Below are positions 1 through 64,000 of a stretch of 64,000 nucleotides of DNA, piece after piece; within the stretch, counting starts at the first letter, position 1, and each line of letters opens with the position of its first letter. This DNA comes from Porphyromonas cangingivalis (lineage in GTDB: Bacteria > Bacteroidota > Bacteroidia > Bacteroidales > Porphyromonadaceae): the NCBI RefSeq assembly GCF_900638305.1, contig NZ_LR134506.1:1984001-2048000 (forward strand), written 5' to 3'. The translations under genes were made by a program, and so were the position numbers. Under the pieces are notes generated by a model. It searched no databases and had not been told where the DNA came from. It was given only the letters and a program-made list of their open reading frames with translations.

Positions 1-552
1 CTCGACCTCGCTGCAGGCACAGGAGACTTCACCATCGCACTGTCGAATGCCATACCTTCGGCACGCATCGTGGCTGCGGACTTGTCTCAGAATATGCTGA
101 GAGAGGCCGACCGAAAGTTCGTCGAACGCGGTATGTCTCAGGTCTCCACGGTTCAGTGCAACGCTCTTCATTTACCCTTCAAAGACAACACTTTCGATGC
201 CATCACCTGTGCTTTCGGAGTCCGCAACTTCTCCGACCTCGAACGAGGTCTTGGGGAGATGTACCGCACCTTACGTCCGGGAGGTGTTGCTGTCATCCTC
301 GAACTTTGCGAGCCCGACAGACGGATCTCCAGAGGACTTTATAAGTTGCATGCCTTCGGGGTTATTCCTGTCCTTGGGGCTGTCCTTGGACACAACCGGA
401 AGGCTTATGCCTATCTCCCTGAGAGCATCCGGCGTATGCCCCAACGTAATGGGATGAAAAGTATCATGGAGGGTATCGGGTTTTCTCGGGCGTCTTTCAA
501 GGTCTTTCCTCCGGGAGTCTGTGCGATGTACGTTGCATACAAACCTCTTTGA
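1..552 (+). CDS. ubiE: Demethylmenaquinone methyltransferase (MenG/UbiE), 3' part
   Basis: SAM-dependent methyltransferase for the last step of menaquinone synthesis. The reading frame is open from base 1, so the start lies outside the window. The visible part opens with the class I SAM-binding motif I (LDLAAGTGDF) and goes on through the motif around FDAITCAFGVRN and the RPGG strand typical of UbiE/MenG. The family is usually 230-250 residues; about 183 are seen here. aroE follows after 15 nt on the same strand, suggesting co-transcription. Menaquinone rather than ubiquinone as substrate is inferred from the Bacteroidetes setting. Confidence 0.93.
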   Translation, partial: LDLAAGTGDFTIALSNAIPSARIVAADLSQNMLREADRKFVERGMSQVSTVQCNALHLPFKDNTFDAITCAFGVRNFSDLERGLGEMYRTLRPGGVAVILELCEPDRRISRGLYKLHAFGVIPVLGAVLGHNRKAYAYLPESIRRMPQRNGMKSIMEGIGFSRASFKVFPPGVCAMYVAYKPL

Positions 553-567
553 TCCAACCTTGTTGCT

Positions 568-1305
568 ATGACGGAAGTCTATGGGTTGCTCGGCCGAGAC
601 ATATCGTACAGTCGTTCGCCGGAGATACATCGAGTCCTTTGGGGCAAAGATATTGAGGATAGGGACTACCTTCTCTTCGATACAAAAAATCTCATAGCTT
701 TTGTAGGTCGAGCAAAAGCGATGTCGGACCTCCGAGGCTTCAACGTTACTATTCCCTACAAACAAGCCATTATCCCTTATCTTGACGAACTCGAAGGGGA
801 TGCCCTCGCTACGAGAGCCGTAAATACAGTGAAGTGTCTACCTTCAGGTCGTTGGATCGGCTACAATACCGATGTCATTGGCTTTGAGACGTTGATTGGT
901 GGTATGGACTTAGACCCATCATCAGAGATCTATATCTTGGGTACAGGAGGGGCTTCAAAGGCCGTTGTAAGAGCGTTGGAAAAACGGGGAAGAGCCTTGA
1001 TATTGATCTCAAGACATCCGCAAGAGGGAGTGCTCTGTTATGAAGATTTACCCACCCTCCTCTCCACCACTTTTCCCAAAGTCATTGTCAATACGACACC
1101 CTTGGGCAGCCATCAACTTCCTGATCAACTGCCTCCCATCCCTTATTCTCTTCTCACTTCCGAAGATACCCTCATCGACTTGATCTATTCGCCTGAAGAG
1201 ACACCCTTCATGAAAGAGGGACAAAAGGTTGGAGCAAAAGTCTCCAACGGTCTGACCATGCTATGGGAACAAGCACGGGCAGCCCAAGCCATCTGGGCAA
1301 GATAA
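568..1305 (+). CDS. aroE: Shikimate dehydrogenase
   Basis: NADPH-dependent reduction of 3-dehydroshikimate to shikimate in aromatic amino acid synthesis; cytoplasmic. 245 residues, short but complete for the family. The shikimate-binding SxS motif is seen as SYSRSP (residues 13-18), the catalytic lysine in NVTIPYK (K65), the YNTD segment near residues 99-102, and the nucleotide-binding glycine loop GTGGAS at 125-130. It lies 15 nt after ubiE/menG, probably in the same operon. About 190 nt without a recognisable gene follow. Confidence 0.95.
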   Translation: MTEVYGLLGRDISYSRSPEIHRVLWGKDIEDRDYLLFDTKNLIAFVGRAKAMSDLRGFNVTIPYKQAIIPYLDELEGDALATRAVNTVKCLPSGRWIGYNTDVIGFETLIGGMDLDPSSEIYILGTGGASKAVVRALEKRGRALILISRHPQEGVLCYEDLPTLLSTTFPKVIVNTTPLGSHQLPDQLPPIPYSLLTSEDTLIDLIYSPEETPFMKEGQKVGAKVSNGLTMLWEQARAAQAIWAR

Positions 1306-1497
1306 AGACAACATACCACACATCTATTATCGAAATAAATGCCCGAGAACGCTCTTGAGATCGGACAGAGATAGTCGCAATACTACATGACCTTCGATCG
1401 AAGTTAACTTGGAGTGACTTACTCATCAAGCCTAAGCACGACCTCATATACTCGGTAAATCGATAAGACATGGTAGTACTCCAAAGAAAATATCATT

Positions 1498-1992
1498 ATG
1501 GAAATGCAAGAAAAATGGATCAATGCAGCTGCAAGGTTATCCCAAAGACTGCATCGAGGACAGACAGATAAGGCCGGAGTAGACTATTATCTCGGACATT
1601 TGAGTTTTGTAGCCTCTTTGGGCAAAACCTTTCAGGAGAAAGTCGTCGGCTATCTTCATGACGCCGGAGAAGACACTCCTTACAGTATAGAAGAGATATT
1701 GGATCTATTGGAAAAGGAAGCAGAGATGTCGTTCGACACAAAAGACAAAACAGACATGGCACAGGCTTTACACCTGCTCAACCACAATACGACACCTTAT
1801 CGAGCGACATACATCCGAAATATAGGTGAGCATCCTCTGGCAACAGCGGTAAAGCTCAACGATTTAACGCACAATATGGATATTCGGCGATTGCCTACAC
1901 CATCAGAAAATGATTATGAGCGGCTCAAGAGATACAAGGAAGAATACAATTATCTTTTTCGGAGGGCAAAGTCAGATTATTCTCCGAAATAA
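1498..1992 (+). CDS. HD-domain protein resembling the SpoT hydrolase domain
   Basis: 164 residues made of one HD-type metal-dependent phosphohydrolase domain. The histidine in YLGHLSFVA (H34), the HD pair in GYLHDAGEDT (H54-D55), the following ED (58-59) and a later KLNDLTHNM segment match in order the metal-binding motifs of the RelA/SpoT hydrolase half, where the last reads KLADRLHNM. No synthetase, TGS or ACT domain is present. A single-domain (p)ppGpp hydrolase of the small-alarmone-hydrolase type is a reasonable inference, but other HD substrates are possible. The gene stands alone and ends just before a bidirectional-looking terminator. Confidence 0.75.
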   Translation: MEMQEKWINAAARLSQRLHRGQTDKAGVDYYLGHLSFVASLGKTFQEKVVGYLHDAGEDTPYSIEEILDLLEKEAEMSFDTKDKTDMAQALHLLNHNTTPYRATYIRNIGEHPLATAVKLNDLTHNMDIRRLPTPSENDYERLKRYKEEYNYLFRRAKSDYSPK

Positions 1993-2028
1993 TAGATCCT
2001 TAAGCGGATCATCAGTAATCACAGTAAA

Positions 2029-2065
2029 AAAGCCACCTCTGCTCTTGGGAAGCGGAGATGGCTTT
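2029..2065. terminator. Hairpin terminator between convergent genes
   Basis: Two 14-nt arms (2029-2042 and 2052-2065) pair with one mismatch and one G-U around a 9-nt loop, flanked by A-rich and T-rich sequence. It lies between the convergent HD gene and rhodanese gene and could serve both. Confidence 0.75.
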
Positions 2066-2096
2066 CTTAGTTCCTATTGGGTGTGATTAGTAGAGA

Positions 2097-2474
2097 TTAT
2101 TGCTTGATGAAAGCCTCGTAACCACCGTCAAGGTTGATGACTTTGAAGCCTGCCTTTGTGAGGATTTCCGAAGCCTTTGCACTTCTGCGACCGCTACGGC
2201 AATAGACTGCTACGGGACGGTTCTTGTCGAATGTTTCCAATGCACGAGCTTCGAAGTCTGCATCCTTGACAGAGATCTGAACGGCACAGTCGATGTGTCC
2301 CTCATTGTACTCTTCGATGGTACGAGCATCGAGTAGCTGCATCCCCTCTTCTTGAAGGACAGTCTTAAACTCTTGCACGTTCACAGTCTTGTATTCTACA
2401 GAGTTTGCACAACTCAAGACAGAGAGGCAAACCCCTACCGTCGCTATGATCATGTAGATAAATGTTCTTTTCAT
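2097..2474 (-). CDS. Rhodanese-like lipoprotein
   Basis: 125 residues. The N-terminus is a lipoprotein signal with lipobox LSVLSC (Cys22), so the protein is exported and lipid-anchored. The rest is one rhodanese domain with LLDARTIEEYNEGHI and an active-site loop around Cys92 (YCRSGRRS), the persulfide-carrying cysteine of sulfurtransferases. It lies 46 nt downstream of sufS on the same strand, but a rhodanese outside the cytoplasmic membrane would not pass sulfur directly to SufS; a role in periplasmic redox or sulfur handling is only a guess. Confidence 0.85.
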   Translation of the reverse strand: MKRTFIYMIIATVGVCLSVLSCANSVEYKTVNVQEFKTVLQEEGMQLLDARTIEEYNEGHIDCAVQISVKDADFEARALETFDKNRPVAVYCRSGRRSAKASEILTKAGFKVINLDGGYEAFIKQ

Positions 2475-2520
2475 GCTTAATGTTCTGTTTTTTAGAGTGT
2501 TATTAATATAGGTTGTGTGA

Positions 2521-3759
2521 TTATCTCAACATAGGAAGCACCCTCTGAAGTGCCACGATGAGTGCATCGATATCCTCTTTTGTGTTGTAGAAGGCAAAGC
2601 TTGCTCTTATTGTCCCATCCAGCCCAAGCTCATGCATCAAGGGTTGAGCACAATGGTGTCCCGTGCGTACGGCTATCCCCATACGGTCGATGAGCATACC
2701 GACATCATAAGGGTGAAGTCCCTCAAAAGTGAAAGAGATCACAGCCTCTTTTGTCTTCGATGTGCCATGAATCTTGATGCCATCAAGTGTGAGCAACCGT
2801 TCTGTCGCATATGTCAACAACTCCTCCTCATACTTCATGATGCTCTCGAAGCCGAGTGCAGAGATATACTCTATCGCCTTGGCCAGACCGACACTGCCGA
2901 TGAAGTCCGGTGTCCCGGCTTCAAACTTGAACGGAATCTCGTTGAATGTTGTTTTCTCAAAGGTCACCTTGTGGATCATTTCACCACCACCCTGATAGGG
3001 GGGGATAGCTTCCAACAGTTCGCGACGACCATAGAGCACTCCGATACCTGTCGGAGCATAGAGTTTGTGCCCACTGAAGGCGAGGAAATCCACTCCCAAC
3101 TCCTGTACATCGATCGGTCTATGCGCCACCGACTGAGCTGCATCCACAAGGATATGCACCCCATGCTCGTGAGCGATCTGAGCGATCTCTCGGATGGGAT
3201 TTGTCGTGCCCAACACATTCGAAGAGTGGCACATAGATACGAACCTCGTGCGAGGAGTGAAAGCCTTGCGGTATGCTTCCATATCGAGATCTCCGGTCTC
3301 TGTAACAGGTACAGGCACGACCTTAATGCCCTCCAAGAGTTGCCAAGGCACGATGTTCGAGTGGTGCTCCATCACAGAGACGATGACCTCATCTCCGGGC
3401 TTGAGGAACTTCCGACCATAAGAGTGTGCGACAAGGTTGATACTCTCGGTCGTGCCTCTCGTGAAGAGAACTTCGTCCGAAGACTCTGCCCCGATGAACT
3501 TTGCCACCGTCTTGCGAGCCCTCTCGTGCGCCTCGGTTGCTTCTCTGCTGAGAAAGTGCACCCCTCGATGGATATTGGCGTTACGGTAGAGGGCAGCCTC
3601 ATCCATGGCTTGGATGACTTGTAGGGGCTTCTGTGCCGTTGCAGCATTGTCGAGGTAAATGAGGTTTTTATCTCCGTAGATCTTCTGCGAAAGGGAAGGG
3701 AAATCCTTTCGGATCTGTTGTATATCTAATGTATTCACTTTATCTTTCTTATATATCAC
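2521..3759 (-). CDS. sufS: Cysteine desulfurase SufS
   Basis: PLP enzyme that takes sulfur from cysteine for Fe-S cluster assembly; cytoplasmic. 412 residues, the usual group II length. The PLP lysine is K232 in FSGHKLYAP; the active-site cysteine is C370 in RTGHHCAQP, the SufS (group II) signature. The N-terminal YLDNAATAQKP and the HVHxLxDAAQ-like strand (around 202-209) are also typical. No sufBCDE neighbours are present in the window. A TAnnTTTG promoter box lies at 3793-3800. Confidence 0.95.
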   Translation of the reverse strand: MIYKKDKVNTLDIQQIRKDFPSLSQKIYGDKNLIYLDNAATAQKPLQVIQAMDEAALYRNANIHRGVHFLSREATEAHERARKTVAKFIGAESSDEVLFTRGTTESINLVAHSYGRKFLKPGDEVIVSVMEHHSNIVPWQLLEGIKVVPVPVTETGDLDMEAYRKAFTPRTRFVSMCHSSNVLGTTNPIREIAQIAHEHGVHILVDAAQSVAHRPIDVQELGVDFLAFSGHKLYAPTGIGVLYGRRELLEAIPPYQGGGEMIHKVTFEKTTFNEIPFKFEAGTPDFIGSVGLAKAIEYISALGFESIMKYEEELLTYATERLLTLDGIKIHGTSKTKEAVISFTFEGLHPYDVGMLIDRMGIAVRTGHHCAQPLMHELGLDGTIRASFAFYNTKEDIDALIVALQRVLPMLR

Positions 3760-3792
3760 TTAAATGGTTGTCTAAAAACACTTCACCGAGGA

Positions 3793-3800
3793 CAAAAGTA
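3793..3800 (-). promoter_or_regulatory. -7 promoter box for sufS
   Basis: TACTTTTG on the minus strand matches the Bacteroidetes -7 consensus TAnnTTTG and lies 33 nt upstream of the sufS start codon. Confidence 0.6.
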
Positions 3801-3923
3801 CGATATTTCTTCAAAAGAGGAATACCCTTCGAGCCTGCATCACCTTCTCCATGCACTCCTCACCGGAGACATTTGGACAAAATCCAAAATGATTGCAGGA
3901 GATAAGGAGCCGGGTACAGGCTG

Positions 3924-4994
3924 TCAGATCGTCAAGCCGTTGTGAGAAATAGCATGATGAGCCTTAGCCATGATGCGCTTCGTGCTCTCTGGCGAAAGGT
4001 CGATACGGATCGGAAGGGTATAGAGACGATGTCGGTACTCCTTCGGGATGTCCGACTCCATGGTACGTAGCCGGATCGCATCCTTCTCTGTACATAGGAT
4101 GACGCTGCCGGCCTCTTCGTCCAAGTATTCGAGGAGATTCCGGATATCCTCTGTCGTGAAGCTGTAATGATCCGGATAGACGACGAACTTCCTTATGTTG
4201 CGGTAATTTCCTTTCAAGTATTCGTGATAACGGTCGGGATCTGCTATCCCACTTATCCCTATCATCGGTGTCATGGTGTTCAGAGTCGGAGCGGTCGGTT
4301 CGAAAATCGGCACCGGTGCTGAGTAGGCGATTCGGCTGAAATAGAGATCTTGGTGTGCGATGGGAGATATCTCCCCTTCGAGTAGGCGGAGGTCGATGGG
4401 ATTGAGTCCCGAAGGGAGTGAAGTGATGATGATCGTGTCCGCTCTGAGCTTGCCCATGGCACTCTCTCTGAGATTACCATACGGGAGCAGATCATCTCTC
4501 GTGAAGAGGTTGTAGTACGAGGTGAGGAGGATGCTGTAAGCCGGAGTCACATAACGGTGCTGGAAACCGTCGTCCATGAGGATGACCTCGGGGCGTTCCT
4601 TCTCCGGAAGAGCCTCCATGGCCGCTATGGCACGACGACGATTGCCATCGATATACATCATGAGATCAGGGAACTTCGATAATATCTGTGCGGGCTCATC
4701 ACCGATCTCCTGCGCCGTATGCCCTGGTGTTGCTATGATCGGACCTTTCGTCGTGCGACCATAACCACGGCTGAGGACGGCCAGTCGATAGCGATCTTTG
4801 AGTTGACGGATGAGCCATTCTATGTGAGGAGTCTTTCCTGTCCCTCCGGCCGAAAGATTACCCACGCAGATGGTGGGTATCGAAGGCTTCACCGACTTTA
4901 TCATCCCCATATCAAAAGCAAAATTGCGCAACCCCACTCCCCAGCCGTACAATACAGCAGGTATCTTGAGTAGTATGTTGCGCCTCTTGCTCAT
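3924..4994 (-). CDS. lpxK: Tetraacyldisaccharide 4'-kinase LpxK
   Basis: Phosphorylates the 4' position of the lipid A disaccharide precursor; inner-membrane-associated. 356 residues. The P-loop is seen as GNLSAGGTGKT (residues 45-55), with the family motifs SRGYGR, GDEPAQ and DDGFQHR following. A hydrophobic N-terminal segment (about residues 8-27) is the membrane anchor. It lies upstream of sufS on the same strand with a 164-nt gap, and downstream of the broken sppA. Confidence 0.94.
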   Translation of the reverse strand: MSKRRNILLKIPAVLYGWGVGLRNFAFDMGMIKSVKPSIPTICVGNLSAGGTGKTPHIEWLIRQLKDRYRLAVLSRGYGRTTKGPIIATPGHTAQEIGDEPAQILSKFPDLMMYIDGNRRRAIAAMEALPEKERPEVILMDDGFQHRYVTPAYSILLTSYYNLFTRDDLLPYGNLRESAMGKLRADTIIITSLPSGLNPIDLRLLEGEISPIAHQDLYFSRIAYSAPVPIFEPTAPTLNTMTPMIGISGIADPDRYHEYLKGNYRNIRKFVVYPDHYSFTTEDIRNLLEYLDEEAGSVILCTEKDAIRLRTMESDIPKEYRHRLYTLPIRIDLSPESTKRIMAKAHHAISHNGLTI

Positions 4995-5179
4995 CTATTT
5001 CGTTGTCCCCACGGAGTGGGGCTGATATGTATGTCAGAGGTGTGTCAGAAGGAATAGTATCCCTCGATTTGACGAATTATTATCGGGGCTTGATGATGCA
5101 TGGCTTGGCACCACGCTTGCCCTCGTTACAGTGCCGGAGAGACAATACTCCTCTCTGACACACCCCCTCTATTTTGTTC

Positions 5180-7035
5180 TTAGTATTCTACCTTGCCCAT
5201 ATCAGGAGTGACAGCCTCCAAGTCGTATGGAGGGAGTGCCATGATACCGGTACGTGAGCGAAGGCGTTCGATGTGCTTGCGGAGCTCTTGCTCTTCGGGC
5301 GAAAGGATGAAGTTGAAGTTTACCAGACTCTTGATCTCTACCATAGAGAGCCCCAAAAGGTCTTCGAACCAATTCACCTCCTTCTTATTGTAACCCACAC
5401 TGTAGTCACTGCTAAGACCCGCAAGACGAGCCGCTTCGGTGACAGCATCAGTGAGATCCCCGAGTTCGTCGACAAGGCCGATCTCAAGCGCCTTCTGACC
5501 AAGCCATACACGACCTTGACCGACAGAATCGACCTGAGCCTTGGTCATGCCACGACCATCAGCCACCCTTGTGATAAACGTGTCATAGCCCTTTTCGATG
5601 TAGCCCTGCATCACGGCCTTTTCCTTGTCTGTCATAGGACGATAAGGAGTGCCGAAGTCAGCCAACTGCGCCGTTTTGACGGTATCGTAAGACAAGTCAA
5701 GCTTCTGAGCCAAACCGGTAAAGTTGGGGAACAGCCCGAAGATTCCGATCGAACCGGTCAATGTGTACGGATCGGCATAGATCTTAGAAGCTTCACAAGA
5801 GATGTAATAACCACCCGATGCGGCATAATTACCCATAGAGACAACGATAGGTTTCTTCTCCTTGAGTCTCTTGACCTCATGATGGATGAGCTCCGAGAGG
5901 AATGCATCCCCACCGGGAGAGTTGACACGGAGGACCACAGCCTTCACACTTTCGTCATCCGCGACATCACGAAGTTGCTTGATCAGATCACGGTTGATGG
6001 TCGCTTCTTCGCTCATGGTTGGGAATGGCACATCGACAAGATCCTTGTCCACGATGGCACCTTCGGCAAAGAGGACAACGACATCCCCCATCTTTCTGAT
6101 ACCCTTCCTTGAAGATGCAAGCACATCTCCCACAGAGAGGTAGTCAATCTCCGCTTCTCTGTCCCCCACGAGGTTCTGAGCGATGACCTCATCGAAGTCT
6201 GCGCCATAGAGGAGCGAGTCCACAAACTGAAGGCGAAGAGCCTCTTGAGGAGTGTTGAACAATCCCCCCTGTCAGCAAAAGCTTGGATGGAGTCCGGGTG
6301 TATATTACGGCTTTGTGCGATGTCTGCCTTTGTCGAAGACCAAAGACCGTCAAGGTAAGTCTGTATCTGCATCTTGTTTGCATCGCTGAGCTTGGAGTTG
6401 ATATAAGGCTCCACAGCCCCCTTGAACGTGCCGACCTTGAAGACTTGCATCTCCACGCCCAGTTTCTTCAGGATGCCCGAGTAGAAGAGTGTGGTAGACG
6501 AAAGACCCGAGATATTGATCATGCCATAAGGGTTGAGGTATACCTTATCGGCGACACTTGAGACATAATAGTTGCCATAGCCATAACGCTCTGCGTAAGC
6601 GAAGATCTCCTTACCGCTCTTACGGAAGTTGTCAAGATGTTCACGTAGCTCTTGAGCTGTCGCAAACCCCATGCCTGCTCTTTCGAGTTTGAGGACGATA
6701 GCCTCGATCTTTGGATCTTCTGTTGCGATGTTGATCGCCTTGATGATTTCATGGAGAGGGAAGTTTTTTTGCTTCTTATCCCCCTTGCCAAAAGGTAGGT
6801 CGGAATAGAAGTCGCCGGTCTTGGTGTCATTGATCATACCCGAAAGGTCGAGCATAAGGACGCTGCCACTGGAGATCTTCTTGGCTTTCGTTGTGGCTGT
6901 ATCTTTACTGCCGAAGGCATCAGACACGGACGAAACCAATCCCCCCAACATGGAGAAGAACACGAACAATACGATGATGCCGGCGACAACCACGCCAAGG
7001 CACGAAGCCAAAAGCATCTTGAAAAACTGTTTCAT
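5180..7035 (-). pseudogene. sppA: Signal peptide peptidase SppA (67K type), frameshifted
   Basis: A membrane-anchored serine protease of the S49 family that degrades cleaved signal peptides. Read from 7035 leftwards, the first frame has an N-terminal membrane segment (about residues 12-30) and the catalytic-lysine region VGTFKGAVEP (K205). It then leaves frame at a run of six C on the plus strand (6264-6269). The second frame continues with NTPQEALRLQF and holds the catalytic-serine region NYAASGGYYIS and DPYTLTGSIG. One extra G in the tract would restore a single protein of about 610 residues, the usual 67K length. As read, Lys and Ser lie in different frames, so the gene is inactive unless slippage, phase variation or a sequencing error is involved. 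Confidence 0.85.
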
Positions 7036-7426
7036 TAGCTTGCAGATATATGGATAACTTAAAATTGTAATACTCTATCTCACCACAAAAGGGCATACTA
7101 TTTTGCGAAGATAAGATATATCAAACTATTTGCCAATAAATTAAAGCCATATTTTACGATGCTATTATCAAAAATGTGAATTTTCTTTATCAAAAAGAAG
7201 CCGTTCTTGATTGAGGTGCAAAGGATTGTAATCTTCAGATGTAAGTGAAGTGGCTATAAAACATGGAGTTATGTAGTAATTAGTGCATTCTCTTGTGATT
7301 TTTTCTTGAAAAAATAAGATAAGGCTTAAGCCGATTGCCACAGCAAAACAGAGTTGTTCTTCTTTTGTGTTTATGCCTAACTTCTGTTTTTATTACCCTG
7401 TCATGTTTCTCGTTTCAAGTGTGAAA
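7036..7426. other. AT-rich intergenic region upstream of sppA
   Basis: About 390 nt without a convincing gene on either strand. It holds the sppA 5' region, including a near-match to the -7 box (TATCTTCG on the minus strand, around 7107), and then sequence leading to the degraded DUF3853 gene. I see no att-like repeat here. Confidence 0.5.
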
Positions 7427-7860
7427 TTAGGATTGTGGGCTGAGTGGTAAGTAGTTCATTGGAATCCTTGCATCTACACGAAGCTTGATGCGAGATAGGT
7501 TGAACTTATTCGCTACTATTGCTGCCAAATGCTTTCGTAGGCTGGCGGATTCATCTGCGTCCTCTTGTTTTTTGCGACCAGCCAACTCGAGGGCGAGGTC
7601 AGCGTTCAGATAATCTTACGCCCTACCTGTGTGATGGCTCGGTCTATCTTGCCACTCTGCTTGATGCGATTGGCGGTGGGGAGGCTACAGCCGAAAAGGC
7701 GAGCGATGCCCGATAGCCCATACACATAGCGTCTTTGCTCTTTGGAGGGGCTTGCCTCCGTGGGGGTATTGTTGGGCTGTGAGACGTGGCGAGCAAGGAA
7801 GAGCAATTCCTCGCCAGTCATCTGCCATACGGGCTTGCCCAAAAGTTCTTCTAAAATCAT
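7427..7860 (-). pseudogene. DUF3853-family protein, frameshifted
   Basis: The first 84 codons encode a DUF3853-type protein: an N-terminal LGKPVWQMTGEELLFL block, then YVYGLSGIARLFGCS and TANRIKQSGKIDRAI, a helix-turn-helix-like core common on Bacteroidetes mobile elements. Translation stops after VGRKII at 7606. The next frame continues at once with NADLALELAGRKKQ, the usual family C-terminus, and runs open to a stop at 7427. The gene is therefore read as frameshifted near 7606-7621. A -7 box on the minus strand lies at 7930-7937. It is probably a relic of an older mobile element that preceded the neighbouring glycosyltransferase operon. Confidence 0.7.
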
Positions 7861-7929
7861 ACTTCATTGCAGTTGAGTTGTGAATACTTTTGCCCTTGTG
7901 CTTCGGGCTATTAGTCAGCTCTGACACTG

Positions 7930-7937
7930 CAAAAGTA
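7930..7937 (-). promoter_or_regulatory. -7 promoter box for the DUF3853 gene
   Basis: TACTTTTG on the minus strand, 70 nt upstream of the DUF3853 start codon, fits TAnnTTTG. Confidence 0.5.
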
Positions 7938-8045
7938 TGAGCTAATCTGTTGTCTGTGAAAGGGTAAGGAGGTCGCAGGAAATGCAAGGAAAAGGCAGGA
8001 AATCACAACCCCTCATTCCGCCGTCCTCAACACGCATTTTGATAC

Positions 8046-8083
8046 AAAAAGAGGCTCGCAGAGCATCACCGCCCCCGAGCCTC
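8046..8083 (-). terminator. Orphan intrinsic terminator, minus strand
   Basis: Arms 8051-8058 and 8076-8083 (GAGGCTCG / CGAGCCTC) pair perfectly and are followed on the minus strand by CTTTTTG. The nearest gene to the right is on the plus strand, so this terminator has no obvious upstream gene. Confidence 0.65.
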
Positions 8084-8170
8084 TCACCACGTTTCGCCCT
8101 CACCGAGCTCGCCCTCTTGTTTTTCAGTGTTAAATAGGGAAATCCCTTCGCTCCTCTGCTAGCTTCTTCG

Positions 8171-8178
8171 TACCTTTG
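8171..8178 (+). promoter_or_regulatory. -7 promoter box of the glycosyltransferase operon
   Basis: TACCTTTG fits TAnnTTTG. Transcription would begin near 8185, just before the ATG at 8188, giving a very short leader; the in-frame ATG at 8203 is the alternative start. Confidence 0.6.
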
Positions 8179-8187
8179 CGAACACAA

Positions 8188-9804
8188 ATGAATAATCTCT
8201 TCATGACATCTCGATACCCTATTATTACAATTATTGCGACCTCTGGCTGTAGAACAGGAACTTTGTTGCAGCAAGCTATTCCCTCTGTTTTAGCTCAAGA
8301 TTGTCTTCCTTGTGCTTGTATTGTGGTCGATGATAACAATGCCCCGGCTGAGTATAGCAAAATCAGCTTGGGGCTTGAAGAGTTACAGAAAAGAACCGCT
8401 GTAGAGCTTAGGTTAATCCGAAATAATCGAACTTCTGGGTTCTCAGGAACCGGAGCCTGGAATACTGCAATAGCTTATGCACGCAAATATACAGCTGAGC
8501 ATCACTGGGAAGATGTCTATATCTCTATACTTGATGATGACGATCGGTGGCATAGCAGCCACCTCCGACGCTGTGCCGAGGCTATGTGTAGCAATCCTGA
8601 TGCTATCTTCTGCAACCTGACTCGTGTATACCACCAACACGGGGAGTCAGGAAAACTCAAAAGTCATAGCGACCTCACTATTCCTAAATTTCTCTACGGC
8701 AATCCAGGGGTTCAAGGGAGCAATATGTGTTTTCGTCTCTCAGCCATTGAGACTATAGGAGGCTTCGATGAGACACTAAGGAGCTGTACCGATAGAGATC
8801 TTATGATTCGCTTTTTGGAGCGATTTGGCAATAAAAATATTGTGGTTATTGACGAACAGACTGTTTGGCACGATGCCCGTTCACCAGCCTGTGTTACGAA
8901 CAATATTGAAAACAAAACAGCTGGCTTAGATACTTTTTATAAGAAACACCTGTGGCGCTTCGATGAACCAACACTTGAGCGCTCTCTTATGCGTGCTGAA
9001 AAGCTGTTTTCTTATCCTCATAAACAGAAAATCTGGGAGAGTTACTACCAAGCCCAGGAGATTATTGCCATTATGATGCCCCTGCATAATGGCGCCAAAA
9101 GTATCCGTAGGGCAGTACGTTCTGTAGTGACACAGGAGCGTACGGAGCGACCCATAGTACTATTTATCGGAGATGATGCTTCGACAGATGGATGGAGAGC
9201 TGAAATTTCGGATTGCCTCTGCCTCTACCATAATATTATCACCATAGATATAAATGGAGGCTCTCCTGCCAAAGCACGCAATGCTCTAGCGGAGTATATC
9301 CTTAGATCCTATCCGCATACTTACATACTGTGTCGCCTAGATGTCGATGACGAACTCCATAGCACAACAACTCTCTCGGAAATAGAGTATTTGTTTGCAG
9401 ATGACGAGGTAAATGCAGTACTCTGTGGCAATTATCAAATACACAGAGGTAGGATCGTTGGCATCAATCGGGCGAGCAAAGATTTTCATAATAGCGAATA
9501 TATGAGGAGACGGCTACTGTCTATGGCTCTGGGGGATCGCACTGCAGAGCTACCTTCGTGCAATCTGTGTCTTCGTCCAAGTGTTTATCGCCCTTACCCC
9601 GATGAATGCAGTGGAGAGGATCATTGGTTGGTTATCCAGACCCTACTTCGACTCCCAAGCCGCTCCTTCCTTATGGCTTCTCAGCAGATGTACTGTATGT
9701 ACAGCTTGGAGGGCAAGACCACACAAACAAATAAAGTCAACGACAGTTATATTGACAGCAGAAAAAGACTATATGAGTACTATATCAACAGTATTGACCG
9801 CTAG
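8188..9804 (+). CDS. Tandem family-2 glycosyltransferase (two GT-A domains)
   Basis: 538 residues with two GT2-like domains in series. Domain 1 (about 10-215) starts IITIIATS and has VVDDN near 47-50, a four-Asp metal/nucleotide motif at 116-119, and the acceptor-side GGFDE and DRDLMIRF elements near 191-210. Domain 2 (about 291-490) starts IIAIMMPLHNGAKSI and has IGDDAS (328-332), DVDDE (385-389) and a GEDHW block near 476-480. No membrane segment is apparent. The start at 8188 is chosen because the -7 box overlaps earlier candidates. The gene overlaps the next one by 32 nt. The product probably transfers two sugars or alternates in a polymer; substrates cannot be read from sequence. Confidence 0.85.
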   Translation: MNNLFMTSRYPIITIIATSGCRTGTLLQQAIPSVLAQDCLPCACIVVDDNNAPAEYSKISLGLEELQKRTAVELRLIRNNRTSGFSGTGAWNTAIAYARKYTAEHHWEDVYISILDDDDRWHSSHLRRCAEAMCSNPDAIFCNLTRVYHQHGESGKLKSHSDLTIPKFLYGNPGVQGSNMCFRLSAIETIGGFDETLRSCTDRDLMIRFLERFGNKNIVVIDEQTVWHDARSPACVTNNIENKTAGLDTFYKKHLWRFDEPTLERSLMRAEKLFSYPHKQKIWESYYQAQEIIAIMMPLHNGAKSIRRAVRSVVTQERTERPIVLFIGDDASTDGWRAEISDCLCLYHNIITIDINGGSPAKARNALAEYILRSYPHTYILCRLDVDDELHSTTTLSEIEYLFADDEVNAVLCGNYQIHRGRIVGINRASKDFHNSEYMRRRLLSMALGDRTAELPSCNLCLRPSVYRPYPDECSGEDHWLVIQTLLRLPSRSFLMASQQMYCMYSLEGKTTQTNKVNDSYIDSRKRLYEYYINSIDR

Positions 9805-12800
9805 GCAGAGAACAGCCTGGCTCATACTACCCAATGATGTACAATCTTCAGTACGGCTACTAGGTCAGGGAGGGGAAGGAGTAGTTTTCGCTACGTCAGA
9901 TAAAGTCTACAAAGTTTATGACCAGCTAGAGGATAAAGATTATTGGCGTATTAAACGGAGCCTTGATAGAGCACATAGCATTCGTTGCATTTATCCCATA
10001 GAGAGCTTCGAACCAGTGGGTACAGGCTATTACATTATGGTGTACCCCTATGAGGCCTCTATCCCAGCGACGGATATTGCTACCGAAGAATGGCAAGATA
10101 TGCTTGCTGAGCTATGGGTCGCTGGCCTTATCGCCTTTGACGTTAAGCCTAGTAACTTCGTTCGTACGGATAATGGGGTTAAACTCATTGATTACAATCT
10201 GTATTTTCATACAGATAATCACTTCCTCAATATGTGCGTTCGGGCATTCATATATAATAAATATCGAGGGCGGGATGACGAATACTTACGCAAGCTAGCT
10301 CGGAGTGCTATCAATCAGTTTGATTTGCCAGAGCTGGTGGGTATACAAGAGTTTGTCAACGGAGTGTATCTGCGTGCCATCCATCTGTCATCAAAGAAAG
10401 GTATTCAGCAGCTTGAAGGCGTCTCTGTGCTGGGGAAAAAGCTGGATGTGCCATTTGAGGTATTAGGCAATCTTGAGCTACGCTTTTTTGAAGAGTTACG
10501 TAGAGGGCGCTATTTGACAGGAGGATCTATCCGAGGACTTTTGCTAGGGAAAAAGGGGTATCTAACGCCTCGGGAGGTAGTGCTAGGTTATCACGATATT
10601 ACACGTTTTAGAGAGCCTGTTTCCTTGGTCGTCAAGACGTGTGCGCAGGATTATGCTAGTATTTATGCAAATGTCTGTCACATTGTGCGTCAGCTCTCCT
10701 CCCCACATCGATTTGACGAGTATATTCTAGCCATTGATACCCGAACCGATGATTTTCTTCGTCAGTTTACTCAAGAAGCATCTTGGGATAAGCTCCTAGA
10801 GGAGGCTAATAAGCTCATTCATAATGGTGTTATTGATAAATATATCATATTACCCGAGACGGAAGTCGTCGCCATCAACGAGCGATGGTTCGGGATAGCC
10901 TCCCCTTGTACTCATAGTCAACACCAAGCACCAGTTACTGCTCAGCTCTATCTCTTTGAGGAGGCCAAAGGCAAATATATTCTTCAGATGGATAGCGATG
11001 TACTAATCGGCCGTGATGACCTCATGCATGATTACCTAGAGGATATGGTGCGTGAGCTTGAGGAGCATCCATCAGTGGTATCGGTAGGATTTAATATATA
11101 CCAAGATAAAGGCATCAAGTTCAAGCCATACTTTGGTTACGAAGACGGAGGATTTGCTCCAGAAGTGCGTATGGGATTGTTTGACAAGGAGCGCATGCTA
11201 GCTATGCGTCCTTTCTACAATCAAGTTCTAGATAGAGGCTGGGAATATACCTGGTTTAGGTCTATGCATCTCAAGCAAAAGGATTTGGGCATGAGCTCCA
11301 TACGAGGTGGGGACCGACGTACATTCTACATTCATCCTCAAAACTACCGCAAATCGGTATCAGACGTTTGGCTAACTATACTAGACCGAGTAGAGCAAGG
11401 ACATATCCCCGATTGTCAATATGGAGCATTTGACTGTATGGGGAGCTACTATGACTGGTGTCTTCCCCGTAGAGAAGAGCCCTATGTCTTCGTTTGTACT
11501 GTACGCAATGTGGCCTATGATAGATTTCTCAGGATGTTTGCCTCTTTGCTTGCTCAGCGTGATGAGCGTTGGGGCATGGTACTCATCGACGATGCCTCGG
11601 ACAATGGCCTATCTCTCTTTATAGAGTATATAACGAAACCATTCAGAGATAGAATAACATTGATTCGCAACAGGGTAAGGGGTGGTGGCTTATACAACCA
11701 TCATAAAGCAATTCACTATTTCGTCAAAAAAACAGATACTGTCATCATCACTCTTGATGGAGACGATGCTCTCCTAGGAGACAAGGTCTTGTCTATGATA
11801 GCCAATCGCTATGAAGAGCACTTTGCAGATGTAGTGATAGGGCGTATGTATCAGAACTATCGTCTACAGCCTCACTATCGCTATCCCGCGAACTACGTGA
11901 ATCCACGTGCCACGGGAGGCAATGTATGGCAGCATACACGCTCATTTCGCAAATACCTTTTTGACTCGCTCGAGGCAAAAGACCTCAAAAGAGTCCCAGA
12001 CAGCGGCAATCTCAGCAAGGTTGTAACAAAAAGTAAATGGCTTGAGAACAGTGCCGACTTTGCCTTTATGGTTCCCATCGTGGAGATGAGTCGAAAGCCC
12101 AACCAACTAGAGCAGTTTACCTACTATTATGACAGAGATGCAGAGGCTTATACCGAGGAGGTACGACAGAGCAAAGAGCGTAATATCGCTTATATTCTGA
12201 ATAGGCCAGCTAAGTCTCCTAGTGATGTCCACATTGGTCGGAGAACGTTTATTCCCAACACCAATAAGATCGAGATCGATATCACCTATATCTGCAATCT
12301 TGGCTGCGAAGCCTGTAATCGCTCTTGTCCACAGGCCCCCACTACGGAGCAGATGACCCTCCTTGACATAGAGCGCTTTGTCGAGGAAAGCATAGAGTTG
12401 GGTAAGCGGTGGGAGTTCATCAACATATTGGGAGGAGAGCCTACCTTACATCCAGAGTTGAGAGAGATAGTATCGTGTATCATAAACGAATATATCCGAC
12501 CTTGTTCTCCTCAGACCCAAATTCAAATTGTTAGCAACGGATACACCGAATATAGTAGGATCTTACTACAAGAACTTCAAGATACTTATCCCGAGCTTTG
12601 GGTAGATCGCTCGTCGTTCAAAACAAGTAAAAAGGTCGAATACTTCTCCCCATTTAACGATGCACCTATTGACGACCCGCAGTTTGCCGATGCTCAGTAT
12701 CATAAAGGGTGCTGGGTGACAAGTTTTTGTGGTATAGGTCTTAATCGCTATGGCTACTATGCTTGTAGTGTATGTGGAGGCATAGATCGTGTGCTCAATC

Positions 12801-13015
12801 AAGAGCGTTGTGCTATTGGTAGTCTCAAGGAGGTTAGCGAGGATAAATTGAGAGCACAGCTAGAGCGTTTCTGTAGACTATGTGGCAACTTCAAGGATTA
12901 TGATCATAATCAGGGTCTTTTCATACCACGTGTAGAGAAAGCTCCTCTCAGTGAAAATAAGATTTCTCCATCTTGGAAAAAGATTTATGACAGCTATAAA
13001 CAAAGAAAAAAGTAA
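9773..13015 (+). CDS. Kinase-like / two glycosyltransferase / radical-SAM fusion protein
   Basis: 1080 residues, four domains. (1) About 25-180 is protein-kinase-like: glycine loop GQGGEG (31-36), beta-3 lysine K47 in VYKVY, catalytic loop FDVKPSN (D123, K125, N128) and a DFG equivalent DYN (140-142). (2) About 280-560 is GT-A-like, with DSD at 407-409. (3) About 570-790 is a second GT2-like domain, with LIDDAS (604-609) and DGDD (662-665). (4) About 830-1050 is radical SAM: CxxxCxxC at C841, C845, C848 and GGEP at 887-890. It is followed by a C-terminal cysteine set (980, 986, 998, 1001, 1013, 1034, 1037) that resembles a SPASM-like auxiliary Fe-S region. ATG 9773 is chosen because the frame upstream of it only shadows the previous gene. 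It overlaps both neighbours (32 and 29 nt), so translation is coupled. I do not know a characterised protein with this architecture; a role in building and modifying a surface glycan is inferred. Confidence 0.8.
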   Translation: MSTISTVLTARQRTAWLILPNDVQSSVRLLGQGGEGVVFATSDKVYKVYDQLEDKDYWRIKRSLDRAHSIRCIYPIESFEPVGTGYYIMVYPYEASIPATDIATEEWQDMLAELWVAGLIAFDVKPSNFVRTDNGVKLIDYNLYFHTDNHFLNMCVRAFIYNKYRGRDDEYLRKLARSAINQFDLPELVGIQEFVNGVYLRAIHLSSKKGIQQLEGVSVLGKKLDVPFEVLGNLELRFFEELRRGRYLTGGSIRGLLLGKKGYLTPREVVLGYHDITRFREPVSLVVKTCAQDYASIYANVCHIVRQLSSPHRFDEYILAIDTRTDDFLRQFTQEASWDKLLEEANKLIHNGVIDKYIILPETEVVAINERWFGIASPCTHSQHQAPVTAQLYLFEEAKGKYILQMDSDVLIGRDDLMHDYLEDMVRELEEHPSVVSVGFNIYQDKGIKFKPYFGYEDGGFAPEVRMGLFDKERMLAMRPFYNQVLDRGWEYTWFRSMHLKQKDLGMSSIRGGDRRTFYIHPQNYRKSVSDVWLTILDRVEQGHIPDCQYGAFDCMGSYYDWCLPRREEPYVFVCTVRNVAYDRFLRMFASLLAQRDERWGMVLIDDASDNGLSLFIEYITKPFRDRITLIRNRVRGGGLYNHHKAIHYFVKKTDTVIITLDGDDALLGDKVLSMIANRYEEHFADVVIGRMYQNYRLQPHYRYPANYVNPRATGGNVWQHTRSFRKYLFDSLEAKDLKRVPDSGNLSKVVTKSKWLENSADFAFMVPIVEMSRKPNQLEQFTYYYDRDAEAYTEEVRQSKERNIAYILNRPAKSPSDVHIGRRTFIPNTNKIEIDITYICNLGCEACNRSCPQAPTTEQMTLLDIERFVEESIELGKRWEFINILGGEPTLHPELREIVSCIINEYIRPCSPQTQIQIVSNGYTEYSRILLQELQDTYPELWVDRSSFKTSKKVEYFSPFNDAPIDDPQFADAQYHKGCWVTSFCGIGLNRYGYYACSVCGGIDRVLNQERCAIGSLKEVSEDKLRAQLERFCRLCGNFKDYDHNQGLFIPRVEKAPLSENKISPSWKKIYDSYKQRKK

Positions 13016-14018
13016 AAATAATAGGTGTATTCTCATCACGGGAGTTGCTGGGTTTATTGGGTCGCATTTGGCTCATAGCTTATTGGAGGATAAAGTTGCG
13101 GTAGTAGGTGTAGACTCTCTCTCCGATTATTATCCTATAGAGATCAAGCTAAGAAGGCTCGCATCTCTGCAGTGCTTCCAATCTTTTGTTTACTATCACG
13201 CTTGTGTCTCAGAGTCCATGAGTTTGACGAAAATCCTTGAAACTCACACTCCGACACTTGTTATTCATTTAGCAGCACAAGCAGGAGTCGTTGCCGAGGG
13301 ACATCTAACCCCTAGCTACATAGAGAGTAATATCTACGGAGCAGAGGTGGTTATGCGTCTGTGTGCTCATCTGGGAATCCCTCTTATATACGCCAGCTCT
13401 AGTAGTGTATATGGCGATTGCTCGAATGTCCCCTTCCTCGAGTCTGAGGCGACTCTATCACCCAAGAGTCTGTATGCTGCTACCAAACTATATAATGAGC
13501 AGGTTGCATCCTTTTATGCCAAACATCTCAACCTCAAAGCCGTTGGTCTTCGTTTCTTTTCTATCTATGGGGAAGATATGAGACCAGATATGGCAATCAG
13601 TTTATTTACCTCGGCGATATATCACGGCAAACCAATCACTCTCTATGGAAATGATGCTACAGCTCGAGATTTTACCTACATCAAAGATTTAGTTTGTGTG
13701 ATAAAACAGGTTACTCAAAAACTTCATGAGGGGGAAACTCTTGCTCCGATATACAATATTGGGAATCAGTCTCCTGTGCCTATAGAGAGGGTCGTTAGAA
13801 TACTAGAGAAGCTATTGAATAAAACTAGTAAAATCACACATAGCCCATTGCGTCCAGGGGAAGCACAACTGACCTATTCGGACTCATCTCTATTATATAG
13901 AGACTTAGGTATTCGACCAAACACTACAATTGAGGAGGGGCTGAAGTGCTATGTGAAATGGTATCTAGCCAATAATTCGAACATACAACCAAAAAATAAA
14001 GATGGCAGTGTGTCATAA
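12987..14018 (+). CDS. NAD-dependent nucleotide-sugar epimerase (extended SDR)
   Basis: 343 residues of extended short-chain dehydrogenase/reductase type. The NAD-binding motif GVAGFIGSH lies at 19-27, the serine-rich strand near 137-140 and the catalytic YxxxK as Y163-AAT-K167. The later ARDFTYIKD and YNIGN segments are typical of UDP-glucuronate 4-epimerase and UDP-glucose 4-epimerase relatives. It would supply the sugar nucleotide used by the two upstream glycosyltransferase proteins. ATG 12987 follows an AG-rich stretch and overlaps the upstream gene by 29 nt. The exact epimerised sugar is not clear; the WcaG/CapI type is the closest guess. Confidence 0.88.
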   Translation: MTAINKEKSKNNRCILITGVAGFIGSHLAHSLLEDKVAVVGVDSLSDYYPIEIKLRRLASLQCFQSFVYYHACVSESMSLTKILETHTPTLVIHLAAQAGVVAEGHLTPSYIESNIYGAEVVMRLCAHLGIPLIYASSSSVYGDCSNVPFLESEATLSPKSLYAATKLYNEQVASFYAKHLNLKAVGLRFFSIYGEDMRPDMAISLFTSAIYHGKPITLYGNDATARDFTYIKDLVCVIKQVTQKLHEGETLAPIYNIGNQSPVPIERVVRILEKLLNKTSKITHSPLRPGEAQLTYSDSSLLYRDLGIRPNTTIEEGLKCYVKWYLANNSNIQPKNKDGSVS

Positions 14019-14268
14019 TATACAAACATTGTGTTGCCATTGAATTCTATCACACTGGAGGTTGTATTTGGTCTACCTCGATCTTTATGCCTTACATTTT
14101 GTGTATACTCACATATCTAAAAAGGACCGTTTCAAAAGTAAACTTTCTCACAACTTCATTTTCCATACATTAAAAATAGAACTTATCTATGATAAGAGCT
14201 TCCTAATAAATTCAATGAAATACATTGGAGGCTGTTTTTATTGTTCGCGAGTTTTTGGGTGTAGAAAA
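14019..14268. other. Intergenic region between the glycan operon and the element
   Basis: 250 nt, AT-rich. It starts with a weak hairpin formed by ATGGCA near 14002 and TGCCAT near 14035, which may end the epimerase transcript. I see no supportable gene; the frame that spans it has a TTG start and runs over both the tRNA terminator and the att repeat. Confidence 0.5.
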
Positions 14269-14302
14269 GGGTGTAAATCACATAACTCGCTGATTTACAC
14301 CC
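14269..14302 (-). terminator. Displaced intrinsic terminator of tRNA-Ser
   Basis: A perfect 12-bp stem (14269-14280 with 14291-14302) around a 10-nt loop, followed on the minus strand by TTTT. It lies 6 nt outside the left att repeat. Before insertion it would have stood directly behind the 3' end of the minus-strand tRNA-Ser gene, which is now about 37 kb away. Confidence 0.75.
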
Positions 14303-14308
14303 TTGTCT

Positions 14309-14321
14309 GCGGAGAGAGAGG
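14309..14321. repeat. Left attachment repeat of the conjugative element
   Basis: GCGGAGAGAGAGG, identical to 51638-51650 in the 3' end of the tRNA-Ser gene and in the same orientation. This is the duplicated core left by integration into a tRNA 3' end. Confidence 0.85.
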
Positions 14322-14380
14322 TCGGTGAACCTTCCCCCTTATATGCTTAAAAGTCAATGCTTTTGTTTTTCCAAACTTAT

Positions 14381-14405
14381 AATCGGTAACGAAATAGGCA
14401 CAAAT
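14381..14405 (+). repeat. Left subterminal repeat, probable integrase arm site
   Basis: 22 of 25 bases match 51491-51515 in direct orientation; the shared start is AATCGGTAACGA. A TTTGTCC motif, repeated many times at the right end, lies nearby at 14418-14424. Paired subterminal repeats in a tyrosine-recombinase element usually bind integrase arm domains. Confidence 0.55.
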
Positions 14406-14517
14406 TAAATAGCCTTATTTGTCCACCTTTGACCTATGCTCTTCTGCATATATCGTGGGTTCAAAGATACATATAAATTTCATATTTGCAAATTATTTAG
14501 TCCTCAATACTTTAGCG

Positions 14518-14567
14518 TTAGTGCAAGGTGCAAGCTTATCTATATAGATACTTGCACCTTGCACTAA
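14518..14567. repeat. Large palindrome upstream of arsR
   Basis: Two perfect 17-nt arms (14518-14534 and 14551-14567) flank a 16-nt centre that holds its own 14-nt palindrome (14537-14550). No T-run follows on either strand, so it does not look like a normal terminator. It could be an operator, a boundary element or a site used by element proteins. Confidence 0.6.
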
Positions 14568-14598
14568 AAAATGCAGAAAAATTTGTTTGTTTGAAATA

Positions 14599-14620
14599 TT
14601 GTTCGTAGTTTTGCGAACAA
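14599..14620 (+). promoter_or_regulatory. ars promoter with ArsR operator over the -7 box
   Basis: The -7 box TAGTTTTG (14606-14613) is framed exactly by perfect inverted 7-mers TTGTTCG (14599-14605) and CGAACAA (14614-14620). A dimeric repressor bound here would block RNA polymerase. This is the expected layout for ArsR autoregulation of the operon that follows. Confidence 0.65.
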
Positions 14621-14640
14621 CAAATAAAGGAGATAGAATT

Positions 14641-14958
14641 GTGAAGATTAAGAATGACATTGAAGAACAGGAATTAATTGCCCGCTTTGCAAAAGCAATG
14701 GGACATCCTACCCGGATTGCGATACTACTGTTTTTGGCATCGCAAGAAAGTTGTTTCTTTGGGGATATTCACGATGAACTTCCGATAGCTAAAGCGACCG
14801 TATCACAGCACTTAAAAGAACTCAAAGATGCGGGCTTAATTCAGGGAGAAATCGAAACCCCGAAAGTGAGGTATTGTATCAATAAGGAGAACTGGGAAAT
14901 AGCCCGAAAGTTATTTGCAGACCTTTTTAATGTATATGTAAAAGATGTATGCTGTTAA
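14641..14958 (+). CDS. arsR: ArsR-family arsenite-responsive repressor
   Basis: 105 residues if started at GTG 14641, which has GGAG 11 nt upstream and lies downstream of the promoter. A winged helix-turn-helix core is visible: [13 protein letters not shown], then [18 protein letters not shown] as recognition helix, and a wing with PKVRYCIN. A cysteine sits in ESCFFG and two close the protein (DVCC). In this family As(III) binding to cysteines releases the repressor. It is first in the arsenic operon and probably binds the inverted repeat over its own promoter. Confidence 0.88.
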
Positions 14959-15037
14959 TCAGCATATATTTTTTCCGACAGACGTTCGTTGTTTGGCGAA
15001 CTACATTCATTTGGTATGTTCAGATAAATAAAGTGAT

Positions 15038-15532
15038 ATGAAAATTAGAAAAGTAAAATTAGAAGACGCCCGTAGGATTTGTGAAATATATAACTATTAC
15101 ATTGAGAATACGGCTGTAACATTTGAAACTGCTCCTGTTTCAGTAGAAGAAATGAAAGGACGTATCAGTGAGATTATTGATTCCGGATTTTCCTATTATG
15201 TCGGAGAAATCAATGGTAATATAGTAGGATACTATTACATCCACAAATGGAATGGCAGGTGTGCTTATTCATCTACAAAAGAGGTTACAATTTATTTAGA
15301 TAAAGACCATACCGGAAAAGGATTTGGAACAGTGTTATACAACCATCTATTCCAAAACTTAGATAAAAAAAATATCCATGTGTTAATTGCTGGAATTTGT
15401 ATTCCAAATGAAGGCAGTGTAAAGTTGCACGAGAAATTTGGATTCAAGCAAGCTTCACACATGAAAGAAATAGGATGGAAATTTAATCAATGGCAGGATG
15501 TCGGTCATTGGTTGCTTAACATAAATAATTGA
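15038..15532 (+). CDS. arsN1: GNAT acetyltransferase, arsinothricin resistance type
   Basis: 164 residues, GNAT fold of the phosphinothricin/arsinothricin acetyltransferase group. Visible are IRKVKLEDA at the start, VTIYLDKDHTGKGFGTVLY (the acetyl-CoA pyrophosphate loop) and the IPNEGSVKLHEKFGF block typical of Pat/Bar proteins. In arsenic operons this gene (arsN1) acetylates the organoarsenical antibiotic arsinothricin. Assignment rests on the family and the ars context; a related herbicide-type or amino-acid substrate cannot be excluded. arsC starts 4 nt after it. Confidence 0.75.
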   Translation: MKIRKVKLEDARRICEIYNYYIENTAVTFETAPVSVEEMKGRISEIIDSGFSYYVGEINGNIVGYYYIHKWNGRCAYSSTKEVTIYLDKDHTGKGFGTVLYNHLFQNLDKKNIHVLIAGICIPNEGSVKLHEKFGFKQASHMKEIGWKFNQWQDVGHWLLNINN

Positions 15533-15536
15533 AGCT

Positions 15537-15962
15537 ATGAAAATACTTATTCTATGTACTGGTAACAGTTGTCGTAGCCAAATGGCACATGGGTTCTTGC
15601 ATTCTTTTGACCCATCACTAAAAGTATATTCCGCAGGGACAAAAGCGAGTGGAAAATTAAATCCTCAAGCAGTGGAAGTTATGAAAGATGCCGGAATAGA
15701 TATTTCACACCATACATCCGACAATGTAGATAAATACTTGAATGAAGAATGGGACTATGTTATTACGGTTTGCGGTGGTGCAAATGAAAGTTGTCCTACC
15801 TTTTCCGGTAATGTAAAGAATCGTTTGCACATAGGATTTGAAGACCCATCAGAAGCAACGGGTTCGCCTGAATTTATCCACTCTGAATTTATTCGGGTAA
15901 GGGACGAAATTAAAGAAGCATTTTATAAACTATATATCGAAAAAATAAAAAGCAATGAGTAA
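15537..15962 (+). CDS. arsC: Arsenate reductase, thioredoxin-coupled
   Basis: 141 residues, low-molecular-weight phosphatase fold. The P-loop is CTGNSCRS (C7, C12, R13). The second redox pair expected in the Staphylococcus pI258-type enzyme is seen in [10 protein letters not shown], giving three cysteines for the thioredoxin-linked disulfide relay. It reduces arsenate to arsenite for export by the Acr3 pump. Its end overlaps the acr3 start by 8 nt. Confidence 0.9.
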
Positions 15963-16989
15963 AAAGAAAATGAGTTTTTTAGATAAGAATCTCACTCTTT
16001 GGATATTTTTGGCTATGGCTATTGGCGTTGGGCTGGGTTACTTTTTCCCATCATTCAGCAGTACAATAGATTCATTATCCAGTGGAACTACAAACATCCC
16101 TTTAGCTATCGGTTTAATCTTAATGATGTACCCACCATTGGCAAAGGTCGATTACAAACAATTACCGAAGGTTTTCAAAAACGTAAAAATATTATCAGTC
16201 TCGTTAATCCTGAACTGGATTATCGGGCCAGTATTAATGTTTTTACTTGCCATCTTCTTCTTACACGATTACCCGGAATATATGGTAGGAGTAATTCTTA
16301 TCGGATTAGCACGATGTATAGCGATGGTTCTTGTATGGAACGACTTCGCAGAAGGAAATACGGAATACGGTGCAGGATTAGTAGCCTTAAACAGTATCTT
16401 TCAAGTGTTCTTTTATAGCTTTTACGCTTGGTTGTTTGTTACAAAACTTCCTCCCCTATTCGGGTTTGAAGGGGCTATCGTTGATATTTCTATCGGTACG
16501 ATTGCCGAAACGGTTGCTATCTACTTAGGTATTCCTTTCTTGATGGGAATATTAAGCCGATTTATATTGGTAAAATTAAAAGGAGAACAATGGTATAAAG
16601 AAAAGTTCATCCCTAAAATATCCCCTATAACTTTAATAGCACTGCTGTTTACTATCATCCTTATGTTCAGCCTGAAAGGTGAACTGATTGTGCAAATACC
16701 ACTGGATGTAGTTCGCATAGCTATACCGTTACTTATCTACTTTGTGGTGATGTTCTTGCTTAGCTTCTTCGCAGGTAAGCTTATGGGGGCTTCTTATGAT
16801 AAAAATGCTTCGATTGCCTTTACTGCAACCGGAAACAATTTTGAACTGGCTATCGCAGTGGCAATCGGTGTATTCGGATTACATAGTGGGCAAGCCTTCG
16901 CCGGAGTAGTCGGACCTTTGGTCGAAGTCCCGGTATTAATCCTGTTGGTAAACTTAGCATTTTGGCTTCGGAAGAAATATTATAAATAA
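15955..16989 (+). CDS. acr3: Arsenite efflux permease, ACR3 family
   Basis: 344 residues with about ten hydrophobic segments. The conserved cysteine of the family lies in [15 protein letters not shown] and the [12 protein letters not shown] block is present near the C-terminus. It exports As(III) across the inner membrane. Although Acr3 works on its own, arsA and arsD later in the operon suggest an ATP-driven or chaperone-assisted mode. It overlaps arsC, so translation is coupled. Confidence 0.92.
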
Positions 16990-17019
16990 ACATAGTACAA
17001 ACCAATAAAAAGAAAATGT

Positions 17020-17454
17020 ATGAAGAAATGTATTTTAATCGGACTTTTTGCTGTATTGCTGGTTGCTTGTGGTGGTAATACACAAAAGAAAAACGGACAA
17101 GCTGCTGAATCTGAAACGGCAGCTAAAGAACAAGTTGCAGATGCTTCTGTGGTGAACGTGTATTATTTTCACGGAAAGCAACGCTGTAAGACCTGTGTGG
17201 CAGTTGAGAAAGTAACAAAAGAAACTATCGAAAAGGCTTTTGCTGATAACAAGAAAGTCCGTTTTGTAGAAATAAACACGGAAGATAAAGCAAATGCTAA
17301 ACTGGTAGAGAAGTATGAGATTACTTGGAATGCCCTTATCATTGAAAAAGGCGATAATTATATCGACCTGACAAAAGAAGGTTTCGCCAATGCTGTCAAT
17401 ACTCCTGACGTGCTTACAGAACTGATTAAGAAAGAAGTAAACGCAAGGCTATAA
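17020..17454 (+). CDS. arsF: ArsF-family lipoprotein (aromatic arsenical resistance)
   Basis: 144 residues. Lipoprotein signal with lipobox LLVACG (Cys17), a charged linker, then a thioredoxin-like domain with CKTC in GKQRCKTCVAVEK. Proteins of this type are annotated as ArsF, a subunit of a nitrophenyl-compound nitroreductase acting with ArsE on nitroaromatic arsenicals such as roxarsone. Here it stands directly before arsG and arsE, which supports the name. The reductase activity is known only from the family, not visible in the sequence. Confidence 0.75.
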   Translation: MKKCILIGLFAVLLVACGGNTQKKNGQAAESETAAKEQVADASVVNVYYFHGKQRCKTCVAVEKVTKETIEKAFADNKKVRFVEINTEDKANAKLVEKYEITWNALIIEKGDNYIDLTKEGFANAVNTPDVLTELIKKEVNARL

Positions 17455-17459
17455 TACCT

Positions 17460-18161
17460 ATGATGGAGTTTTTACAAAATCTTGTCGATGGGTCTAATTT
17501 CCCACTACTGACGGCATTCTTGCTCGGCTTAATGACTGCAATAAGTCCTTGTCCGTTGGCTACCAACATTACGGCTACGGCTTATTTAAGCAAGGATATT
17601 GCCGACAAAAGGCGGGTACTACTTAACGGGGTTTTCTATACTCTTGGCAGGATGTTTTCTTATACGGCTCTTGGAACTATCTTCTATTTCGGAGCAAGTC
17701 AGTTTCAGATAGCAAGGTTTCTTCAAAATATCGGTGGATTTTGGCTGGGGATAGCATTAGTTATAGTAGGAATCTTAATGCTCGATGTAATAAAATTCAA
17801 GTTTAATGGAATGAATAAACTTACATCAGGATTGGAAAATAAGCCAAATAAACGGAATTACTGGAATGCCTTTTTGATGGGAGTTGTGTTTGCTTTGGCT
17901 TTTTGTCCATATAGCGGAGTTCTTTACTTCGGGGTGCTTATACCTATGACGATAGCCAGCCCGTCAGGATTATTACTTCCTCCGGTATTTGCTATTGCCA
18001 CCGGGTTACCTGTAATAATCATCGCCTGGTTATTGGCATATAGTATCGGGAATGTCGGAAAGTTCTACAATAATATGAAAACCTTTCAGGTATGGTTTAA
18101 GCGGATAGTAGCTGCCATCTTTATCATCGTAGGAGTTTATTATATCATTACAAATATTTAA
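17460..18161 (+). CDS. arsG: ArsG-family efflux permease for aminoaromatic arsenicals
   Basis: 233 residues with about six membrane segments. The protein resembles the cytochrome c biogenesis/DsbD transmembrane family: ISPCPLATN in the first segment and FALAFCPYSGVL in the fourth carry the paired proline/cysteine motifs of that fold. In arsEFG clusters this protein exports the trivalent aminoaromatic arsenicals made by ArsE/ArsF. It starts 5 nt after arsF and ends 11 nt before arsE. Confidence 0.78.
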   Translation: MMEFLQNLVDGSNFPLLTAFLLGLMTAISPCPLATNITATAYLSKDIADKRRVLLNGVFYTLGRMFSYTALGTIFYFGASQFQIARFLQNIGGFWLGIALVIVGILMLDVIKFKFNGMNKLTSGLENKPNKRNYWNAFLMGVVFALAFCPYSGVLYFGVLIPMTIASPSGLLLPPVFAIATGLPVIIIAWLLAYSIGNVGKFYNNMKTFQVWFKRIVAAIFIIVGVYYIITNI

Positions 18162-18172
18162 AGAGAACGAAA

Positions 18173-18406
18173 ATGGAAATTATAGTATTAGGCACTGGAT
18201 GTGCAAATTGCAAAACCACGTATAACAGGGTTGCCAAAGTAATTGCCGACACGAACAGTAAAGCAACTTTGAAGAAAGAAGAAGATATACTGGAGATAGT
18301 GAAGTATAACATTATGTCGTTACCCGCTATCGTTGTGGATGGTGAAGTGAAAATAAAGGGCTATGTACCATCCGAAGAAGAGATAAAGAAATTAGTAACA
18401 GAATAA
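18173..18406 (+). CDS. arsE: ArsE-type small thioredoxin-family protein
   Basis: 77 residues, one thioredoxin fold. The redox motif is GTGCANCK near the N-terminus and the cis-proline strand is seen as MSLPAIVVDG. It has no signal peptide, so it is cytoplasmic. Its position between arsG and arsD supports the ArsE role, the partner of ArsF in nitroaromatic arsenical reduction. On sequence alone it could be a generic small redox protein. Confidence 0.72.
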   Translation: MEIIVLGTGCANCKTTYNRVAKVIADTNSKATLKKEEDILEIVKYNIMSLPAIVVDGEVKIKGYVPSEEEIKKLVTE

Positions 18407-18417
18407 ATAAAAATGAT

Positions 18418-18771
18418 ATGGTTGATTTAAAGTTAGATACCCGGAAAGCCGTAAAGATATACGACCCGGCATTGTGTTGTCCTACCGGACTATGTGGGGT
18501 AAATATAGACCCTGAATTAATGCGGATAGCAGTTGTTATCGAAAGCCTGAAAAAGAAAGGCGTTATCATCGAACGCTTTAATTTGCGTGACCATCCACAG
18601 GTTTATGTTGATAACAAGAAAATCAACGAATACCTGATGAAAGAATCGGCAGAAGTGCTTCCTATCACAACACTGGACGGTGAAGTCGTTCTGACAAAGC
18701 AATACCCCTCAAATAAGCAGATTGCAGAATGGTTAAATGTCCCCGAAGAGGACTTGACCGTTAAGAAATAA
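18418..18771 (+). CDS. arsD: Arsenite metallochaperone ArsD
   Basis: 117 residues. The three arsenite-binding cysteines are seen as C20, C21 and C26 in ALCCPTGLCG, with the same spacing as C12/C13/C18 in the E. coli plasmid protein. ArsD passes As(III) to ArsA. It precedes arsA by 100 nt; that gap holds GGATGTTTACATCC, a small palindrome near 18837. Confidence 0.9.
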   Translation: MVDLKLDTRKAVKIYDPALCCPTGLCGVNIDPELMRIAVVIESLKKKGVIIERFNLRDHPQVYVDNKKINEYLMKESAEVLPITTLDGEVVLTKQYPSNKQIAEWLNVPEEDLTVKK

Positions 18772-18871
18772 CAGTAACAATAATCAGGTTTACAACAATT
18801 TATTCTATCTGTAAAAATAGGTAGAACAGGATGTTTACATCCCAGATTGTAACCATAAAACAGATATAGAT

Positions 18872-20590
18872 ATGAAAAAGTATAATCCGGCAAACGAAAA
18901 ACTTACCCAGTATATATTCTTCACGGGTAAAGGTGGCGTTGGGAAAACATCCATCGCCTGTGCTACGGCAGTGAATCTCGCTGATAACAGTAATAAGGTA
19001 CTTTTGATAAGTACCGACCCTGCATCCAATTTACAGGATGTATTTGATATGCCGTTAGACAATAAGGGAACAGCTATTAAAGAAGTTCCAAACCTTACAG
19101 TAGTCAATCTTGACCCGGAACAGGCAGCAGCCGAATACCGGGAATCAGTTATCGCCCCTTATCGCGGGAAATTACCCGAAAGCGTTATTACCAATATGAA
19201 AGAACAGCTTTCAGGTTCGTGTACCGTTGAAATTGCAGCTTTTAATGAGTTCTCCGACTTTATTACCAACGAAGAAAAGCGCAGGGGATTCGACTATATC
19301 ATCTTTGATACTGCACCTACCGGACATACCCTGCGAATGCTTCAACTGCCATCGGCATGGAACACTTTTATTGCCGAAAATACAACCGGAGCATCTTGTT
19401 TAGGACAGCTTTCGGGACTGGAAGACCGTAAAGAAGTATATAAGAATGCTGTTGCTACCCTGACAGATAAAACCCAAACTACACTTTTCCTTGTCAGCAG
19501 ACCGGAAGAAAGTCCTTTGAAAGAGGTCGAACGTTCATCTAATGAGCTGCTGGATTTAGGCATTGAAACACAGTATCTAATTATAAATGGAGTTTTAGAA
19601 AACTACGATGCAAACGACAGTATTTCCAAACAGATTTACGAACGCCAGCAAAATGCACTCAATAACCGTTCGTCAGCCTTGTTAAAACTGAATACATACA
19701 TAGTTCCGCTTCGTTCTTATAATATGACAGGTATTGATAATATCCGTAATATGCTGAATGCAGATGTAACCATAAAGAACGATGTGGCGCATATTGAAAA
19801 AGATGATTTCAATACGATTGACAGCGTTATTGAAGACCTCTACCAATCGGGTAAGCGTGTAATTTTTACGATGGGTAAAGGTGGTGTCGGCAAAACTACT
19901 ATTGCTGGGAATATTGCTCGTGGGTTGGCTAAAAAAGGCGTAAAAGTGCATTTGACTACAACTGACCCAGCCAATCACCTGTCCTTCATCGAAACGAAAT
20001 TAGATGGTATTACAGTAAGTCATATAGACGAAAAAGCGGTGCTTGCCGCTTATCAGAAAAACGTATTGGATAAAGCAAGGGAAACAATGGGTGATGCCGA
20101 TTTAAGCTATATCGAAGAAGACCTGCGTTCGCCCTGTACACAGGAAATCGCTGTTTTTAATTCCTTTGCCGAAATTGTTGCCAAAGCGGATAATGAAGTG
20201 GTAGTGATAGATACTGCCCCTACCGGACACACGTTGCTATTATTGGATTCAACTCAAAGTTATCATAAAGAAGTGGAACGGACACAGGGAAATATTACTC
20301 CTGCGGTTCAAAACCTGCTGCCTCGTTTACGGAATGAGAAGGAAACAGAGGTGGTTATTGTAACTCTGCCCGAAACAACGCCTGTATTTGAAGCACAAAG
20401 GCTGCAACAGGATTTACAACGTGCCGGAATTAAAAACAAATGGTGGGTAGTTAATTCCAGTCTGCTGCTTACTTCAACGAATAGTCCTTTCCTTAAAGCC
20501 AAAGCACTAAGCGAAGTACAATGGATTAATAAAGTAAAGGAAATTTCAGAGGGAAACTTTGCAGTTATAGAATGGAAAGAAAAGGTGTAA
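18872..20590 (+). CDS. arsA: Arsenical pump-driving ATPase ArsA
   Basis: 572 residues in two homologous halves, each with a deviant Walker A: GKGGVGKTS at 19-27 and GKGGVGKTT at 335-343. Each half also has the DTAPTGHTL switch motif, and SCTVEI and PCTQEI lie at the metal-site cysteines. The enzyme drives arsenite efflux with ArsD as loader. It closes the arsenic operon and is followed by an intrinsic terminator. Confidence 0.93.
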   Translation: MKKYNPANEKLTQYIFFTGKGGVGKTSIACATAVNLADNSNKVLLISTDPASNLQDVFDMPLDNKGTAIKEVPNLTVVNLDPEQAAAEYRESVIAPYRGKLPESVITNMKEQLSGSCTVEIAAFNEFSDFITNEEKRRGFDYIIFDTAPTGHTLRMLQLPSAWNTFIAENTTGASCLGQLSGLEDRKEVYKNAVATLTDKTQTTLFLVSRPEESPLKEVERSSNELLDLGIETQYLIINGVLENYDANDSISKQIYERQQNALNNRSSALLKLNTYIVPLRSYNMTGIDNIRNMLNADVTIKNDVAHIEKDDFNTIDSVIEDLYQSGKRVIFTMGKGGVGKTTIAGNIARGLAKKGVKVHLTTTDPANHLSFIETKLDGITVSHIDEKAVLAAYQKNVLDKARETMGDADLSYIEEDLRSPCTQEIAVFNSFAEIVAKADNEVVVIDTAPTGHTLLLLDSTQSYHKEVERTQGNITPAVQNLLPRLRNEKETEVVIVTLPETTPVFEAQRLQQDLQRAGIKNKWWVVNSSLLLTSTNSPFLKAKALSEVQWINKVKEISEGNFAVIEWKEKV

Positions 20591-20652
20591 TGCTACAAAA
20601 CAGGAAGGAATAGGAATTTTCTTATTCTCTATGTAAGTTATCCTTTTTGAGA

Positions 20653-20692
20653 TAAGAACCTGAAACTGTTTTTTAGCGGATTCAGGTTCTTA
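20653..20692 (+). terminator. Terminator of the arsenic operon
   Basis: Perfect 12-nt arms (20653-20664 and 20681-20692) around a 16-nt loop that itself contains a T-run, then CTGTTTTA. Confidence 0.75.
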
Positions 20693-20766
20693 CTGTTTTA
20701 TCACAGATAAAAATATATGAAAATGAGAAAATAAATATATCATCAGGAATCAAAACGATAACTACG

Positions 20767-21618
20767 ATGGGAGAAATAACAATAAAAGACTATTTCAGCA
20801 ATCTATTACAGGAAGTGGATTCGGAAATTCAAACAATAGAATTAAACGAATCCGACTTTCTCCATGTGTGTAAAAAAGTAATTAATTACTTACAGGATAT
20901 AATTTCTGATTTAAAGTCGTTCGTATTGAATTATAAATTTCAGGATAATTCAGAAGAAATATTGTTTTTCAAACACTTGAAACCTCAAATTAGCAGTAAA
21001 TTAATCTATTACAATAGCATTTACAATATTGAGTTAAAACGTCCTACCGGAAGCGATGATGTTCAAACGCAATATTATGTATCAGAATTAGATTCTCTCA
21101 CTACTTTTTTCAATCAAAATCTCACTTTTTATCAATACTACCGAACAAATGCCTGTTATCTTGACGATAAATACTTTCTTCGTGGAAAGCCGGATATACA
21201 TTTGATTATAGATAATTCTTTTTTCGATTCAGACCCACAGTTCTCCACCAGTTATGATTTCAAGGTCGCAAAAATTTTAGCCAACGAGTTAATTAAAATT
21301 TACCTCACGAACAGGATAAAAGAACTAACAAATGAAGGTCTTCGGAAAAGGAATCAGGGTTCTTGTTGTCAAATGACTTGGACAGGCTCAAAACGTGGGC
21401 TTGTTGAACTGATTTACGCCTTTGATACTTGCGGTGCATTTGATAAGGGAAATACTGATATAAAAACAATAGCTGTGAATTTTGAAAAGATGTTCAATAT
21501 AGATTTGGGGGACTTCTATCACATATACATGGAGATAAAGGGGCGTAAAATTAACAGAACAAGGTATTTAGATATTCTACAAAAGAATCTTCTTCGGCGG
21601 ATGGAAGAAGAGGATTAA
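20767..21618 (+). CDS. rteC: RteC-family regulator of element excision
   Basis: 283 residues. The central YQYYRTNACYLDDKYF and RGKPDIHL blocks, the later MTWTGSKRGLVELIYA and the closing basic segment (KGRKINRTRYL) match RteC of CTnDOT. In CTnDOT, RteC activates the excision operon and is itself switched on by the RteA-RteB two-component system after tetracycline. Here no rteA, rteB or tetQ gene is present; the arsenic operon occupies the upstream position. The next genes are the excision module, as expected for an RteC target. Confidence 0.85.
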   Translation: MGEITIKDYFSNLLQEVDSEIQTIELNESDFLHVCKKVINYLQDIISDLKSFVLNYKFQDNSEEILFFKHLKPQISSKLIYYNSIYNIELKRPTGSDDVQTQYYVSELDSLTTFFNQNLTFYQYYRTNACYLDDKYFLRGKPDIHLIIDNSFFDSDPQFSTSYDFKVAKILANELIKIYLTNRIKELTNEGLRKRNQGSCCQMTWTGSKRGLVELIYAFDTCGAFDKGNTDIKTIAVNFEKMFNIDLGDFYHIYMEIKGRKINRTRYLDILQKNLLRRMEEED

Positions 21619-21628
21619 TTACTGTCAA

Positions 21629-21648
21629 TCCGATACGAGGTACTGGCA
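21629..21648 (+). repeat. 20-nt repeat, inverted copy at 24639-24658
   Basis: This 20-mer is the exact reverse complement of 24639-24658. It also aligns, with a 1-nt gap and two changes, in direct orientation with 24539-24555. The copies flank the HTH/primase-helicase module. Confidence 0.8.
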
Positions 21649-21655
21649 AGTTACC

Positions 21656-21687
21656 AAAGGCGAAGCTATCAATGTTTCGCCTTTTTT
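21656..21687 (+). terminator. Terminator after rteC
   Basis: AAAGGCGAA (21656-21664) pairs with the TTCGCCTTT arm (21676-21684), followed by TTT. Confidence 0.7.
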
Positions 21688-21779
21688 ATTGAATAAAAAT
21701 TTCACCACAGGTGGGTAAAGCTGTGGTTTTTATTTGATTTTATCCCTTCATCTTTGCAGCAAATCAATTAGTTACAATT

Positions 21780-22139
21780 ATGGATGTCATAACGATAGAA
21801 TCAAAAGCATTTAAGGAATTGGAAGCAAAGATTAACGCCATTGCAGATTATATCCTTAACAAACAGGAATCGGAAGATATAAACGAAGATGAAATATGGG
21901 TGGATAGTTACGAAGTCTGCACATTCTTAAAAATCAGCGACAAAACATTACAAAGGCTTCGGGTATCAGGCACAATCGCCTATTCCAATATTCGGGGTCG
22001 ATATTTCTACAAAATCGGAGAAATAAAACGGATGTTGGAAGAACGACTGATTAAGAGCAATTCAGAATGTTTAAACGATTTAGTAACAAACCATAAGCTA
22101 TATGTTAAGGAAAGAAGAAATCTTAGAAAGAACAAGTAA
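21780..22139 (+). CDS. Helix-turn-helix protein, excisionase-like
   Basis: 119 residues. An N-terminal coiled-coil-like stretch (about 10-35) is followed by a MerR/excisionase-type winged HTH: VDSYEVCTFLKISDKTLQRL, then SGTIAYSNIRGRYFYK. Proteins of this type sit in the Bacteroides excision operon (xis2c/xis2d positions). The following gene overlaps its end by 38 nt. A weak -7 box (CATCTTTG) precedes it. Confidence 0.75.
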   Translation: MDVITIESKAFKELEAKINAIADYILNKQESEDINEDEIWVDSYEVCTFLKISDKTLQRLRVSGTIAYSNIRGRYFYKIGEIKRMLEERLIKSNSECLNDLVTNHKLYVKERRNLRKNK

Positions 22140-24132
22140 CGGACTGAACGTTTTTAGATATTACATTGCTTGTCAATGGCGTGTAGGACGTAATTTCTTC
22201 AACCCATTATATAAAGACAATAAGGCTTCATGTAATATTTATTTTGACCGAAAAGCCGGAGTATATAAGCTGAAAGACTTTGGGAATGACGAGTATAGTG
22301 GGGATTGTTTCTATCTTGTAGGAAAACTGAAAGGTTTGAACTGTAACAATGCTAATGATTTTGTCGAGATATTGAAAACCATTAATCAGGATTTATCACT
22401 TGGATTATCAGAGAATACAGATACCTCTGTACCATATTGTCCGAAGGAATCTATACTTGTCATTCCTGAAAAGAAAGCTAAACCATATAGCTTTCAAGAA
22501 CAGAAATTCACCCGGAATGAATTGGAATATTGGGAAACGTTCGGCATCACTTCTGAAATATTGGCACAGTACAAGGTCTGTTGCATTCGGGAGTTCAAAA
22601 GTGAAAATTCAGAGGGAAAACCATACTCCATAACTTCATCATTGGGAGAACCTATATTTGGTTATAAGAGCAAACGATATATCAAACTATACCGTCCATT
22701 TTCCAAAATGCGATTCTTATATGGTGGTGATATGGGGGAAAATTATAGCTTCGGATTGGAACAGTTACCAGCCAAAGGTGATACAGTATTTATCACTGGT
22801 GGTGAAAAAGATGTCCTTTCCCTCGCAGTGAAGGGATTTCATGCAATATGCTTTAACAGCGAAACCGTAAATATTCCAGCAACTATCATTCACAAACTGT
22901 CTTTCCGGTTCAAACATATCATCCTGCTTTATGATATGGATAAAACCGGGCTTGAGAGTTCTTCCAAACATGAAAAACAGTTAGCAGAATATGGTGTAAA
23001 ACGTCTTCTATTACCGCTTTCAGGAACAAAAGAAGAGAAAGATATATCCGATTATTTCAGGCTTGGAAATAGCCGTGAATCGTTCCTGAAACTCTTCCTT
23101 GATTTTTTAGATACTCTATACAGCGATACTATGACTATGCTGAAATCGTGCGAAATAGATTTTAATAACCCTCCGGCAAAAGCACAGGAAATCATATCTG
23201 CCGGGGATGTACCACTGGGAACACAGGGAAATATCCTTTGCATCACAGGGGGTGAAGGTACAGGGAAAAGCAACTATGTTGCTGCGTTGGTTGCCGGGTC
23301 AATCAGACCAGAAAATATTTGTATTGATACATTGGGAATCAATGTACACGAAAACAGCCAAAATAAAGCTGTCCTATTGTATGATACAGAACAGTCCGAA
23401 GTACAACTGTTTAAGAATGTTTCTAACCTATTAAAGCGGGCAAAACAACCGGAAAAGCCGGAAGAGTTGAAAGCCTTCTGTCTGACCGGGATGTCCCGTA
23501 AAGAACGTTTACAGGCTATTGTTCAAAGTATGGATAAGTTTCATTATCAATATGGCGGTATCCAGTTAGTTGTCATAGATGGTATTGCAGATTTGGTACA
23601 TTCCGCCAATGATGAAGCCGAAAGTTTGCGCGTTGTCGATGAACTCTACCGATTGGCTGGAATATATCAAACCTGTATTGTTTGTGTATTGCACTATGTT
23701 CCGAACGGATTAAAGCTTCGTGGACACTTGGGGTCGGAACTGCAACGAAAATCGGCAGCCATTCTCTCCATCGAGCTGGATAATGAACCGACTGTATCAG
23801 TAGTGAAAGCCTTGAAGGTACGGGAAGGCAGTCCGTTGGATGTTCCATTAATGCTTTTTTCTTGGGATAAGGAAACCGGGATGCACCTATATCGTGGTGA
23901 AAAGCCCCGTGAAGAAAAAGAGAAGCGGAAAGAAAAAGAACTGGTAAGCGTAGCCCGTGAAGTGTTCGACCAGCAAACATTTATCACTTATATAGACCTG
24001 TGCGAACAGATACAGCAGATTATGGATGTAAAGGAACGCACAGCGAAAAGTTATATACGCTTTATGCGGGAGAAGGAAATTATTATTAAAGACCCTTCAA
24101 ATCAGAGTTATTTTATTAAAGGTCATTTTTAA
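22102..24132 (+). CDS. Primase-helicase (Toprim plus RepA/DnaB-like ATPase)
   Basis: 676 residues. The N-terminus (about 1-100) looks like a CHC2-type primase zinc region without a clear cysteine set. A Toprim domain follows (about 225-310), with FITGGEKDVLSL and LLYDMDKTGLE as the acidic motifs. Then comes a RecA-fold ATPase with Walker A in TGGEGTGKSNY (about 385-395) and LVVIDGIADLV as Walker B. The C-terminus ends in a basic stretch and a winged-helix-like segment. It would prime or unwind element DNA after transfer or during excision and may stand in for the missing traP primase. Confidence 0.8.
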   Translation: MLRKEEILERTSNGLNVFRYYIACQWRVGRNFFNPLYKDNKASCNIYFDRKAGVYKLKDFGNDEYSGDCFYLVGKLKGLNCNNANDFVEILKTINQDLSLGLSENTDTSVPYCPKESILVIPEKKAKPYSFQEQKFTRNELEYWETFGITSEILAQYKVCCIREFKSENSEGKPYSITSSLGEPIFGYKSKRYIKLYRPFSKMRFLYGGDMGENYSFGLEQLPAKGDTVFITGGEKDVLSLAVKGFHAICFNSETVNIPATIIHKLSFRFKHIILLYDMDKTGLESSSKHEKQLAEYGVKRLLLPLSGTKEEKDISDYFRLGNSRESFLKLFLDFLDTLYSDTMTMLKSCEIDFNNPPAKAQEIISAGDVPLGTQGNILCITGGEGTGKSNYVAALVAGSIRPENICIDTLGINVHENSQNKAVLLYDTEQSEVQLFKNVSNLLKRAKQPEKPEELKAFCLTGMSRKERLQAIVQSMDKFHYQYGGIQLVVIDGIADLVHSANDEAESLRVVDELYRLAGIYQTCIVCVLHYVPNGLKLRGHLGSELQRKSAAILSIELDNEPTVSVVKALKVREGSPLDVPLMLFSWDKETGMHLYRGEKPREEKEKRKEKELVSVAREVFDQQTFITYIDLCEQIQQIMDVKERTAKSYIRFMREKEIIIKDPSNQSYFIKGHF

Positions 24133-24144
24133 TCGGTTATTGTT

Positions 24145-24423
24145 ATGAATATAGATAGGGAAACATTCATCGCTTGGATGGAACGTATAATGGACAGGTT
24201 CGATATGACCGAAAAGAAAATCGACCGATTGGCAACCCAGCGTAATTGTTTGGATGGTGAACAGCTTTTGGATAATCAGGATTTGATGTTTCTTTTAAAA
24301 GTTAGCCTTCGCACACTCCAACGTTATCGAAAAAAAGGTATCCTTCCGTATATAAAACTGGATGATGGTCGATGCTATTATAAAGCTACCGATGTACATA
24401 AATTGATTCGGGAGAAACTGTAA
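24145..24423 (+). CDS. Small helix-turn-helix protein
   Basis: 92 residues. An N-terminal helical segment with KKIDRLA precedes an HTH domain: NQDLMFLLKVSLRTLQRYRKK, then GILPYIKLDDGRCYYKATDV. It resembles the HTH protein at 21780 in architecture (helix plus excisionase fold) and starts 12 nt after the primase-helicase gene. It is probably a second excisionase or operon regulator. Confidence 0.75.
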   Translation: MNIDRETFIAWMERIMDRFDMTEKKIDRLATQRNCLDGEQLLDNQDLMFLLKVSLRTLQRYRKKGILPYIKLDDGRCYYKATDVHKLIREKL

Positions 24424-24453
24424 AAAATAATAGCTTATATCACCGACTTTCAG

Positions 24454-24461
24454 TATCTTTG
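24454..24461 (+). promoter_or_regulatory. -7 promoter box before the structured region
   Basis: TATCTTTG matches TAnnTTTG. Transcription from here would run through about 260 nt of structured leader before the DHFR-like gene at 24729. Confidence 0.6.
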
Positions 24462-24485
24462 CAGAAGAAAATTTGAGATAAAAAG

Positions 24486-24658
24486 CTGAAAGTTAATCTT
24501 TCAGAATTTATATATAACATAACGTTCGCAGAACGTCTCGATACGAAAACTGGCAATTTTCAAAAGAATAGGGACTACTGTGCAATGTCTATGCTATCGT
24601 TGTATAGCGTGGGCTTGCCTGTCTTCTATTCTTAGGTATGCCAGTACCTCGTATCGGA
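24486..24658. other. Non-coding region with nested hairpins
   Basis: Small perfect hairpins at 24486-24504 (CTGAAAG/CTTTCAG) and 24522-24536 (ACGTTC/GAACGT) are followed by a nested structure. Its paired arms are 24539-24546 with 24649-24656, 24549-24555 with 24639-24645, 24564-24571 with 24626-24633, and an inner GCTAT/ATAGC hairpin at 24593-24608. No gene of useful length is present. It could be a structured RNA leader or a single-stranded DNA site. Confidence 0.65.
24639..24658 (+). repeat. Inverted copy of the 21629-21648 repeat
   Basis: Exact reverse complement of 21629-21648 and the 3' arm of the nested hairpin. Confidence 0.8.
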
Positions 24659-24728
24659 GCAGTGTGAGTTCCACGCTTCTTTTTGATGGGCTGGCGAACA
24701 GTTTTATAACTGTTTAATACCTATTGAC

Positions 24729-25247
24729 ATGGGAATCTTAAAAGCGCAAGTAGCTATATCTCTTGATGGGTTTATCGCCCGTAAAGATGGTGAAATAGAC
24801 TGGATTACAAAAGAAGTAAAAGAATCTATCAGCAAAGTATATAGTTCCGCAGAAACGCTGATTTCCGGCACAAATACCTATAATTTTATTTTTGAACGGT
24901 GGGGTGGTTGGCCATACAAAAGTAAAAAGACTTTTGTAGTCGCAAATACCCCAATAAATACGATTCAGGAAGAATATTTATCTTTCATAACCGACAATCC
25001 TTTCGATGTTATTCAAGGATTGAAAAAAGAAAGGGAATCCGATTTGGTAGTTATTGGGGGCGGTAAACTTATCACATCTTTAATCAATACCGAACTGCTG
25101 GATGAATTGACAATTTACACTATTCCTATCATGCTGGGAGAAGGAATACCTTTTATTGGAAGGACTATTGGTTCAGAATGGGTAATTTTAGGGAATCAAT
25201 TAATTAGCAACAATGTAATGAGTATTATATATCGGCACAAAAAGTAA
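24729..25247 (+). CDS. Dihydrofolate reductase-like protein (RibD C-terminal family)
   Basis: 172 residues. The N-terminus AQVAISLDGFIARKDGEIDW, the LVVIGGGKLI strand and the late YTIPIMLGEGIPFIG are typical of the RibD-C/DHFR-like family found in many gram-negative genomes and mobile elements. It is probably an NAD(P)H-dependent reductase of unknown substrate; antifolate resistance is possible but not shown. It follows a long structured leader and is convergent with the DUF2971 gene, 7 nt away. Confidence 0.82.
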   Translation: MGILKAQVAISLDGFIARKDGEIDWITKEVKESISKVYSSAETLISGTNTYNFIFERWGGWPYKSKKTFVVANTPINTIQEEYLSFITDNPFDVIQGLKKERESDLVVIGGGKLITSLINTELLDELTIYTIPIMLGEGIPFIGRTIGSEWVILGNQLISNNVMSIIYRHKK

Positions 25248-25254
25248 GGCTGTT

Positions 25255-26049
25255 TCATTTTTCATACTCAATTTGCACATGAGAAAGTTCTGCCGGAATT
25301 GATTCAATCAGATTTTCAACACTTTCTTGAGGCATATTCTTTCCTATGATTATTTTAGTAATCGCTTCAGGTGGTAATTTTATAGTTCTATCTTGTATAG
25401 TTAAGGGGTCGGGTCTAAATATATGTGTCCTATATTCTTCTTCAAAACTCCATTTAGAAAGTTTTGCGAAAATTTGATAGTTATGTTGTTCTTCAAATGA
25501 ATGCCATGGACGAGGTAATATAATAGGCAGTTCGTCATAATATGATACAGCACCACCGCCACCTAAATATGGGAACATTATCAATGGATTAAAGCCTATC
25601 ACAAAACCATTATGGTTATTTGCATACTTCTCCCACATAGCTTTATTTGTTGGATTGGCGGTTAAGCTCAAAACTCCAAATCGTTCATCATACTCTTTGA
25701 AATCTTGCTCAACTCTCTCTTTTACATACTTTTTATCATTCATAGGAGTTTTCTTACTCCATTCTCTTGCATAAGCCCGATGTTGCTGTCTTGTTCGCTC
25801 TGGATATTTTTCTTTTGAATCCATTAAAAAATAGCTATAAATATCTTCATCTGTAAGTAAATCATAGCGAATTAAGTTCTTACAGTCTAATGGGTCTTCA
25901 AAAGAAGTGGGAGCAGCAAAAAAAACTTCTTGCTTAGTTATTATTGTTTTATGAAAAGGATTGTCCCAAACACGGTATTTATAGACTGTTTCGGGAAGTT
26001 CCATTTCTTCAAATGTTTTCTCTGATACTATTATCTTTTTTGTTTCCAT
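25255..26049 (-). CDS. DUF2971-family protein
   Basis: 264 residues. The family marks are seen as YKYRVW at the start, FEDPLDCKN, then MWEKYANNHNGFVIGFN and WSFEEEYRTHIF. The function of DUF2971 is not established; genes of this family are common in accessory and defence-rich islands. The gene is alone on its strand here, downstream of the topB terminator, and probably has its own promoter. It looks like cargo rather than transfer machinery. Confidence 0.75.
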   Translation of the reverse strand: METKKIIVSEKTFEEMELPETVYKYRVWDNPFHKTIITKQEVFFAAPTSFEDPLDCKNLIRYDLLTDEDIYSYFLMDSKEKYPERTRQQHRAYAREWSKKTPMNDKKYVKERVEQDFKEYDERFGVLSLTANPTNKAMWEKYANNHNGFVIGFNPLIMFPYLGGGGAVSYYDELPIILPRPWHSFEEQHNYQIFAKLSKWSFEEEYRTHIFRPDPLTIQDRTIKLPPEAITKIIIGKNMPQESVENLIESIPAELSHVQIEYEK

Positions 26050-26062
26050 AAAATTATTTTAT

Positions 26063-26092
26063 GAAAAGCACCCGATGTCCCCACCGGGTGCT
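26063..26092 (-). terminator. Terminator of the DUF3945-topB operon
   Basis: AGCACCCG (26067-26074) pairs with CGGGTGCT (26085-26092), followed on the minus strand by TTTT. Confidence 0.65.
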
Positions 26093-26120
26093 AACCACAA
26101 AAATCCTCAATTATGATAGC
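26092..26120 (+). repeat. Copy of the topB leader, inverted, beyond its 3' end
   Basis: Plus-strand sequence TAACCACAAAAATCC then TCAATTATGATAGCA closely matches the minus-strand leader and start codon of topB (28280 to 28246), with a short length difference in the middle. topB is therefore flanked by imperfect inverted repeats. Confidence 0.6.
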
Positions 26121-26172
26121 ATAAAATCTATTCATAATGGAATTTTCTGTGGTAAAGATACGGAATTTCAGA

Positions 26173-28254
26173 TTATTTCCTTGATTTCCCTTTCTTTTCA
26201 GGGAAAACGAATACCACATTGAACTGGTCGTCAAAAGCCAGTGAAGCATCAAAGGGCTTTCCGGCTTTACTCTTAAAACCTTTTATCATTCCGGTTTTCT
26301 TTATCGTTACCAGTTCCGTAATCTGCTTATCCGTTAATTGCTTATCGCTTTTATTTCGGAAGATAACCAGCCCACAATCAGCATTATCACACTTTGCCAC
26401 TTTCGGATACAGCAGGAACCGACCTGTCCCGCATTTCGGGCAGGTTAAATCCTGCTGCGTTGATAAGGTGAGCTGTACCCCTAAAAGTTCGCTGGTTATC
26501 TGTGAAGCGTGAACTTCTGTACTTTTATGGAAGGTATCAGGATTCATTTCCCCGCTTTCAATCTTGGATAGTGCGTTTTCCCACATACCCGTCATTTCCA
26601 CGTCTGCGATTTTCTTGTCCCGGACTATATCGTAAACCGCCAGTCCCTTTTCAGTCGGCACAAGGGCTTTTTTCTCCCTGACAATATACTGGCGGGTAAA
26701 GAGAGTTTCAATAATCGCTGCCCGTGTCGCTGGCGTACCGATACCGGAATCCTTCATACTGGCTTTCAGTTCGGCATCGCCCAGTTCTTTCCCTGCATTC
26801 TCCATAGCCGACAACAACGAACTTTCCGTATGTAACGGCTTGGGCTTAGTCTGCTTTTCCAATAACTCAATACTGAAAAGGGGTAAATTCTCACCCTCTT
26901 TTAATGCAGGTAAAACGGTATTTTCTTCGCCTTCTTCTTGGGAGTTGAAAACAGTCCGCCATCCGGCAGACTTTATTACTGTTCCTTTCACTGCAAAAAT
27001 ACTCTCGCCACTGGTGAGAGAAATTGAAGTAACTTCCTTGACACACTTTTCCGAAAAAGCTTCCAGCATCCTTCCAGCAACCAGTTCATATATTGCCTGT
27101 TCATCCGCCTGTAAACTTCTGGGCTTATTTTCGGTAATAATCAGGGCGTGGTGGTCGGTAACTTTCTTATCGTCCACCGAACGCCGATTCAGGTTGCTAC
27201 CTTTCATTGATTTTGCGTAGCCGGCAAACCGGTCGTAAGTTTCCAGTAGGGAAATACGTTCTGGTATTTCATCGAAAACATCCTGTGATATATAACGGCT
27301 TCCGGTTCGGGGGTATGAAATCAGCTTGCCTTCATACAGTTTTTGTGCAATAGACAGCGTTTTATCTGCGGAGAAATTAAGTTTTGTATTGGCTTCCTTT
27401 TGCAAGGTGGTAAGGTCATACAAAAGCGGTGGCTCTTGGTTCACTTCCTTGCATTCTACCGATTTAACTTGCACCTGACCGCTATCCTTTATTATTTGCA
27501 ACTTGTCGATGGCAGGTTGCTGGCTATCGAATTTTTCTTCTGAAAGGGCTGAAAACTCGATGCTGTCTTTCCCGGTGTGTAATTTCAGTTGCCAATACTT
27601 CTGTGGAACGAAGTTCTTGTTCTCAAGATAACGGGAACATATCATCGCCAGCGTGGGTGTCTGTACCCGTCCCAAAGAATATGTCCCCCTTCCGGCAGCT
27701 ATACTTAACGCTTGGGAAGCATTAATGCCGATAAGCCAATCTGCTTCGCTTCTTGCCTTTGCCGACCGGAAAAGGTTATCGTACATTGTCCCGTCCTTGA
27801 GATTCTGCAATCCGTCCCGGATGGCTTTATCCGTCAGGCTGCTTATCCATAAGCGGACGAAAGGTTTCCGACACTCAAGATATTGGTAAATGTACCTGAA
27901 TATCAGTTCACCTTCTCTTCCGGCATCAGTTGCAACGATAATCTTATCGCACTGGTCGAATATTTCTTTAATAATCTTGAGTTGCTTAACCGTCCCAGTA
28001 TCGGGCTTATATCCTTTGTCGGTTTTTACCTGACGGGGAATAAGCTGGAATGACTGCGGTAGTATGGGTAAATTTTCCCGCCTGAAGTTTTCGATTCCGT
28101 AAGCATCAGGCATGGCAAGTCCTACCAAATGACCGAACGCCCAGGTAACGATGTATCCGTTACCTGAAATGTTCCCGTCATTCTTTTTTGTTGCACCCAG
28201 TACGGTGGCTATATCCCTTGCCACACTGGGCTTTTCTGCTATTACTGCTATCAT
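26173..28254 (-). CDS. topB: DNA topoisomerase III (Exc-like)
   Basis: 693 residues, type IA topoisomerase. A Toprim domain opens the protein (AVIAEKPSVARDIA, then ATDAGREGELIFR). The catalytic tyrosine lies in LISYPRTGSRYIS. A C-terminal zinc-ribbon-like region has CPKCGTGRF and a KCDNADCG pair. In CTnDOT the exc gene of the excision operon is a topoisomerase III, so this is its likely counterpart, although here it lies on the opposite strand from the HTH/primase module. Confidence 0.93.
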   Translation of the reverse strand: MIAVIAEKPSVARDIATVLGATKKNDGNISGNGYIVTWAFGHLVGLAMPDAYGIENFRRENLPILPQSFQLIPRQVKTDKGYKPDTGTVKQLKIIKEIFDQCDKIIVATDAGREGELIFRYIYQYLECRKPFVRLWISSLTDKAIRDGLQNLKDGTMYDNLFRSAKARSEADWLIGINASQALSIAAGRGTYSLGRVQTPTLAMICSRYLENKNFVPQKYWQLKLHTGKDSIEFSALSEEKFDSQQPAIDKLQIIKDSGQVQVKSVECKEVNQEPPLLYDLTTLQKEANTKLNFSADKTLSIAQKLYEGKLISYPRTGSRYISQDVFDEIPERISLLETYDRFAGYAKSMKGSNLNRRSVDDKKVTDHHALIITENKPRSLQADEQAIYELVAGRMLEAFSEKCVKEVTSISLTSGESIFAVKGTVIKSAGWRTVFNSQEEGEENTVLPALKEGENLPLFSIELLEKQTKPKPLHTESSLLSAMENAGKELGDAELKASMKDSGIGTPATRAAIIETLFTRQYIVREKKALVPTEKGLAVYDIVRDKKIADVEMTGMWENALSKIESGEMNPDTFHKSTEVHASQITSELLGVQLTLSTQQDLTCPKCGTGRFLLYPKVAKCDNADCGLVIFRNKSDKQLTDKQITELVTIKKTGMIKGFKSKAGKPFDASLAFDDQFNVVFVFPEKKGKSRK

Positions 28255-28280
28255 TATATAATTGGATTTTTGTGGTTAAT
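28246..28280 (-). repeat. topB leader repeat (partner of 26092-26120)
   Basis: Minus-strand leader TAACCACAAAAATCCAATTA followed by the topB ATG. It shares the ACCACAAAAA motif with the copy beyond the gene's end and with the traE and traN leaders. Confidence 0.6.
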
Positions 28281-28282
28281 AA

Positions 28283-29767
28283 TTATTTCATTTTGCGACC
28301 TTGCGACTTTTTAGGTTTGTCGGGCTTCTGTTCTTCTTTCTTTTCTTCCCGCTTTTTCTTCTGTTCCCCGGTAGGTGTAGCTTGTCCGGGCTTCAAAGGT
28401 TCTTTCGTATGCTTGGTCGCTTCGTTCGTTTTGCCTTCGGAATTGACCGCTACCTGTGTTTTATGTTCGTTGGCAGGGGTTATTTCTTTGGCTTTCTCTT
28501 TTGCCTTATCAGGATTGAATTTGTAGAAATCCAGCTTTTCTTTTTCATGGTTTACCTTTACATAGGCGTTATATTCCTGACCTTCTTTATCTTTCAGCCC
28601 TTTTACATAGATGGTTTTATCCGCCCGCAAATCAGCCTGCTGTTTGTCAGATAATTCCACTCCTGCAAGGGATTTGGGAATACGCACCCCTTTGGGCTGG
28701 TCGTTTCTCTGCTGTTGTCCCTGTTGCTGGGTTTGCTTTTGCTCTTTTTCGGGAAAGATAAATTCAAGGCTGCGTTTTTCCGCATTGACCTGAACGAAGG
28801 CAAAAAACGATTTATTCTTGGCGGAAATCATATTTTCAAGGAATACCGCTTTACCTTCCATCAGGGCAGCTTTCTGTTTTTCATCCAGCTTAACACCTTT
28901 TATTTCATCGGGTAGTTTGAGGGACGAAGCCTTCATGGATACCAGTTCATTAGTCTGTTTGTCGATACTGATAAAAGAAGGTACAAGTTCACCTGTGCGA
29001 TAGTTCTTTACATCAACAATTCTACCCATGTTTCCGGTTTCCCGGAGATTCTTTTTGTCTTCATTGGTAAACTGGTGTCCAAAGAACGGACGGTCAAGTT
29101 CCGGTTCTTTGCGGATACCATGAATTGCCAAAACCACATTTCCTTCACTATCCGGACGGAACGAAAGACGGGCATCCGTTTTCATTACCATTGACCCGAA
29201 GTTGGCTTCAATCGGAAAGGTAGAAGGCGACTTATATCCCCGCAGCATAGGTTCTAAAGCCTTTGACTTTTCAAGCTGCTCTTTGGTGATACCCAGATTT
29301 TTCAGGTCGTCCCAGTTGATTTTGTTAGGGTCGATGAAATACTTATTCGTATCGGGCTTCTGTTCCTGTGTCGTGGATTCTTTCGGATTTTCCACTTTCA
29401 GGTCTTTAGGCTCGATACGGATTTTATCAAGCATTTCATCGGCAGCAGGTGTCGGGTTCTTGATATTCTCCTGAATGATTTTGACTGTCCGTTCGGTGTC
29501 TTCGGGGGCTACTTTGAAGAAACTGAAACGGGTCGGGTCTTTTAGTTGGCTGAAAAAGTTCTTCAAGAAATTTTCAAGAGTGTTACCCTGCTTATCCACT
29601 TTCAGGAAATCGTTGTTATGTTCCTGCTTTGGCGGAACAGTTTGCAGTTCCCCGTTTTCATCAATACCCTTTACGGCATTAATCGTTTTCTTTTCCTTGT
29701 CAAAGACAAGAAGAATGTCCATCATCTGTTCATCAGAGCCGGACTTGTTGTTTGAATTTACATCCAT
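28283..29767 (-). CDS. DUF3945-domain protein
   Basis: 494 residues, soluble. The N-terminal half carries MMDILLVFDKEKKTINAVKG and the DPTRFSFFKVAPED block; the centre has repeated DUF3945-type units (GVKLDEKQKAALMEGKAVFL, then GVELSDKQQADLRADKTIYV). The C-terminus is a long Lys/Glu/Gln-rich tail, low in complexity. Such proteins always stand beside topB in Bacteroides conjugative elements; their job is unknown. It is upstream of topB on the same strand with a 28-nt gap. Confidence 0.82.
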   Translation of the reverse strand: MDVNSNNKSGSDEQMMDILLVFDKEKKTINAVKGIDENGELQTVPPKQEHNNDFLKVDKQGNTLENFLKNFFSQLKDPTRFSFFKVAPEDTERTVKIIQENIKNPTPAADEMLDKIRIEPKDLKVENPKESTTQEQKPDTNKYFIDPNKINWDDLKNLGITKEQLEKSKALEPMLRGYKSPSTFPIEANFGSMVMKTDARLSFRPDSEGNVVLAIHGIRKEPELDRPFFGHQFTNEDKKNLRETGNMGRIVDVKNYRTGELVPSFISIDKQTNELVSMKASSLKLPDEIKGVKLDEKQKAALMEGKAVFLENMISAKNKSFFAFVQVNAEKRSLEFIFPEKEQKQTQQQGQQQRNDQPKGVRIPKSLAGVELSDKQQADLRADKTIYVKGLKDKEGQEYNAYVKVNHEKEKLDFYKFNPDKAKEKAKEITPANEHKTQVAVNSEGKTNEATKHTKEPLKPGQATPTGEQKKKREEKKEEQKPDKPKKSQGRKMK

Positions 29768-29938
29768 AACTTTAATTTTTAATGGTTAATAAAAAACTTA
29801 TCGAATTAAAAGTACGGATGAAATAGTGTATATATTAAGTTGTGGCGTTAGGTGGCTGTATATGACCTTATTTGTCGTAAATATCAGTCTTTAAAAGGAA
29901 TAAGAATCGTATCTTTGCAGCATCAAATACGATAGATT
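29768..29938. promoter_or_regulatory. Divergent promoter region with a -7 box for the 304-residue gene
   Basis: Between the divergent DUF3945 gene and the gene at 29939. TATCTTTG at 29910-29917 matches the -7 consensus and would start transcription about 15 nt before the ATG at 29939. Confidence 0.6.
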
Positions 29939-30853
29939 ATGGATATAGATATTTTTAAAGCTGAAATAGACAAAAGATTAGTAGGAACTTTTGAACGGGA
30001 ATTAGTTGAAGCCTCTCTTTCAAACCTTGAAGATGTAAAAAACAAATTAAGATTTAACAATTTCTCATATTCAATCAGGGAGCTTACAAGGCATATTCTT
30101 GAAAGATTAGCCCCTGATAAAAATGTAATGGATACCACTTGGTTTAAACCTAATGACCCTAAAAAACCTAAACAAATAACTCGTAAGCAAAGGATGAAGT
30201 ATGCGATTCAGGCTGGATTGTCAGATACTTATATTGAAGAAGAGTTAGGTATTGATGTAGAAGAGATTGGGAATAAAGTAACTGATGCGATAAACCTTTT
30301 AAGTAAATACACCCATGTGAATCCCTCTACATTTAATATACCAGACGCCGATGTAAAACGAATGTCGGAATCTGTGATGAAGGCTGTTATATTATTATTT
30401 GAAACTATTGAGGAAAGTAGAAAGTTATTAGTCCATGAAATGGAAGAAAGTATCAATAAGTCAATTATAAGCAATCTATTCTTTGACACTATTGATTCTA
30501 TTGATTATTTGGCTACACATTATGAAATTGAAGAGTTTAATGTATATGATATTGTTTTACAGAATATAGATGAATCTGATGTCTATTTTCAAGCAAACGG
30601 AACTGTATCTGTAAAATTACAGTATGGTTCGGACGGAGATTTAAGGAGAGGTGATGGAATGACTATTGAAGAATCCTTTCCTTTCTCCGGTGAATTTTAT
30701 GGAAAAATATGCGATAATATGAGTTCTTTTGAATTAGAAACTGACACTTTTGAAGTAGATACAGACAGTCATTGGGGGGAAGATGACGATTATATAGAAA
30801 AGCTTATAGAAGAAGCCGAAAATGAAGCATTTAAAGACAAAAAAGAAGAGTAA
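29939..30853 (+). CDS. Unknown cargo protein, possibly pPIWI-associating-nuclease-like
   Basis: 304 residues, acidic at the C-terminus. An N-terminal helical block has NNFSYSIRELTRHILERLAPD, followed by ITRKQRMKYAIQAGLSDTYI, a helical middle and a beta-rich C-terminal part (FQANGTVSVKLQYGSDGDLRRGDG). The N-terminal pattern reminds me of proteins annotated as predicted pPIWI-associating nucleases, but I am not certain. The gene has its own promoter and runs against the surrounding mob/topB genes, so it is cargo, perhaps defensive. It ends at a terminator shared with the coupling-protein gene. Confidence 0.5.
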   Translation: MDIDIFKAEIDKRLVGTFERELVEASLSNLEDVKNKLRFNNFSYSIRELTRHILERLAPDKNVMDTTWFKPNDPKKPKQITRKQRMKYAIQAGLSDTYIEEELGIDVEEIGNKVTDAINLLSKYTHVNPSTFNIPDADVKRMSESVMKAVILLFETIEESRKLLVHEMEESINKSIISNLFFDTIDSIDYLATHYEIEEFNVYDIVLQNIDESDVYFQANGTVSVKLQYGSDGDLRRGDGMTIEESFPFSGEFYGKICDNMSSFELETDTFEVDTDSHWGEDDDYIEKLIEEAENEAFKDKKEE

Positions 30854-30871
30854 TTAACTCTTCTTTTTTAT
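30841..30871. terminator. Bidirectional terminator
   Basis: AAAAGAAGAG (30841-30850) pairs with CTCTTCTTTT (30858-30867), with A-run and T-run on either side. It overlaps the 3' end of the 304-residue gene and lies beside the convergent coupling-protein gene. Confidence 0.7.
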
Positions 30872-30872
30872 A

Positions 30873-32882
30873 TTATTCTTCGGATTTCACCAAATGCTGC
30901 AAATCCGGGTCGCTTTTAATGCGTTCCATTTCATCAATGACAATCTGCTTAACATCCTGCTTTATCCGGTCATAATTGAGTTGGATTTGTTCTTTCATCA
31001 GGTCGTTGCCATCTGCATCCCGGAAGTCGATAATCTCCGGTATTTTTTCATAACGGGCAGTTTCACGTTTTACCTTCTCGTTGTCCACTACAATTTCAGC
31101 ATGGAAAATCTTTTGGTCTATCCGTTCATCGAAATTATCACTGACCGCACCCACAAACATTCCTTGCGTAAGATTAGATATTTTACTGGCTGGTATCAGG
31201 CTATCCATCTGCGTACTGATTGAGGTTGATTTATCCTGACGGTTTATTGTCATGGATTGGCGTTTCTGTAATACCTTCCCGAAACGGTCTGACAATGTTT
31301 TTGCTGTTTCTCCTACAACCTGACCGCTAAAAATATTTCCAACTGTATTTTGGATTACTTTACTTTCCTTATCGCCATAATCCCTTGTTAGCTGGCTGTA
31401 ATCCTGAAAGCCCAAACAGACTGCTACTTTATTGGAACGGGCAGTAGCTATCAGGTTATCCAATCCCCGGAAATAAATGGTCGGTAACTCGTCAATAATA
31501 ACCGAACTTTTAAGCTGTCCTTTCTTGTTAATTAGCTTCACTATACGACTGTTGTACAGTCCCAAAGCGGCGGAATAAATATTCTGCCTATCGGGATTGT
31601 TACCGACACAAAGTATTTTCGGTTCGTCCGGGTTGTTTATATCCAGTGTAAAATCATCACCTGTCATTACCCAGTACAATGCCGGGCTTATCATCCTTGA
31701 CAATGGGATTTTTGCCGATGCGATTTGCCCCTGTAACTGGTCTTGGGCTTGCGATTCCCACGCATCCATAAAAGGAGAAAGATAGTTTTCCAACTCCGGA
31801 TAGGAAGTCAGGATAACAAATGTATCTGCATACTTCCGATTCAGGAACTCGATGGCGTGCGGGAATGTGCAATACTTTCCACCCTTATATATCTTGAGAA
31901 ACCAAATAATCGCAGCCAGCAGGATAATCGGGGATTCCACAAAGAAGTCGCCTTGCTTCTGAATCCAGCTTCGGTTCAGGTTCAGCATAATGGTGTATGC
32001 CGATTCGTAAGCATCCGATATGTCCGTCATAAATGCCGGATTGATAGGGTTACATCGGTGGCTTCTGCGTGGGTCGTCAAAATTGATAACATAGAAGGTG
32101 GGCTTTATCTTATAAGCATCCGAATGGTTCATCAGGTGATTATATGCGATTTCCGATAAGTCCGGGAACTTATAGTCATAACAATAGAGTGCAAAACCCT
32201 TCTCTATCTGCTGTTTAATGTAATTATTTACCACTGCGTAAGATTTACCACTACCGGGAGTACCCAGCACAATGGTAGCCCGGAACGGGTTCACCACGTT
32301 TATCCATCCTTTGTGCTGTTTTTTCTTATACCAAAAACGGGATGGAAGATTTACTGAATATTCATTTTCCATCAGGCGGGTTTCCTGCATGAAGCTTTCA
32401 TTCTCCAAATTGAAAACATCGTCCATCATATTGTTTTTGAGTAGCCGGGACATCCATACCCCAGCGACCAATAGACATAAATATCCGCCAGCCATTGACA
32501 GGATATAAAAGGTAGCGTTCGCCGAAAGTGGTAATGGCAAATACAGCATCCACCAGTTCAGGAAAAACAGGATAAAACCAATAACAAGGAAAACATAAAT
32601 CTTTGTCCATGTTACTTTTTCTTCCTTCACTCCTTTTGTCCCCAAACAACTCAAGGCAAGAAATATCACTGCAAATACTTTCGTTATCAGGATATGGCTA
32701 AATAGCCCTGCTGTTCGCTGGAAGTTTAATAGTATCTTATCGAGTACGCCGATATTGATACCCCAGTTTACTATCGACTGGTAACAAAACCAGTAGATAT
32801 TGATTACCACAAATAAAATACTGATTGCCCGCATAAAGTCCATGACTTTGGCAAGTCCTCTTAAATCATCTTCATTCTGCAT
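30873..32882 (-). CDS. mobC: Type IV coupling protein (MobC/TraG family)
   Basis: 669 residues. Four or so membrane segments occupy roughly residues 15-150, then a VirD4/TraG-type ATPase with Walker A GTPGSGKSYAVVNN and Walker B SSVIIDELPTIY. It links the relaxase-DNA complex to the mating channel. It closes the mobA-mobB-mobC group, as in CTnDOT. The 24-nt gap to mobB indicates one operon. Confidence 0.92.
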   Translation of the reverse strand: MQNEDDLRGLAKVMDFMRAISILFVVINIYWFCYQSIVNWGINIGVLDKILLNFQRTAGLFSHILITKVFAVIFLALSCLGTKGVKEEKVTWTKIYVFLVIGFILFFLNWWMLYLPLPLSANATFYILSMAGGYLCLLVAGVWMSRLLKNNMMDDVFNLENESFMQETRLMENEYSVNLPSRFWYKKKQHKGWINVVNPFRATIVLGTPGSGKSYAVVNNYIKQQIEKGFALYCYDYKFPDLSEIAYNHLMNHSDAYKIKPTFYVINFDDPRRSHRCNPINPAFMTDISDAYESAYTIMLNLNRSWIQKQGDFFVESPIILLAAIIWFLKIYKGGKYCTFPHAIEFLNRKYADTFVILTSYPELENYLSPFMDAWESQAQDQLQGQIASAKIPLSRMISPALYWVMTGDDFTLDINNPDEPKILCVGNNPDRQNIYSAALGLYNSRIVKLINKKGQLKSSVIIDELPTIYFRGLDNLIATARSNKVAVCLGFQDYSQLTRDYGDKESKVIQNTVGNIFSGQVVGETAKTLSDRFGKVLQKRQSMTINRQDKSTSISTQMDSLIPASKISNLTQGMFVGAVSDNFDERIDQKIFHAEIVVDNEKVKRETARYEKIPEIIDFRDADGNDLMKEQIQLNYDRIKQDVKQIVIDEMERIKSDPDLQHLVKSEE

Positions 32883-32906
32883 AATTGATTATTTTTTAGA
32901 TTGTTA

Positions 32907-34169
32907 TTACATCTGCCGTCCGTAACGGCGTTTTTTCTTTTTCTTAGGAGTTGGCGGGGTTTTATCATTCCCTGCCGATGAATCGCTATTATTTGGTAGG
33001 ATACTGAAAAGGCTTCCGATTGTAGCTTCTCCGCTTTCGGATTGCCGTTCTGACGGCACGAACGGTTCTACCGAAGGTGTGAACGGTTCTTTTGGAACAG
33101 CCTGTTTTGTGTGTCCCTCGTTTACATGGGATTCTCTAAACAGGTCATTAAATACATTGGCTGAAAATTCTTTTCCTAAACGAGAGCCGTTCAGGACGGC
33201 TTTGTTTTCGTGGTCGATAAAGGTTGCACCATAGATACGTCCTTCCGGGTTCTGCCGGAATACGACTTCAATACCTTTTTCTTTCAGATTTTTTTCAAAT
33301 TGTTCCTTTGAGCTGGAAGCTTTCAACGCTTCGCTTACCCGACCTTTGATATTGGCTTTCAGTTTGCCGTCTTTCCATTTGGTTGCTGATTGTCCTATCC
33401 TGCGTTCCAATGCTTCATAACCGACCGACTTACCCAGCCGGGAAGACTTGATGGGATTACCCAGCTTTTCGCCTTTATCATCGGTTGCGGAATAAACTAT
33501 ACCATTATACGCCTTGCCCCGGACTTCACCTTTAACTTCTTCCGCCCGTACATTATATAATGATAACAGGGTATTAAGTTCCCCGATACTCTGGAACTGA
33601 TAGGTATTAACCACGCCTTTAACCGTATTGGAAAGCTGGTGCTTTACATCGCCCGCAGCATAATCGACCTTTTGGAACTGGTAGTATTCCTGCTGCTGTT
33701 TCTTTTCAGCAGGATGCAGACCATATTTTGCTTCCAGCTCCCGTGTAATATCCTTGCTCCGGCGATGTTCAAACTTATCATTCAGTTTTTTGCCGTTCTC
33801 ATCCACCCGTAGGGATACGATATGCAGGTGATGACGGTCGATGTCTTCATGCTTGTAAACCATGTAGGGCTGATTGCCATAGCCCAGTTTATCCATATAC
33901 TCCTGTGCAATCTCCGATAGCTGTTCATCCGAAAGCTTATCATCCGGGTGCGGATTCAGGGATATATGGATGATGGGCTTTTCGGTTTTGATGTCTTGGG
34001 GCAGGTGCATTTCAAAACTTTCCATGCAACGCTGGATGTTGAAATTACCATCTTCACTTTCAAACATCCGGTTGCTGAAAAGTACCTTGCCTTGTTCTTC
34101 ATCAACCTTATTCTGATTGTACGCCAGCGCACCGAAAAGCGAACTTCCCACATTTATTTTTGCAACCAT
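32907..34169 (-). CDS. mobB: Relaxase MobB
   Basis: 420 residues. The N-terminal domain is a MOBP-type relaxase: start MVAKINVGSSLFGALAYNQ, then IIHISLNPHPDD and the metal-binding histidine motif HEDIDRHHLHIVS. It nicks the element at oriT and pilots the strand. The C-terminus is a charged, proline-containing tail. It overlaps mobA by 16 nt. Confidence 0.92.
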   Translation of the reverse strand: MVAKINVGSSLFGALAYNQNKVDEEQGKVLFSNRMFESEDGNFNIQRCMESFEMHLPQDIKTEKPIIHISLNPHPDDKLSDEQLSEIAQEYMDKLGYGNQPYMVYKHEDIDRHHLHIVSLRVDENGKKLNDKFEHRRSKDITRELEAKYGLHPAEKKQQQEYYQFQKVDYAAGDVKHQLSNTVKGVVNTYQFQSIGELNTLLSLYNVRAEEVKGEVRGKAYNGIVYSATDDKGEKLGNPIKSSRLGKSVGYEALERRIGQSATKWKDGKLKANIKGRVSEALKASSSKEQFEKNLKEKGIEVVFRQNPEGRIYGATFIDHENKAVLNGSRLGKEFSANVFNDLFRESHVNEGHTKQAVPKEPFTPSVEPFVPSERQSESGEATIGSLFSILPNNSDSSAGNDKTPPTPKKKKKRRYGRQM

Positions 34170-34591
34170 CGCTGTTCAAATTCCTGTGTGAGTTCGATAA
34201 TTTTCCGGCTTAATATCACCAGTTCTTCGGTCGCCTTTTCCAATTTATAGAGAAAAGAAAGGGCTTTCTTTTCGGTAAAATTGGAGTTCAGAGCCTTCAC
34301 AATCTGATTATAGTTTACGCCGATTGCCCGGAATTGAGCGTAAAAAGTTGTCAGCCGTGTGTAATAATCGACTGCTACCTTATCAATTTTTATCACTTTG
34401 AATGAACCGCCAAAGATTCTTTCTGTGATAAAATGCGCTTTCGTCCGCATACCGGACTGTTCAAAGAGAGCCAAAAAACGGGCATGGTCGGTCGCATTGA
34501 AGCTGACCGAATACCGGAAAACTGCCGGGTCTGCCTTTGGCTTTCGTCCTTTGCCACCGGATTGTGGCACATTCGTTTTTTCTTTTTCCAT
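34154..34591 (-). CDS. mobA: Mobilization accessory protein MobA (relaxosome)
   Basis: 145 residues. An N-terminal basic linker is followed by a ribbon-helix-helix-like fold (FRYSVSFNATDHARFLALFEQSGM) and a helical C-terminus with GVNYNQIVKALNSNF, the typical Bacteroides MobA layout. It would bind oriT, expected in the non-coding region directly upstream. Confidence 0.88.
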   Translation of the reverse strand: MEKEKTNVPQSGGKGRKPKADPAVFRYSVSFNATDHARFLALFEQSGMRTKAHFITERIFGGSFKVIKIDKVAVDYYTRLTTFYAQFRAIGVNYNQIVKALNSNFTEKKALSFLYKLEKATEELVILSRKIIELTQEFEQRWLQK

Positions 34592-35207
34592 ACCATTATT
34601 TTTTTAAGGGTTTACGACTTCGGAGTACAACCCATCCCGGCTTGTCCGGGCAAGGGGTTCTAAGCTGCTGAAAGAATTTCAAGCTGCGCAGAACACACCT
34701 TGCTATTTGCACGGCGCAAATAAAATCCGTCATGGGACGGATTAGCAGTTAGCCATAAGGTGAATGAACTCCGGGAAGCTACCGAACGGATACCTTTTTA
34801 TTGGTTCAGATAGGATTCCGATGCAAAGTAACAGGGATTAATTATGCTGTGCCATAGCACATTATAGGACAAACAAAGCCATCTAAAGCCATCTAAAGCC
34901 ATTTTCAAAAACGGACGGTTTTTCTCCATTTATTTGTTCTCGAAATCAGTATTGAAACAGATAAGTAAAGCGGTAAATACCGATAGAAATATTGGAATGA
35001 ATCGGGCAATATGGAAAGACTGGTTTACTGATTTCAAGAAAGCAAGAAATACTGAAATCAATATTTCAAGCTATCAATAAAACAATCTGTCATGAAGTAA
35101 ATACTTCCATGTTTCCTTACTGAAATACGGATTGGATTATTGGCAGACTGACAGAATTAAAGAATGATTTAGATATAGAAATGTAGTACAAATTAAACAA
35201 TGAAGTC
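34592..35207. other. Non-coding region with probable oriT
   Basis: 616 nt between the divergent mob and tra operons with no convincing gene. It holds several inverted repeats: CCCGG/CCGGG around 34636-34650, ATTTGC/GCAAAT around 34712-34728, AATCCGTC/GACGGATT around 34732-34751 and TGTGC/GCACA around 34849-34862. A tandem repeat follows at 34875-34904. In this family oriT lies just upstream of mobA. The nick site cannot be read without comparison. Confidence 0.55.
34875..34904 (+). repeat. Three tandem 10-bp repeats
   Basis: AAAGCCATCT, AAAGCCATCT, AAAGCCATTT in direct succession inside the probable oriT region. The 10-bp period (one helical turn) suits cooperative binding of a protein such as MobA. 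Confidence 0.75.
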
Positions 35208-35501
35208 ATGAAGGAATTTTTTGTAGTTATTAAAAATGAAAACGGGGATTCAATTTCCGAAGCTATTATGGTTGCCTTGTGTGAAATACCCCACATTGGA
35301 GATTACGTGGTTATTGACGATGAAAACAACATCACAAAAAATGACCAAACGTCATACCTGAACTTTGTTTGCCTTCTGCATCTGCCGGAAAGTGAAACAT
35401 CCGGTTTTCGATTTAAGGTCGTTGGAAGAAATTTTTTTCGCAAGAACGGAGAAGCATCGGTCTGTCTGGAATTACAACATGAACCCGAATTAACAAATTA
35501 A
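35208..35501 (+). CDS. Hypothetical protein at the head of the tra operon
   Basis: 97 residues, soluble, mixed acidic, with no motif I recognise. It begins MKEFFVVIKNENGDSISEAI and has a VVIDDENNITK turn. It precedes traA by 11 nt on the same strand, so it is probably part of the transfer operon and perhaps regulates it. Confidence 0.65.
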   Translation: MKEFFVVIKNENGDSISEAIMVALCEIPHIGDYVVIDDENNITKNDQTSYLNFVCLLHLPESETSGFRFKVVGRNFFRKNGEASVCLELQHEPELTN

Positions 35502-35512
35502 AAATCAAAGAA

Positions 35513-36169
35513 ATGAAGAAAGAAACATTATTCGTAGCCTTCTCCACCCAAAAGGGCGGGGTCGGTAAAACCACTTTCACGGTATTGGTGGCAAGCTATC
35601 TCTATTACCTGAAAGGCTACAATGTAGCGGTTGTGGATTGCGACTACCCGCAGCACAGTATCAGTGCCATGCGTAAACGGGACGGTGAACAGGTAAACAA
35701 TGATACCAATTACAAGGTGCTTGCCTTTAATCAGTTCAAAGCATTGGGAAAGAAAGCCTATCCGGTCTTGTGCAGCACTCCCGAAGCTGCCATCAGTACA
35801 GCCGAAGAGTTCCTGAAAACAGAGCCGATGGAAATGGATGTGGTCTTTTTCGACCTGCCGGGAACGGTGAACAACCTGCTGGTACAGAATGAGGCTTACC
35901 GGATACAAGGTTTGCACCTATTTTGGAATCAGGTCGATGGCAGGGAGAAAACCGACTTGTATAGAATTTATGAAAATACTATCGGTGAACTGAAATTACC
36001 CCTTATGAAAACCTTTATCCCGGATACCAAACGCTACAAAAAGGAACTGTCCGGTGATAAGACTTCTGTCTTCCGTTCCACACTGTTCCCTGCGGATAAG
36101 CGAATGATAAAAGGCAGCAACCTTGAAGAGTTGGTGGCTGAAATAGGATACATTATAAAACTATACTAA
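35513..36169 (+). CDS. traA: TraA, ParA/MinD-type ATPase
   Basis: 218 residues. A deviant Walker A is seen as STQKGGVGKTTF near the N-terminus, with VAVVDCDYPQHSI as the A' motif and VVFFDLPGTVNN as Walker B. First named gene of the Bacteroides transfer operon; it presumably positions the relaxosome or channel. The next gene begins 1 nt after its end. Confidence 0.88.
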   Translation: MKKETLFVAFSTQKGGVGKTTFTVLVASYLYYLKGYNVAVVDCDYPQHSISAMRKRDGEQVNNDTNYKVLAFNQFKALGKKAYPVLCSTPEAAISTAEEFLKTEPMEMDVVFFDLPGTVNNLLVQNEAYRIQGLHLFWNQVDGREKTDLYRIYENTIGELKLPLMKTFIPDTKRYKKELSGDKTSVFRSTLFPADKRMIKGSNLEELVAEIGYIIKLY

Positions 36170-36170
36170 T

Positions 36171-36605
36171 ATGGCAAAACAGGAAAAAGTACAGGTGGAT
36201 GAAGATTTTATGAAAGAAATCATTTCACAGGGTTTACCCATGAAACAGGAAATTTCACCTAAAGCAGTAAGTAAAGAACCGGATACGTCGGAAGTAAGAC
36301 AGGAAACTGTGGTAGAACCTGTCCGGCAACCGGAAGAAAAAACCATTCGGGAAACTACCCGCCGGAAGAAAAGTACCCCTGCCGATTACCGGGAAACCTA
36401 TTTTCAGAAAATGGAACTTCCCGACCGCCAGCCGATATATGTAAGTCGTTCCACCCATGAAAAATTAATGAAAATAGTAATGGTTATCGGTGAACGAAAA
36501 GCGACTGTAAGCAGCTATGTGGAAACAATTATCCTGAATCACTTCGACCAGTATCAGGACGAAATCAACGAACTGTATAAGAAAACTTTTGAAAGCCCGA
36601 TATGA
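36171..36605 (+). CDS. DUF3408-domain conjugation protein
   Basis: 144 residues. A charged, low-complexity N-terminal half is followed by the DUF3408 core: TPADYRETYFQKMELPDRQP, then STHEKLMKIVMVIGERKATV with an ILNHFDQY end, which looks ribbon-helix-helix-like. It sits in the traB/traC position, between traA and traD; the next start overlaps its end by 4 nt. Confidence 0.82.
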   Translation: MAKQEKVQVDEDFMKEIISQGLPMKQEISPKAVSKEPDTSEVRQETVVEPVRQPEEKTIRETTRRKKSTPADYRETYFQKMELPDRQPIYVSRSTHEKLMKIVMVIGERKATVSSYVETIILNHFDQYQDEINELYKKTFESPI

Positions 36606-37219
36606 TACTAAAATTAATGATAGCTGGGGTTGTCCTTTACTACTTCGTCCTGTTTTGTCGGTTCAGGAAGGAAGCAAACAATTCCCCTTCCAAAAGTCCC
36701 GGCAACCGTAAAAACGAAAGGGCTGTCGTAGGAAAAACTACCTTCCGGTTAAGACAAGTAACGCCATCCGAAGACACTGAAAGCCAGTTTTCTAAAGGGG
36801 TTGATAATGCTTCTATATTTGCCCCGGCTGACACGGAAGACACCCCGCAGCCAATGGATGTTGAATTTGAAATGAAGTATGAAAATGAAGTACCGGAAGA
36901 TGAACTGGAAGCGGAAGAAATCGCACTTATCACTGGCGGTGAAGGTCAGTCGGCACGGGGTATCTCCTTTGAAGAAATGGCACAAGCGGTACAGGTCGTC
37001 AGGGAGCAGGAAGCCCCGGAAGAAGAGGAACGGAAAGCCCTGCAAACCTTGTCGGTTATGCAACAAACCAGCCTGTACGACACAATGATGGAACAGATAA
37101 ACGGGGGCATGGTACGGGTGGCGGAAATGCTGGGTAAATACGATGCTGTATTTATCGCCCCGCCAAACGAAGCCAGCCCCGTAGATTTACAGGCGTTCGA
37201 TATGAACGACTATAAGTAG
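36602..37219 (+). CDS. traD: TraD conjugation protein
   Basis: 205 residues. One N-terminal membrane segment (about 3-19), then a long acidic, disordered-looking region and a helical C-terminal part (ISFEEMAQAVQVV and QTSLYDTMMEQINGGMV). It matches the TraD position and layout in Bacteroides conjugative transposons; the molecular role is unknown. It overlaps the preceding gene by 4 nt. Confidence 0.78.
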   Translation: MILKLMIAGVVLYYFVLFCRFRKEANNSPSKSPGNRKNERAVVGKTTFRLRQVTPSEDTESQFSKGVDNASIFAPADTEDTPQPMDVEFEMKYENEVPEDELEAEEIALITGGEGQSARGISFEEMAQAVQVVREQEAPEEEERKALQTLSVMQQTSLYDTMMEQINGGMVRVAEMLGKYDAVFIAPPNEASPVDLQAFDMNDYK

Positions 37220-37299
37220 AACCTTTAAAACGAATCAGGTATGAAAGAAAAAGATTACGGTTAGCTGGGCTTAACCATTCAAAAGAGGTCAGAAGACCA

Positions 37300-37381
37300 A
37301 CCACAAAAATTCTCAATTATTAATCCCGCCGGAATAGCGGACTATCCACCCGCTTTCCGGCATCATAAAATTAAGTTTATA
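37300..37381 (+). promoter_or_regulatory. Hairpin leader before traE
   Basis: Conserved A-rich block ACCACAAAAAT, then TCTCAATTATTAATC, a GCCGGAA...TTCCGGC hairpin (37328-37361) whose loop contains CTATCCACCCGC, and an A/T-rich stretch up to the ATG. The same layout lies before traN. Confidence 0.65.
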
Positions 37382-37678
37382 ATGAAAAAGAAAATATTTC
37401 TTTCCGCAGCCATCGTCTTGGCTGCAACTTCCGCATTTGCACAGGGCAACGGCGTAGGTGGCATTACAGAAGCTACAAACATGGTTACATCGTATTTCGA
37501 CCCGGCGACAAAATTGGTGTATGCCATCGGTGCTGTCGTTGGTTTGATTGGGGGTGTAAAGGTGTATAACAAGTTCAGTTCAGGCGACCCGGATACAAGT
37601 AAAACCGCAGCTTCGTGGTTCGGGGCTTGTATCTTCCTGATTGTGGCTGCTACCATCCTTCGTTCATTCTTCCTGTAA
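37382..37678 (+). CDS. traE: TraE, VirB2-like pilin subunit (DUF4134)
   Basis: 98 residues. A signal peptide (about 1-20, ending AFAQ) is followed by two hydrophobic segments (about 44-60 and 78-97) separated by a short polar loop with KVYNKFSSGDPDTSK. This is the VirB2/TrbC pilin layout and the DUF4134 pattern of TraE. Confidence 0.88.
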   Translation: MKKKIFLSAAIVLAATSAFAQGNGVGGITEATNMVTSYFDPATKLVYAIGAVVGLIGGVKVYNKFSSGDPDTSKTAASWFGACIFLIVAATILRSFFL

Positions 37679-37689
37679 TCATAGGTGTT

Positions 37690-38019
37690 ATGATTAGCTA
37701 TTCAATTAACAGGGGGATTGGAAAACCTGCGGAGTTCAAAGGGCTTCGCAGCCAATACCTTTTCATTTTTGCAGGCGGGCTACTTGCCGTCTTCGTATTG
37801 TTCATCATTCTTTACATGATAGGTATAAACCAGTGGGTTTGCATCGGGTTCGGGGTCGTAGCGGCTTCGGCTCTTGTGTACTTCACTTTTATGCTGAATG
37901 ATAAATACGGTACTCACGGTCTTATGAAAATGACCGCCCGCAAAAGCCATCCCCGGTACATTATCAACCGGAAAGCCATCCCCCGATTATTCACCTATAA
38001 AAGACAGAAGCACGCATGA
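37690..38019 (+). CDS. traF: TraF, VirB3-like protein (DUF4133)
   Basis: 109 residues from ATG 37690 (starts MISYSINRGIGKPAEFKGL, the DUF4133 signature). Two membrane segments (about 28-47 and 52-70) and a basic C-terminus. It would sit with the TraG ATPase at the inner membrane. It overlaps traG by 4 nt. Confidence 0.88.
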   Translation: MISYSINRGIGKPAEFKGLRSQYLFIFAGGLLAVFVLFIILYMIGINQWVCIGFGVVAASALVYFTFMLNDKYGTHGLMKMTARKSHPRYIINRKAIPRLFTYKRQKHA

Positions 38020-40517
38020 GGTATATATTAAAAGCTGCCACATTGGAAAGTAAATTTCCCCTGCTGGCAGCCGAACACGATTGTATCATCAGTAAGGATG
38101 CCGATATTACGGTGGCGTTCCGGGTTGAACTACCCGAACTGTTCACCGTTACCGGGGTCGAATACGAAGCGATACATTCCGCTTGGCATAAGGCAATCAA
38201 AGTATTGCCCGATTACAGTATTGTGCATAAGCAGGACTGGTTTATTAAGGAAAACTATACCCCTGAAATTCAAAAGGATGGGTTAAGTTTCCTATCCCGA
38301 AGCTTTGAACGGCATTTCAATGAAAGACCGTTCCTGAATCATACCTGTTACCTGTTCCTGACTAAAACCACAAAGGAAAGAAGCCGTACCCAAAGTAATT
38401 TTAATACGCTTTGCCGGGGCTTCATCATTCCAAAGGAAATTCAGGATAAGGAAACAGTAACGAAGTTTTTGGAATCGGTCGGGCAGTTTGAACGGATAAT
38501 GAACGATTCGGGATTTATCACCCTTACCCGCCTGACTTCGGATGATATTACCGGAACGCCGGAAAAAGCTGGGATTATTGAAAAATACTTTTCCCTGTCG
38601 CAGAGTGATACGACTACACTACTGGATATGCAACTGAACCCCGAAGATATGCGTATCGGCGATAATATTTTATGCTTGCATACGCTTTCGGATGTGGAAG
38701 ACCTGCCGGGTGCGGTTACTACTGATTCCCGTTACGAAAAGCTGTCCACCGACCGTAGCGACTGCCGTTTGTCGTTCGCTTCGCCTGTGGGCGTATTGCT
38801 TTCCTGTAATCATATCTATAACCAGTATATCTTTATAGACGACCATGCGGAGAACCTAAAACGCTTTGAGAAGCAAGCCCGTAATATGCACTCGCTGTCC
38901 AAATACAGCCGTTCCAATCAGGTGAACAAAGAGTGGATAGAGGAATACCTGAACGAAGCGCACAGTCAGGGTTTGACCTCCGTTCGCTGCCATTGCAACG
39001 TAATGGCATGGGCGGATGATAAAGAGGAATTAAAGCATATCAAAAATGATGTGGGAAGCCAGCTTGCCTTGATGGAGTGCAAGCCCCGCCACAATACAAC
39101 GGATACCCCGACCCTTTACTGGGCGGGTATCCCCGGCAATGAAGCCGATTTTCCGGCGGAAGAATCCTTCTTTACATTTATTGAACAGGCTTTGTGCTTC
39201 TTCACGGAAGAAACGAACTATCAATCATCACCCAGCCCTTTCGGGATTAAGATGGTGGACAGGCTTACCGGAAAACCACTTCACATTGATATTTCCGATT
39301 TGCCCATGAAAAAAGGAATTATTACGAATCGTAATAAATTCATTCTTGGGCCGAGCGGAAGTGGAAAATCCTTCTTTACCAACCACATGGTACGTCAATA
39401 TTACGAACAGGGTACACACGTCCTGTTAGTGGATACCGGAAATTCCTATCAGGGATTATGCGAATTAATCCACCGGAAGACTGGCGGGAAAGATGGCGTG
39501 TATTTTACATATACCGAAGATAACCCGATTTCATTTAATCCATTCTATACCGAAGATAATGTCTTCGATATTGAGAAACGGGAATCCATCAAAACGCTTA
39601 TCCTGACCTTGTGGAAACAGGAACATGAAAAACCCACCGGGGCGGAAAGCGTTGCCTTGTCCAATGCTGTAAGCGATTTTATTAACCTGATTACACAGGA
39701 TAAGTCCATCGTACCCAGTTTTAATTCCTTTTACGAATTTATCAAAAATGAATACCGGAATAACCTGAACGAACAGAATGTCAGGGAAAAGGATTTCGAT
39801 ATTGATAATTTCCTATTCGTGTTGCAACCTTTCTATAAAGGTGGTGAATACGATTACCTGTTGAACTCGGATAAGGAACTGGATTTGTTGAACAAACGCT
39901 TCATCGTTTTTGAGGTAGATGCCATCAAAGATAACCCCGTACTTTTTCCTGTGGTTACAATCATATTGATGGAAGTTTTCATCAACAAAATGAGGCGGTT
40001 AAAGGGAATCCGTAAGATGCTGCTTTTGGAAGAAGCGTGGAAGGCTATCGCCAAAGATAGCATGGCACATTATCTGAAATACCTGTTCAAAACGGTGCGT
40101 AAATACTTCGGTGAAGCGGTGGTGGTAACGCAGGAAGTGGACGATATTGTCCATTCTCCCATTGTGAAAGAATCCATCATAACGAACTCCGACTGTAAAA
40201 TCCTGCTCGACCAGCGCAAATACATGAACAAGTTTGACAGCATACAAGCGATGCTGGGTTTGACCGATAAGGAAAAGGCGCAAATACTTTCCATCAACAT
40301 GGCGAACCATCCGGGACGGAAATACAAAGAAGTATGGATAGGACTGGGTGGCGTACAATCGGCTGTATATGCCACAGAAGTAAGTTTGGAAGAGTATTAC
40401 GCATTTACAACGGAAGAAACTGAAAAACTCGAACTGTTCCAACTTGCCGATAGGCTGGATGGCGACCTTGAGTTTGCTATTAAACAGCTTGCCGAAAGCA
40501 AGCGTAATCCTAATTAA
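38016..40517 (+). CDS. traG: TraG, VirB4-family conjugation ATPase
   Basis: 833 residues. Walker A is GPSGSGKSFFTNH around residues 447-459; Walker B is around KMLLLEEAWKAI (about 667-678). The N-terminal half has the TraG/VirB4 region with AEHDCIISKDADI. It powers channel assembly in the inner membrane. The length and order match TraG of CTnDOT. Confidence 0.93.
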   Translation: MRYILKAATLESKFPLLAAEHDCIISKDADITVAFRVELPELFTVTGVEYEAIHSAWHKAIKVLPDYSIVHKQDWFIKENYTPEIQKDGLSFLSRSFERHFNERPFLNHTCYLFLTKTTKERSRTQSNFNTLCRGFIIPKEIQDKETVTKFLESVGQFERIMNDSGFITLTRLTSDDITGTPEKAGIIEKYFSLSQSDTTTLLDMQLNPEDMRIGDNILCLHTLSDVEDLPGAVTTDSRYEKLSTDRSDCRLSFASPVGVLLSCNHIYNQYIFIDDHAENLKRFEKQARNMHSLSKYSRSNQVNKEWIEEYLNEAHSQGLTSVRCHCNVMAWADDKEELKHIKNDVGSQLALMECKPRHNTTDTPTLYWAGIPGNEADFPAEESFFTFIEQALCFFTEETNYQSSPSPFGIKMVDRLTGKPLHIDISDLPMKKGIITNRNKFILGPSGSGKSFFTNHMVRQYYEQGTHVLLVDTGNSYQGLCELIHRKTGGKDGVYFTYTEDNPISFNPFYTEDNVFDIEKRESIKTLILTLWKQEHEKPTGAESVALSNAVSDFINLITQDKSIVPSFNSFYEFIKNEYRNNLNEQNVREKDFDIDNFLFVLQPFYKGGEYDYLLNSDKELDLLNKRFIVFEVDAIKDNPVLFPVVTIILMEVFINKMRRLKGIRKMLLLEEAWKAIAKDSMAHYLKYLFKTVRKYFGEAVVVTQEVDDIVHSPIVKESIITNSDCKILLDQRKYMNKFDSIQAMLGLTDKEKAQILSINMANHPGRKYKEVWIGLGGVQSAVYATEVSLEEYYAFTTEETEKLELFQLADRLDGDLEFAIKQLAESKRNPN

Positions 40518-40529
40518 AATCAAATCAAT

Positions 40530-40886
40530 ATGAAACAAATAAAAATCATCTTCCCGGTGCTTCTCTGTGCTATTCTACTGGCTTTGTCTTCCTGTAAGGA
40601 AACGAATGCCGACCGACTGAAAGCCATGTGCGGTCATTGGGAAAGCGTTACAAACCGACCATCATTCACAGTCTTTGAAAGTGCGGATGGCTATAAAGTA
40701 ACCATGCAACGAAGAACCCGCAGGGGCGAAACCCGTGCGGAAACCTACCAAATCATAGATAAAGACGGATACCTGTTTATCGAAACAGGATTTTCCATAC
40801 TGGTAAGCTATGATAGTGAAACTGACCGGATACTATTATCCTCCGGCGGTGAATATGTAAGAAGTAAAAAACAATCAAAAAATTAA
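40530..40886 (+). CDS. DUF3876-family lipoprotein
   Basis: 118 residues. Lipobox LALSSC puts the lipidated cysteine at residue 22. The mature part has the DUF3876 pattern RLKAMCGHWESVTNRPSFTV, a beta-rich small domain. It stands between traG and traI, the traH position; its role is unknown. Confidence 0.8.
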   Translation: MKQIKIIFPVLLCAILLALSSCKETNADRLKAMCGHWESVTNRPSFTVFESADGYKVTMQRRTRRGETRAETYQIIDKDGYLFIETGFSILVSYDSETDRILLSSGGEYVRSKKQSKN

Positions 40887-40889
40887 GCG

Positions 40890-41519
40890 ATGAAAACAAA
40901 AATAATGATGTTAGTCGTGGCACTCTGCCTGTTTGCAGGTAACGCCAGCGCACAATGGGCGGTCATTGACCCGACAAATTTGGCTCAGGGTATTGTCAAT
41001 ACTACCAAAGAAATTGCACAGACTTCAAAAATTGTAGGCAATACGGTAGATACTTTTAAGGAAACCAAGAAATTGTACGACCAAGGCAAGCAATATTATG
41101 ATGCCTTGAAATCGGTAAACAATTTAGTGAAAGATGCCCGCAAAGTACAGAAAACCGTGCTTTTGCTGGGTGAGATTACGGATATATACGTTACCAACTT
41201 CCAGCTAATGTTATCAGATAAGAACTTCCGACCAGAAGAACTCAACGCCATTGCTTTCGGATATTCCAAACTGCTGGAAGAAAGTTCGGATGTATTGACC
41301 GAACTTAAAAATGTGGTAAATATCAACGGGCTTTCCATGACCGATGCCGAACGTATGGAACGGATAGACAAAGCATATAATTCCGTATTGAATTACCGGA
41401 ATTTGGTTTCCTACTATACCCGCAAAAATATATCCGTGTCTTACTTACGGGCAAAGAAAATCAGCGATACCGACCGTGTGATAGCCTTGTATGGAACTGC
41501 TAACGATAGATACTGGTAA
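40890..41519 (+). CDS. traI: TraI, DUF4141-family conjugation protein
   Basis: 209 residues. Signal peptide to ASAQ (about 21), then AVIDPTNLAQGIVNTTKEI and a long helical region, the VirB5-like layout of DUF4141. It probably lies in the periplasm. traJ starts 2 nt after it. Confidence 0.87.
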   Translation: MKTKIMMLVVALCLFAGNASAQWAVIDPTNLAQGIVNTTKEIAQTSKIVGNTVDTFKETKKLYDQGKQYYDALKSVNNLVKDARKVQKTVLLLGEITDIYVTNFQLMLSDKNFRPEELNAIAFGYSKLLEESSDVLTELKNVVNINGLSMTDAERMERIDKAYNSVLNYRNLVSYYTRKNISVSYLRAKKISDTDRVIALYGTANDRYW

Positions 41520-41521
41520 TT

Positions 41522-42532
41522 ATGACGTTGTTAGCCGTTGATTGGGGAAACCTGCATGAGATTTTGAAAAATCTCTATGTGGATATGATGCCCCTGTGCA
41601 GTAATATGACAGGGGTAGCCAAAGGTGTGGCGGGACTGGGTGCATTGTTCTATGTGGCAGCAAAGGTATGGCAAGCCCTATCGAGAGCCGAACCGATAGA
41701 TGTGTACCCGCTTTTGCGACCTTTCGCCATCGGGTTGTGCATTATGTTCTTTCCGACTATCGTACTGGGAACGATAAACAGTGTGATGTCCCCGGTAGTG
41801 AAAGGAACACATAATATACTGGAAGGGCAAACCTTTGATATGAATAAGTATCGGGAACTGAAAGATAAAAAGGAATATGAAGCTATGCTTCGGAATCCTG
41901 AAACCGCTTACCTCGTTTCCGATGAAGAGTTCGACAAGCAACTGGATGAACTGGGATGGTCGCCTTCGGATTTGATTACAACGATGGGGATGTATATGGA
42001 ACGGGCTTCTTACAATATAAAGAAAGCAGTCCGGGACTGGTTCAGGGAACTGCTGGAAATACTCTTTCAGGCTGCTGCCCTTGTCATTGACACGATACGG
42101 ACGTTCTATTTGATTGTATTAGCCATACTTGGCCCGATTGCTTTTGCAATATCGGTCTATGATGGCTTTCAATCAACCTTAACACAATGGATAACACGCT
42201 ATGTAAGCGTGTATCTGTGGCTTCCCGTATCGGATTTATTCAGTTCCATCCTTGCCCGGATTCAGGTCTTAATGCTGGAACGTGATCTACAGTTATTGGA
42301 CGACCCCAGTTTTATACCCGACAGTTCCAATACGGTTTACATCATTTTTATGATTATCGGAATTGTGGGATACTTCACCATCCCGACAGTATCCAACTGG
42401 ATTATTCAGGCTGGCGGATTGGGTGGTATGAACCGGAATCTTTCTAAAACAGCAAGTGGTGGCGGAAACCTTGCAGGTGCAGCAGCAGGTGCAGCGACCG
42501 GAAATATTTCAGGAAAACTAATTAAAAAATAA
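41522..42532 (+). CDS. traJ: TraJ, VirB6-like membrane protein
   Basis: 336 residues. Several hydrophobic segments (about 35-52, 65-85, 195-220, 222-250 and 285-310) and a Gly/Ala/Thr-rich tail. The WGNLHEILKNLY start and the YVSVYLWLPVSDLFSSILARI block are typical of TraJ. It is a polytopic inner-membrane channel part. Confidence 0.88.
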   Translation: MTLLAVDWGNLHEILKNLYVDMMPLCSNMTGVAKGVAGLGALFYVAAKVWQALSRAEPIDVYPLLRPFAIGLCIMFFPTIVLGTINSVMSPVVKGTHNILEGQTFDMNKYRELKDKKEYEAMLRNPETAYLVSDEEFDKQLDELGWSPSDLITTMGMYMERASYNIKKAVRDWFRELLEILFQAAALVIDTIRTFYLIVLAILGPIAFAISVYDGFQSTLTQWITRYVSVYLWLPVSDLFSSILARIQVLMLERDLQLLDDPSFIPDSSNTVYIIFMIIGIVGYFTIPTVSNWIIQAGGLGGMNRNLSKTASGGGNLAGAAAGAATGNISGKLIKK

Positions 42533-42542
42533 ACAGTAAAAA

Positions 42543-43166
42543 ATGGAATTTAAGTCATTAAAAAATATAGAAACCAGTTTCAAACAAATACGCCTGTTCG
42601 GGATTGTATTTGTATGCCTGTGTGCCGGGATTGTGGGCTATGCCCTTTGGAACTCGTACAGCTTTGCGGAAAAACAGCGTGAAAAGATTTATGTCCTCGA
42701 TGGGGGTAAATCGCTTATGCTGGCACTTTCGCAGGACTTATCACAGAACCGTCCCGTAGAAGCAAAGGAACACGTTCGGCGTTTCCACGAACTCTTTTTC
42801 ACCCTGTCGCCGGATAAGAACGCCATTGAATCGAACATACAGCGTTCCTTATACTTGGCGGATAAAAGTGCCTTCAATTATTATAAGGACTTATCCGAAA
42901 AGGGATACTATAACCGTATCATTTCCGGGAACATCAACCAGTCGGTACAGGTGGATAGTGTAATATGCAACTTCGACCACTATCCCTATCAGGTGGCGAC
43001 ATATGCCCGGCAAATGATTATTCGGGAAAGTAGTGTTACCGAAAGAAGCCTTATTACCCGATGCCGGTTGCTGAACTCTGTAAGAAGTGATAACAACCCG
43101 CATGGATTTACCATTGAAGCTTTCGAGATTACGGAGAATAAGGATTTACAAGTATTAAAACGGTAG
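42543..43166 (+). CDS. traK: TraK, VirB8-like conjugation protein
   Basis: 207 residues. Start MEFKSLKNIETSFKQIRLFG, one membrane segment (about 17-36), then a soluble domain with GGKSLMLALSQDLSQNRPVE and HVRRFHELFFTLSPD, typical of Bacteroides TraK. The fold is VirB8-like by position. Confidence 0.9.
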   Translation: MEFKSLKNIETSFKQIRLFGIVFVCLCAGIVGYALWNSYSFAEKQREKIYVLDGGKSLMLALSQDLSQNRPVEAKEHVRRFHELFFTLSPDKNAIESNIQRSLYLADKSAFNYYKDLSEKGYYNRIISGNINQSVQVDSVICNFDHYPYQVATYARQMIIRESSVTERSLITRCRLLNSVRSDNNPHGFTIEAFEITENKDLQVLKR

Positions 43167-43170
43167 GGCT

Positions 43171-43473
43171 ATGGTAAAGAAATCATTAACGAACCTGCGG
43201 GACTGGATAGACGATAAGCTGCGCTATGCTTGTGGAAGCCTGTCGAAAGATGCCCGGATTATCATTATCATAACCTTTATTCTCGGCGGTAGTATCCTTT
43301 CTATTTACTGGACGGTTTCTTCCATATATAATATAGGAAAGAAGAGTGCAGAGAAAGAGTTTATGGAGATAAGACACATTGAACGCTTGGAACTGGAACG
43401 GAAAGACAGTATAAACCATTATCAATTACAAAAATATGGAACAGAATCAGAATTTGAATCAGGAAACGAGTAA
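43171..43473 (+). CDS. traL: TraL, DUF3989 conjugation protein
   Basis: 100 residues, one membrane segment (about 28-48) after a short basic N-terminus (WIDDKLRYACGSLS). It overlaps traM by 38 nt, so translation is coupled. Small TraL proteins occupy this place in CTnDOT-like operons. Confidence 0.82.
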   Translation: MVKKSLTNLRDWIDDKLRYACGSLSKDARIIIIITFILGGSILSIYWTVSSIYNIGKKSAEKEFMEIRHIERLELERKDSINHYQLQKYGTESEFESGNE

Positions 43474-44770
43474 CAACAAAGAAGGGAAAGAGAAAAAGCA
43501 ACTTTCCCCGCAGGAATTACAGAAACGGAAGAAACTTATCATCTTCCCGTTGATGTTCCTTGCTTTTGCCGGATGTATGTGGCTGATATTTGCCCCGTCC
43601 TCAAAAGACGAAGTAAAGCCGGAGGAAATCGGCGGTTTTAATGCCGATATTCCATTACCCAAAGAAGACGGGATATATAGCGATAAAAAGACGGTTTACG
43701 AACAGGAATCCATGAAATCGAAACAGGAAGACCGGATGCGTTCTTTGCAGGACTTCGGCTTTACATTGGGTGAAGAAAATAAGGTTACGGATAATTTGAG
43801 CCTGACCGCCGACCTGCCGGAAGAACAACCAGCAAATAACAGCCGGAGTTATTACGGCGGTTCTTCCCGCAATGGTTCTTATGTCCAATCTTCGGCTTAT
43901 GCCTATCAGGATATAAACCGACAGTTGGGAAGTTTCTACGAAACACCCAAAGAAGACCCGGAAAAAGAAGAACTGGCACGGAAGATTGAAGAACTGGAAT
44001 CCCGGCTGTATGAACGGGAGAATACCCAAAGTACGGCGGATGAACAACTGGCACTACTTGAAAAATCCTATGAACTGGCAGCCAAATACATGAATGGCGG
44101 GCAGGAACAGGCAGTAAAGCAGGTAACGCCAACTGCATCCATACAGGGAAAGGTTCAGGCGTTGCCTGTACAAGCGGTAACGGAACAAACCGTTTCGGGA
44201 CTGCAAGTACCTATGAGTGATGCGGGGTTTATCGCAGCATATAGCCAGCCCCGGAACTTTGGATTTAATACGGCGGTCGGAACTGGGTCGTTAATGGGAA
44301 AGAATACTATTCTTGCCTGTATCCATGAAGACCAGTCGGTAATGGACGGGCAGAATGTCCGGCTTCGCCTGTTAGAGCCGTTACAGGCAGGTCATATCCG
44401 TATGCCGAAAAACAGCCTGTTATCAGGAACGGCACGGGTTCAGGGTGAGCGCATGGATATTAATATATCTTCATTGGAATATGAAGGTAATATCATTCCG
44501 GTTGAATTGGTGGTCTATGATTCGGACGGGCAAAAAGGTTTATCCGTTCCGTCCTCGCTGGAAATGCAAGCCCTGAACGAAGGTATGGCAAATATCGGGG
44601 CTGGGCTTGGCTCAAGTTTTACTGTCAATCAAAATGCGGGGGCTGCCATCGTGTCGGATTTGACAAGGGGTGTTCTGCAAGGCGGTTCGCAATACCTCTC
44701 AAAAAAAATCAGGACGGTAAAAGTAAACCTGAAGGCCGATTATAAAGTAATGCTATACACAAAACAATAA
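43436..44770 (+). CDS. traM: TraM, VirB10-like conjugation protein
   Basis: 444 residues. Charged N-terminus, one membrane segment (about 32-52), a coiled-coil-like acidic region with LARKIEELESRLYE, then the C-terminal beta domain (TILACIHEDQSVMDGQNVRLR and NSLLSGTARVQGERM). This is the TraM pattern, the envelope-spanning VirB10 analogue. Confidence 0.9.
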   Translation: MEQNQNLNQETSNNKEGKEKKQLSPQELQKRKKLIIFPLMFLAFAGCMWLIFAPSSKDEVKPEEIGGFNADIPLPKEDGIYSDKKTVYEQESMKSKQEDRMRSLQDFGFTLGEENKVTDNLSLTADLPEEQPANNSRSYYGGSSRNGSYVQSSAYAYQDINRQLGSFYETPKEDPEKEELARKIEELESRLYERENTQSTADEQLALLEKSYELAAKYMNGGQEQAVKQVTPTASIQGKVQALPVQAVTEQTVSGLQVPMSDAGFIAAYSQPRNFGFNTAVGTGSLMGKNTILACIHEDQSVMDGQNVRLRLLEPLQAGHIRMPKNSLLSGTARVQGERMDINISSLEYEGNIIPVELVVYDSDGQKGLSVPSSLEMQALNEGMANIGAGLGSSFTVNQNAGAAIVSDLTRGVLQGGSQYLSKKIRTVKVNLKADYKVMLYTKQ

Positions 44771-44775
44771 TAATA

Positions 44776-44854
44776 ACCACAAAAAAATCTCAATTATTAA
44801 TCTGCCGGAAAGTGGGCTATCCACCCGCCAACGGCAACTAAAAATCAATTTGTA
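44776..44854 (+). promoter_or_regulatory. Hairpin leader before traN
   Basis: The same order as before traE: ACCACAAAAA, TCTCAATTATTAATC, a GCCG...CGGC hairpin (44804-44835) with loop sequence CTATCCACCCGC and an A/T-rich run to the ATG. Inner pairs GTGGG/CCCGC use a G-U where the traE copy has a G-C helix. Confidence 0.65.
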
Positions 44855-45763
44855 ATGAAAAAGTTAATTATCATGTTCGCACTGGTTATCGGTGCGGTAA
44901 CGGTCAAAGCGCAAAGCAATGATTTGTTTCAGGGTATTACCCAAAAATTTCCTTACGGGCAGATGGTTACGCCTTATGGCGTTCAGGTCACTTTTGCCAA
45001 AACAGTACACATTATCTTCCCTTCCACTGTCAAATATGTGGATTTGGGTTCTAACCATCTTATCGCAGGAAAAGCGGATGGGGCAGAAAATGTTATCCGT
45101 GTTAAAGCTGCTACCGAAGGTTTTCCGGGAGAAACCAACTTTTCAGTTATCTGTGAGGACGGCAGTTTTTATTCTTTCAATGCCAAATACGCCAATGAGC
45201 CGGAAATGCTGAACATCGAAATGAAAGACTTCCTTGAGAATGAAAGCATAACTGATTATTCCCATACCCGGATGAACATTTACTTCCGTGAATTAGGTAA
45301 TGAATCGCCTTTGCTGGTAAAGCTGATAATGCAGTCTATCTATAAAAATAACGATAGAGAAATACGCCACTTGGGATGCAAGCGTTTCGGGATACAATTT
45401 TTAATCAAGGGAATTTACGTGCATAACGGAATGTTCTATTTCCATACACAGGTGAAGAACTCTTCCAATGTTCCGTTTGATACGGACTTCATTAAATTTA
45501 AGGTTGTCGATAAGAAGGTGGCAAAGCGCACTGCCATTCAGGAATCGGTACTTTATCCCGTCCGCAGTTTTAACGAAGTGATTATCATAGGCGGAAAATC
45601 CACTGTCCGCACGGTCTATACCTTACCAAAGTTCACCATCCCGGACGATAAGATACTGGTGGTAGAGCTGGTCGAAAAGAACGGTGGCCGTCACCAAAAT
45701 ATCCGTATCGAAAGTTCGGATATTGTGAACGCCAGAGTGATTAACGAACTTAAAATCAAGTAA
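44855..45763 (+). CDS. traN: TraN, DUF4138-family conjugation protein
   Basis: 302 residues. Signal peptide to VKAQ (about 20), then a beta-rich domain with GVQVTFAKTVHIIFPSTVKY and SNHLIAGKADGAENVIRVKA, typical of TraN (VirB9 position). It is exported and probably part of the outer-membrane core complex. traO starts 1 nt later. Confidence 0.9.
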   Translation: MKKLIIMFALVIGAVTVKAQSNDLFQGITQKFPYGQMVTPYGVQVTFAKTVHIIFPSTVKYVDLGSNHLIAGKADGAENVIRVKAATEGFPGETNFSVICEDGSFYSFNAKYANEPEMLNIEMKDFLENESITDYSHTRMNIYFRELGNESPLLVKLIMQSIYKNNDREIRHLGCKRFGIQFLIKGIYVHNGMFYFHTQVKNSSNVPFDTDFIKFKVVDKKVAKRTAIQESVLYPVRSFNEVIIIGGKSTVRTVYTLPKFTIPDDKILVVELVEKNGGRHQNIRIESSDIVNARVINELKIK

Positions 45764-45764
45764 G

Positions 45765-46346
45765 ATGAAGAAATTAATCTGTGTTATAGCAGTGTTGTGT
45801 TTGTGCCAGACTTTCAACCTGGCACACGCACAACGTTACCTGCCCGGACAAAAAGGAATCCAACTTACGGGCGGGATGGCAGACGGCTTTAAGAAGCCCG
45901 GTAAACCGGAATCGGCGTATTATTTCGGTGCAGCGCTTGCCACTTATACCAAAAACGGAAACCGTTGGGTAGTCGGTGCGGAATACTTCAATAAGGAGTA
46001 TGAATATAAGAATGTAACCGTACCTGTAAGCCAGTTTACGGGAGAAGGCGGGTATTATATAAAAATACTTTCCGACCGCCGGAAAACCTTCTTTCTGTCC
46101 TTCGGGTTGTCAGCTCTTGCCGGATATGAAACAAGCAACTGGGGAGATAAGGAACTATACGATGGTTCTACACTCACGAACAAAGATGCCTTTGTTTATG
46201 GTGGGGCTGCTACGCTGGAACTGGAAACTTACCTGACGGACAGGGTGGTTTTTCTTATCAATGCCCGTGAACGTGTGCTGTTTGGTTCTTCCATCGGGAA
46301 GTTCCACACACAATTCGGGGTCGGTTTTAAATTCATAATAAATTAG
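45765..46346 (+). CDS. traO: TraO conjugation protein
   Basis: 193 residues. Signal peptide ending near AHAQ (residue 23), then a beta-barrel-like protein (GIQLTGGMADGF and alternating hydrophobic strands ending VGFKFIIN). The TraO family is outer-membrane or periplasmic; the role is not known. Confidence 0.88.
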   Translation: MKKLICVIAVLCLCQTFNLAHAQRYLPGQKGIQLTGGMADGFKKPGKPESAYYFGAALATYTKNGNRWVVGAEYFNKEYEYKNVTVPVSQFTGEGGYYIKILSDRRKTFFLSFGLSALAGYETSNWGDKELYDGSTLTNKDAFVYGGAATLELETYLTDRVVFLINARERVLFGSSIGKFHTQFGVGFKFIIN

Positions 46347-46352
46347 TGCGAT

Positions 46353-46796
46353 ATGAAAAAGATAATCAGAAACATATTAATGGGGGTGTACTTGCTGGGA
46401 GCAATGCTGCTGGTGTTTTCTTGTGATGATAAGCTGGATGTTCAGCAGGTTTACCCGTTTACGGTAACAACGATGCCCGTGCAAAAACGTATTAAGATGG
46501 GTGAAACGGCAGAAATACGTTTTCAACTTCAAAGGGAAGGATATTACGAAGATACCAAGTATTTCATCAGGTATTTTCAACCGGATGGAAAAGGTACGCT
46601 TCGGATGGCGAACGGAACAGTTTTTCTTCCAAATGATTTGTACCCGCTTCCGGGCGAAACGTTCCGCCTATACTATACTTCGGCTTCCACCGACCAGCAA
46701 CAAATTGATGTGTATATCGAAGACAGCTTCGGGCAGGTGGTACAGCTAACGTTTGCTTTTAATAATGAGAACGAGAAAGAAGAGCAAAAGGAATGA
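46353..46796 (+). CDS. traQ: TraQ, DUF3872-family lipoprotein
   Basis: 147 residues. Lipobox LLVFSC puts the lipidated cysteine at 24. The soluble part has VQKRIKMGETAEIRFQLQREG and the FIRYFQPDGKG block of DUF3872. It is the last recognised tra gene. No TraP primase lies between traO and traQ. Its stop codon overlaps the start of a 39-codon frame (ATGA). Confidence 0.88.
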   Translation: MKKIIRNILMGVYLLGAMLLVFSCDDKLDVQQVYPFTVTTMPVQKRIKMGETAEIRFQLQREGYYEDTKYFIRYFQPDGKGTLRMANGTVFLPNDLYPLPGETFRLYYTSASTDQQQIDVYIEDSFGQVVQLTFAFNNENEKEEQKE

Positions 46797-46912
46797 ATAC
46801 AATATATGTATGTATAGCTGTCTATCAGTTCCTTTCATGGTGCTGGATAGCGATAAGTATTAAAAGCGCACCCACAGATATAGAGTTGTGGGATGAAGAA
46901 ATAAATATCTAA
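46793..46912 (+). CDS. Small membrane protein after traQ
   Basis: 39 residues. It starts within the ATGA overlap of the traQ stop, a classic coupling signal. The N-terminal half is hydrophobic (IYVCIAVYQFLSWCWIAISI), followed by an acidic tail (DIELWDEEINI). It ends exactly at the operon terminator. The family is unknown; translation is inferred from the overlap. Confidence 0.55.
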   Translation: MNTIYVCIAVYQFLSWCWIAISIKSAPTDIELWDEEINI

Positions 46913-46953
46913 AAATAAAGACCATTGGCGTTTTACTAATGGTCTTTATTTTT
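46911..46953 (+). terminator. Terminator of the tra operon
   Basis: A perfect 16-bp stem (46911-46926 with 46938-46953) around an 11-nt loop, beginning with A5 and ending with T5. Confidence 0.85.
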
Positions 46954-46981
46954 AGATAGCATCTGATTGAATTTATAACAC

Positions 46982-47112
46982 ATGAAAGAATCCACCGGGT
47001 TAGCGGTGGATCCTTTCATCAATAAAAATCAAAAGTTTGGAAAGCGGTTTCTTTGCTACTTTCTTTTTCAGCACACTTCACGAAAGAAAGTAGCGGGCGG
47101 GGTTTCCGCCCG
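46982..47112. repeat. Three successive hairpins downstream of the tra operon
   Basis: 46982-46997 pairs with 47004-47019 (16 bp, one mismatch). 47055-47066 pairs with 47083-47094 (12 bp perfect). CGGGCGG at 47094-47100 pairs with CCGCCCG at 47106-47112. They lie between the convergent tra terminator and the minus-strand small genes. Confidence 0.65.
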
Positions 47113-47117
47113 TTGGT

Positions 47118-47297
47118 TTATAATTCTTCAAATTTATCTATATCACATTCGATGATTACAACTTCCGACAGATAATTGTATAAGTCGTTTTCTTTTGCTG
47201 CTATGATGGCTTTTTCTTCCGTAGAAAAAACGCCAAAGCAAACCCGGCTTGACTTCGTTTTGTGTACGTCCGTTTGAAATAAAATATATGCCTTCAT
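47118..47297 (-). CDS. Small hypothetical protein
   Basis: 59 residues (start MKAYILFQTDVHKTK, middle FGVFSTEEKAIIAAKENDLY, end FEEL). It is one of a run of small minus-strand genes leading from ardA; the next (47301) starts only 3 nt upstream, consistent with an operon. Family not recognised. Confidence 0.6.
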   Translation of the reverse strand: MKAYILFQTDVHKTKSSRVCFGVFSTEEKAIIAAKENDLYNYLSEVVIIECDIDKFEEL

Positions 47298-47300
47298 AAT

Positions 47301-47507
47301 TTACTGTTTTTTGTTTAACCATTCATCCCGCCGTTTTCGGCACTCTTCCAGCGTTTTCGCTACCGTAGAGAAAAGCTCTCCATCCGTATGGCGATAATCA
47401 TACTGGAAATATTCTGTCCCCCTGAACGCTCCCGCAATGAACGTTACATATTTTTCCTGCCCCGGCTCTTGGGTCGTGGACACTCCGTTTTTATTTAGTG
47501 ATTCCAT
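47301..47507 (-). CDS. DUF3873-family protein
   Basis: 68 residues. The motif string NGVSTTQEPGQEKY followed by FQYDYRHTDGELFS and LEECRKRRDEWL is the DUF3873 pattern, common near ardA in Bacteroidetes conjugative elements. Function unknown. Confidence 0.82.
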   Translation of the reverse strand: MESLNKNGVSTTQEPGQEKYVTFIAGAFRGTEYFQYDYRHTDGELFSTVAKTLEECRKRRDEWLNKKQ

Positions 47508-47511
47508 ATAT

Positions 47512-47721
47512 TTACATTAATAAAGTGAGTAATAAGGCGATGAAAACCGCAGCTATCAAAAGGCTATACAATACAGATACAAATAACCGCAGGATAAAGC
47601 GGATAACAAAAAATGCAACTATCAGTAACAACCATGTACCCGCCGATATGGACAGAAAATAAATTACTGAAGCCAGTAACCCCATCCGAAACAATAACCT
47701 GAATAAACCGCCTATTTTCAT
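47512..47721 (-). CDS. Small membrane protein
   Basis: 69 residues, almost entirely hydrophobic with two or three membrane segments (about 12-45 and 48-68) and several arginines between them. It lies within the ardA-side small-gene operon. Family not recognised. Confidence 0.6.
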   Translation of the reverse strand: MKIGGLFRLLFRMGLLASVIYFLSISAGTWLLLIVAFFVIRFILRLFVSVLYSLLIAAVFIALLLTLLM

Positions 47722-47763
47722 TGTCTTTTATTTTGTAGGCGGGTTTCCCCGCCCGGTGAATAA

Positions 47764-48297
47764 TCAGGAAGCCCGGAAAACAAAACCATCCTCAAACCAG
47801 TAATCACCCATAAACAGGTCACGGGCAAACTTTTCATAATCGAAGTATGTTTTTGCGAACTCCGGCAGTTCGTAGCACTGTTCTACAACTTCATAGGCGT
47901 AATCTTCTTCTTCATTATATTTGCCCTGAAAATCATCCCTGAAAGAAGAAATAAGGTCGTGTGCATCTTCGGTAGATAGGTCGTGTGAACCGTGATTACA
48001 CCACACCATAAACGCTTCCTGCTCGTCTTCGCTTAAATCGTCCATTGCATCCCGGATGTCGAAAAAATTGTCTGATAACCAGCTTTCGCCTATTAATTCA
48101 TCCGGTATATTTTCCCAGTCCTGAAACATATATTCCGGGTCTTCTTCGTCTGCGTGTAACTCCTTACAAGCTTCGTAAAACTCGTCTTTGTCCGAAAAGT
48201 CGGAAAGGTCAAACCACTTGCCCTCGATTGAGCCATCGTTGTACTTTGCGTATGTACCTACATAAATCCTTGCTTCGCTTAAACTTGTTGCTTCCAT
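47764..48297 (-). CDS. ardA: Antirestriction protein ArdA
   Basis: 177 residues from ATG 48297 (MEATSLSEARIYVGTYAKYN). The ArdA pattern is clear: YVGTYAKYNDGSIEGKW, DFSDKDEFYEACKELH, EDPEYMFQDWE and many acidic residues that mimic DNA. It protects incoming element DNA from type I restriction. The start is chosen over the upstream codon because the family begins at this motif. Confidence 0.9.
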   Translation of the reverse strand: MEATSLSEARIYVGTYAKYNDGSIEGKWFDLSDFSDKDEFYEACKELHADEEDPEYMFQDWENIPDELIGESWLSDNFFDIRDAMDDLSEDEQEAFMVWCNHGSHDLSTEDAHDLISSFRDDFQGKYNEEEDYAYEVVEQCYELPEFAKTYFDYEKFARDLFMGDYWFEDGFVFRAS

Positions 48298-48664
48298 AAC
48301 TTCTGATTTTTTTAGATATATGCGGATTCTTGAGGTGAGGGAGTTGAGTTTCATAACCTTTTTTCCTGCTTCTCGTAAATCCGACTTTTTTTATATGCGT
48401 CTTTCCGTCGGGTCGGTCGTTTTCGTTTCATATATGCCGGAAAGTGTAGGCTTTAGTCTTTGCAAGTTTTTGTGGAAAAATACTCTCAAGCGAAGCGCAG
48501 CAGGAAGATTTTTACATCAAACCCATTAGGGCTTGAACTTTCAAAGACGTTAAGAAGCCGTAAATACTTTTGCATATAGAAATGGAAATGATTAACCGCC
48601 CCGATGGAATGACTGCCTATGGGAGTGGTTTACGGTTAAAGAAGCTGGCAAAAAAGCATTACTT
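48298..48664. other. Intergenic region between ardA and the CDF gene
   Basis: About 370 nt. It holds the ardA 5' region, a -7 box TACTTTTG at 48565-48572 and a second at 48660-48668 (below). Apart from the 31-codon frame at 48582 I see no gene. Confidence 0.5.
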
Positions 48665-48677
48665 TTGTATCATATAA
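48582..48677 (+). CDS. Possible 31-residue leader peptide
   Basis: Starts 10 nt after the -7 box at 48565-48572 and ends over the second promoter box. Basic and Gly/Leu-rich (INRPDGMTAYGSGL, then KKLAKK). It could be translated ahead of the CDF gene or be chance; the arrangement suggests a leader role. Confidence 0.3.
   Translation: MEMINRPDGMTAYGSGLRLKKLAKKHYFCII
48660..48668 (+). promoter_or_regulatory. -7 promoter box for the CDF gene
   Basis: TACTTTTG (48660-48667/8) fits TAnnTTTG and supports the downstream start at 48692 rather than an upstream codon. Confidence 0.55.
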
Positions 48678-48691
48678 TAAAGGTTTTAATT

Positions 48692-49486
48692 ATGTATAAA
48701 TCAATATTTCATATTCCAAAAATGGATTGCCCCTGTGAAGAAAGCCTTATTCGCATGAAATTACAGGATACTAAATCTATCAAGCATCTTGATTTCGACC
48801 TTGCAAAACGGATATTAGTTGTAACACATAGTGGCGACAGCAGTAATTTTATTACAGAACTTGAATCACTTAATCTTGGTGCAAAGCTTCAAGAAACAGT
48901 GGCAACAGATGGTAATGATTCTATCGATAATCCAGCCCGACAGCGAAGAGTTCTATGGATTGTACTCGCAATCAATTTCGCTTTCTTTTTGATTGAAATT
49001 ACAACAGGGCTTATTTCAGGTTCAATGGGATTAGTAGCAGATAGCCTTGATATGTTGGCGGATGCTCTTGTTTATGGTATGAGCCTTATGGCTGTGGGGG
49101 CTGTTATTGCAAAGAAAAAGCGAGTGGCACTTATAAGCGGCTACCTACAAATTTTACTTGCAGCATTAGGGCTGTCAGAGGTTATAAGGCGTTTCTTAGG
49201 ATTTGAGATTATGCCCGAATTTAAAACCATGATTGTCATTAGCTTACTTGCCTTACTTGCTAACTCCATCTGTCTATGGTTGCTTCAACGTACTAAAAGT
49301 AAGGATGCACATATTAGAGCAAGCGTAATATTTTCGGCAAACGATGTTATTATAAATATTGGAGTTATTATAGCAGCCTTATTTGTTTGGTGGCTTGAAA
49401 GCAATATCCCTGATTTGATAATAGGTATAGTAGTTTTTCTTGTTGTTATTCGTGGTGCAATCCGAATTTTGAAACTGGCTAAATAA
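48692..49486 (+). CDS. Cation diffusion facilitator with N-terminal HMA-like domain
   Basis: 264 residues. The first ~65 form a heavy-metal-associated-like fold with the metal motif MDCPCEES (CxC rather than CxxC). Then come five to six membrane segments of the CDF family. The metal site in the second segment is seen as DSLDMLAD, and the fifth segment has NDVIIN where YiiP has HxxxD. Probably an exporter of a divalent metal; the exact ion is unknown. It has its own promoter and a terminator shared with the ORF6N gene. Confidence 0.78.
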   Translation: MYKSIFHIPKMDCPCEESLIRMKLQDTKSIKHLDFDLAKRILVVTHSGDSSNFITELESLNLGAKLQETVATDGNDSIDNPARQRRVLWIVLAINFAFFLIEITTGLISGSMGLVADSLDMLADALVYGMSLMAVGAVIAKKKRVALISGYLQILLAALGLSEVIRRFLGFEIMPEFKTMIVISLLALLANSICLWLLQRTKSKDAHIRASVIFSANDVIINIGVIIAALFVWWLESNIPDLIIGIVVFLVVIRGAIRILKLAK

Positions 49487-49489
49487 AAA

Positions 49490-49514
49490 ATGGCGGGCTT
49501 TATCGGCTCGCCAT
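49490..49514. terminator. Terminator between CDF and ORF6N genes
   Basis: ATGGCGGGC (49490-49498) pairs with GCTCGCCAT (49506-49514) with one G-U, preceded by an A-run. It serves the CDF gene and possibly the convergent ORF6N gene. Confidence 0.6.
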
Positions 49515-49521
49515 CATTAGA

Positions 49522-49540
49522 TTATCACAATTTGTGATAA
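49522..49540. repeat. Palindrome with core TCACAATTTGTGA
   Basis: TTATCACAA and TTGTGATAA arms around one base. A second palindrome with the same TCACAA-N-TTGTGA core lies inside the ORF6N coding region at 49851-49871 (arms CTGGTCACAA/TTGTGACCAG). Confidence 0.6.
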
Positions 49541-49541
49541 G

Positions 49542-50054
49542 TTACTTTTCTTCATCAGGTATTCTGTACCCTATGGGTTTTCTTGGTTTGGGGTCAGGTT
49601 TACTTAATAACTGGGTTAAAGCTTGGTATATCTCACTGAACTGTGCATCTGTACTTTCTTCCAGTTCCTCGATACGTTTAAGAAGTTCATCATATCCGAT
49701 AACCATTTGTCGCATCAGGACAAATGCCCGCATAATAGATATATTTACATCTATTGCTGTTTGACTTCTTAATACCGTAGAAAGCATTGCTACACCCTGT
49801 TCCGTGAAAACCATTGGGCTGACAGAACTGTGTTTTAGGGTTTCGGGGAACTGGTCACAAATTGTGACCAGTTGGTGAAACTCTTCTTTATCCAGTTCAA
49901 ACATAAAGTCAGAAGGAAAGCGCTGAATGTTACGTTTGACAGCCTGTTTGAGAACTTTTGTCTTTACATTATATAACTCTGCTAAATGGAAGTCCAGCAT
50001 TACCCTGTATCCCCGGACTTCAAAGATTTTGTTTTGAATGACTTGCAATTCCAT
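49542..50054 (-). CDS. ORF6N-domain DNA-binding protein
   Basis: 170 residues. The ORF6N domain is seen as FEVRGYRVMLDFHLAELYNV, then KRNIQRFPSDFMFEL and the MVFTEQGVAMLSTVLRS block; a coiled-coil-like C-terminus follows. Phage and element proteins of this family are probable DNA-binding regulators. It lies between the CDF gene and the integrase on the integrase strand. Confidence 0.85.
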   Translation of the reverse strand: MELQVIQNKIFEVRGYRVMLDFHLAELYNVKTKVLKQAVKRNIQRFPSDFMFELDKEEFHQLVTICDQFPETLKHSSVSPMVFTEQGVAMLSTVLRSQTAIDVNISIMRAFVLMRQMVIGYDELLKRIEELEESTDAQFSEIYQALTQLLSKPDPKPRKPIGYRIPDEEK

Positions 50055-50134
50055 ATCTATTTATATTTTAATGTTTTAGAATAAAAATCGTTACCTAATT
50101 CGTTACCCATTGGTTACCTACTGGAAATAGGTAA

Positions 50135-51364
50135 CTATTGAGCCACTTTTTTATAGATTTTTTCAATACCAGTAAACTGTTCGGAAAGTCCCTTCATGTC
50201 GCTGCTAATCTTACTATTAGTAATGCGGGCATAGATTTGGGTCGTTTCAATATTGGTATGCCCCAGCATTTTAGAAACGGTTTCAATGGGAACTCCTTTA
50301 CCCAGTGTCGTTGTGGTGGCAAAGGTATGACGGGCAAGGTGAAACGTTAGGTTTTTCTTGATTCCGGCAAGGTCGGCAATCTCTTTCAAATAGGAATTAA
50401 GTTTTTGATTACTGATTACAGGAAGGATTTTACCGTTAGGAAGCTTATCCTTATATTTATCCAAAATCATCTTTGGAATGTCCAGTAACGGTACATTTAC
50501 ATCTATTCCAGTTTTCACCCGCTTAGTCATAATCCAAAGGTTGCCGTCAAACGACTTGCGGATATGCTCTTTTCTAAGTCCTGCTACATCTATATAAGCC
50601 AAACCGCAAAAACAAGAAAAAAGAAATAAATCCCGAACGTGTTCCAGCCTTTCGGAAACAAGGTTGAGTTCAAGGATTTTCTTGATTTCATCTTCCGTAA
50701 GGTATCCTCTATCAACCCTTTGTAAGCGTATTTTATAGTTGGCAAAAGGGTCGCCGACTATCAGCCCGTTGTTCCGGGCAATCAAGACTATACGTTTGAA
50801 GAACTGCATAAACTTGGCAGTCGTGTTATGGTTACATCTGCCAACTGTCATAAGATAGACCTCAAAGTCATTTATAAACATATTGTTTATAGACTTCAAA
50901 GCTATATCGGAAAGATTGTACTTAGCTTGGATAAAACTCGCAAGATGCTTGCGGGTTACTTCATACTTTTGATAGGTAGATGCAGATTTAGATAGACCTA
51001 TAAGCTGCTTCACATCATCATTGTGCTTCTGAAATAAATTCAGCAACGTTTCGTGGTTCTCCGTATGCCCTAAAAATTCATTCTTGATTTGCTCGGCAGT
51101 AACATAGTTTTCTCGCCGTTGCCGTTCATGGTAGATTTGGTGTAATGATGCTTTAATGTCTTCCAGTAACTTATTGAGTTGTGCGCAGGACTTCCCAGTT
51201 GCTTTACCAGCTTTCACACTCCAATTATCGGGATGGATACTTTGTTTGGTACTAAACTGGCAAATTCTTCCATCAACGGTAATTCTTGCCATGATTGTTA
51301 CCTCTCCATTACGTTTTTCTGACCCTTTTTTTAGGTAGAAAAGGACTTTGAATGTACTCTTCAT
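50135..51364 (-). CDS. int: Tyrosine integrase of the element
   Basis: 409 residues. An N-terminal arm-binding domain is followed by a SAM-like core-binding domain (about 105-205) and a catalytic domain. The HLARHTFATT (H-x-x-R) block, VSKMLGHTN and the final tyrosine in TTQIYARI are present. It recombines the element into the 3' end of tRNA-Ser and is the element's right-end gene, 275 nt from the tRNA. Confidence 0.93.
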   Translation of the reverse strand: MKSTFKVLFYLKKGSEKRNGEVTIMARITVDGRICQFSTKQSIHPDNWSVKAGKATGKSCAQLNKLLEDIKASLHQIYHERQRRENYVTAEQIKNEFLGHTENHETLLNLFQKHNDDVKQLIGLSKSASTYQKYEVTRKHLASFIQAKYNLSDIALKSINNMFINDFEVYLMTVGRCNHNTTAKFMQFFKRIVLIARNNGLIVGDPFANYKIRLQRVDRGYLTEDEIKKILELNLVSERLEHVRDLFLFSCFCGLAYIDVAGLRKEHIRKSFDGNLWIMTKRVKTGIDVNVPLLDIPKMILDKYKDKLPNGKILPVISNQKLNSYLKEIADLAGIKKNLTFHLARHTFATTTTLGKGVPIETVSKMLGHTNIETTQIYARITNSKISSDMKGLSEQFTGIEKIYKKVAQ

Positions 51365-51462
51365 AATCTCACTTTTTAATGTTACAAAACTACTTTTAAT
51401 GTGTTAATTGTGAGATATATACAGGCTGTACAAATTTGGACAACGAGAGGTCATTTTTGGAC

Positions 51463-51505
51463 AAATCGTTACCGTTTTTGTCCGGTATGGAATCGGTAAC
51501 GATTT
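51463..51505. repeat. Inverted 12-mers at the right end
   Basis: AAATCGTTACCG (51463-51474) and CGGTAACGATTT (51494-51505) are perfect inverted copies; the second is also part of the 25-nt repeat shared with the left end. Confidence 0.7.
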
Positions 51506-51567
51506 AGGCACAGATTTGTGTCTTTTGAGGTCTTTTTGGTGTCTTTTATGCTGGACAAAATACAAAC

Positions 51568-51601
51568 AAAAAATCCTACAAATCATTGACTTGTAGGATT
51601 T
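51568..51601 (-). terminator. Element-supplied terminator for tRNA-Ser
   Basis: A perfect 11-bp stem (51571-51581 with 51591-51601) is followed on the minus strand by six T. It is oriented to end transcription from the tRNA-Ser gene and so replaces the original terminator moved to 14269-14302. Confidence 0.75.
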
Positions 51602-51637
51602 TGTCTGTTTATTGTCTGTTTTTGTCCAGACCTTCCA

Positions 51638-51650
51638 GCGGAGAGAGAGG
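51638..51650. repeat. Right attachment repeat, inside tRNA-Ser
   Basis: Identical to 14309-14321. It covers the end of the acceptor stem and the T-stem side of the tRNA gene, which the element therefore restores. Confidence 0.85.
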
Positions 51651-51723
51651 GATTCGAACCCCCGGAGGCTCTCACCTCAACGGTTTTCAAGACCGCCGCA
51701 ATCGACCACTCTGCCATCTCTCC
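51639..51723 (-). tRNA. tRNA-Ser (anticodon UGA)
   Basis: 85 nt on the minus strand. The acceptor stem GGAGAGA pairs with TCTCTCC, the discriminator is G, the anticodon loop is CTTGAAA with anticodon TGA, and a long variable arm is present as in serine tRNAs. CCA is not encoded. A -7 box lies at 51739-51746. Confidence 0.93.
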
Positions 51724-51738
51724 TGAGATTTTGCTCTG

Positions 51739-51746
51739 CAAAGTTA
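51739..51746 (-). promoter_or_regulatory. -7 promoter box of tRNA-Ser
   Basis: TAACTTTG on the minus strand, 16 nt before the tRNA 5' end. Confidence 0.65.
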
Positions 51747-51982
51747 GGATAAATAATGTTTCTGTGCAAGTGTTTTGGGAAGAATGTTGTTGAGGTTAAG
51801 TGTTAGATGTGTTTTAGGGTGTGGGTTGATGGTGGTAGACTATATTTGATGGTGGGGGCGTTTATGGATTTTGTTGGGGTTAATGAGTGACTTTAGCCAG
51901 CCTTAGAGGATTTTCGGTAGCTTTGGGAGCTGTTTTTGAGAGGTTAGAGAGCCTTTTGATGTGGGATATCAATGAAAACCCT

Positions 51983-51990
51983 TACATTTG
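51983..51990 (+). promoter_or_regulatory. -7 promoter box of coaA
   Basis: TACATTTG fits TAnnTTTG, 41 nt before the coaA start. The 260 nt between the tRNA promoter and this box show nothing else. Confidence 0.6.
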
Positions 51991-52030
51991 CAACACTTTA
52001 GATTAATCCAGAATTTTTGCAAGCCGGGAT

Positions 52031-53020
52031 ATGAGGTCGGACTTACATACAGACGAGACACAGGAGCTTCCACCGCTCTATGCTGCGACATTTTCGCCTT
52101 TTCAGAGCTTTACTCGTCAGGAGTGGAGCCGGCTTGACGACCATCCGGACTTCCCATTGCAGGAGATCAACCTTTCGAAGTTGCAAGGGCTCAATGAGCC
52201 TCTCACGTTTGAGGAGATACAAGATGTCTACCTCCCCTTGTGCAGGCTTTTGCAGATACACATCACGCATCGAAAGAGGCTTCATGCAGAGTACGATACG
52301 TTTTTTCACCGTCGGGGTGTCAAGATCCCCTATGTCATCGGCATTGCCGGTAGTGTGGCGGTAGGAAAGAGCACGACAGCGAGGGTTCTTCGCAAGCTCC
52401 TTTCGATGAATCCCGCGACACCTCATGTCGACCTCATCACTACCGACGGTTATCTCTATCCCAATGCCGAGCTCGAAGCTCGTGGTATCCTCAACCGTAA
52501 GGGCTTCCCTGAGAGTTACGATGCCGTCCGTCTCCTTAGCTTCCTTTCTGCTGTCAAGAGTGGCCGTCCCAATCTTGAGTCTCCCATCTACTCTCATCTC
52601 TACTACGATGTCATCCCCGATGAGGTGCAGATCGTCAATAATCCCGATATCCTTATTGTGGAAGGCATCAATGTCTTGCAAGTCCAGACCGTCCCCGGAA
52701 AGGCGAAGCGACAAGTCTTTGTGTCGGACTTCTTCGATTTCAGTATTTACGTAGATGCGGATATGTCGGACATACGAGAGTGGTACATCGAACGGTTTTT
52801 GAAGCTCCAGCGTACGGCCTTCCAAGATCCGGACTCCTTCTTCACACGATATGCCAATCTCTCCGAAGAAGAGGCACGTCGACTCGGTAACAGCATCTGG
52901 GAAGAGATCAACCTCGTAAATCTCGAACAAAATATCCAGCCGACACGATTCCGCTCGGATCTCATCCTGGAGAAGGGGCACAACCACGCCATCCGAGGGG
53001 TTCGTCTCCGCAAGGTCTGA
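52031..53020 (+). CDS. coaA: Pantothenate kinase, type I
   Basis: First committed step of CoA synthesis; cytoplasmic. 329 residues. Walker A is [13 protein letters not shown] around 107-119; [18 protein letters not shown] and the [14 protein letters not shown] block follow as in CoaA proteins. Confidence 0.94.
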
Positions 53021-53130
53021 TCTCTTTATACCCCCGACTTTCATAATCGGCTGAGGCTCATCATCTCTCACCCTCAAAAGGGGCTCCATACTTCTTACCA
53101 TAGATCAATGTACATCTTCCGGTGGTACAG

Positions 53131-53138
53131 TATCTTTG
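53131..53138 (+). promoter_or_regulatory. -7 box for the receiver-like gene
   Basis: TATCTTTG, 30 nt before the start; AAAGGAG lies close to the start codon. Confidence 0.55.
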
Positions 53139-53167
53139 CATCATAATAAAAAAGAAAGGAGAATATT

Positions 53168-53515
53168 ATGATGAAATTTGACATTCTACTCGTGGGAGAA
53201 ACTTTTAAGGCGCACATCGACCTTTTGGAGCGCATTGCAGAGAGCAGGTACACTGCTGTCTCCACTGCCGAAGAAGGTGTGGAGAAGATGCAGGGCATCC
53301 TTTTTGACATCGTTGTCATCGACCGTGATATGGACAGCTCCGATCGTGCACTCATCCGCAAAATGTTGGAGCTCCAACAACCCGAAGCACTCCTCTTGGA
53401 GACAGACACGATAGATCCCGACGGTCTTCATTCTCTACTTAGCGACCATATCAAGAGCCTCAAATCTCAGTTGAAAGCGATTTATGTCGTCAAGGACAAT
53501 GTCTTTCCGTTTTGA
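53168..53515 (+). CDS. Receiver-like domain protein
   Basis: 115 residues. The fold pattern resembles a response-regulator receiver: a beta strand ILLVGE, helix, AVSTAEEGVEKM, and DIVVIDRDMDS where the third strand would carry the phosphorylated Asp. The conserved Lys is not evident and no output domain is present. It may be a degenerate receiver; function unknown. A second in-frame ATG lies 3 nt later. Confidence 0.6.
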   Translation: MMKFDILLVGETFKAHIDLLERIAESRYTAVSTAEEGVEKMQGILFDIVVIDRDMDSSDRALIRKMLELQQPEALLLETDTIDPDGLHSLLSDHIKSLKSQLKAIYVVKDNVFPF

Positions 53516-53521
53516 GAACGG

Positions 53522-53565
53522 CCTCTTTCTATGACCCCGATGGTGTTGTGGAAAGAGGCTTTTTG
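53522..53565 (+). terminator. Terminator after the receiver-like gene
   Basis: GCCTCTTTC (53522-53530) pairs with GAAAGAGGC (53552-53560), then TTTTT. Confidence 0.75.
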
Positions 53566-53646
53566 GCATAGGCTGCCACGTATAAGTCGATTGTTCACGG
53601 CATCATTCCTCTCTCTTAAACTCAAACAACTAAAAAAAGATTTTAT

Positions 53647-54210
53647 ATGAACGAAGCATCTACAAAAAGACCCATTAAGATCGTTGCCTTTGCAGGCAGC
53701 ACTTCAAGCACTTCAATCAACCGACACCTTGTCGCATCTGTGTTGAAACAGATGCCCGGATACGAAGTTCGCATCCTCGATCTCAACGACTATGAGATGC
53801 CACTCTTCTCCGAAGACAGAGAAAAAGCCGGTTATCCACCACAAACAAAAGCATTTCTCGAAGCCATGGATGGTGCCGATGGCATAGTGTGTTCGTTGGC
53901 CGAACACAACGGCTCATACAGCGCAGCTTTCAAGAACCTCTTCGACTGGTCATCCCGTGTCCGTCGTGAGGTGTTTGGACAGAAGCCCATGCTCCTCATG
54001 AGTACTTCACCCGGCCGACTTGGTGGTGCCAATGTCCTTGCTGCCGGAAAGAGTACCTTCCCCCTCTGCGGCGCAGAAGTCGTTGCGACGTTTTCGCTTC
54101 CGAGCTTCGGACGCAATTTCGACATCGAAAGTCTCAGCATCACCGATGATGCTCTCAAGGCTCAATGCACCGAAGCTGTCGATACTTTCGTAGCACGTTT
54201 GGAAAAGTAA
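53647..54210 (+). CDS. NADPH-dependent FMN reductase-family protein
   Basis: 187 residues, flavodoxin-like fold. The FMN loop is seen as AGSTSSTSINRH near the N-terminus, with SLAEHNGSYSAAFKNLFDW and MSTSPGRLGG later, as in YhdA/AzoB-type reductases. Cytoplasmic; substrate unknown (quinone or flavin). Confidence 0.85.
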   Translation: MNEASTKRPIKIVAFAGSTSSTSINRHLVASVLKQMPGYEVRILDLNDYEMPLFSEDREKAGYPPQTKAFLEAMDGADGIVCSLAEHNGSYSAAFKNLFDWSSRVRREVFGQKPMLLMSTSPGRLGGANVLAAGKSTFPLCGAEVVATFSLPSFGRNFDIESLSITDDALKAQCTEAVDTFVARLEK

Positions 54211-54234
54211 TCAGACCCCGATACCTTCAATAAC

Positions 54235-54278
54235 AGGGTGCGTCAGGATGGATCTCATCTTGACGCACCCTATTTTTG
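54235..54278 (+). terminator. Terminator after the FMN reductase gene
   Basis: A long stem (54235-54250 with 54256-54271) with one mismatch, then ATTTTT. Confidence 0.8.
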
Positions 54279-54352
54279 TGTGTATGCGAAACCCATGATA
54301 CACTGCCCCCCAAAAAAGTCTTGTATGAAAGTCTGACCGATCATCACGATTC

Positions 54353-54401
54353 AGATAAAAAAGGACAGCCCACTCGAAATGGATTTTCCGAGTGGGCTGT
54401 C
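54353..54401 (-). terminator. Terminator of the pirin gene
   Basis: A perfect 13-bp stem (54364-54376 with 54389-54401), followed on the minus strand by CTTTTTT. Confidence 0.8.
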
Positions 54402-54431
54402 AGATTGGTAAAGGTGTGTGTTCAGGGGGTA

Positions 54432-55316
54432 TTATCGTTTGGTGTCAAGGTGTCCGAAACGACCGTTGTTGAAGTCCTCGAAAGCCTGTAGAAGTTCGAC
54501 TTTGGAGTTCATCACAAATGGGCCATAAGCCGCTATCGGTTCGCGGAGGGGTTCGCCACTCATCACGAGCACCACTGTGTCGGGGCGAGTAGCCTCGATG
54601 GTGAAGTCCTCTCCATTGCGGGCAAACTTGACAAAGGTGTCTGTGTCAATGTCTCTGTCTCCTATGCGGATGGCTCCACGGACGACAAGAAGAGCCGTGT
54701 TGTGCGAAGCCGGGAAAGAGAAGTCCGCTCGACCACTTTCGTTGAGCTTGGCATTCATGAGATATATCGGTGAGTGGGTGGTTGCAGGCCCTGCTGTACC
54801 TTGATACTCGCCCGCAATGACTTCGATCATCCCGGCACCATCGGGAAGAGTGTGCTTACCCATGGATGCGTTGGTGATGGACTGGTACTTGGGGGGAGAC
54901 ATTTTGTCCTTGGCTGGGAGGTTCGTCCAGAGCTGTACCATCTGAAACGGTCCGCCCTTCTTGGCCCACTCTGTCCCGTGAAACTCTCGGTGCAAGATAC
55001 CCTTTGCCGCCGTCATCCACTGTACATCTCCACGACCGATGACACCGCCATGACCTGCACTGTCGGCATGCTCGACTTCGCCCTCATAGGCGATGGTCAC
55101 CGTCTCGAATCCTCTGTGCGGATGGACATCCACTCCTCCGGGGACATCTGTCGGAGCCACATCACGAAGGGCATTGTAGTCGAGGAGGATGAAGGGATCC
55201 ATCTCCTGCATCGAGAGTCCTTTGATGGAAGGGATGAAGTTGTGGACAAAGAAGCCGTCACCTACCCAGTGTGAAGATTGGGGGGCTGTCACAAGTGCAA
55301 TATCTTTTGTTCTCAT
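54432..55316 (-). CDS. Pirin-family protein
   Basis: 294 residues, double cupin. The metal-binding pattern is seen as HPHRGFETVTIAYEGEVEH and HREFHGTEW in the N-terminal cupin. The enzyme role (quercetinase-like or regulatory) is not certain in bacteria. It has its own promoter and terminator. Confidence 0.9.
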   Translation of the reverse strand: MRTKDIALVTAPQSSHWVGDGFFVHNFIPSIKGLSMQEMDPFILLDYNALRDVAPTDVPGGVDVHPHRGFETVTIAYEGEVEHADSAGHGGVIGRGDVQWMTAAKGILHREFHGTEWAKKGGPFQMVQLWTNLPAKDKMSPPKYQSITNASMGKHTLPDGAGMIEVIAGEYQGTAGPATTHSPIYLMNAKLNESGRADFSFPASHNTALLVVRGAIRIGDRDIDTDTFVKFARNGEDFTIEATRPDTVVLVMSGEPLREPIAAYGPFVMNSKVELLQAFEDFNNGRFGHLDTKR

Positions 55317-55363
55317 AATGTTGGTCCTTTCTTTGCTGTTGTTATCAACTTTGTTTTACACTG

Positions 55364-55371
55364 CAAAGTTA
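55364..55371 (-). promoter_or_regulatory. -7 box of the pirin gene
   Basis: TAACTTTG on the minus strand, 47 nt before the start. Confidence 0.6.
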
Positions 55372-55426
55372 GTGACCTTCGCCCCCTCCGGCATTGATCT
55401 ATGTTAAGAAGCGATAGGAGGATGTC

Positions 55427-56011
55427 TCATCCCCCTTTTGCGATTGCTCTGCGGACACGGCTCAGACTCTCCGGCGTGATCCCCAGATATGAGGCTATCA
55501 TCGTCTGAGGCACTCTCAGGGGGATCTCGGGGAAGTCCTTGATGAACTGCAAGTAACGCTCCTCCGCTGAAGCACTCTGGAGGAGCGTGATCCGTCTATG
55601 GAGCATCTGTATATGCTCGTACAGCAGTTGTCTGTCGAGCTCCGCAAAAGCCGGATCCTCACGGACGAGCTTTTGGAGTTGATTCTCATTGATCAACAGC
55701 AGTCGGGTGGGCTCTATGGCTTGGATGAAGTGGTTCGATGGTAGGTTGAAGAACACACTGTCCACATTCATCAAAAACCATCCCTCGACGGCAAAAAACA
55801 ACAAGTGTTCCTTCCCCTTGGGGTCTATCGAATACTCTCTTATCGCCCCTCTTTCGATAAAAAAGCGGTGGACACAAGTCTCCCCTGCACTCAGTATGAA
55901 GTCTCCACGATCGTACTCCTTGACCATACTGTGCTCAAAGAGCATGACCCTCTGCTCGTCAGTCAGTGGGACATTCGATCGGAGAAAGTCATCGAAGAAA
56001 TATTCTCTCAT
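55427..56011 (-). CDS. Crp/Fnr-family regulator
   Basis: 194 residues from ATG 56011. A cyclic-nucleotide-binding-like beta roll (about 25-120, with RGDFILSAGETC and GWFLMNVDSVF) is followed by an HTH with VPQTMIASYLGITPESLSRVR. No Fnr-type cysteine cluster is seen. The start is set by the -7 box at 56049-56056, which lies downstream of earlier start codons. It stands beside cydBA, but on the far side of their terminator. Confidence 0.82.
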   Translation of the reverse strand: MREYFFDDFLRSNVPLTDEQRVMLFEHSMVKEYDRGDFILSAGETCVHRFFIERGAIREYSIDPKGKEHLLFFAVEGWFLMNVDSVFFNLPSNHFIQAIEPTRLLLINENQLQKLVREDPAFAELDRQLLYEHIQMLHRRITLLQSASAEERYLQFIKDFPEIPLRVPQTMIASYLGITPESLSRVRRAIAKGG

Positions 56012-56048
56012 ACTGCATTCGTTCTTAAAAGACTGTTCATCATACGTC

Positions 56049-56056
56049 CAAAGATA
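56049..56056 (-). promoter_or_regulatory. -7 box of the Crp/Fnr gene
   Basis: TATCTTTG on the minus strand; sets the start at 56011. Confidence 0.6.
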
Positions 56057-56084
56057 TACATATTTTATCGAGAATGTAAATGAG

Positions 56085-56130
56085 AAGAGGGTACTGTGCC
56101 AAAAAACAGAATTTGGCACAGTACCCTCTT
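56085..56130 (-). terminator. Terminator of the cyd operon
   Basis: A perfect 19-bp stem (56085-56103 with 56112-56130) around an 8-nt loop between cydB and the regulator. No strong T-run follows, but the stem is very stable. Confidence 0.7.
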
Positions 56131-56174
56131 AAATTATGGATGGATCGTTATCCTTCAAAGGCAAACGACCTTGA

Positions 56175-57335
56175 TCAGTAGTTTACACCCTTATCGATGC
56201 TCTTCTTGTCGATCTTGTGGAAGTCGAGCTGTCTCCATGCGTAGAAGATGTATGCAAGTACGAATGGAATGAGGATCGATACATAACTCATCGTTTTGAG
56301 AGTGAATGGTGAAGACGAGCTGTTTTCGATCGTCAATGAACTCTGTGGATCGGCGATGGATGGGTAGTAGCAAGTGTTGTTCCATCCTGCAAGGAGGAGG
56401 AGGGTGAGCACTGTGAGGACGACACCCACGCCATGGAACCATATCCCCTTGTTGTAGTCCTTGACGAAGATGCTCTTACCCATACCGTAGAGGACGAGGA
56501 CGACACCCACCAGAAGTGTTGCGATGAGGTAAGGCATGGCCATGAGGTTGTTGAAGAACTTGAACTTCTCCTGCGATACCACCTTCGTCACAGGATCGTA
56601 GGCATAGCCCGATGTCGTGAGGAGGAAGCCGAGGAAGAGCAAGAAGAACACGAGGAACAAGATCGCATTAGGGAGGAGTTGTTTACGTGCCTTTGCCTGG
56701 AGACCCTGCTCCACGATGTTGTTGATGAAATAGAGGAGACCGCTCACCCTTGCCAAGAAGAATACCGCAAGGCCGAGGACGACGTTCCAAGGATTGAGGA
56801 CGGCTTCGAGGCCGTGGAGCTGTATCCCGTGGAAGGGTACCCATGAGCTCATCGTCGTATTGCCCTCAAATGCAATCATCGCATCCCTGTTGAGGACAAA
56901 GTTACCTCCGGTGAAGAGGGTAGCCACTGCCGTGCCGAGGAGGATGGGGCCGAGGACACCATTGATGAAGAGGAAGATCTGATAGGTCTTTGAGCCCCAG
57001 ACGTTACCTTTCTTGTTTTGGTACTCGTATGAGATCGCCTGAATGACGAAGCAGAATAGGATCAGCATCCATACCCAATACGCACCGCTGAAGCTGACGG
57101 CATAGAAATATGGGAAAGATGCGAAAAATGCACCCCCAAAGGTCACGAGGGTAGTGAAGGTGTACTCCCACTTACGCCCCACCGAATTGACCATCATGCG
57201 GCGGTCTGCCGCGTCGAGACCCAGTGTGAAGATGAACGACTGTCCACCCTGCACGAAGAGAAGGAATACCAGCAAGGCACCAAGCAGAGATACGAGGAAC
57301 CACCAGTAATGTTGTAGTGCTAAATATGTTTCCAT
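56175..57335 (-). CDS. cydB: Cytochrome bd oxidase subunit II
   Basis: 386 residues with eight or nine membrane segments, the normal length. It begins TYLALQHYWWFLVSLLGALL and has the QGGQSFIF element of the subunit family. With CydA it forms the quinol oxidase that uses oxygen at low tension. It follows cydA by 45 nt. Confidence 0.92.
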   Translation of the reverse strand: METYLALQHYWWFLVSLLGALLVFLLFVQGGQSFIFTLGLDAADRRMMVNSVGRKWEYTFTTLVTFGGAFFASFPYFYAVSFSGAYWVWMLILFCFVIQAISYEYQNKKGNVWGSKTYQIFLFINGVLGPILLGTAVATLFTGGNFVLNRDAMIAFEGNTTMSSWVPFHGIQLHGLEAVLNPWNVVLGLAVFFLARVSGLLYFINNIVEQGLQAKARKQLLPNAILFLVFFLLFLGFLLTTSGYAYDPVTKVVSQEKFKFFNNLMAMPYLIATLLVGVVLVLYGMGKSIFVKDYNKGIWFHGVGVVLTVLTLLLLAGWNNTCYYPSIADPQSSLTIENSSSSPFTLKTMSYVSILIPFVLAYIFYAWRQLDFHKIDKKSIDKGVNY

Positions 57336-57380
57336 AACTTATGTTGTCTTTCGTTTCTATAGTTTGAGTGATTCCGTTGC

Positions 57381-58967
57381 TCAGTGACCTGCATTTTCGA
57401 TGGCTTTACCATCCTTGTCGATGTTCGGGCCATGCTTGATGGCCTTCACCATGATGCTGATCTCTGCGATGAGGAGAGCAGTGAAGAGCACAAGGAAGAG
57501 TATGAACGTCACCATGACCGAGTTTGAGGAGAGGTTCGAGATCGCCGCATTGACGGGGAGGATATCCTGGATCGTCCAAGGCTGACGTCCTACCTCTGCC
57601 ACCACCCATCCTGCCTGCGATGCGACATAAGCGAATGGGATACAAGCGATGGCTACGTAGTGGAACCAGCGATCCTTCACGATCCTATCGCTACCCTTAC
57701 GTGTGCGCCAGATCGCCCACATAAAGACGAGCAAGAAGAGCATCCCGAGACCTACCATGAGGCGGAAGCTATAGTAAAGGATCGTCACATTGGGGATGAG
57801 GTCGACCTTGTCTTTGATGTAGCCGTAACCGAAGTAAGGGAAGTTCTCTTCGAGCGTCTTGAGTTCGACAGCAGCCTTTGCTTCGTCACCGGCCTTCTTT
57901 GCTCTGCGGTATTCACCGAGGGCAGTGATGGCAGTCTTTCCTCTTGAGATCTTTTCGTCCGCAGAGAGAGCTATCTCCCCGTTGGGCATGGTGTATCCAC
58001 CATCGATGATATCCTTGATGCCGGGGACATACGCATTGAAGTCATTGAAGGCAAGGAACGACAGCGTCTTGGGGGCATCGATCGTGAAGATGTATGGAGA
58101 CTTGTCGTCTTCATAGTGCTCCTTTGCCGGATTGACTACACCGATTGTGCTGAGTCCCACGCCATTGTGTCCGACATAGAGGTTTTCCATCGCTGCGAGC
58201 TTCATAGGCTGGTGATGAGCCACTTGGCTTGCGCTGGTATGGCCGGTAAGGATCGTGATGATGATCGACACGAGGCCGAGCATTGCCGCGATCTTCATAC
58301 TTTCGACCGCAAATCTCTGCTGACGCTTCTTGAGGAGGTACCATGCACTGACACCGACGACGAAGCATGAGCCAAGCACCCACGAAGAGATCACGGTGTG
58401 GAAAAACTTGACCACTGCCACCGGCGAAAGTGCCACTGCCCAGAAGTCGCTCATCTCATTACGGAGCGTGTCGGGGTTGAAGTCCATGCCGGCAGGGTAC
58501 TGCATCCATGCGTTGGCGACGAGGATCCACCATGCCGAGAGCGTCGCTCCGATGATGGTGAGCCATGTCGATGCGAGGTGAAACCTCTTGGAGACTCTGT
58601 CCCACCCGAAGAACATCACCGCAATGAATGTCGCTTCCATAAAGAACGCAAGGATACCTTCGATGGCGAGTGGTGCACCGAAGATGTCGCCCACGAACAT
58701 GGAGTAGTTCGACCAGTTGGTACCGAACTGAAACTCCAAGATAAGTCCGGTAGCCACCCCGATGGCGAAGTTGATACCGAAGATCTTTTGCCAAAACATC
58801 GCTGTGGCCTTCCAGAAAGGATCATCCGTGCGATAATACTTTGTCTCGGCCAATGACATGATGATACCCAAACCCAGGGTGAGTGGTACGAACAGCCAGT
58901 GGTACATCGCTGTAAGAGCAAACTGGGCTCTCGACCAATCAATGAGAGTGTTGTCAATTAGAAACAT
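57381..58967 (-). CDS. cydA: Cytochrome bd oxidase subunit I
   Basis: 528 residues. The haem ligand histidine is in TAMYHWLFVPLTLGLG near residue 22; the GRQPWTIQDILP block near the C-terminus is conserved. The quinone-binding Q-loop is of the long-to-medium type with an extra charged segment (around 300-370). It is followed by cydB and preceded by a DUF4492 gene. Confidence 0.94.
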   Translation of the reverse strand: MFLIDNTLIDWSRAQFALTAMYHWLFVPLTLGLGIIMSLAETKYYRTDDPFWKATAMFWQKIFGINFAIGVATGLILEFQFGTNWSNYSMFVGDIFGAPLAIEGILAFFMEATFIAVMFFGWDRVSKRFHLASTWLTIIGATLSAWWILVANAWMQYPAGMDFNPDTLRNEMSDFWAVALSPVAVVKFFHTVISSWVLGSCFVVGVSAWYLLKKRQQRFAVESMKIAAMLGLVSIIITILTGHTSASQVAHHQPMKLAAMENLYVGHNGVGLSTIGVVNPAKEHYEDDKSPYIFTIDAPKTLSFLAFNDFNAYVPGIKDIIDGGYTMPNGEIALSADEKISRGKTAITALGEYRRAKKAGDEAKAAVELKTLEENFPYFGYGYIKDKVDLIPNVTILYYSFRLMVGLGMLFLLVFMWAIWRTRKGSDRIVKDRWFHYVAIACIPFAYVASQAGWVVAEVGRQPWTIQDILPVNAAISNLSSNSVMVTFILFLVLFTALLIAEISIMVKAIKHGPNIDKDGKAIENAGH

Positions 58968-59053
58968 AATGTTTGGATTTTGTTTAGATAAAGAATATTC
59001 TTAGTGTTTTGTCTTTTTATTATCTGTGAAGTCTTGTCGTCCCTGTCGATCGC

Positions 59054-59326
59054 TCACTCCAGAGCTCTACGCTCATACTCCGACGATACATACTCGGTGC
59101 GCTCATCGACTGTATCCCCTTGTTTCTTCAGGAAGTTGGGGAACAAAAAAGCCTTGAGTATTGCGAACATGATAAACAGCTTGATGCCAATGATGGCCCA
59201 CATCGTACGCCCCCAGGTCATACGCTTGAACCCATTGATATAGAAGCGATAGACCCTGCTGAAGACATTCCCCTTTGGGGCGTCCGAAGTAGCTTCTACG
59301 CCGTTGTTTATATTTTTCTCTTCCAT
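59054..59326 (-). CDS. DUF4492-family membrane protein
   Basis: 90 residues from ATG 59326. It has one membrane segment (about 41-62) preceded by the FSRVYRFYINGFKRMTWGR block, the DUF4492 pattern. Genes of this family stand directly before cydA in Bacteroidetes, so it probably helps assembly or activity of the bd oxidase. Confidence 0.82.
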   Translation of the reverse strand: MEEKNINNGVEATSDAPKGNVFSRVYRFYINGFKRMTWGRTMWAIIGIKLFIMFAILKAFLFPNFLKKQGDTVDERTEYVSSEYERRALE

Positions 59327-59611
59327 ATAATGACTATTGATGCTTAAATTTGAGAGAGCGAATTTATAAACGTTATACTTCAAGTCCAAGTAAAATACAC
59401 ATTATTTCTGTGATTTTGCACAAAAAAACTATTATTTATTGATTATCCCCTAAAATTTCCTTTGGAATTAACTCTTTCGGAGCTCGTGATGAGCGATTTA
59501 GACTTTCTCGACCGAGGGGAAGAGGGGATGCCGTGGGACAAAAAAAGAGACTGCCCGTGCTTCCTCTCCTTTGGATGCCTTTTTCAGCCTCATCTCTCTG
59601 ACTGTCAGACG

Positions 59612-59655
59612 GCAGAATGCATTCTGTCGAGGTGCGGAATACATTCTGTCACGGG
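59612..59655 (+). repeat. Two tandem 22-bp units
   Basis: GCAGAATGCATTCTGTCGAG (plus GT) and GCGGAATACATTCTGTCACG (plus GG) follow each other without a gap; the first contains the palindrome CAGAATGCATTCTG. Confidence 0.65.
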
Positions 59656-59718
59656 ACAGAGATGTGCCAAAGGTACAGACCGCCTCGGCAGGGCACACCA
59701 CTCCCCCTCGAATGTGAC

Positions 59719-59767
59719 AAAACGAGCTGTGTCGAGATGATGGCTTCGACACAGCTCGTTTTGTCTT
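59719..59767 (-). terminator. Terminator of the tpx gene
   Basis: A perfect 17-bp stem (59719-59735 with 59746-59762), T-rich on the minus strand side. Confidence 0.75.
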
Positions 59768-59784
59768 TCATGACTCAGGAGACC

Positions 59785-60399
59785 TTACGAAAGTACCTTC
59801 ACGACAGCTTCGTAGTCAGGCTCCTGTGAGATGTCCGACACAAGCTCGTGGTGAATGACCTTGCCCTCTTCATCGATGACGACGACGGCACGAGCGAAGA
59901 GACCGGCAAAAGGTCCTTCGGCGATGCGCACACCGTAAGCAAGGTCGAAGTCCATGTTGCGGAACATCGATACGGTCATCACTTTATCTATCCCTTCGGC
60001 TCCACAGAAGCGACCTTGTGCAAAAGGCAAATCCTTGGACACACAGAGGACGACAGTATTTTCGAGCTGAGCGGCACGCTCATTGAATGTACGCACACTC
60101 TGAGCACAGACACCGGTGTCGATGCTGGGGAAGATGTTGAGGACGACACGAGTGCCCTTGAGGCTGTTTAGAGTGAGGTCGGACATATCCACTCGGACAG
60201 CAGTGAAGTCCGGTGCCACCTCGCCGACCATAGGTTGATGACCGAGGATGGGTAGTGCATTGCCCCTCATGGAGACCATCGTGGTGTCGGGAGCGGATAA
60301 GGTTTCTTGGTTGGCAAGGGTAGATTGCCGGTTGGGCTGAGTACACGCCACGAAGAGGCCGACGGCAGCGACGAAGGCCAGTTTGATTTTGATGTTCAT
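59785..60399 (-). CDS. tpx: Thiol peroxidase (Tpx) with lipoprotein signal
   Basis: 204 residues. The peroxidatic cysteine lies in FPSIDTGVCAQS and the resolving cysteine in RFCGAEG, as in atypical 2-Cys Tpx. The first 19 residues form a lipobox (GLFVAC), so about 30 residues are added relative to the usual 167. The protein would be exported and lipid-anchored, which is not the classical cytoplasmic form. Confidence 0.88.
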   Translation of the reverse strand: MNIKIKLAFVAAVGLFVACTQPNRQSTLANQETLSAPDTTMVSMRGNALPILGHQPMVGEVAPDFTAVRVDMSDLTLNSLKGTRVVLNIFPSIDTGVCAQSVRTFNERAAQLENTVVLCVSKDLPFAQGRFCGAEGIDKVMTVSMFRNMDFDLAYGVRIAEGPFAGLFARAVVVIDEEGKVIHHELVSDISQEPDYEAVVKVLS

Positions 60400-60456
60400 G
60401 TCTATGATGTTTTTGTGAATGTCGGAGAGATTTCCGACAGTTTGTTAAATGTACCG

Positions 60457-60464
60457 CAAAGTTA
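60457..60464 (-). promoter_or_regulatory. -7 box of tpx
   Basis: TAACTTTG on the minus strand, 57 nt before the start codon. Confidence 0.55.
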
Positions 60465-60554
60465 TAAATGATATTCGGAGTCCAAGTGGAAAGTCCGTAT
60501 TTTATTGTGTCGAAATACTTAATTATGGGGATTTTTTGGCGTGGTTAAAAGCCT

Positions 60555-60562
60555 TACTTTTG
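60555..60562 (+). promoter_or_regulatory. -7 box of the DUF6796-like gene
   Basis: TACTTTTG, 38 nt before the start, with TTTTTTGG about 18 nt upstream as a possible -33 element. Confidence 0.55.
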
Positions 60563-60600
60563 TCCGTATGATATTGTGACACAAAAGATAAGAGGTTGAT

Positions 60601-61260
60601 ATGGACAAGAGGCTTTACCTGACCGCTCGGGCCGGACTGCTCGGAAGTTTGTTGATGTTCGTGGGAGATATGTTGTTGTATTTCACCACCGAACCCCTCA
60701 TAGATGTGGAGAAGGATCTGTTGATCTTCATGGGGAACGTCCCCACAGCACGGCTCTTTGCCGGAGGGATCGTCGCTCCGTTTGCTATGGCTCTCTATCT
60801 CGTGGGCTTCTATCACCTCTATCTCAGGACAAAGGATCCGTACAAGGAATGGGGCAGATGGACTTTCGTATTGCTTGGTATGGGGATCCTCTGTTCGGGG
60901 GCTTATCACGCTTTCTTTCCGGCTTTCGGGATTGTCTCGTCCGAAGGGCAGGCGCAGCTCATAGAACCTTTACTCAGCTATCTCTCTTGGCTCGGAGGGA
61001 TAGGTTTTGCCCTTCTGGGCTTGGGGTGGTCGCTCTATGCCTGCCTTATCCTTCGCCAACACACGGACTTCCCTCGATGGGCAGTGCTCTTCACCCCCAT
61101 CGTGACGGTCTGGCTTGGGGCGATATGGAGCGTTTTGCCTACGCCTTTGCCCGTCATCATCGGAGGAGGCTGGTTCAACATCATCTTCTCCCTCTTCTAT
61201 CTCATCGCATTGGTGACCATGAGAGGGCAGACAAGGACAACCTCTGTCGAAAAAAACTGA
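60601..61260 (+). CDS. Six-TM membrane protein, DUF6796-like
   Basis: 219 residues with six membrane segments (about 8-27, 48-70, 85-105, 125-148, 155-175 and 180-205). The layout with GDMLLYF near the start and SGAYHAFFPAFG in segment 3-4 resembles proteins annotated DUF6796. Function unknown. It is followed by the ketopantoate reductase gene after 4 nt. Confidence 0.7.
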   Translation: MDKRLYLTARAGLLGSLLMFVGDMLLYFTTEPLIDVEKDLLIFMGNVPTARLFAGGIVAPFAMALYLVGFYHLYLRTKDPYKEWGRWTFVLLGMGILCSGAYHAFFPAFGIVSSEGQAQLIEPLLSYLSWLGGIGFALLGLGWSLYACLILRQHTDFPRWAVLFTPIVTVWLGAIWSVLPTPLPVIIGGGWFNIIFSLFYLIALVTMRGQTRTTSVEKN

Positions 61261-61264
61261 ATAG

Positions 61265-62224
61265 ATGGCTGCACGACGCATCTTGATCTTCGGTGCCGGC
61301 GTCATCGGCTCGATCTATGGCGGACTGCTCGCTCTCGGTGGCTCAGAGGTGACCCTCTTGGCTCGTGGACGGAGATTGGAGGAGTTGAGAAGTGACGGGC
61401 TTCGGCTCCAAAGGACAGACGTGACCGGTGCTTCGATGACTTCGCTCCTAAAGCCCTCTGTCCGTGTCATCGATCACCTTGACGCCGAGGAGGTCTACGA
61501 CTATGTGTTCGTCTGCCTCCGTGCCGAACAAGTCATGTCGGCACTCCCTCTGCTTGCTTCAAACCGCTCGAAGACTTTCGTGTTCATGGTGAACAATGCT
61601 CGGGGTTACGATCTGTGGGAAGAGGTGTTGGGCAAAGGCCGGGTGCTCCCGGCTTTCCCGGGCGCAGGTGGAGAGATCCGTGAGGGTGTCGTGTGTTACG
61701 GCCTCACCAAGAAGATGGTACAGCCGACGGTATTGGGTGAAATCGGAGGGGAACGATCGGTACGGATGAAGAAATTGCGAAAACTGCTTGATGGGGCGGG
61801 ATTTGCGACCGAAATCCGGAGGGATATGGATGCTTGGCAGAAGACCCATCTGGCACTCGTGTGCCCTTTGGCTTGCGCCCTCTACCTCGATGGGGGTGAC
61901 AATCGCACCTTGGTACGAAACACGACAGTCCTCACCCTTGCCGCCAAAGCCCTGAAAGAGACGCTCGCCTTCATCCGACAGTCGGGTATAGGTATCCGAC
62001 CTGAGAGGTTCGGACTGATACGTTTCGTGCCGGTGTGGATGATAAGGGCCGTGCTGGCATGCCTCTTTGATTCCCGATGGGCAGAGACTTTCGTCCTCGG
62101 ACATTCTCTCAATGCCCGGGGAGAGATGGAGCATCTGACACAGGAGCTCCTGACCTTGGCTGAGCAACGTGGCTTTGACTTGCCCGTGCTGCGACAGTTG
62201 ACCCCATCACGGTTCGGGCATTGA
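61265..62224 (+). CDS. Ketopantoate reductase-family protein (ApbA/PanE)
   Basis: 319 residues. The NADP-binding motif is IFGAGVIGSIYGG near the N-terminus; the C-terminal helical domain is present. Reduction of 2-dehydropantoate is likely, which would tie it to coaA (52031) in CoA synthesis, but paralogues act on other 2-keto substrates. Confidence 0.85.
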   Translation: MAARRILIFGAGVIGSIYGGLLALGGSEVTLLARGRRLEELRSDGLRLQRTDVTGASMTSLLKPSVRVIDHLDAEEVYDYVFVCLRAEQVMSALPLLASNRSKTFVFMVNNARGYDLWEEVLGKGRVLPAFPGAGGEIREGVVCYGLTKKMVQPTVLGEIGGERSVRMKKLRKLLDGAGFATEIRRDMDAWQKTHLALVCPLACALYLDGGDNRTLVRNTTVLTLAAKALKETLAFIRQSGIGIRPERFGLIRFVPVWMIRAVLACLFDSRWAETFVLGHSLNARGEMEHLTQELLTLAEQRGFDLPVLRQLTPSRFGH

Positions 62225-62238
62225 GTGGGACAAAAAAG

Positions 62239-62300
62239 GTCAAAGGACTTTCAAGAACAAATCAAACGACTTTCGAGAACAAGTCAAAGGACTTGTTTTC
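62239..62300 (+). repeat. 22-bp tandem repeat, 2.8 copies
   Basis: Units at 62239-62260, 62261-62282 and 62283-62300 share TCAAANGACTTTC then GAGAACAA. They lie between the ketopantoate reductase gene and wbqC, read in opposite directions. Confidence 0.7.
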
Positions 62301-62329
62301 TCAGATTCAGGGACTGTTGAGGAGAGAGG

Positions 62330-62956
62330 TTATCGGCTTTGGAGGTAGAGGATGGCTTCGTTGCCTGTATTGAGCAGAAGGTCGAGGACGGAGAGGTTGG
62401 GCGCGAAGCCCCAACGCTCCTCGTACACCTGCCAATATCTCTCGAACCTCGATGACTCCGGCTCATAGTCGCGTGCGCAGACTTCGCTCACGAAGACTGC
62501 ATCCACAGGGAGTGTGTCTGTGAGGCTTGGGAGTTTGAGACCGAGATGTTCACAGAGAAAAGCCAACCAGCGGTGATTGTATGAGATCAGGGTTTCGTGC
62601 TCGTGATCATGGGTCAGCAGACCTTTGATGTCGTCGATGAAATGTTCGAGAAAAGGGGAGGAGCCGTAGCTGCTTTCGATCGTGCGAAGATGGCGTTCGC
62701 GCCACTCTCCATGCTCCGAAAGGTGTATGGTAGTTGTTGTAGGAGGGGGATAGTCGTACTTCTCCACAGGGATGGACATGGAAGCACGACCGTTGGGTGT
62801 CATGAGATCGGCTCTGTTGCGGTAGGTCTGTTTGCGATAAGACTCGCCCGTGTAGATGTAGACTTCGTCGGCATGGGCAATATACCTCATGTAGGCGACG
62901 GAGGGTAGAAAGGCTGTGGGGAGATAGACCTTGGAAGGATAAATCATGGGTGTCAA
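62330..62956 (-). CDS. WbqC-family protein
   Basis: 208 residues. The family pattern is visible as LPTAFLPSVAYMRYI at the start and HGEWRERHLRTIESSYGSSP in the middle. WbqC-like proteins occur in surface-polysaccharide and lipid-A-related gene sets; the activity is unknown. The start overlaps the preceding gene by 4 nt. Confidence 0.82.
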   Translation of the reverse strand: MTPMIYPSKVYLPTAFLPSVAYMRYIAHADEVYIYTGESYRKQTYRNRADLMTPNGRASMSIPVEKYDYPPPTTTTIHLSEHGEWRERHLRTIESSYGSSPFLEHFIDDIKGLLTHDHEHETLISYNHRWLAFLCEHLGLKLPSLTDTLPVDAVFVSEVCARDYEPESSRFERYWQVYEERWGFAPNLSVLDLLLNTGNEAILYLQSR

Positions 62957-63528
62957 AATGGCAAACTCACTGAGCCGATCACTCGGCCTACGATATCCTC
63001 CTTACTGATCCAAACATGGGTGCCATAGACCGTGCTGAGGAGAAAATAATCTCGTGAAAAACGGTGTCTCTTTGTCCTCGTGAGCTTGAATAACTTCTCG
63101 TACGAAAAGTCCTTCGCCTTCTCGTCCATGTCGGCCAGCAGGAGCGGTAGGAGCATTTCGACCTTGGCACTGTCGAGACTTATCTCTTCGCCACGGACAG
63201 GGATGGGGAGTACGATACTGTCGTTGAGATGGTAGACATCCCCCGGCTTGCCGACACATCGTCCGAGCGTGATGAGCGACCTTTGGGTGGTGCCTGATGT
63301 CAGGGGATCTTGATAGATAAGGTCATCGGAGACCTCGACGGTACGAGAGCGTTTGTTGATGAATAGCAGGGTGTGGGGTGTCAGCCCATCCAGATGCACA
63401 GTGTCGGCATCTCCGAGGTAATAGGTCGTAAAGACGGCCGTCCGCAGCCCCACCACCAAAGCAATGAGGACGAGTGCGAGGATTGACCTCCTGATGACCT
63501 TGTTTACCGAGGATGCCATGATGGACAA
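62953..63528 (-). CDS. S26 signal-peptidase-like protein, probably inactive
   Basis: 191 residues. One N-terminal membrane segment (about 14-32) and the S26 order of boxes can be followed, but box B reads GLTPHT where active peptidases have SMxPT, box D reads GRCVGKPGD without the catalytic lysine position, and the GDNR box is missing. A non-catalytic paralogue or accessory of the neighbouring LepB is inferred. Confidence 0.65.
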   Translation of the reverse strand: MSIMASSVNKVIRRSILALVLIALVVGLRTAVFTTYYLGDADTVHLDGLTPHTLLFINKRSRTVEVSDDLIYQDPLTSGTTQRSLITLGRCVGKPGDVYHLNDSIVLPIPVRGEEISLDSAKVEMLLPLLLADMDEKAKDFSYEKLFKLTRTKRHRFSRDYFLLSTVYGTHVWISKEDIVGRVIGSVSLPF

Positions 63529-63534
63529 GCAGGA

Positions 63535-64000
63535 TTATTTGGGGATGGTGAAGAACCTGTTCCAACGTATTCCGCCACCGAAGAGGGACTTGTCCTTGTC
63601 GAGGGACAACCACACGAAGAGGGGCTTGCCCACGATGTGATCCTCCGGTACGAATCCCCACGTGCGAGAGTCGGCAGAGTTGTGCCTATTGTCACCCATC
63701 ATGAAGTAATAGTCCATGGCAAACGTATAAGTGTCCGATGCGATGCCATCGATGAATATACGTCCCTCTTTGACCGCAAGCGTATGACCTTCAAAGTTGC
63801 GGATGCAACGCTCGTAGAGGGGTAGGTTTTCGGGGGTGATATGTATGGTTGCTCCTTTCTTGGGTATGAAGATAGGGCCGAAGTTGTCTCGTGTCCATCC
63901 GGTGTCCATCACCAAAGGATAGATGGGGAAGTTCTCAGCCGTTGGTGTAGGCTCGACGACAATCTTTCGGACTCCTGCACGCTTCGACAACTTCTCTTTC
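63535..64000 (-). CDS. lepB: Signal peptidase I, C-terminal part
   Basis: The reading frame is open to the window edge, so the start is outside. The visible ~155 residues contain the box E pattern GDNRHNSADSRTWGF followed by VGKPLFVWLS, as in LepB. It is the catalytic partner in a wbqC/S26/lepB set on the minus strand. The 6-nt gap to the S26-like gene suggests one operon. Confidence 0.92.
   Translation of the reverse strand, partial: KEKLSKRAGVRKIVVEPTPTAENFPIYPLVMDTGWTRDNFGPIFIPKKGATIHITPENLPLYERCIRNFEGHTLAVKEGRIFIDGIASDTYTFAMDYYFMMGDNRHNSADSRTWGFVPEDHIVGKPLFVWLSLDKDKSLFGGGIRWNRFFTIPK

Follow-up and report, generated by a model that had tools for sequence, protein, structure and literature searches.

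A Porphyromonas cangingivalis protein joining kinase-like, glycosyltransferase and radical-SAM domains, and its relatives in Vibrionaceae

The fusion protein and its neighbouring genes

The DNA analysed here, referred to as the window, is a stretch of 64,000 nucleotides from the genome of Porphyromonas cangingivalis (contig NZ_LR134506.1, positions 1,984,001 to 2,048,000). An earlier note, made from the letters of this DNA, had proposed that a single protein, P0001, combines a kinase-like domain, two glycosyltransferase (GT) domains and a radical-SAM domain (Table 1), and the continuity of the frame, the motifs and the domain composition were all borne out by our analysis. The frame contains zero internal stops, and an assembly break within it is unlikely since the host genome is a single contig of 2,404,857 bases. 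The motifs are present at the expected positions, namely GQGGEG (residues 31-36), K47, DVKPSN (123-128) and DYN (140-142) in the kinase-like part, DSD (407-409) and DGDD (662-665) in GT3 and GT4, and CxxxCxxC (841-848) and GGEP (887-890) in the radical-SAM part, where seven cysteines follow after residue 975 (positions 980, 986, 998, 1001, 1013, 1034 and 1037). The key residues were found again in relatives at 22-43% identity and, given this recurrence, the motif set, as judged from the sequences, exceeds chance. In a Pfam scan, Glycos_transf_2 matched P0001 over two stretches (3.8e-19; 69.7 bits versus a cut-off of 23.3) and Radical_SAM scored 35.1 bits versus 29.5, while the kinase fold of the N-terminal region is supported by profile comparison and a structure model.

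Table 1. Features of the P0001 locus and of a sister system (system B) found elsewhere. Coordinates refer to the window, except for system B, where they refer to the loci named.
Feature	Coordinates	Strand	Description
Two-domain glycosyltransferase P0010 (GT1-GT2)	8188..9804	+	538 aa; Pfam Glycos_transf_2 1.3e-23, two stretches
Fusion protein P0001 (kinase-like, GT3, GT4, radical-SAM)	9773..13015	+	1080 aa; open frame and relatives
Protein-kinase-like domain	9785..10384	+	residues 5-204 of P0001
GT3, GT-A type domain	10595..11452	+	about residues 275-560 of P0001; DSD motif
GT4, GT2-family domain	11453..12235	+	about residues 561-821 of P0001; DGDD motif; Pfam Glycos_transf_2 best stretch 575-714
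Radical-SAM domain	12236..13012	+	residues 822-1080 of P0001; Pfam Radical_SAM 1.9e-8; free-standing gene in Vibrionaceae
SDR-family nucleotide-sugar epimerase, UDP-glucuronate 4-epimerase-like	12987..14018	+	Pfam Epimerase 1.2e-46; RPDMA stretch
System B	L036 1-7515; L032 6708-13230		AsnS-like, NAT, GT1, another GT, GCHII-NADAR, kinase-like domain

The four-domain protein of the earlier note thus stands, but the unit is larger and includes the flanking genes for GT1-GT2 and the epimerase, which had been missed. P0001 is encoded by the middle one of three overlapping genes that form a cassette of the order GT1-GT2 / kinase-GT3-GT4-radicalSAM / epimerase. The P0001 gene overlaps the 3' end of the P0010 gene by 32 bases and the SDR gene by 29 bases, with start codons, including the likely ATG of the SDR gene, picked by reading. 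P0010 scored 84.2 bits with Glycos_transf_2, and by pattern matching a DxD-type motif is present in each of GT1 to GT4 at nine of nine loci (L031 and L032 lie outside this count); the GT1 and GT2 motifs DDDD and DVDD/ED likewise occurred at all nine, and an alternative GT1 pattern matched six. The closest PDB structures to the SDR are 5u4q (4.3e-59) and 6zl6 (1.5e-39), the latter of which is a UDP-glucuronate 4-epimerase, and the RPDMA stretch of the window SDR is one typical of that family; the window SDR did not reach the NCBIfam cut-offs of galE and dTDP-glucose 4,6-dehydratase. The genome holds two UDPG/MGDP-dehydrogenase genes, one of them Ugd-like by reading, and a supply of UDP-GlcA in the host is plausible.

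As to the surroundings, the third-position G+C content (GC3) is 0.42-0.44 in the two GT genes and 0.38 in the SDR gene versus 0.59-0.64 in three upstream core genes. The cassette is followed by an arsenic-resistance block of lower G+C (14587-20590; ArsR, ArsC-like, ACR3, ArsD, ArsA-like, thioredoxin and DsbD-like by reading). On the minus strand at 5180-7035, a sppA-like protease gene appears, by reading, as two overlapping frames (360 and 340 aa), as if frameshifted.

Relatives in Vibrionaceae

A search of plasmid records by tblastn identified a corresponding cassette in Salinivibrio kushneri (NZ_CP114591), which consists of P0003 (GT1), P0002 (GT2-kinase-GT3-GT4, 1020 aa) and P0004 (radical-SAM; 36.9 bits with Radical_SAM). 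P0001 is 33% identical to P0002 over residues 281-821 (2.8e-79), its radical-SAM part 41% identical to P0004 (3.4e-55), and P0010 resembles P0003 in GT1 (29%) and the N-terminal part of P0002 in GT2 (32%). Three Vibrio loci were recovered from 30 stretches tested in a scan of species genomes with two short peptide patterns, and a relative of P0002 was present in 8 of 296 Vibrionaceae genomes at E<=1e-12, these three Vibrio genomes among them. The radical-SAM gene was found in six of these eight, and not in G415 and G569. The search for the same domain order that the earlier note had suggested thus recovers GT1-GT2-kinase-GT3-GT4 plus radical-SAM in Vibrionaceae, where the genes are cut at other places and each module is about 22-41% identical to its counterpart in the window (28-31% for GT4).

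The uncharacterised Salinivibrio and Vibrio cassettes (WP_269587817 / WP_269587818 / WP_269587820) share modules and order with the window. They differ in that GT1 has a gene of its own, GT2 and the kinase are joined in one protein, the radical-SAM gene is free-standing and on the opposite strand, the kinase has an Asn for the catalytic Asp, and an extra protein, P0005, is encoded. In the eight Vibrionaceae genomes the layout is SDR / GT1 / GT2-kinase-GT3-GT4 / P0005 / radical-SAM. The SDR genes beside the L033, L034, L051 and L054 cassettes encode proteins 38-39% identical to that of the window; the gene is broken in L035 and L052, and none was detected next to the L053 and L055 cassettes. 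The module order is retained in two distant lineages with the genes divided at different points, which chance does not explain. As GT2 and the kinase share one frame in Vibrionaceae, their gene border in the window may have arisen by a later split or may mark a coupled restart; at 9755-9805, the P0010 stop overlaps the P0001 start beside an A5 run. P0005 (about 256 aa; L033 11541-12311 and homologues) is encoded next to the cassette at each of the eight Vibrionaceae loci inspected; it gave no credible Pfam or PDB match, and its GNGPG...RFNQ stretch is reminiscent of sialyltransferase-type enzymes.

The cassette is small, rare and common to very different bacteria. Searching with P0001 at E<=0.001 gave matches in 2 of 41 close genomes (its own and one short radical-SAM match) and in 47 of 393 genomes of the order, these being its own, one match to the kinase region (G383), three to the GT4 region and otherwise short radical-SAM matches. 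A GT3-GT4 profile recovered the own genome alone among 395 genomes of the phylum, with nothing further at E<=1e-10, and among 369 genomes of the class of a Vibrio genome it recovered that Vibrio and three partial matches. With a kinase profile at E<=1e-6, the own genome alone was recovered from 295 genomes of the order; G383 contributed to this profile and was probably not among the 295. Stand-alone relatives of GT3 occur in two genomes of the Vibrio class (L058 1042-1968, 308 aa; L059 1468-2412, 314 aa), adjoined by other glycosyltransferase-like genes.

Kinase-like and radical-SAM domains

In an alignment of ten kinase-like sequences, GxGxE, K47, N128 and D140 (the DFG Asp) are invariant, and the domain retains the residues for ATP binding. 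No Pfam match was obtained for the kinase region at E<=0.5. The position of the catalytic base is occupied by Asp (D123) in the window protein alone and by Asn in the other nine, seven of which are from Vibrionaceae. Phosphorylation by the family is therefore doubtful, and the suggestion in the earlier note of an active kinase acting on a sugar or acceptor is not supported. The module is also the least conserved of the cassette (22-28% identity).

The radical-SAM assignment rests on sequence. CxxxCxxC and GGEP are invariant in eight of eight aligned sequences, as are the late cysteines 980, 986, 998, 1034 and 1037, with 1001 and 1013 being variable; since seven of the eight rows are from Vibrionaceae, this is conservation between two lineages. 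PDB profile matches of this part (Tes, 3e-6; a designed coiled coil, 9.8e-6; YydG, 2.2e-5; and others) are confined to the common core and hence back the superfamily, not any particular reaction. A separate model of the domain, in which a partial TIM-barrel was looked for, was poor (pLDDT 47.3) and gave no significant fold match. A viperin identity was rejected, as NCBIfam viperin_w_prok scored 23.5 bits versus a cut-off of 180; among PADLOC models, the radical-SAM part matched only those of pVip (2.4e-7 for P0001 and 4e-10 for P0004).

The late cysteines are spaced as C986-x11-C998 ... C1034-x2-C1037, similar to the pattern of a twitch auxiliary [4Fe-4S] cluster, and Cys980 comes in addition; SPASM of Pfam did not match P0001 at E<=0.5. 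Twitch radical-SAM enzymes acting on sugars include BtrN, NeoN and HygY. The domain is similar to these in its CxxxCxxC, the late C-x11-C ... C-x2-C, one additional conserved Cys and the carbohydrate context, but shares its polypeptide with GTs and a kinase-like domain, and its auxiliary cluster is putative; none of the three was among its PDB sequence matches. In the epimerases YydG and NeoN a Cys serves as the H-atom donor, and the auxiliary cluster of YydG is thought to recycle this Cys (PMC5682303).

A putative glycan-editing cassette and alternative readings

Our best reading is that the unit is a mobile cassette which builds a uronic-acid-containing oligosaccharide that is edited by radical chemistry. 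That the three genes make and edit one glycan we hold with middling confidence, and glycan building combined with a radical-based modification on one scaffold, as put forward in the earlier note, remains the reading to be preferred. The host UDP-glucose dehydrogenase would provide UDP-GlcA, which the SDR of the cassette might convert to UDP-GalA (or the reverse). GT1 and GT2 would begin the chain, to which GT3-GT4 would add the next sugars as a tandem comparable to two-domain glycosaminoglycan polymerases. The kinase-like domain, positioned between GT2 and GT3, may bind ATP and either phosphorylate a sugar or gate assembly as a pseudokinase, the latter being more likely in most members because their catalytic Asp is an Asn. 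Finally, the radical-SAM domain might abstract an H atom from a sugar ring carbon, with Cys986, 998, 1034 and 1037 as candidate ligands of the twitch auxiliary [4Fe-4S] cluster and Cys980 as a possible donor of an H atom; such a donor would favour epimerisation over oxidation. As flippase, polymerase and exporter are absent from the cassette genes, the cassette probably yields a short oligosaccharide attached to a carrier of the host (e.g. lipid A-core), or else a soluble glycoside; what is made, its acceptor and the function of the cassette are our inference.

The absence of these three gene types would also suit a soluble glycosylated small molecule, nucleoside- or aminoglycoside-like, in place of an envelope glycan, where the kinase-like domain would activate or self-protect and the radical-SAM domain would act as a tailoring enzyme like NeoN or BtrN, to which BlsE is comparable. 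This alternative, which we consider possible but rather unlikely, draws on the recurrence of GT1 and the kinase-like domain in system B. On the contig from G383 (L036), system B comprises a 1453-aa AsnS-NAT-GT1-GTc protein, a 542-aa GCHII-NADAR-kinase and an SDR that shares 39% identity with that of the window, and on the Pseudoalteromonas plasmid NZ_CP032092 (L032), where it comes after tra genes, it comprises GT1-x-kinase-GTc (1116 aa), GCHII-NADAR, AsnS and NAT. System B has two modules, GT1 and the kinase-like domain, in common with the cassette of the window (system A), and a third, the SDR, in L036 only, but has GCHII-NADAR, AsnS-like, NAT and another GT instead of GT2, GT3, GT4 and radical-SAM. 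The fusion of GCHII to COG3236 (NADAR) is known from riboflavin biosynthesis, (PMC5312566), and NeoN and BtrN are known as radical-SAM enzymes acting on sugars (PMC10991966, PMC5682303). The link to system B favours the small-molecule reading, and it is chiefly for this that we hold a plain glycan product with no more than moderate confidence. However, system A is devoid of a base, amide-bond or acyl-transfer gene, and four GTs with a uronate-type epimerase are ordinary for glycans.

The Vibrio cassettes sit in island-like places, with transposase genes near L034, L052 and L054. Another alternative is an anti-phage or island-maintenance role, in which glycosylation or phosphorylation of a target together with a viperin-like radical-SAM enzyme would block infection. 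Consistent with such a role are the genes for McrBC, HipA, an AAA restriction-like protein, a UvrD helicase and HNH within about 10 kb of the L033 cassette, the WYL regulator next to L034 and its 930-aa neighbour, which matches LmuB weakly (1e-6), the flanking ORFs of L035, L051 and L054, which equal those of L034 in length (only ORF lengths were compared), and the matches of the radical-SAM part to pVip alone among PADLOC models. However, the four loci of the L034 type resemble one island and are taken as a single case, ylqF and IS elements are the neighbours of L031, to which L053 and L055 look similar by reading and ORF length, and the window copy lies beside ars genes. As, in addition, the viperin score is far below its cut-off and P0002, P0006, P0008 and P0010 lacked any PADLOC match at E<=0.05, we regard this role as improbable.

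WbdD, a kinase-methyltransferase that terminates the O-antigen chain, had been named as a comparison in the earlier note. Kinases acting with multi-module GTs in O-antigen assembly are described for Klebsiella pneumoniae O7 (PMC11231755), a partnership to which the cassette is similar. In this reading, the kinase might phosphorylate the non-reducing end and thereby stop GT3-GT4, and the window copy indeed retains the catalytic-type D123 along with the Lys, the Asn and the DFG Asp. In contrast to such terminators, P0001, P0010 and the SDR (E<=0.5) as well as P0002 (E<=0.1) gave no methyltransferase match in Pfam scans, so that the likeness to WbdD fails. The loss of the catalytic Asp in nine of ten family sequences, the low conservation of the kinase and the lack of an exporter among the cassette genes likewise speak against a chain-terminating polysaccharide synthase, which appears distinctly improbable.

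The best Foldseek matches of the full P0001 model were the two-domain glycosaminoglycan polymerases Escherichia coli K4CP chondroitin polymerase and Pasteurella PmHS2 heparosan synthase, which likewise have two tandem GT-A domains; the uronate-type nucleotide-sugar enzyme of the cassette is a further point of likeness. It might be speculated that four kinase-gated GTs, with GT3-GT4 as a chondroitin/heparosan polymerase pair, build a uronic-acid glycan in which the fused twitch radical-SAM domain, with Cys980 as H donor, inverts a ring carbon (e.g. uronate C5), a step for which other organisms use a two-base C5-epimerase. The resemblance is, however, of fold type only (about 12-13% identity, poor superposition), and the cassette is without capsule export genes and has the extra kinase-like and radical-SAM domains; we consider this elaborate version very unlikely. 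That P0001 stems from a mistake in the assembly or from unrelated frames joined by chance, as its presence in only one of 395 genomes of the phylum sample might suggest, is exceedingly improbable in view of the single contig and is refuted by the relatives in Vibrionaceae with the same module order and conserved motifs.

No described example of a kinase-GT-radical-SAM protein was recognised in the CC-licensed PMC literature searched, in agreement with the view of the earlier note that a characterised equivalent is lacking. While the kinds of enzymes are known, their combination and the cassette appear to be new. The cassette also leads to a sister system, whose modules include GTP-cyclohydrolase II-NADAR and asparagine-synthase-like ones, and would offer a compact model of how radical chemistry acts on sugar chains and of a pseudokinase role in glycan assembly. 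If the glycan-editing reading is right, a radical-SAM editing step would here form part of a glycan-assembly line, joined to GTs and a kinase-like domain, and such an editing line would travel between phyla as a small cassette.
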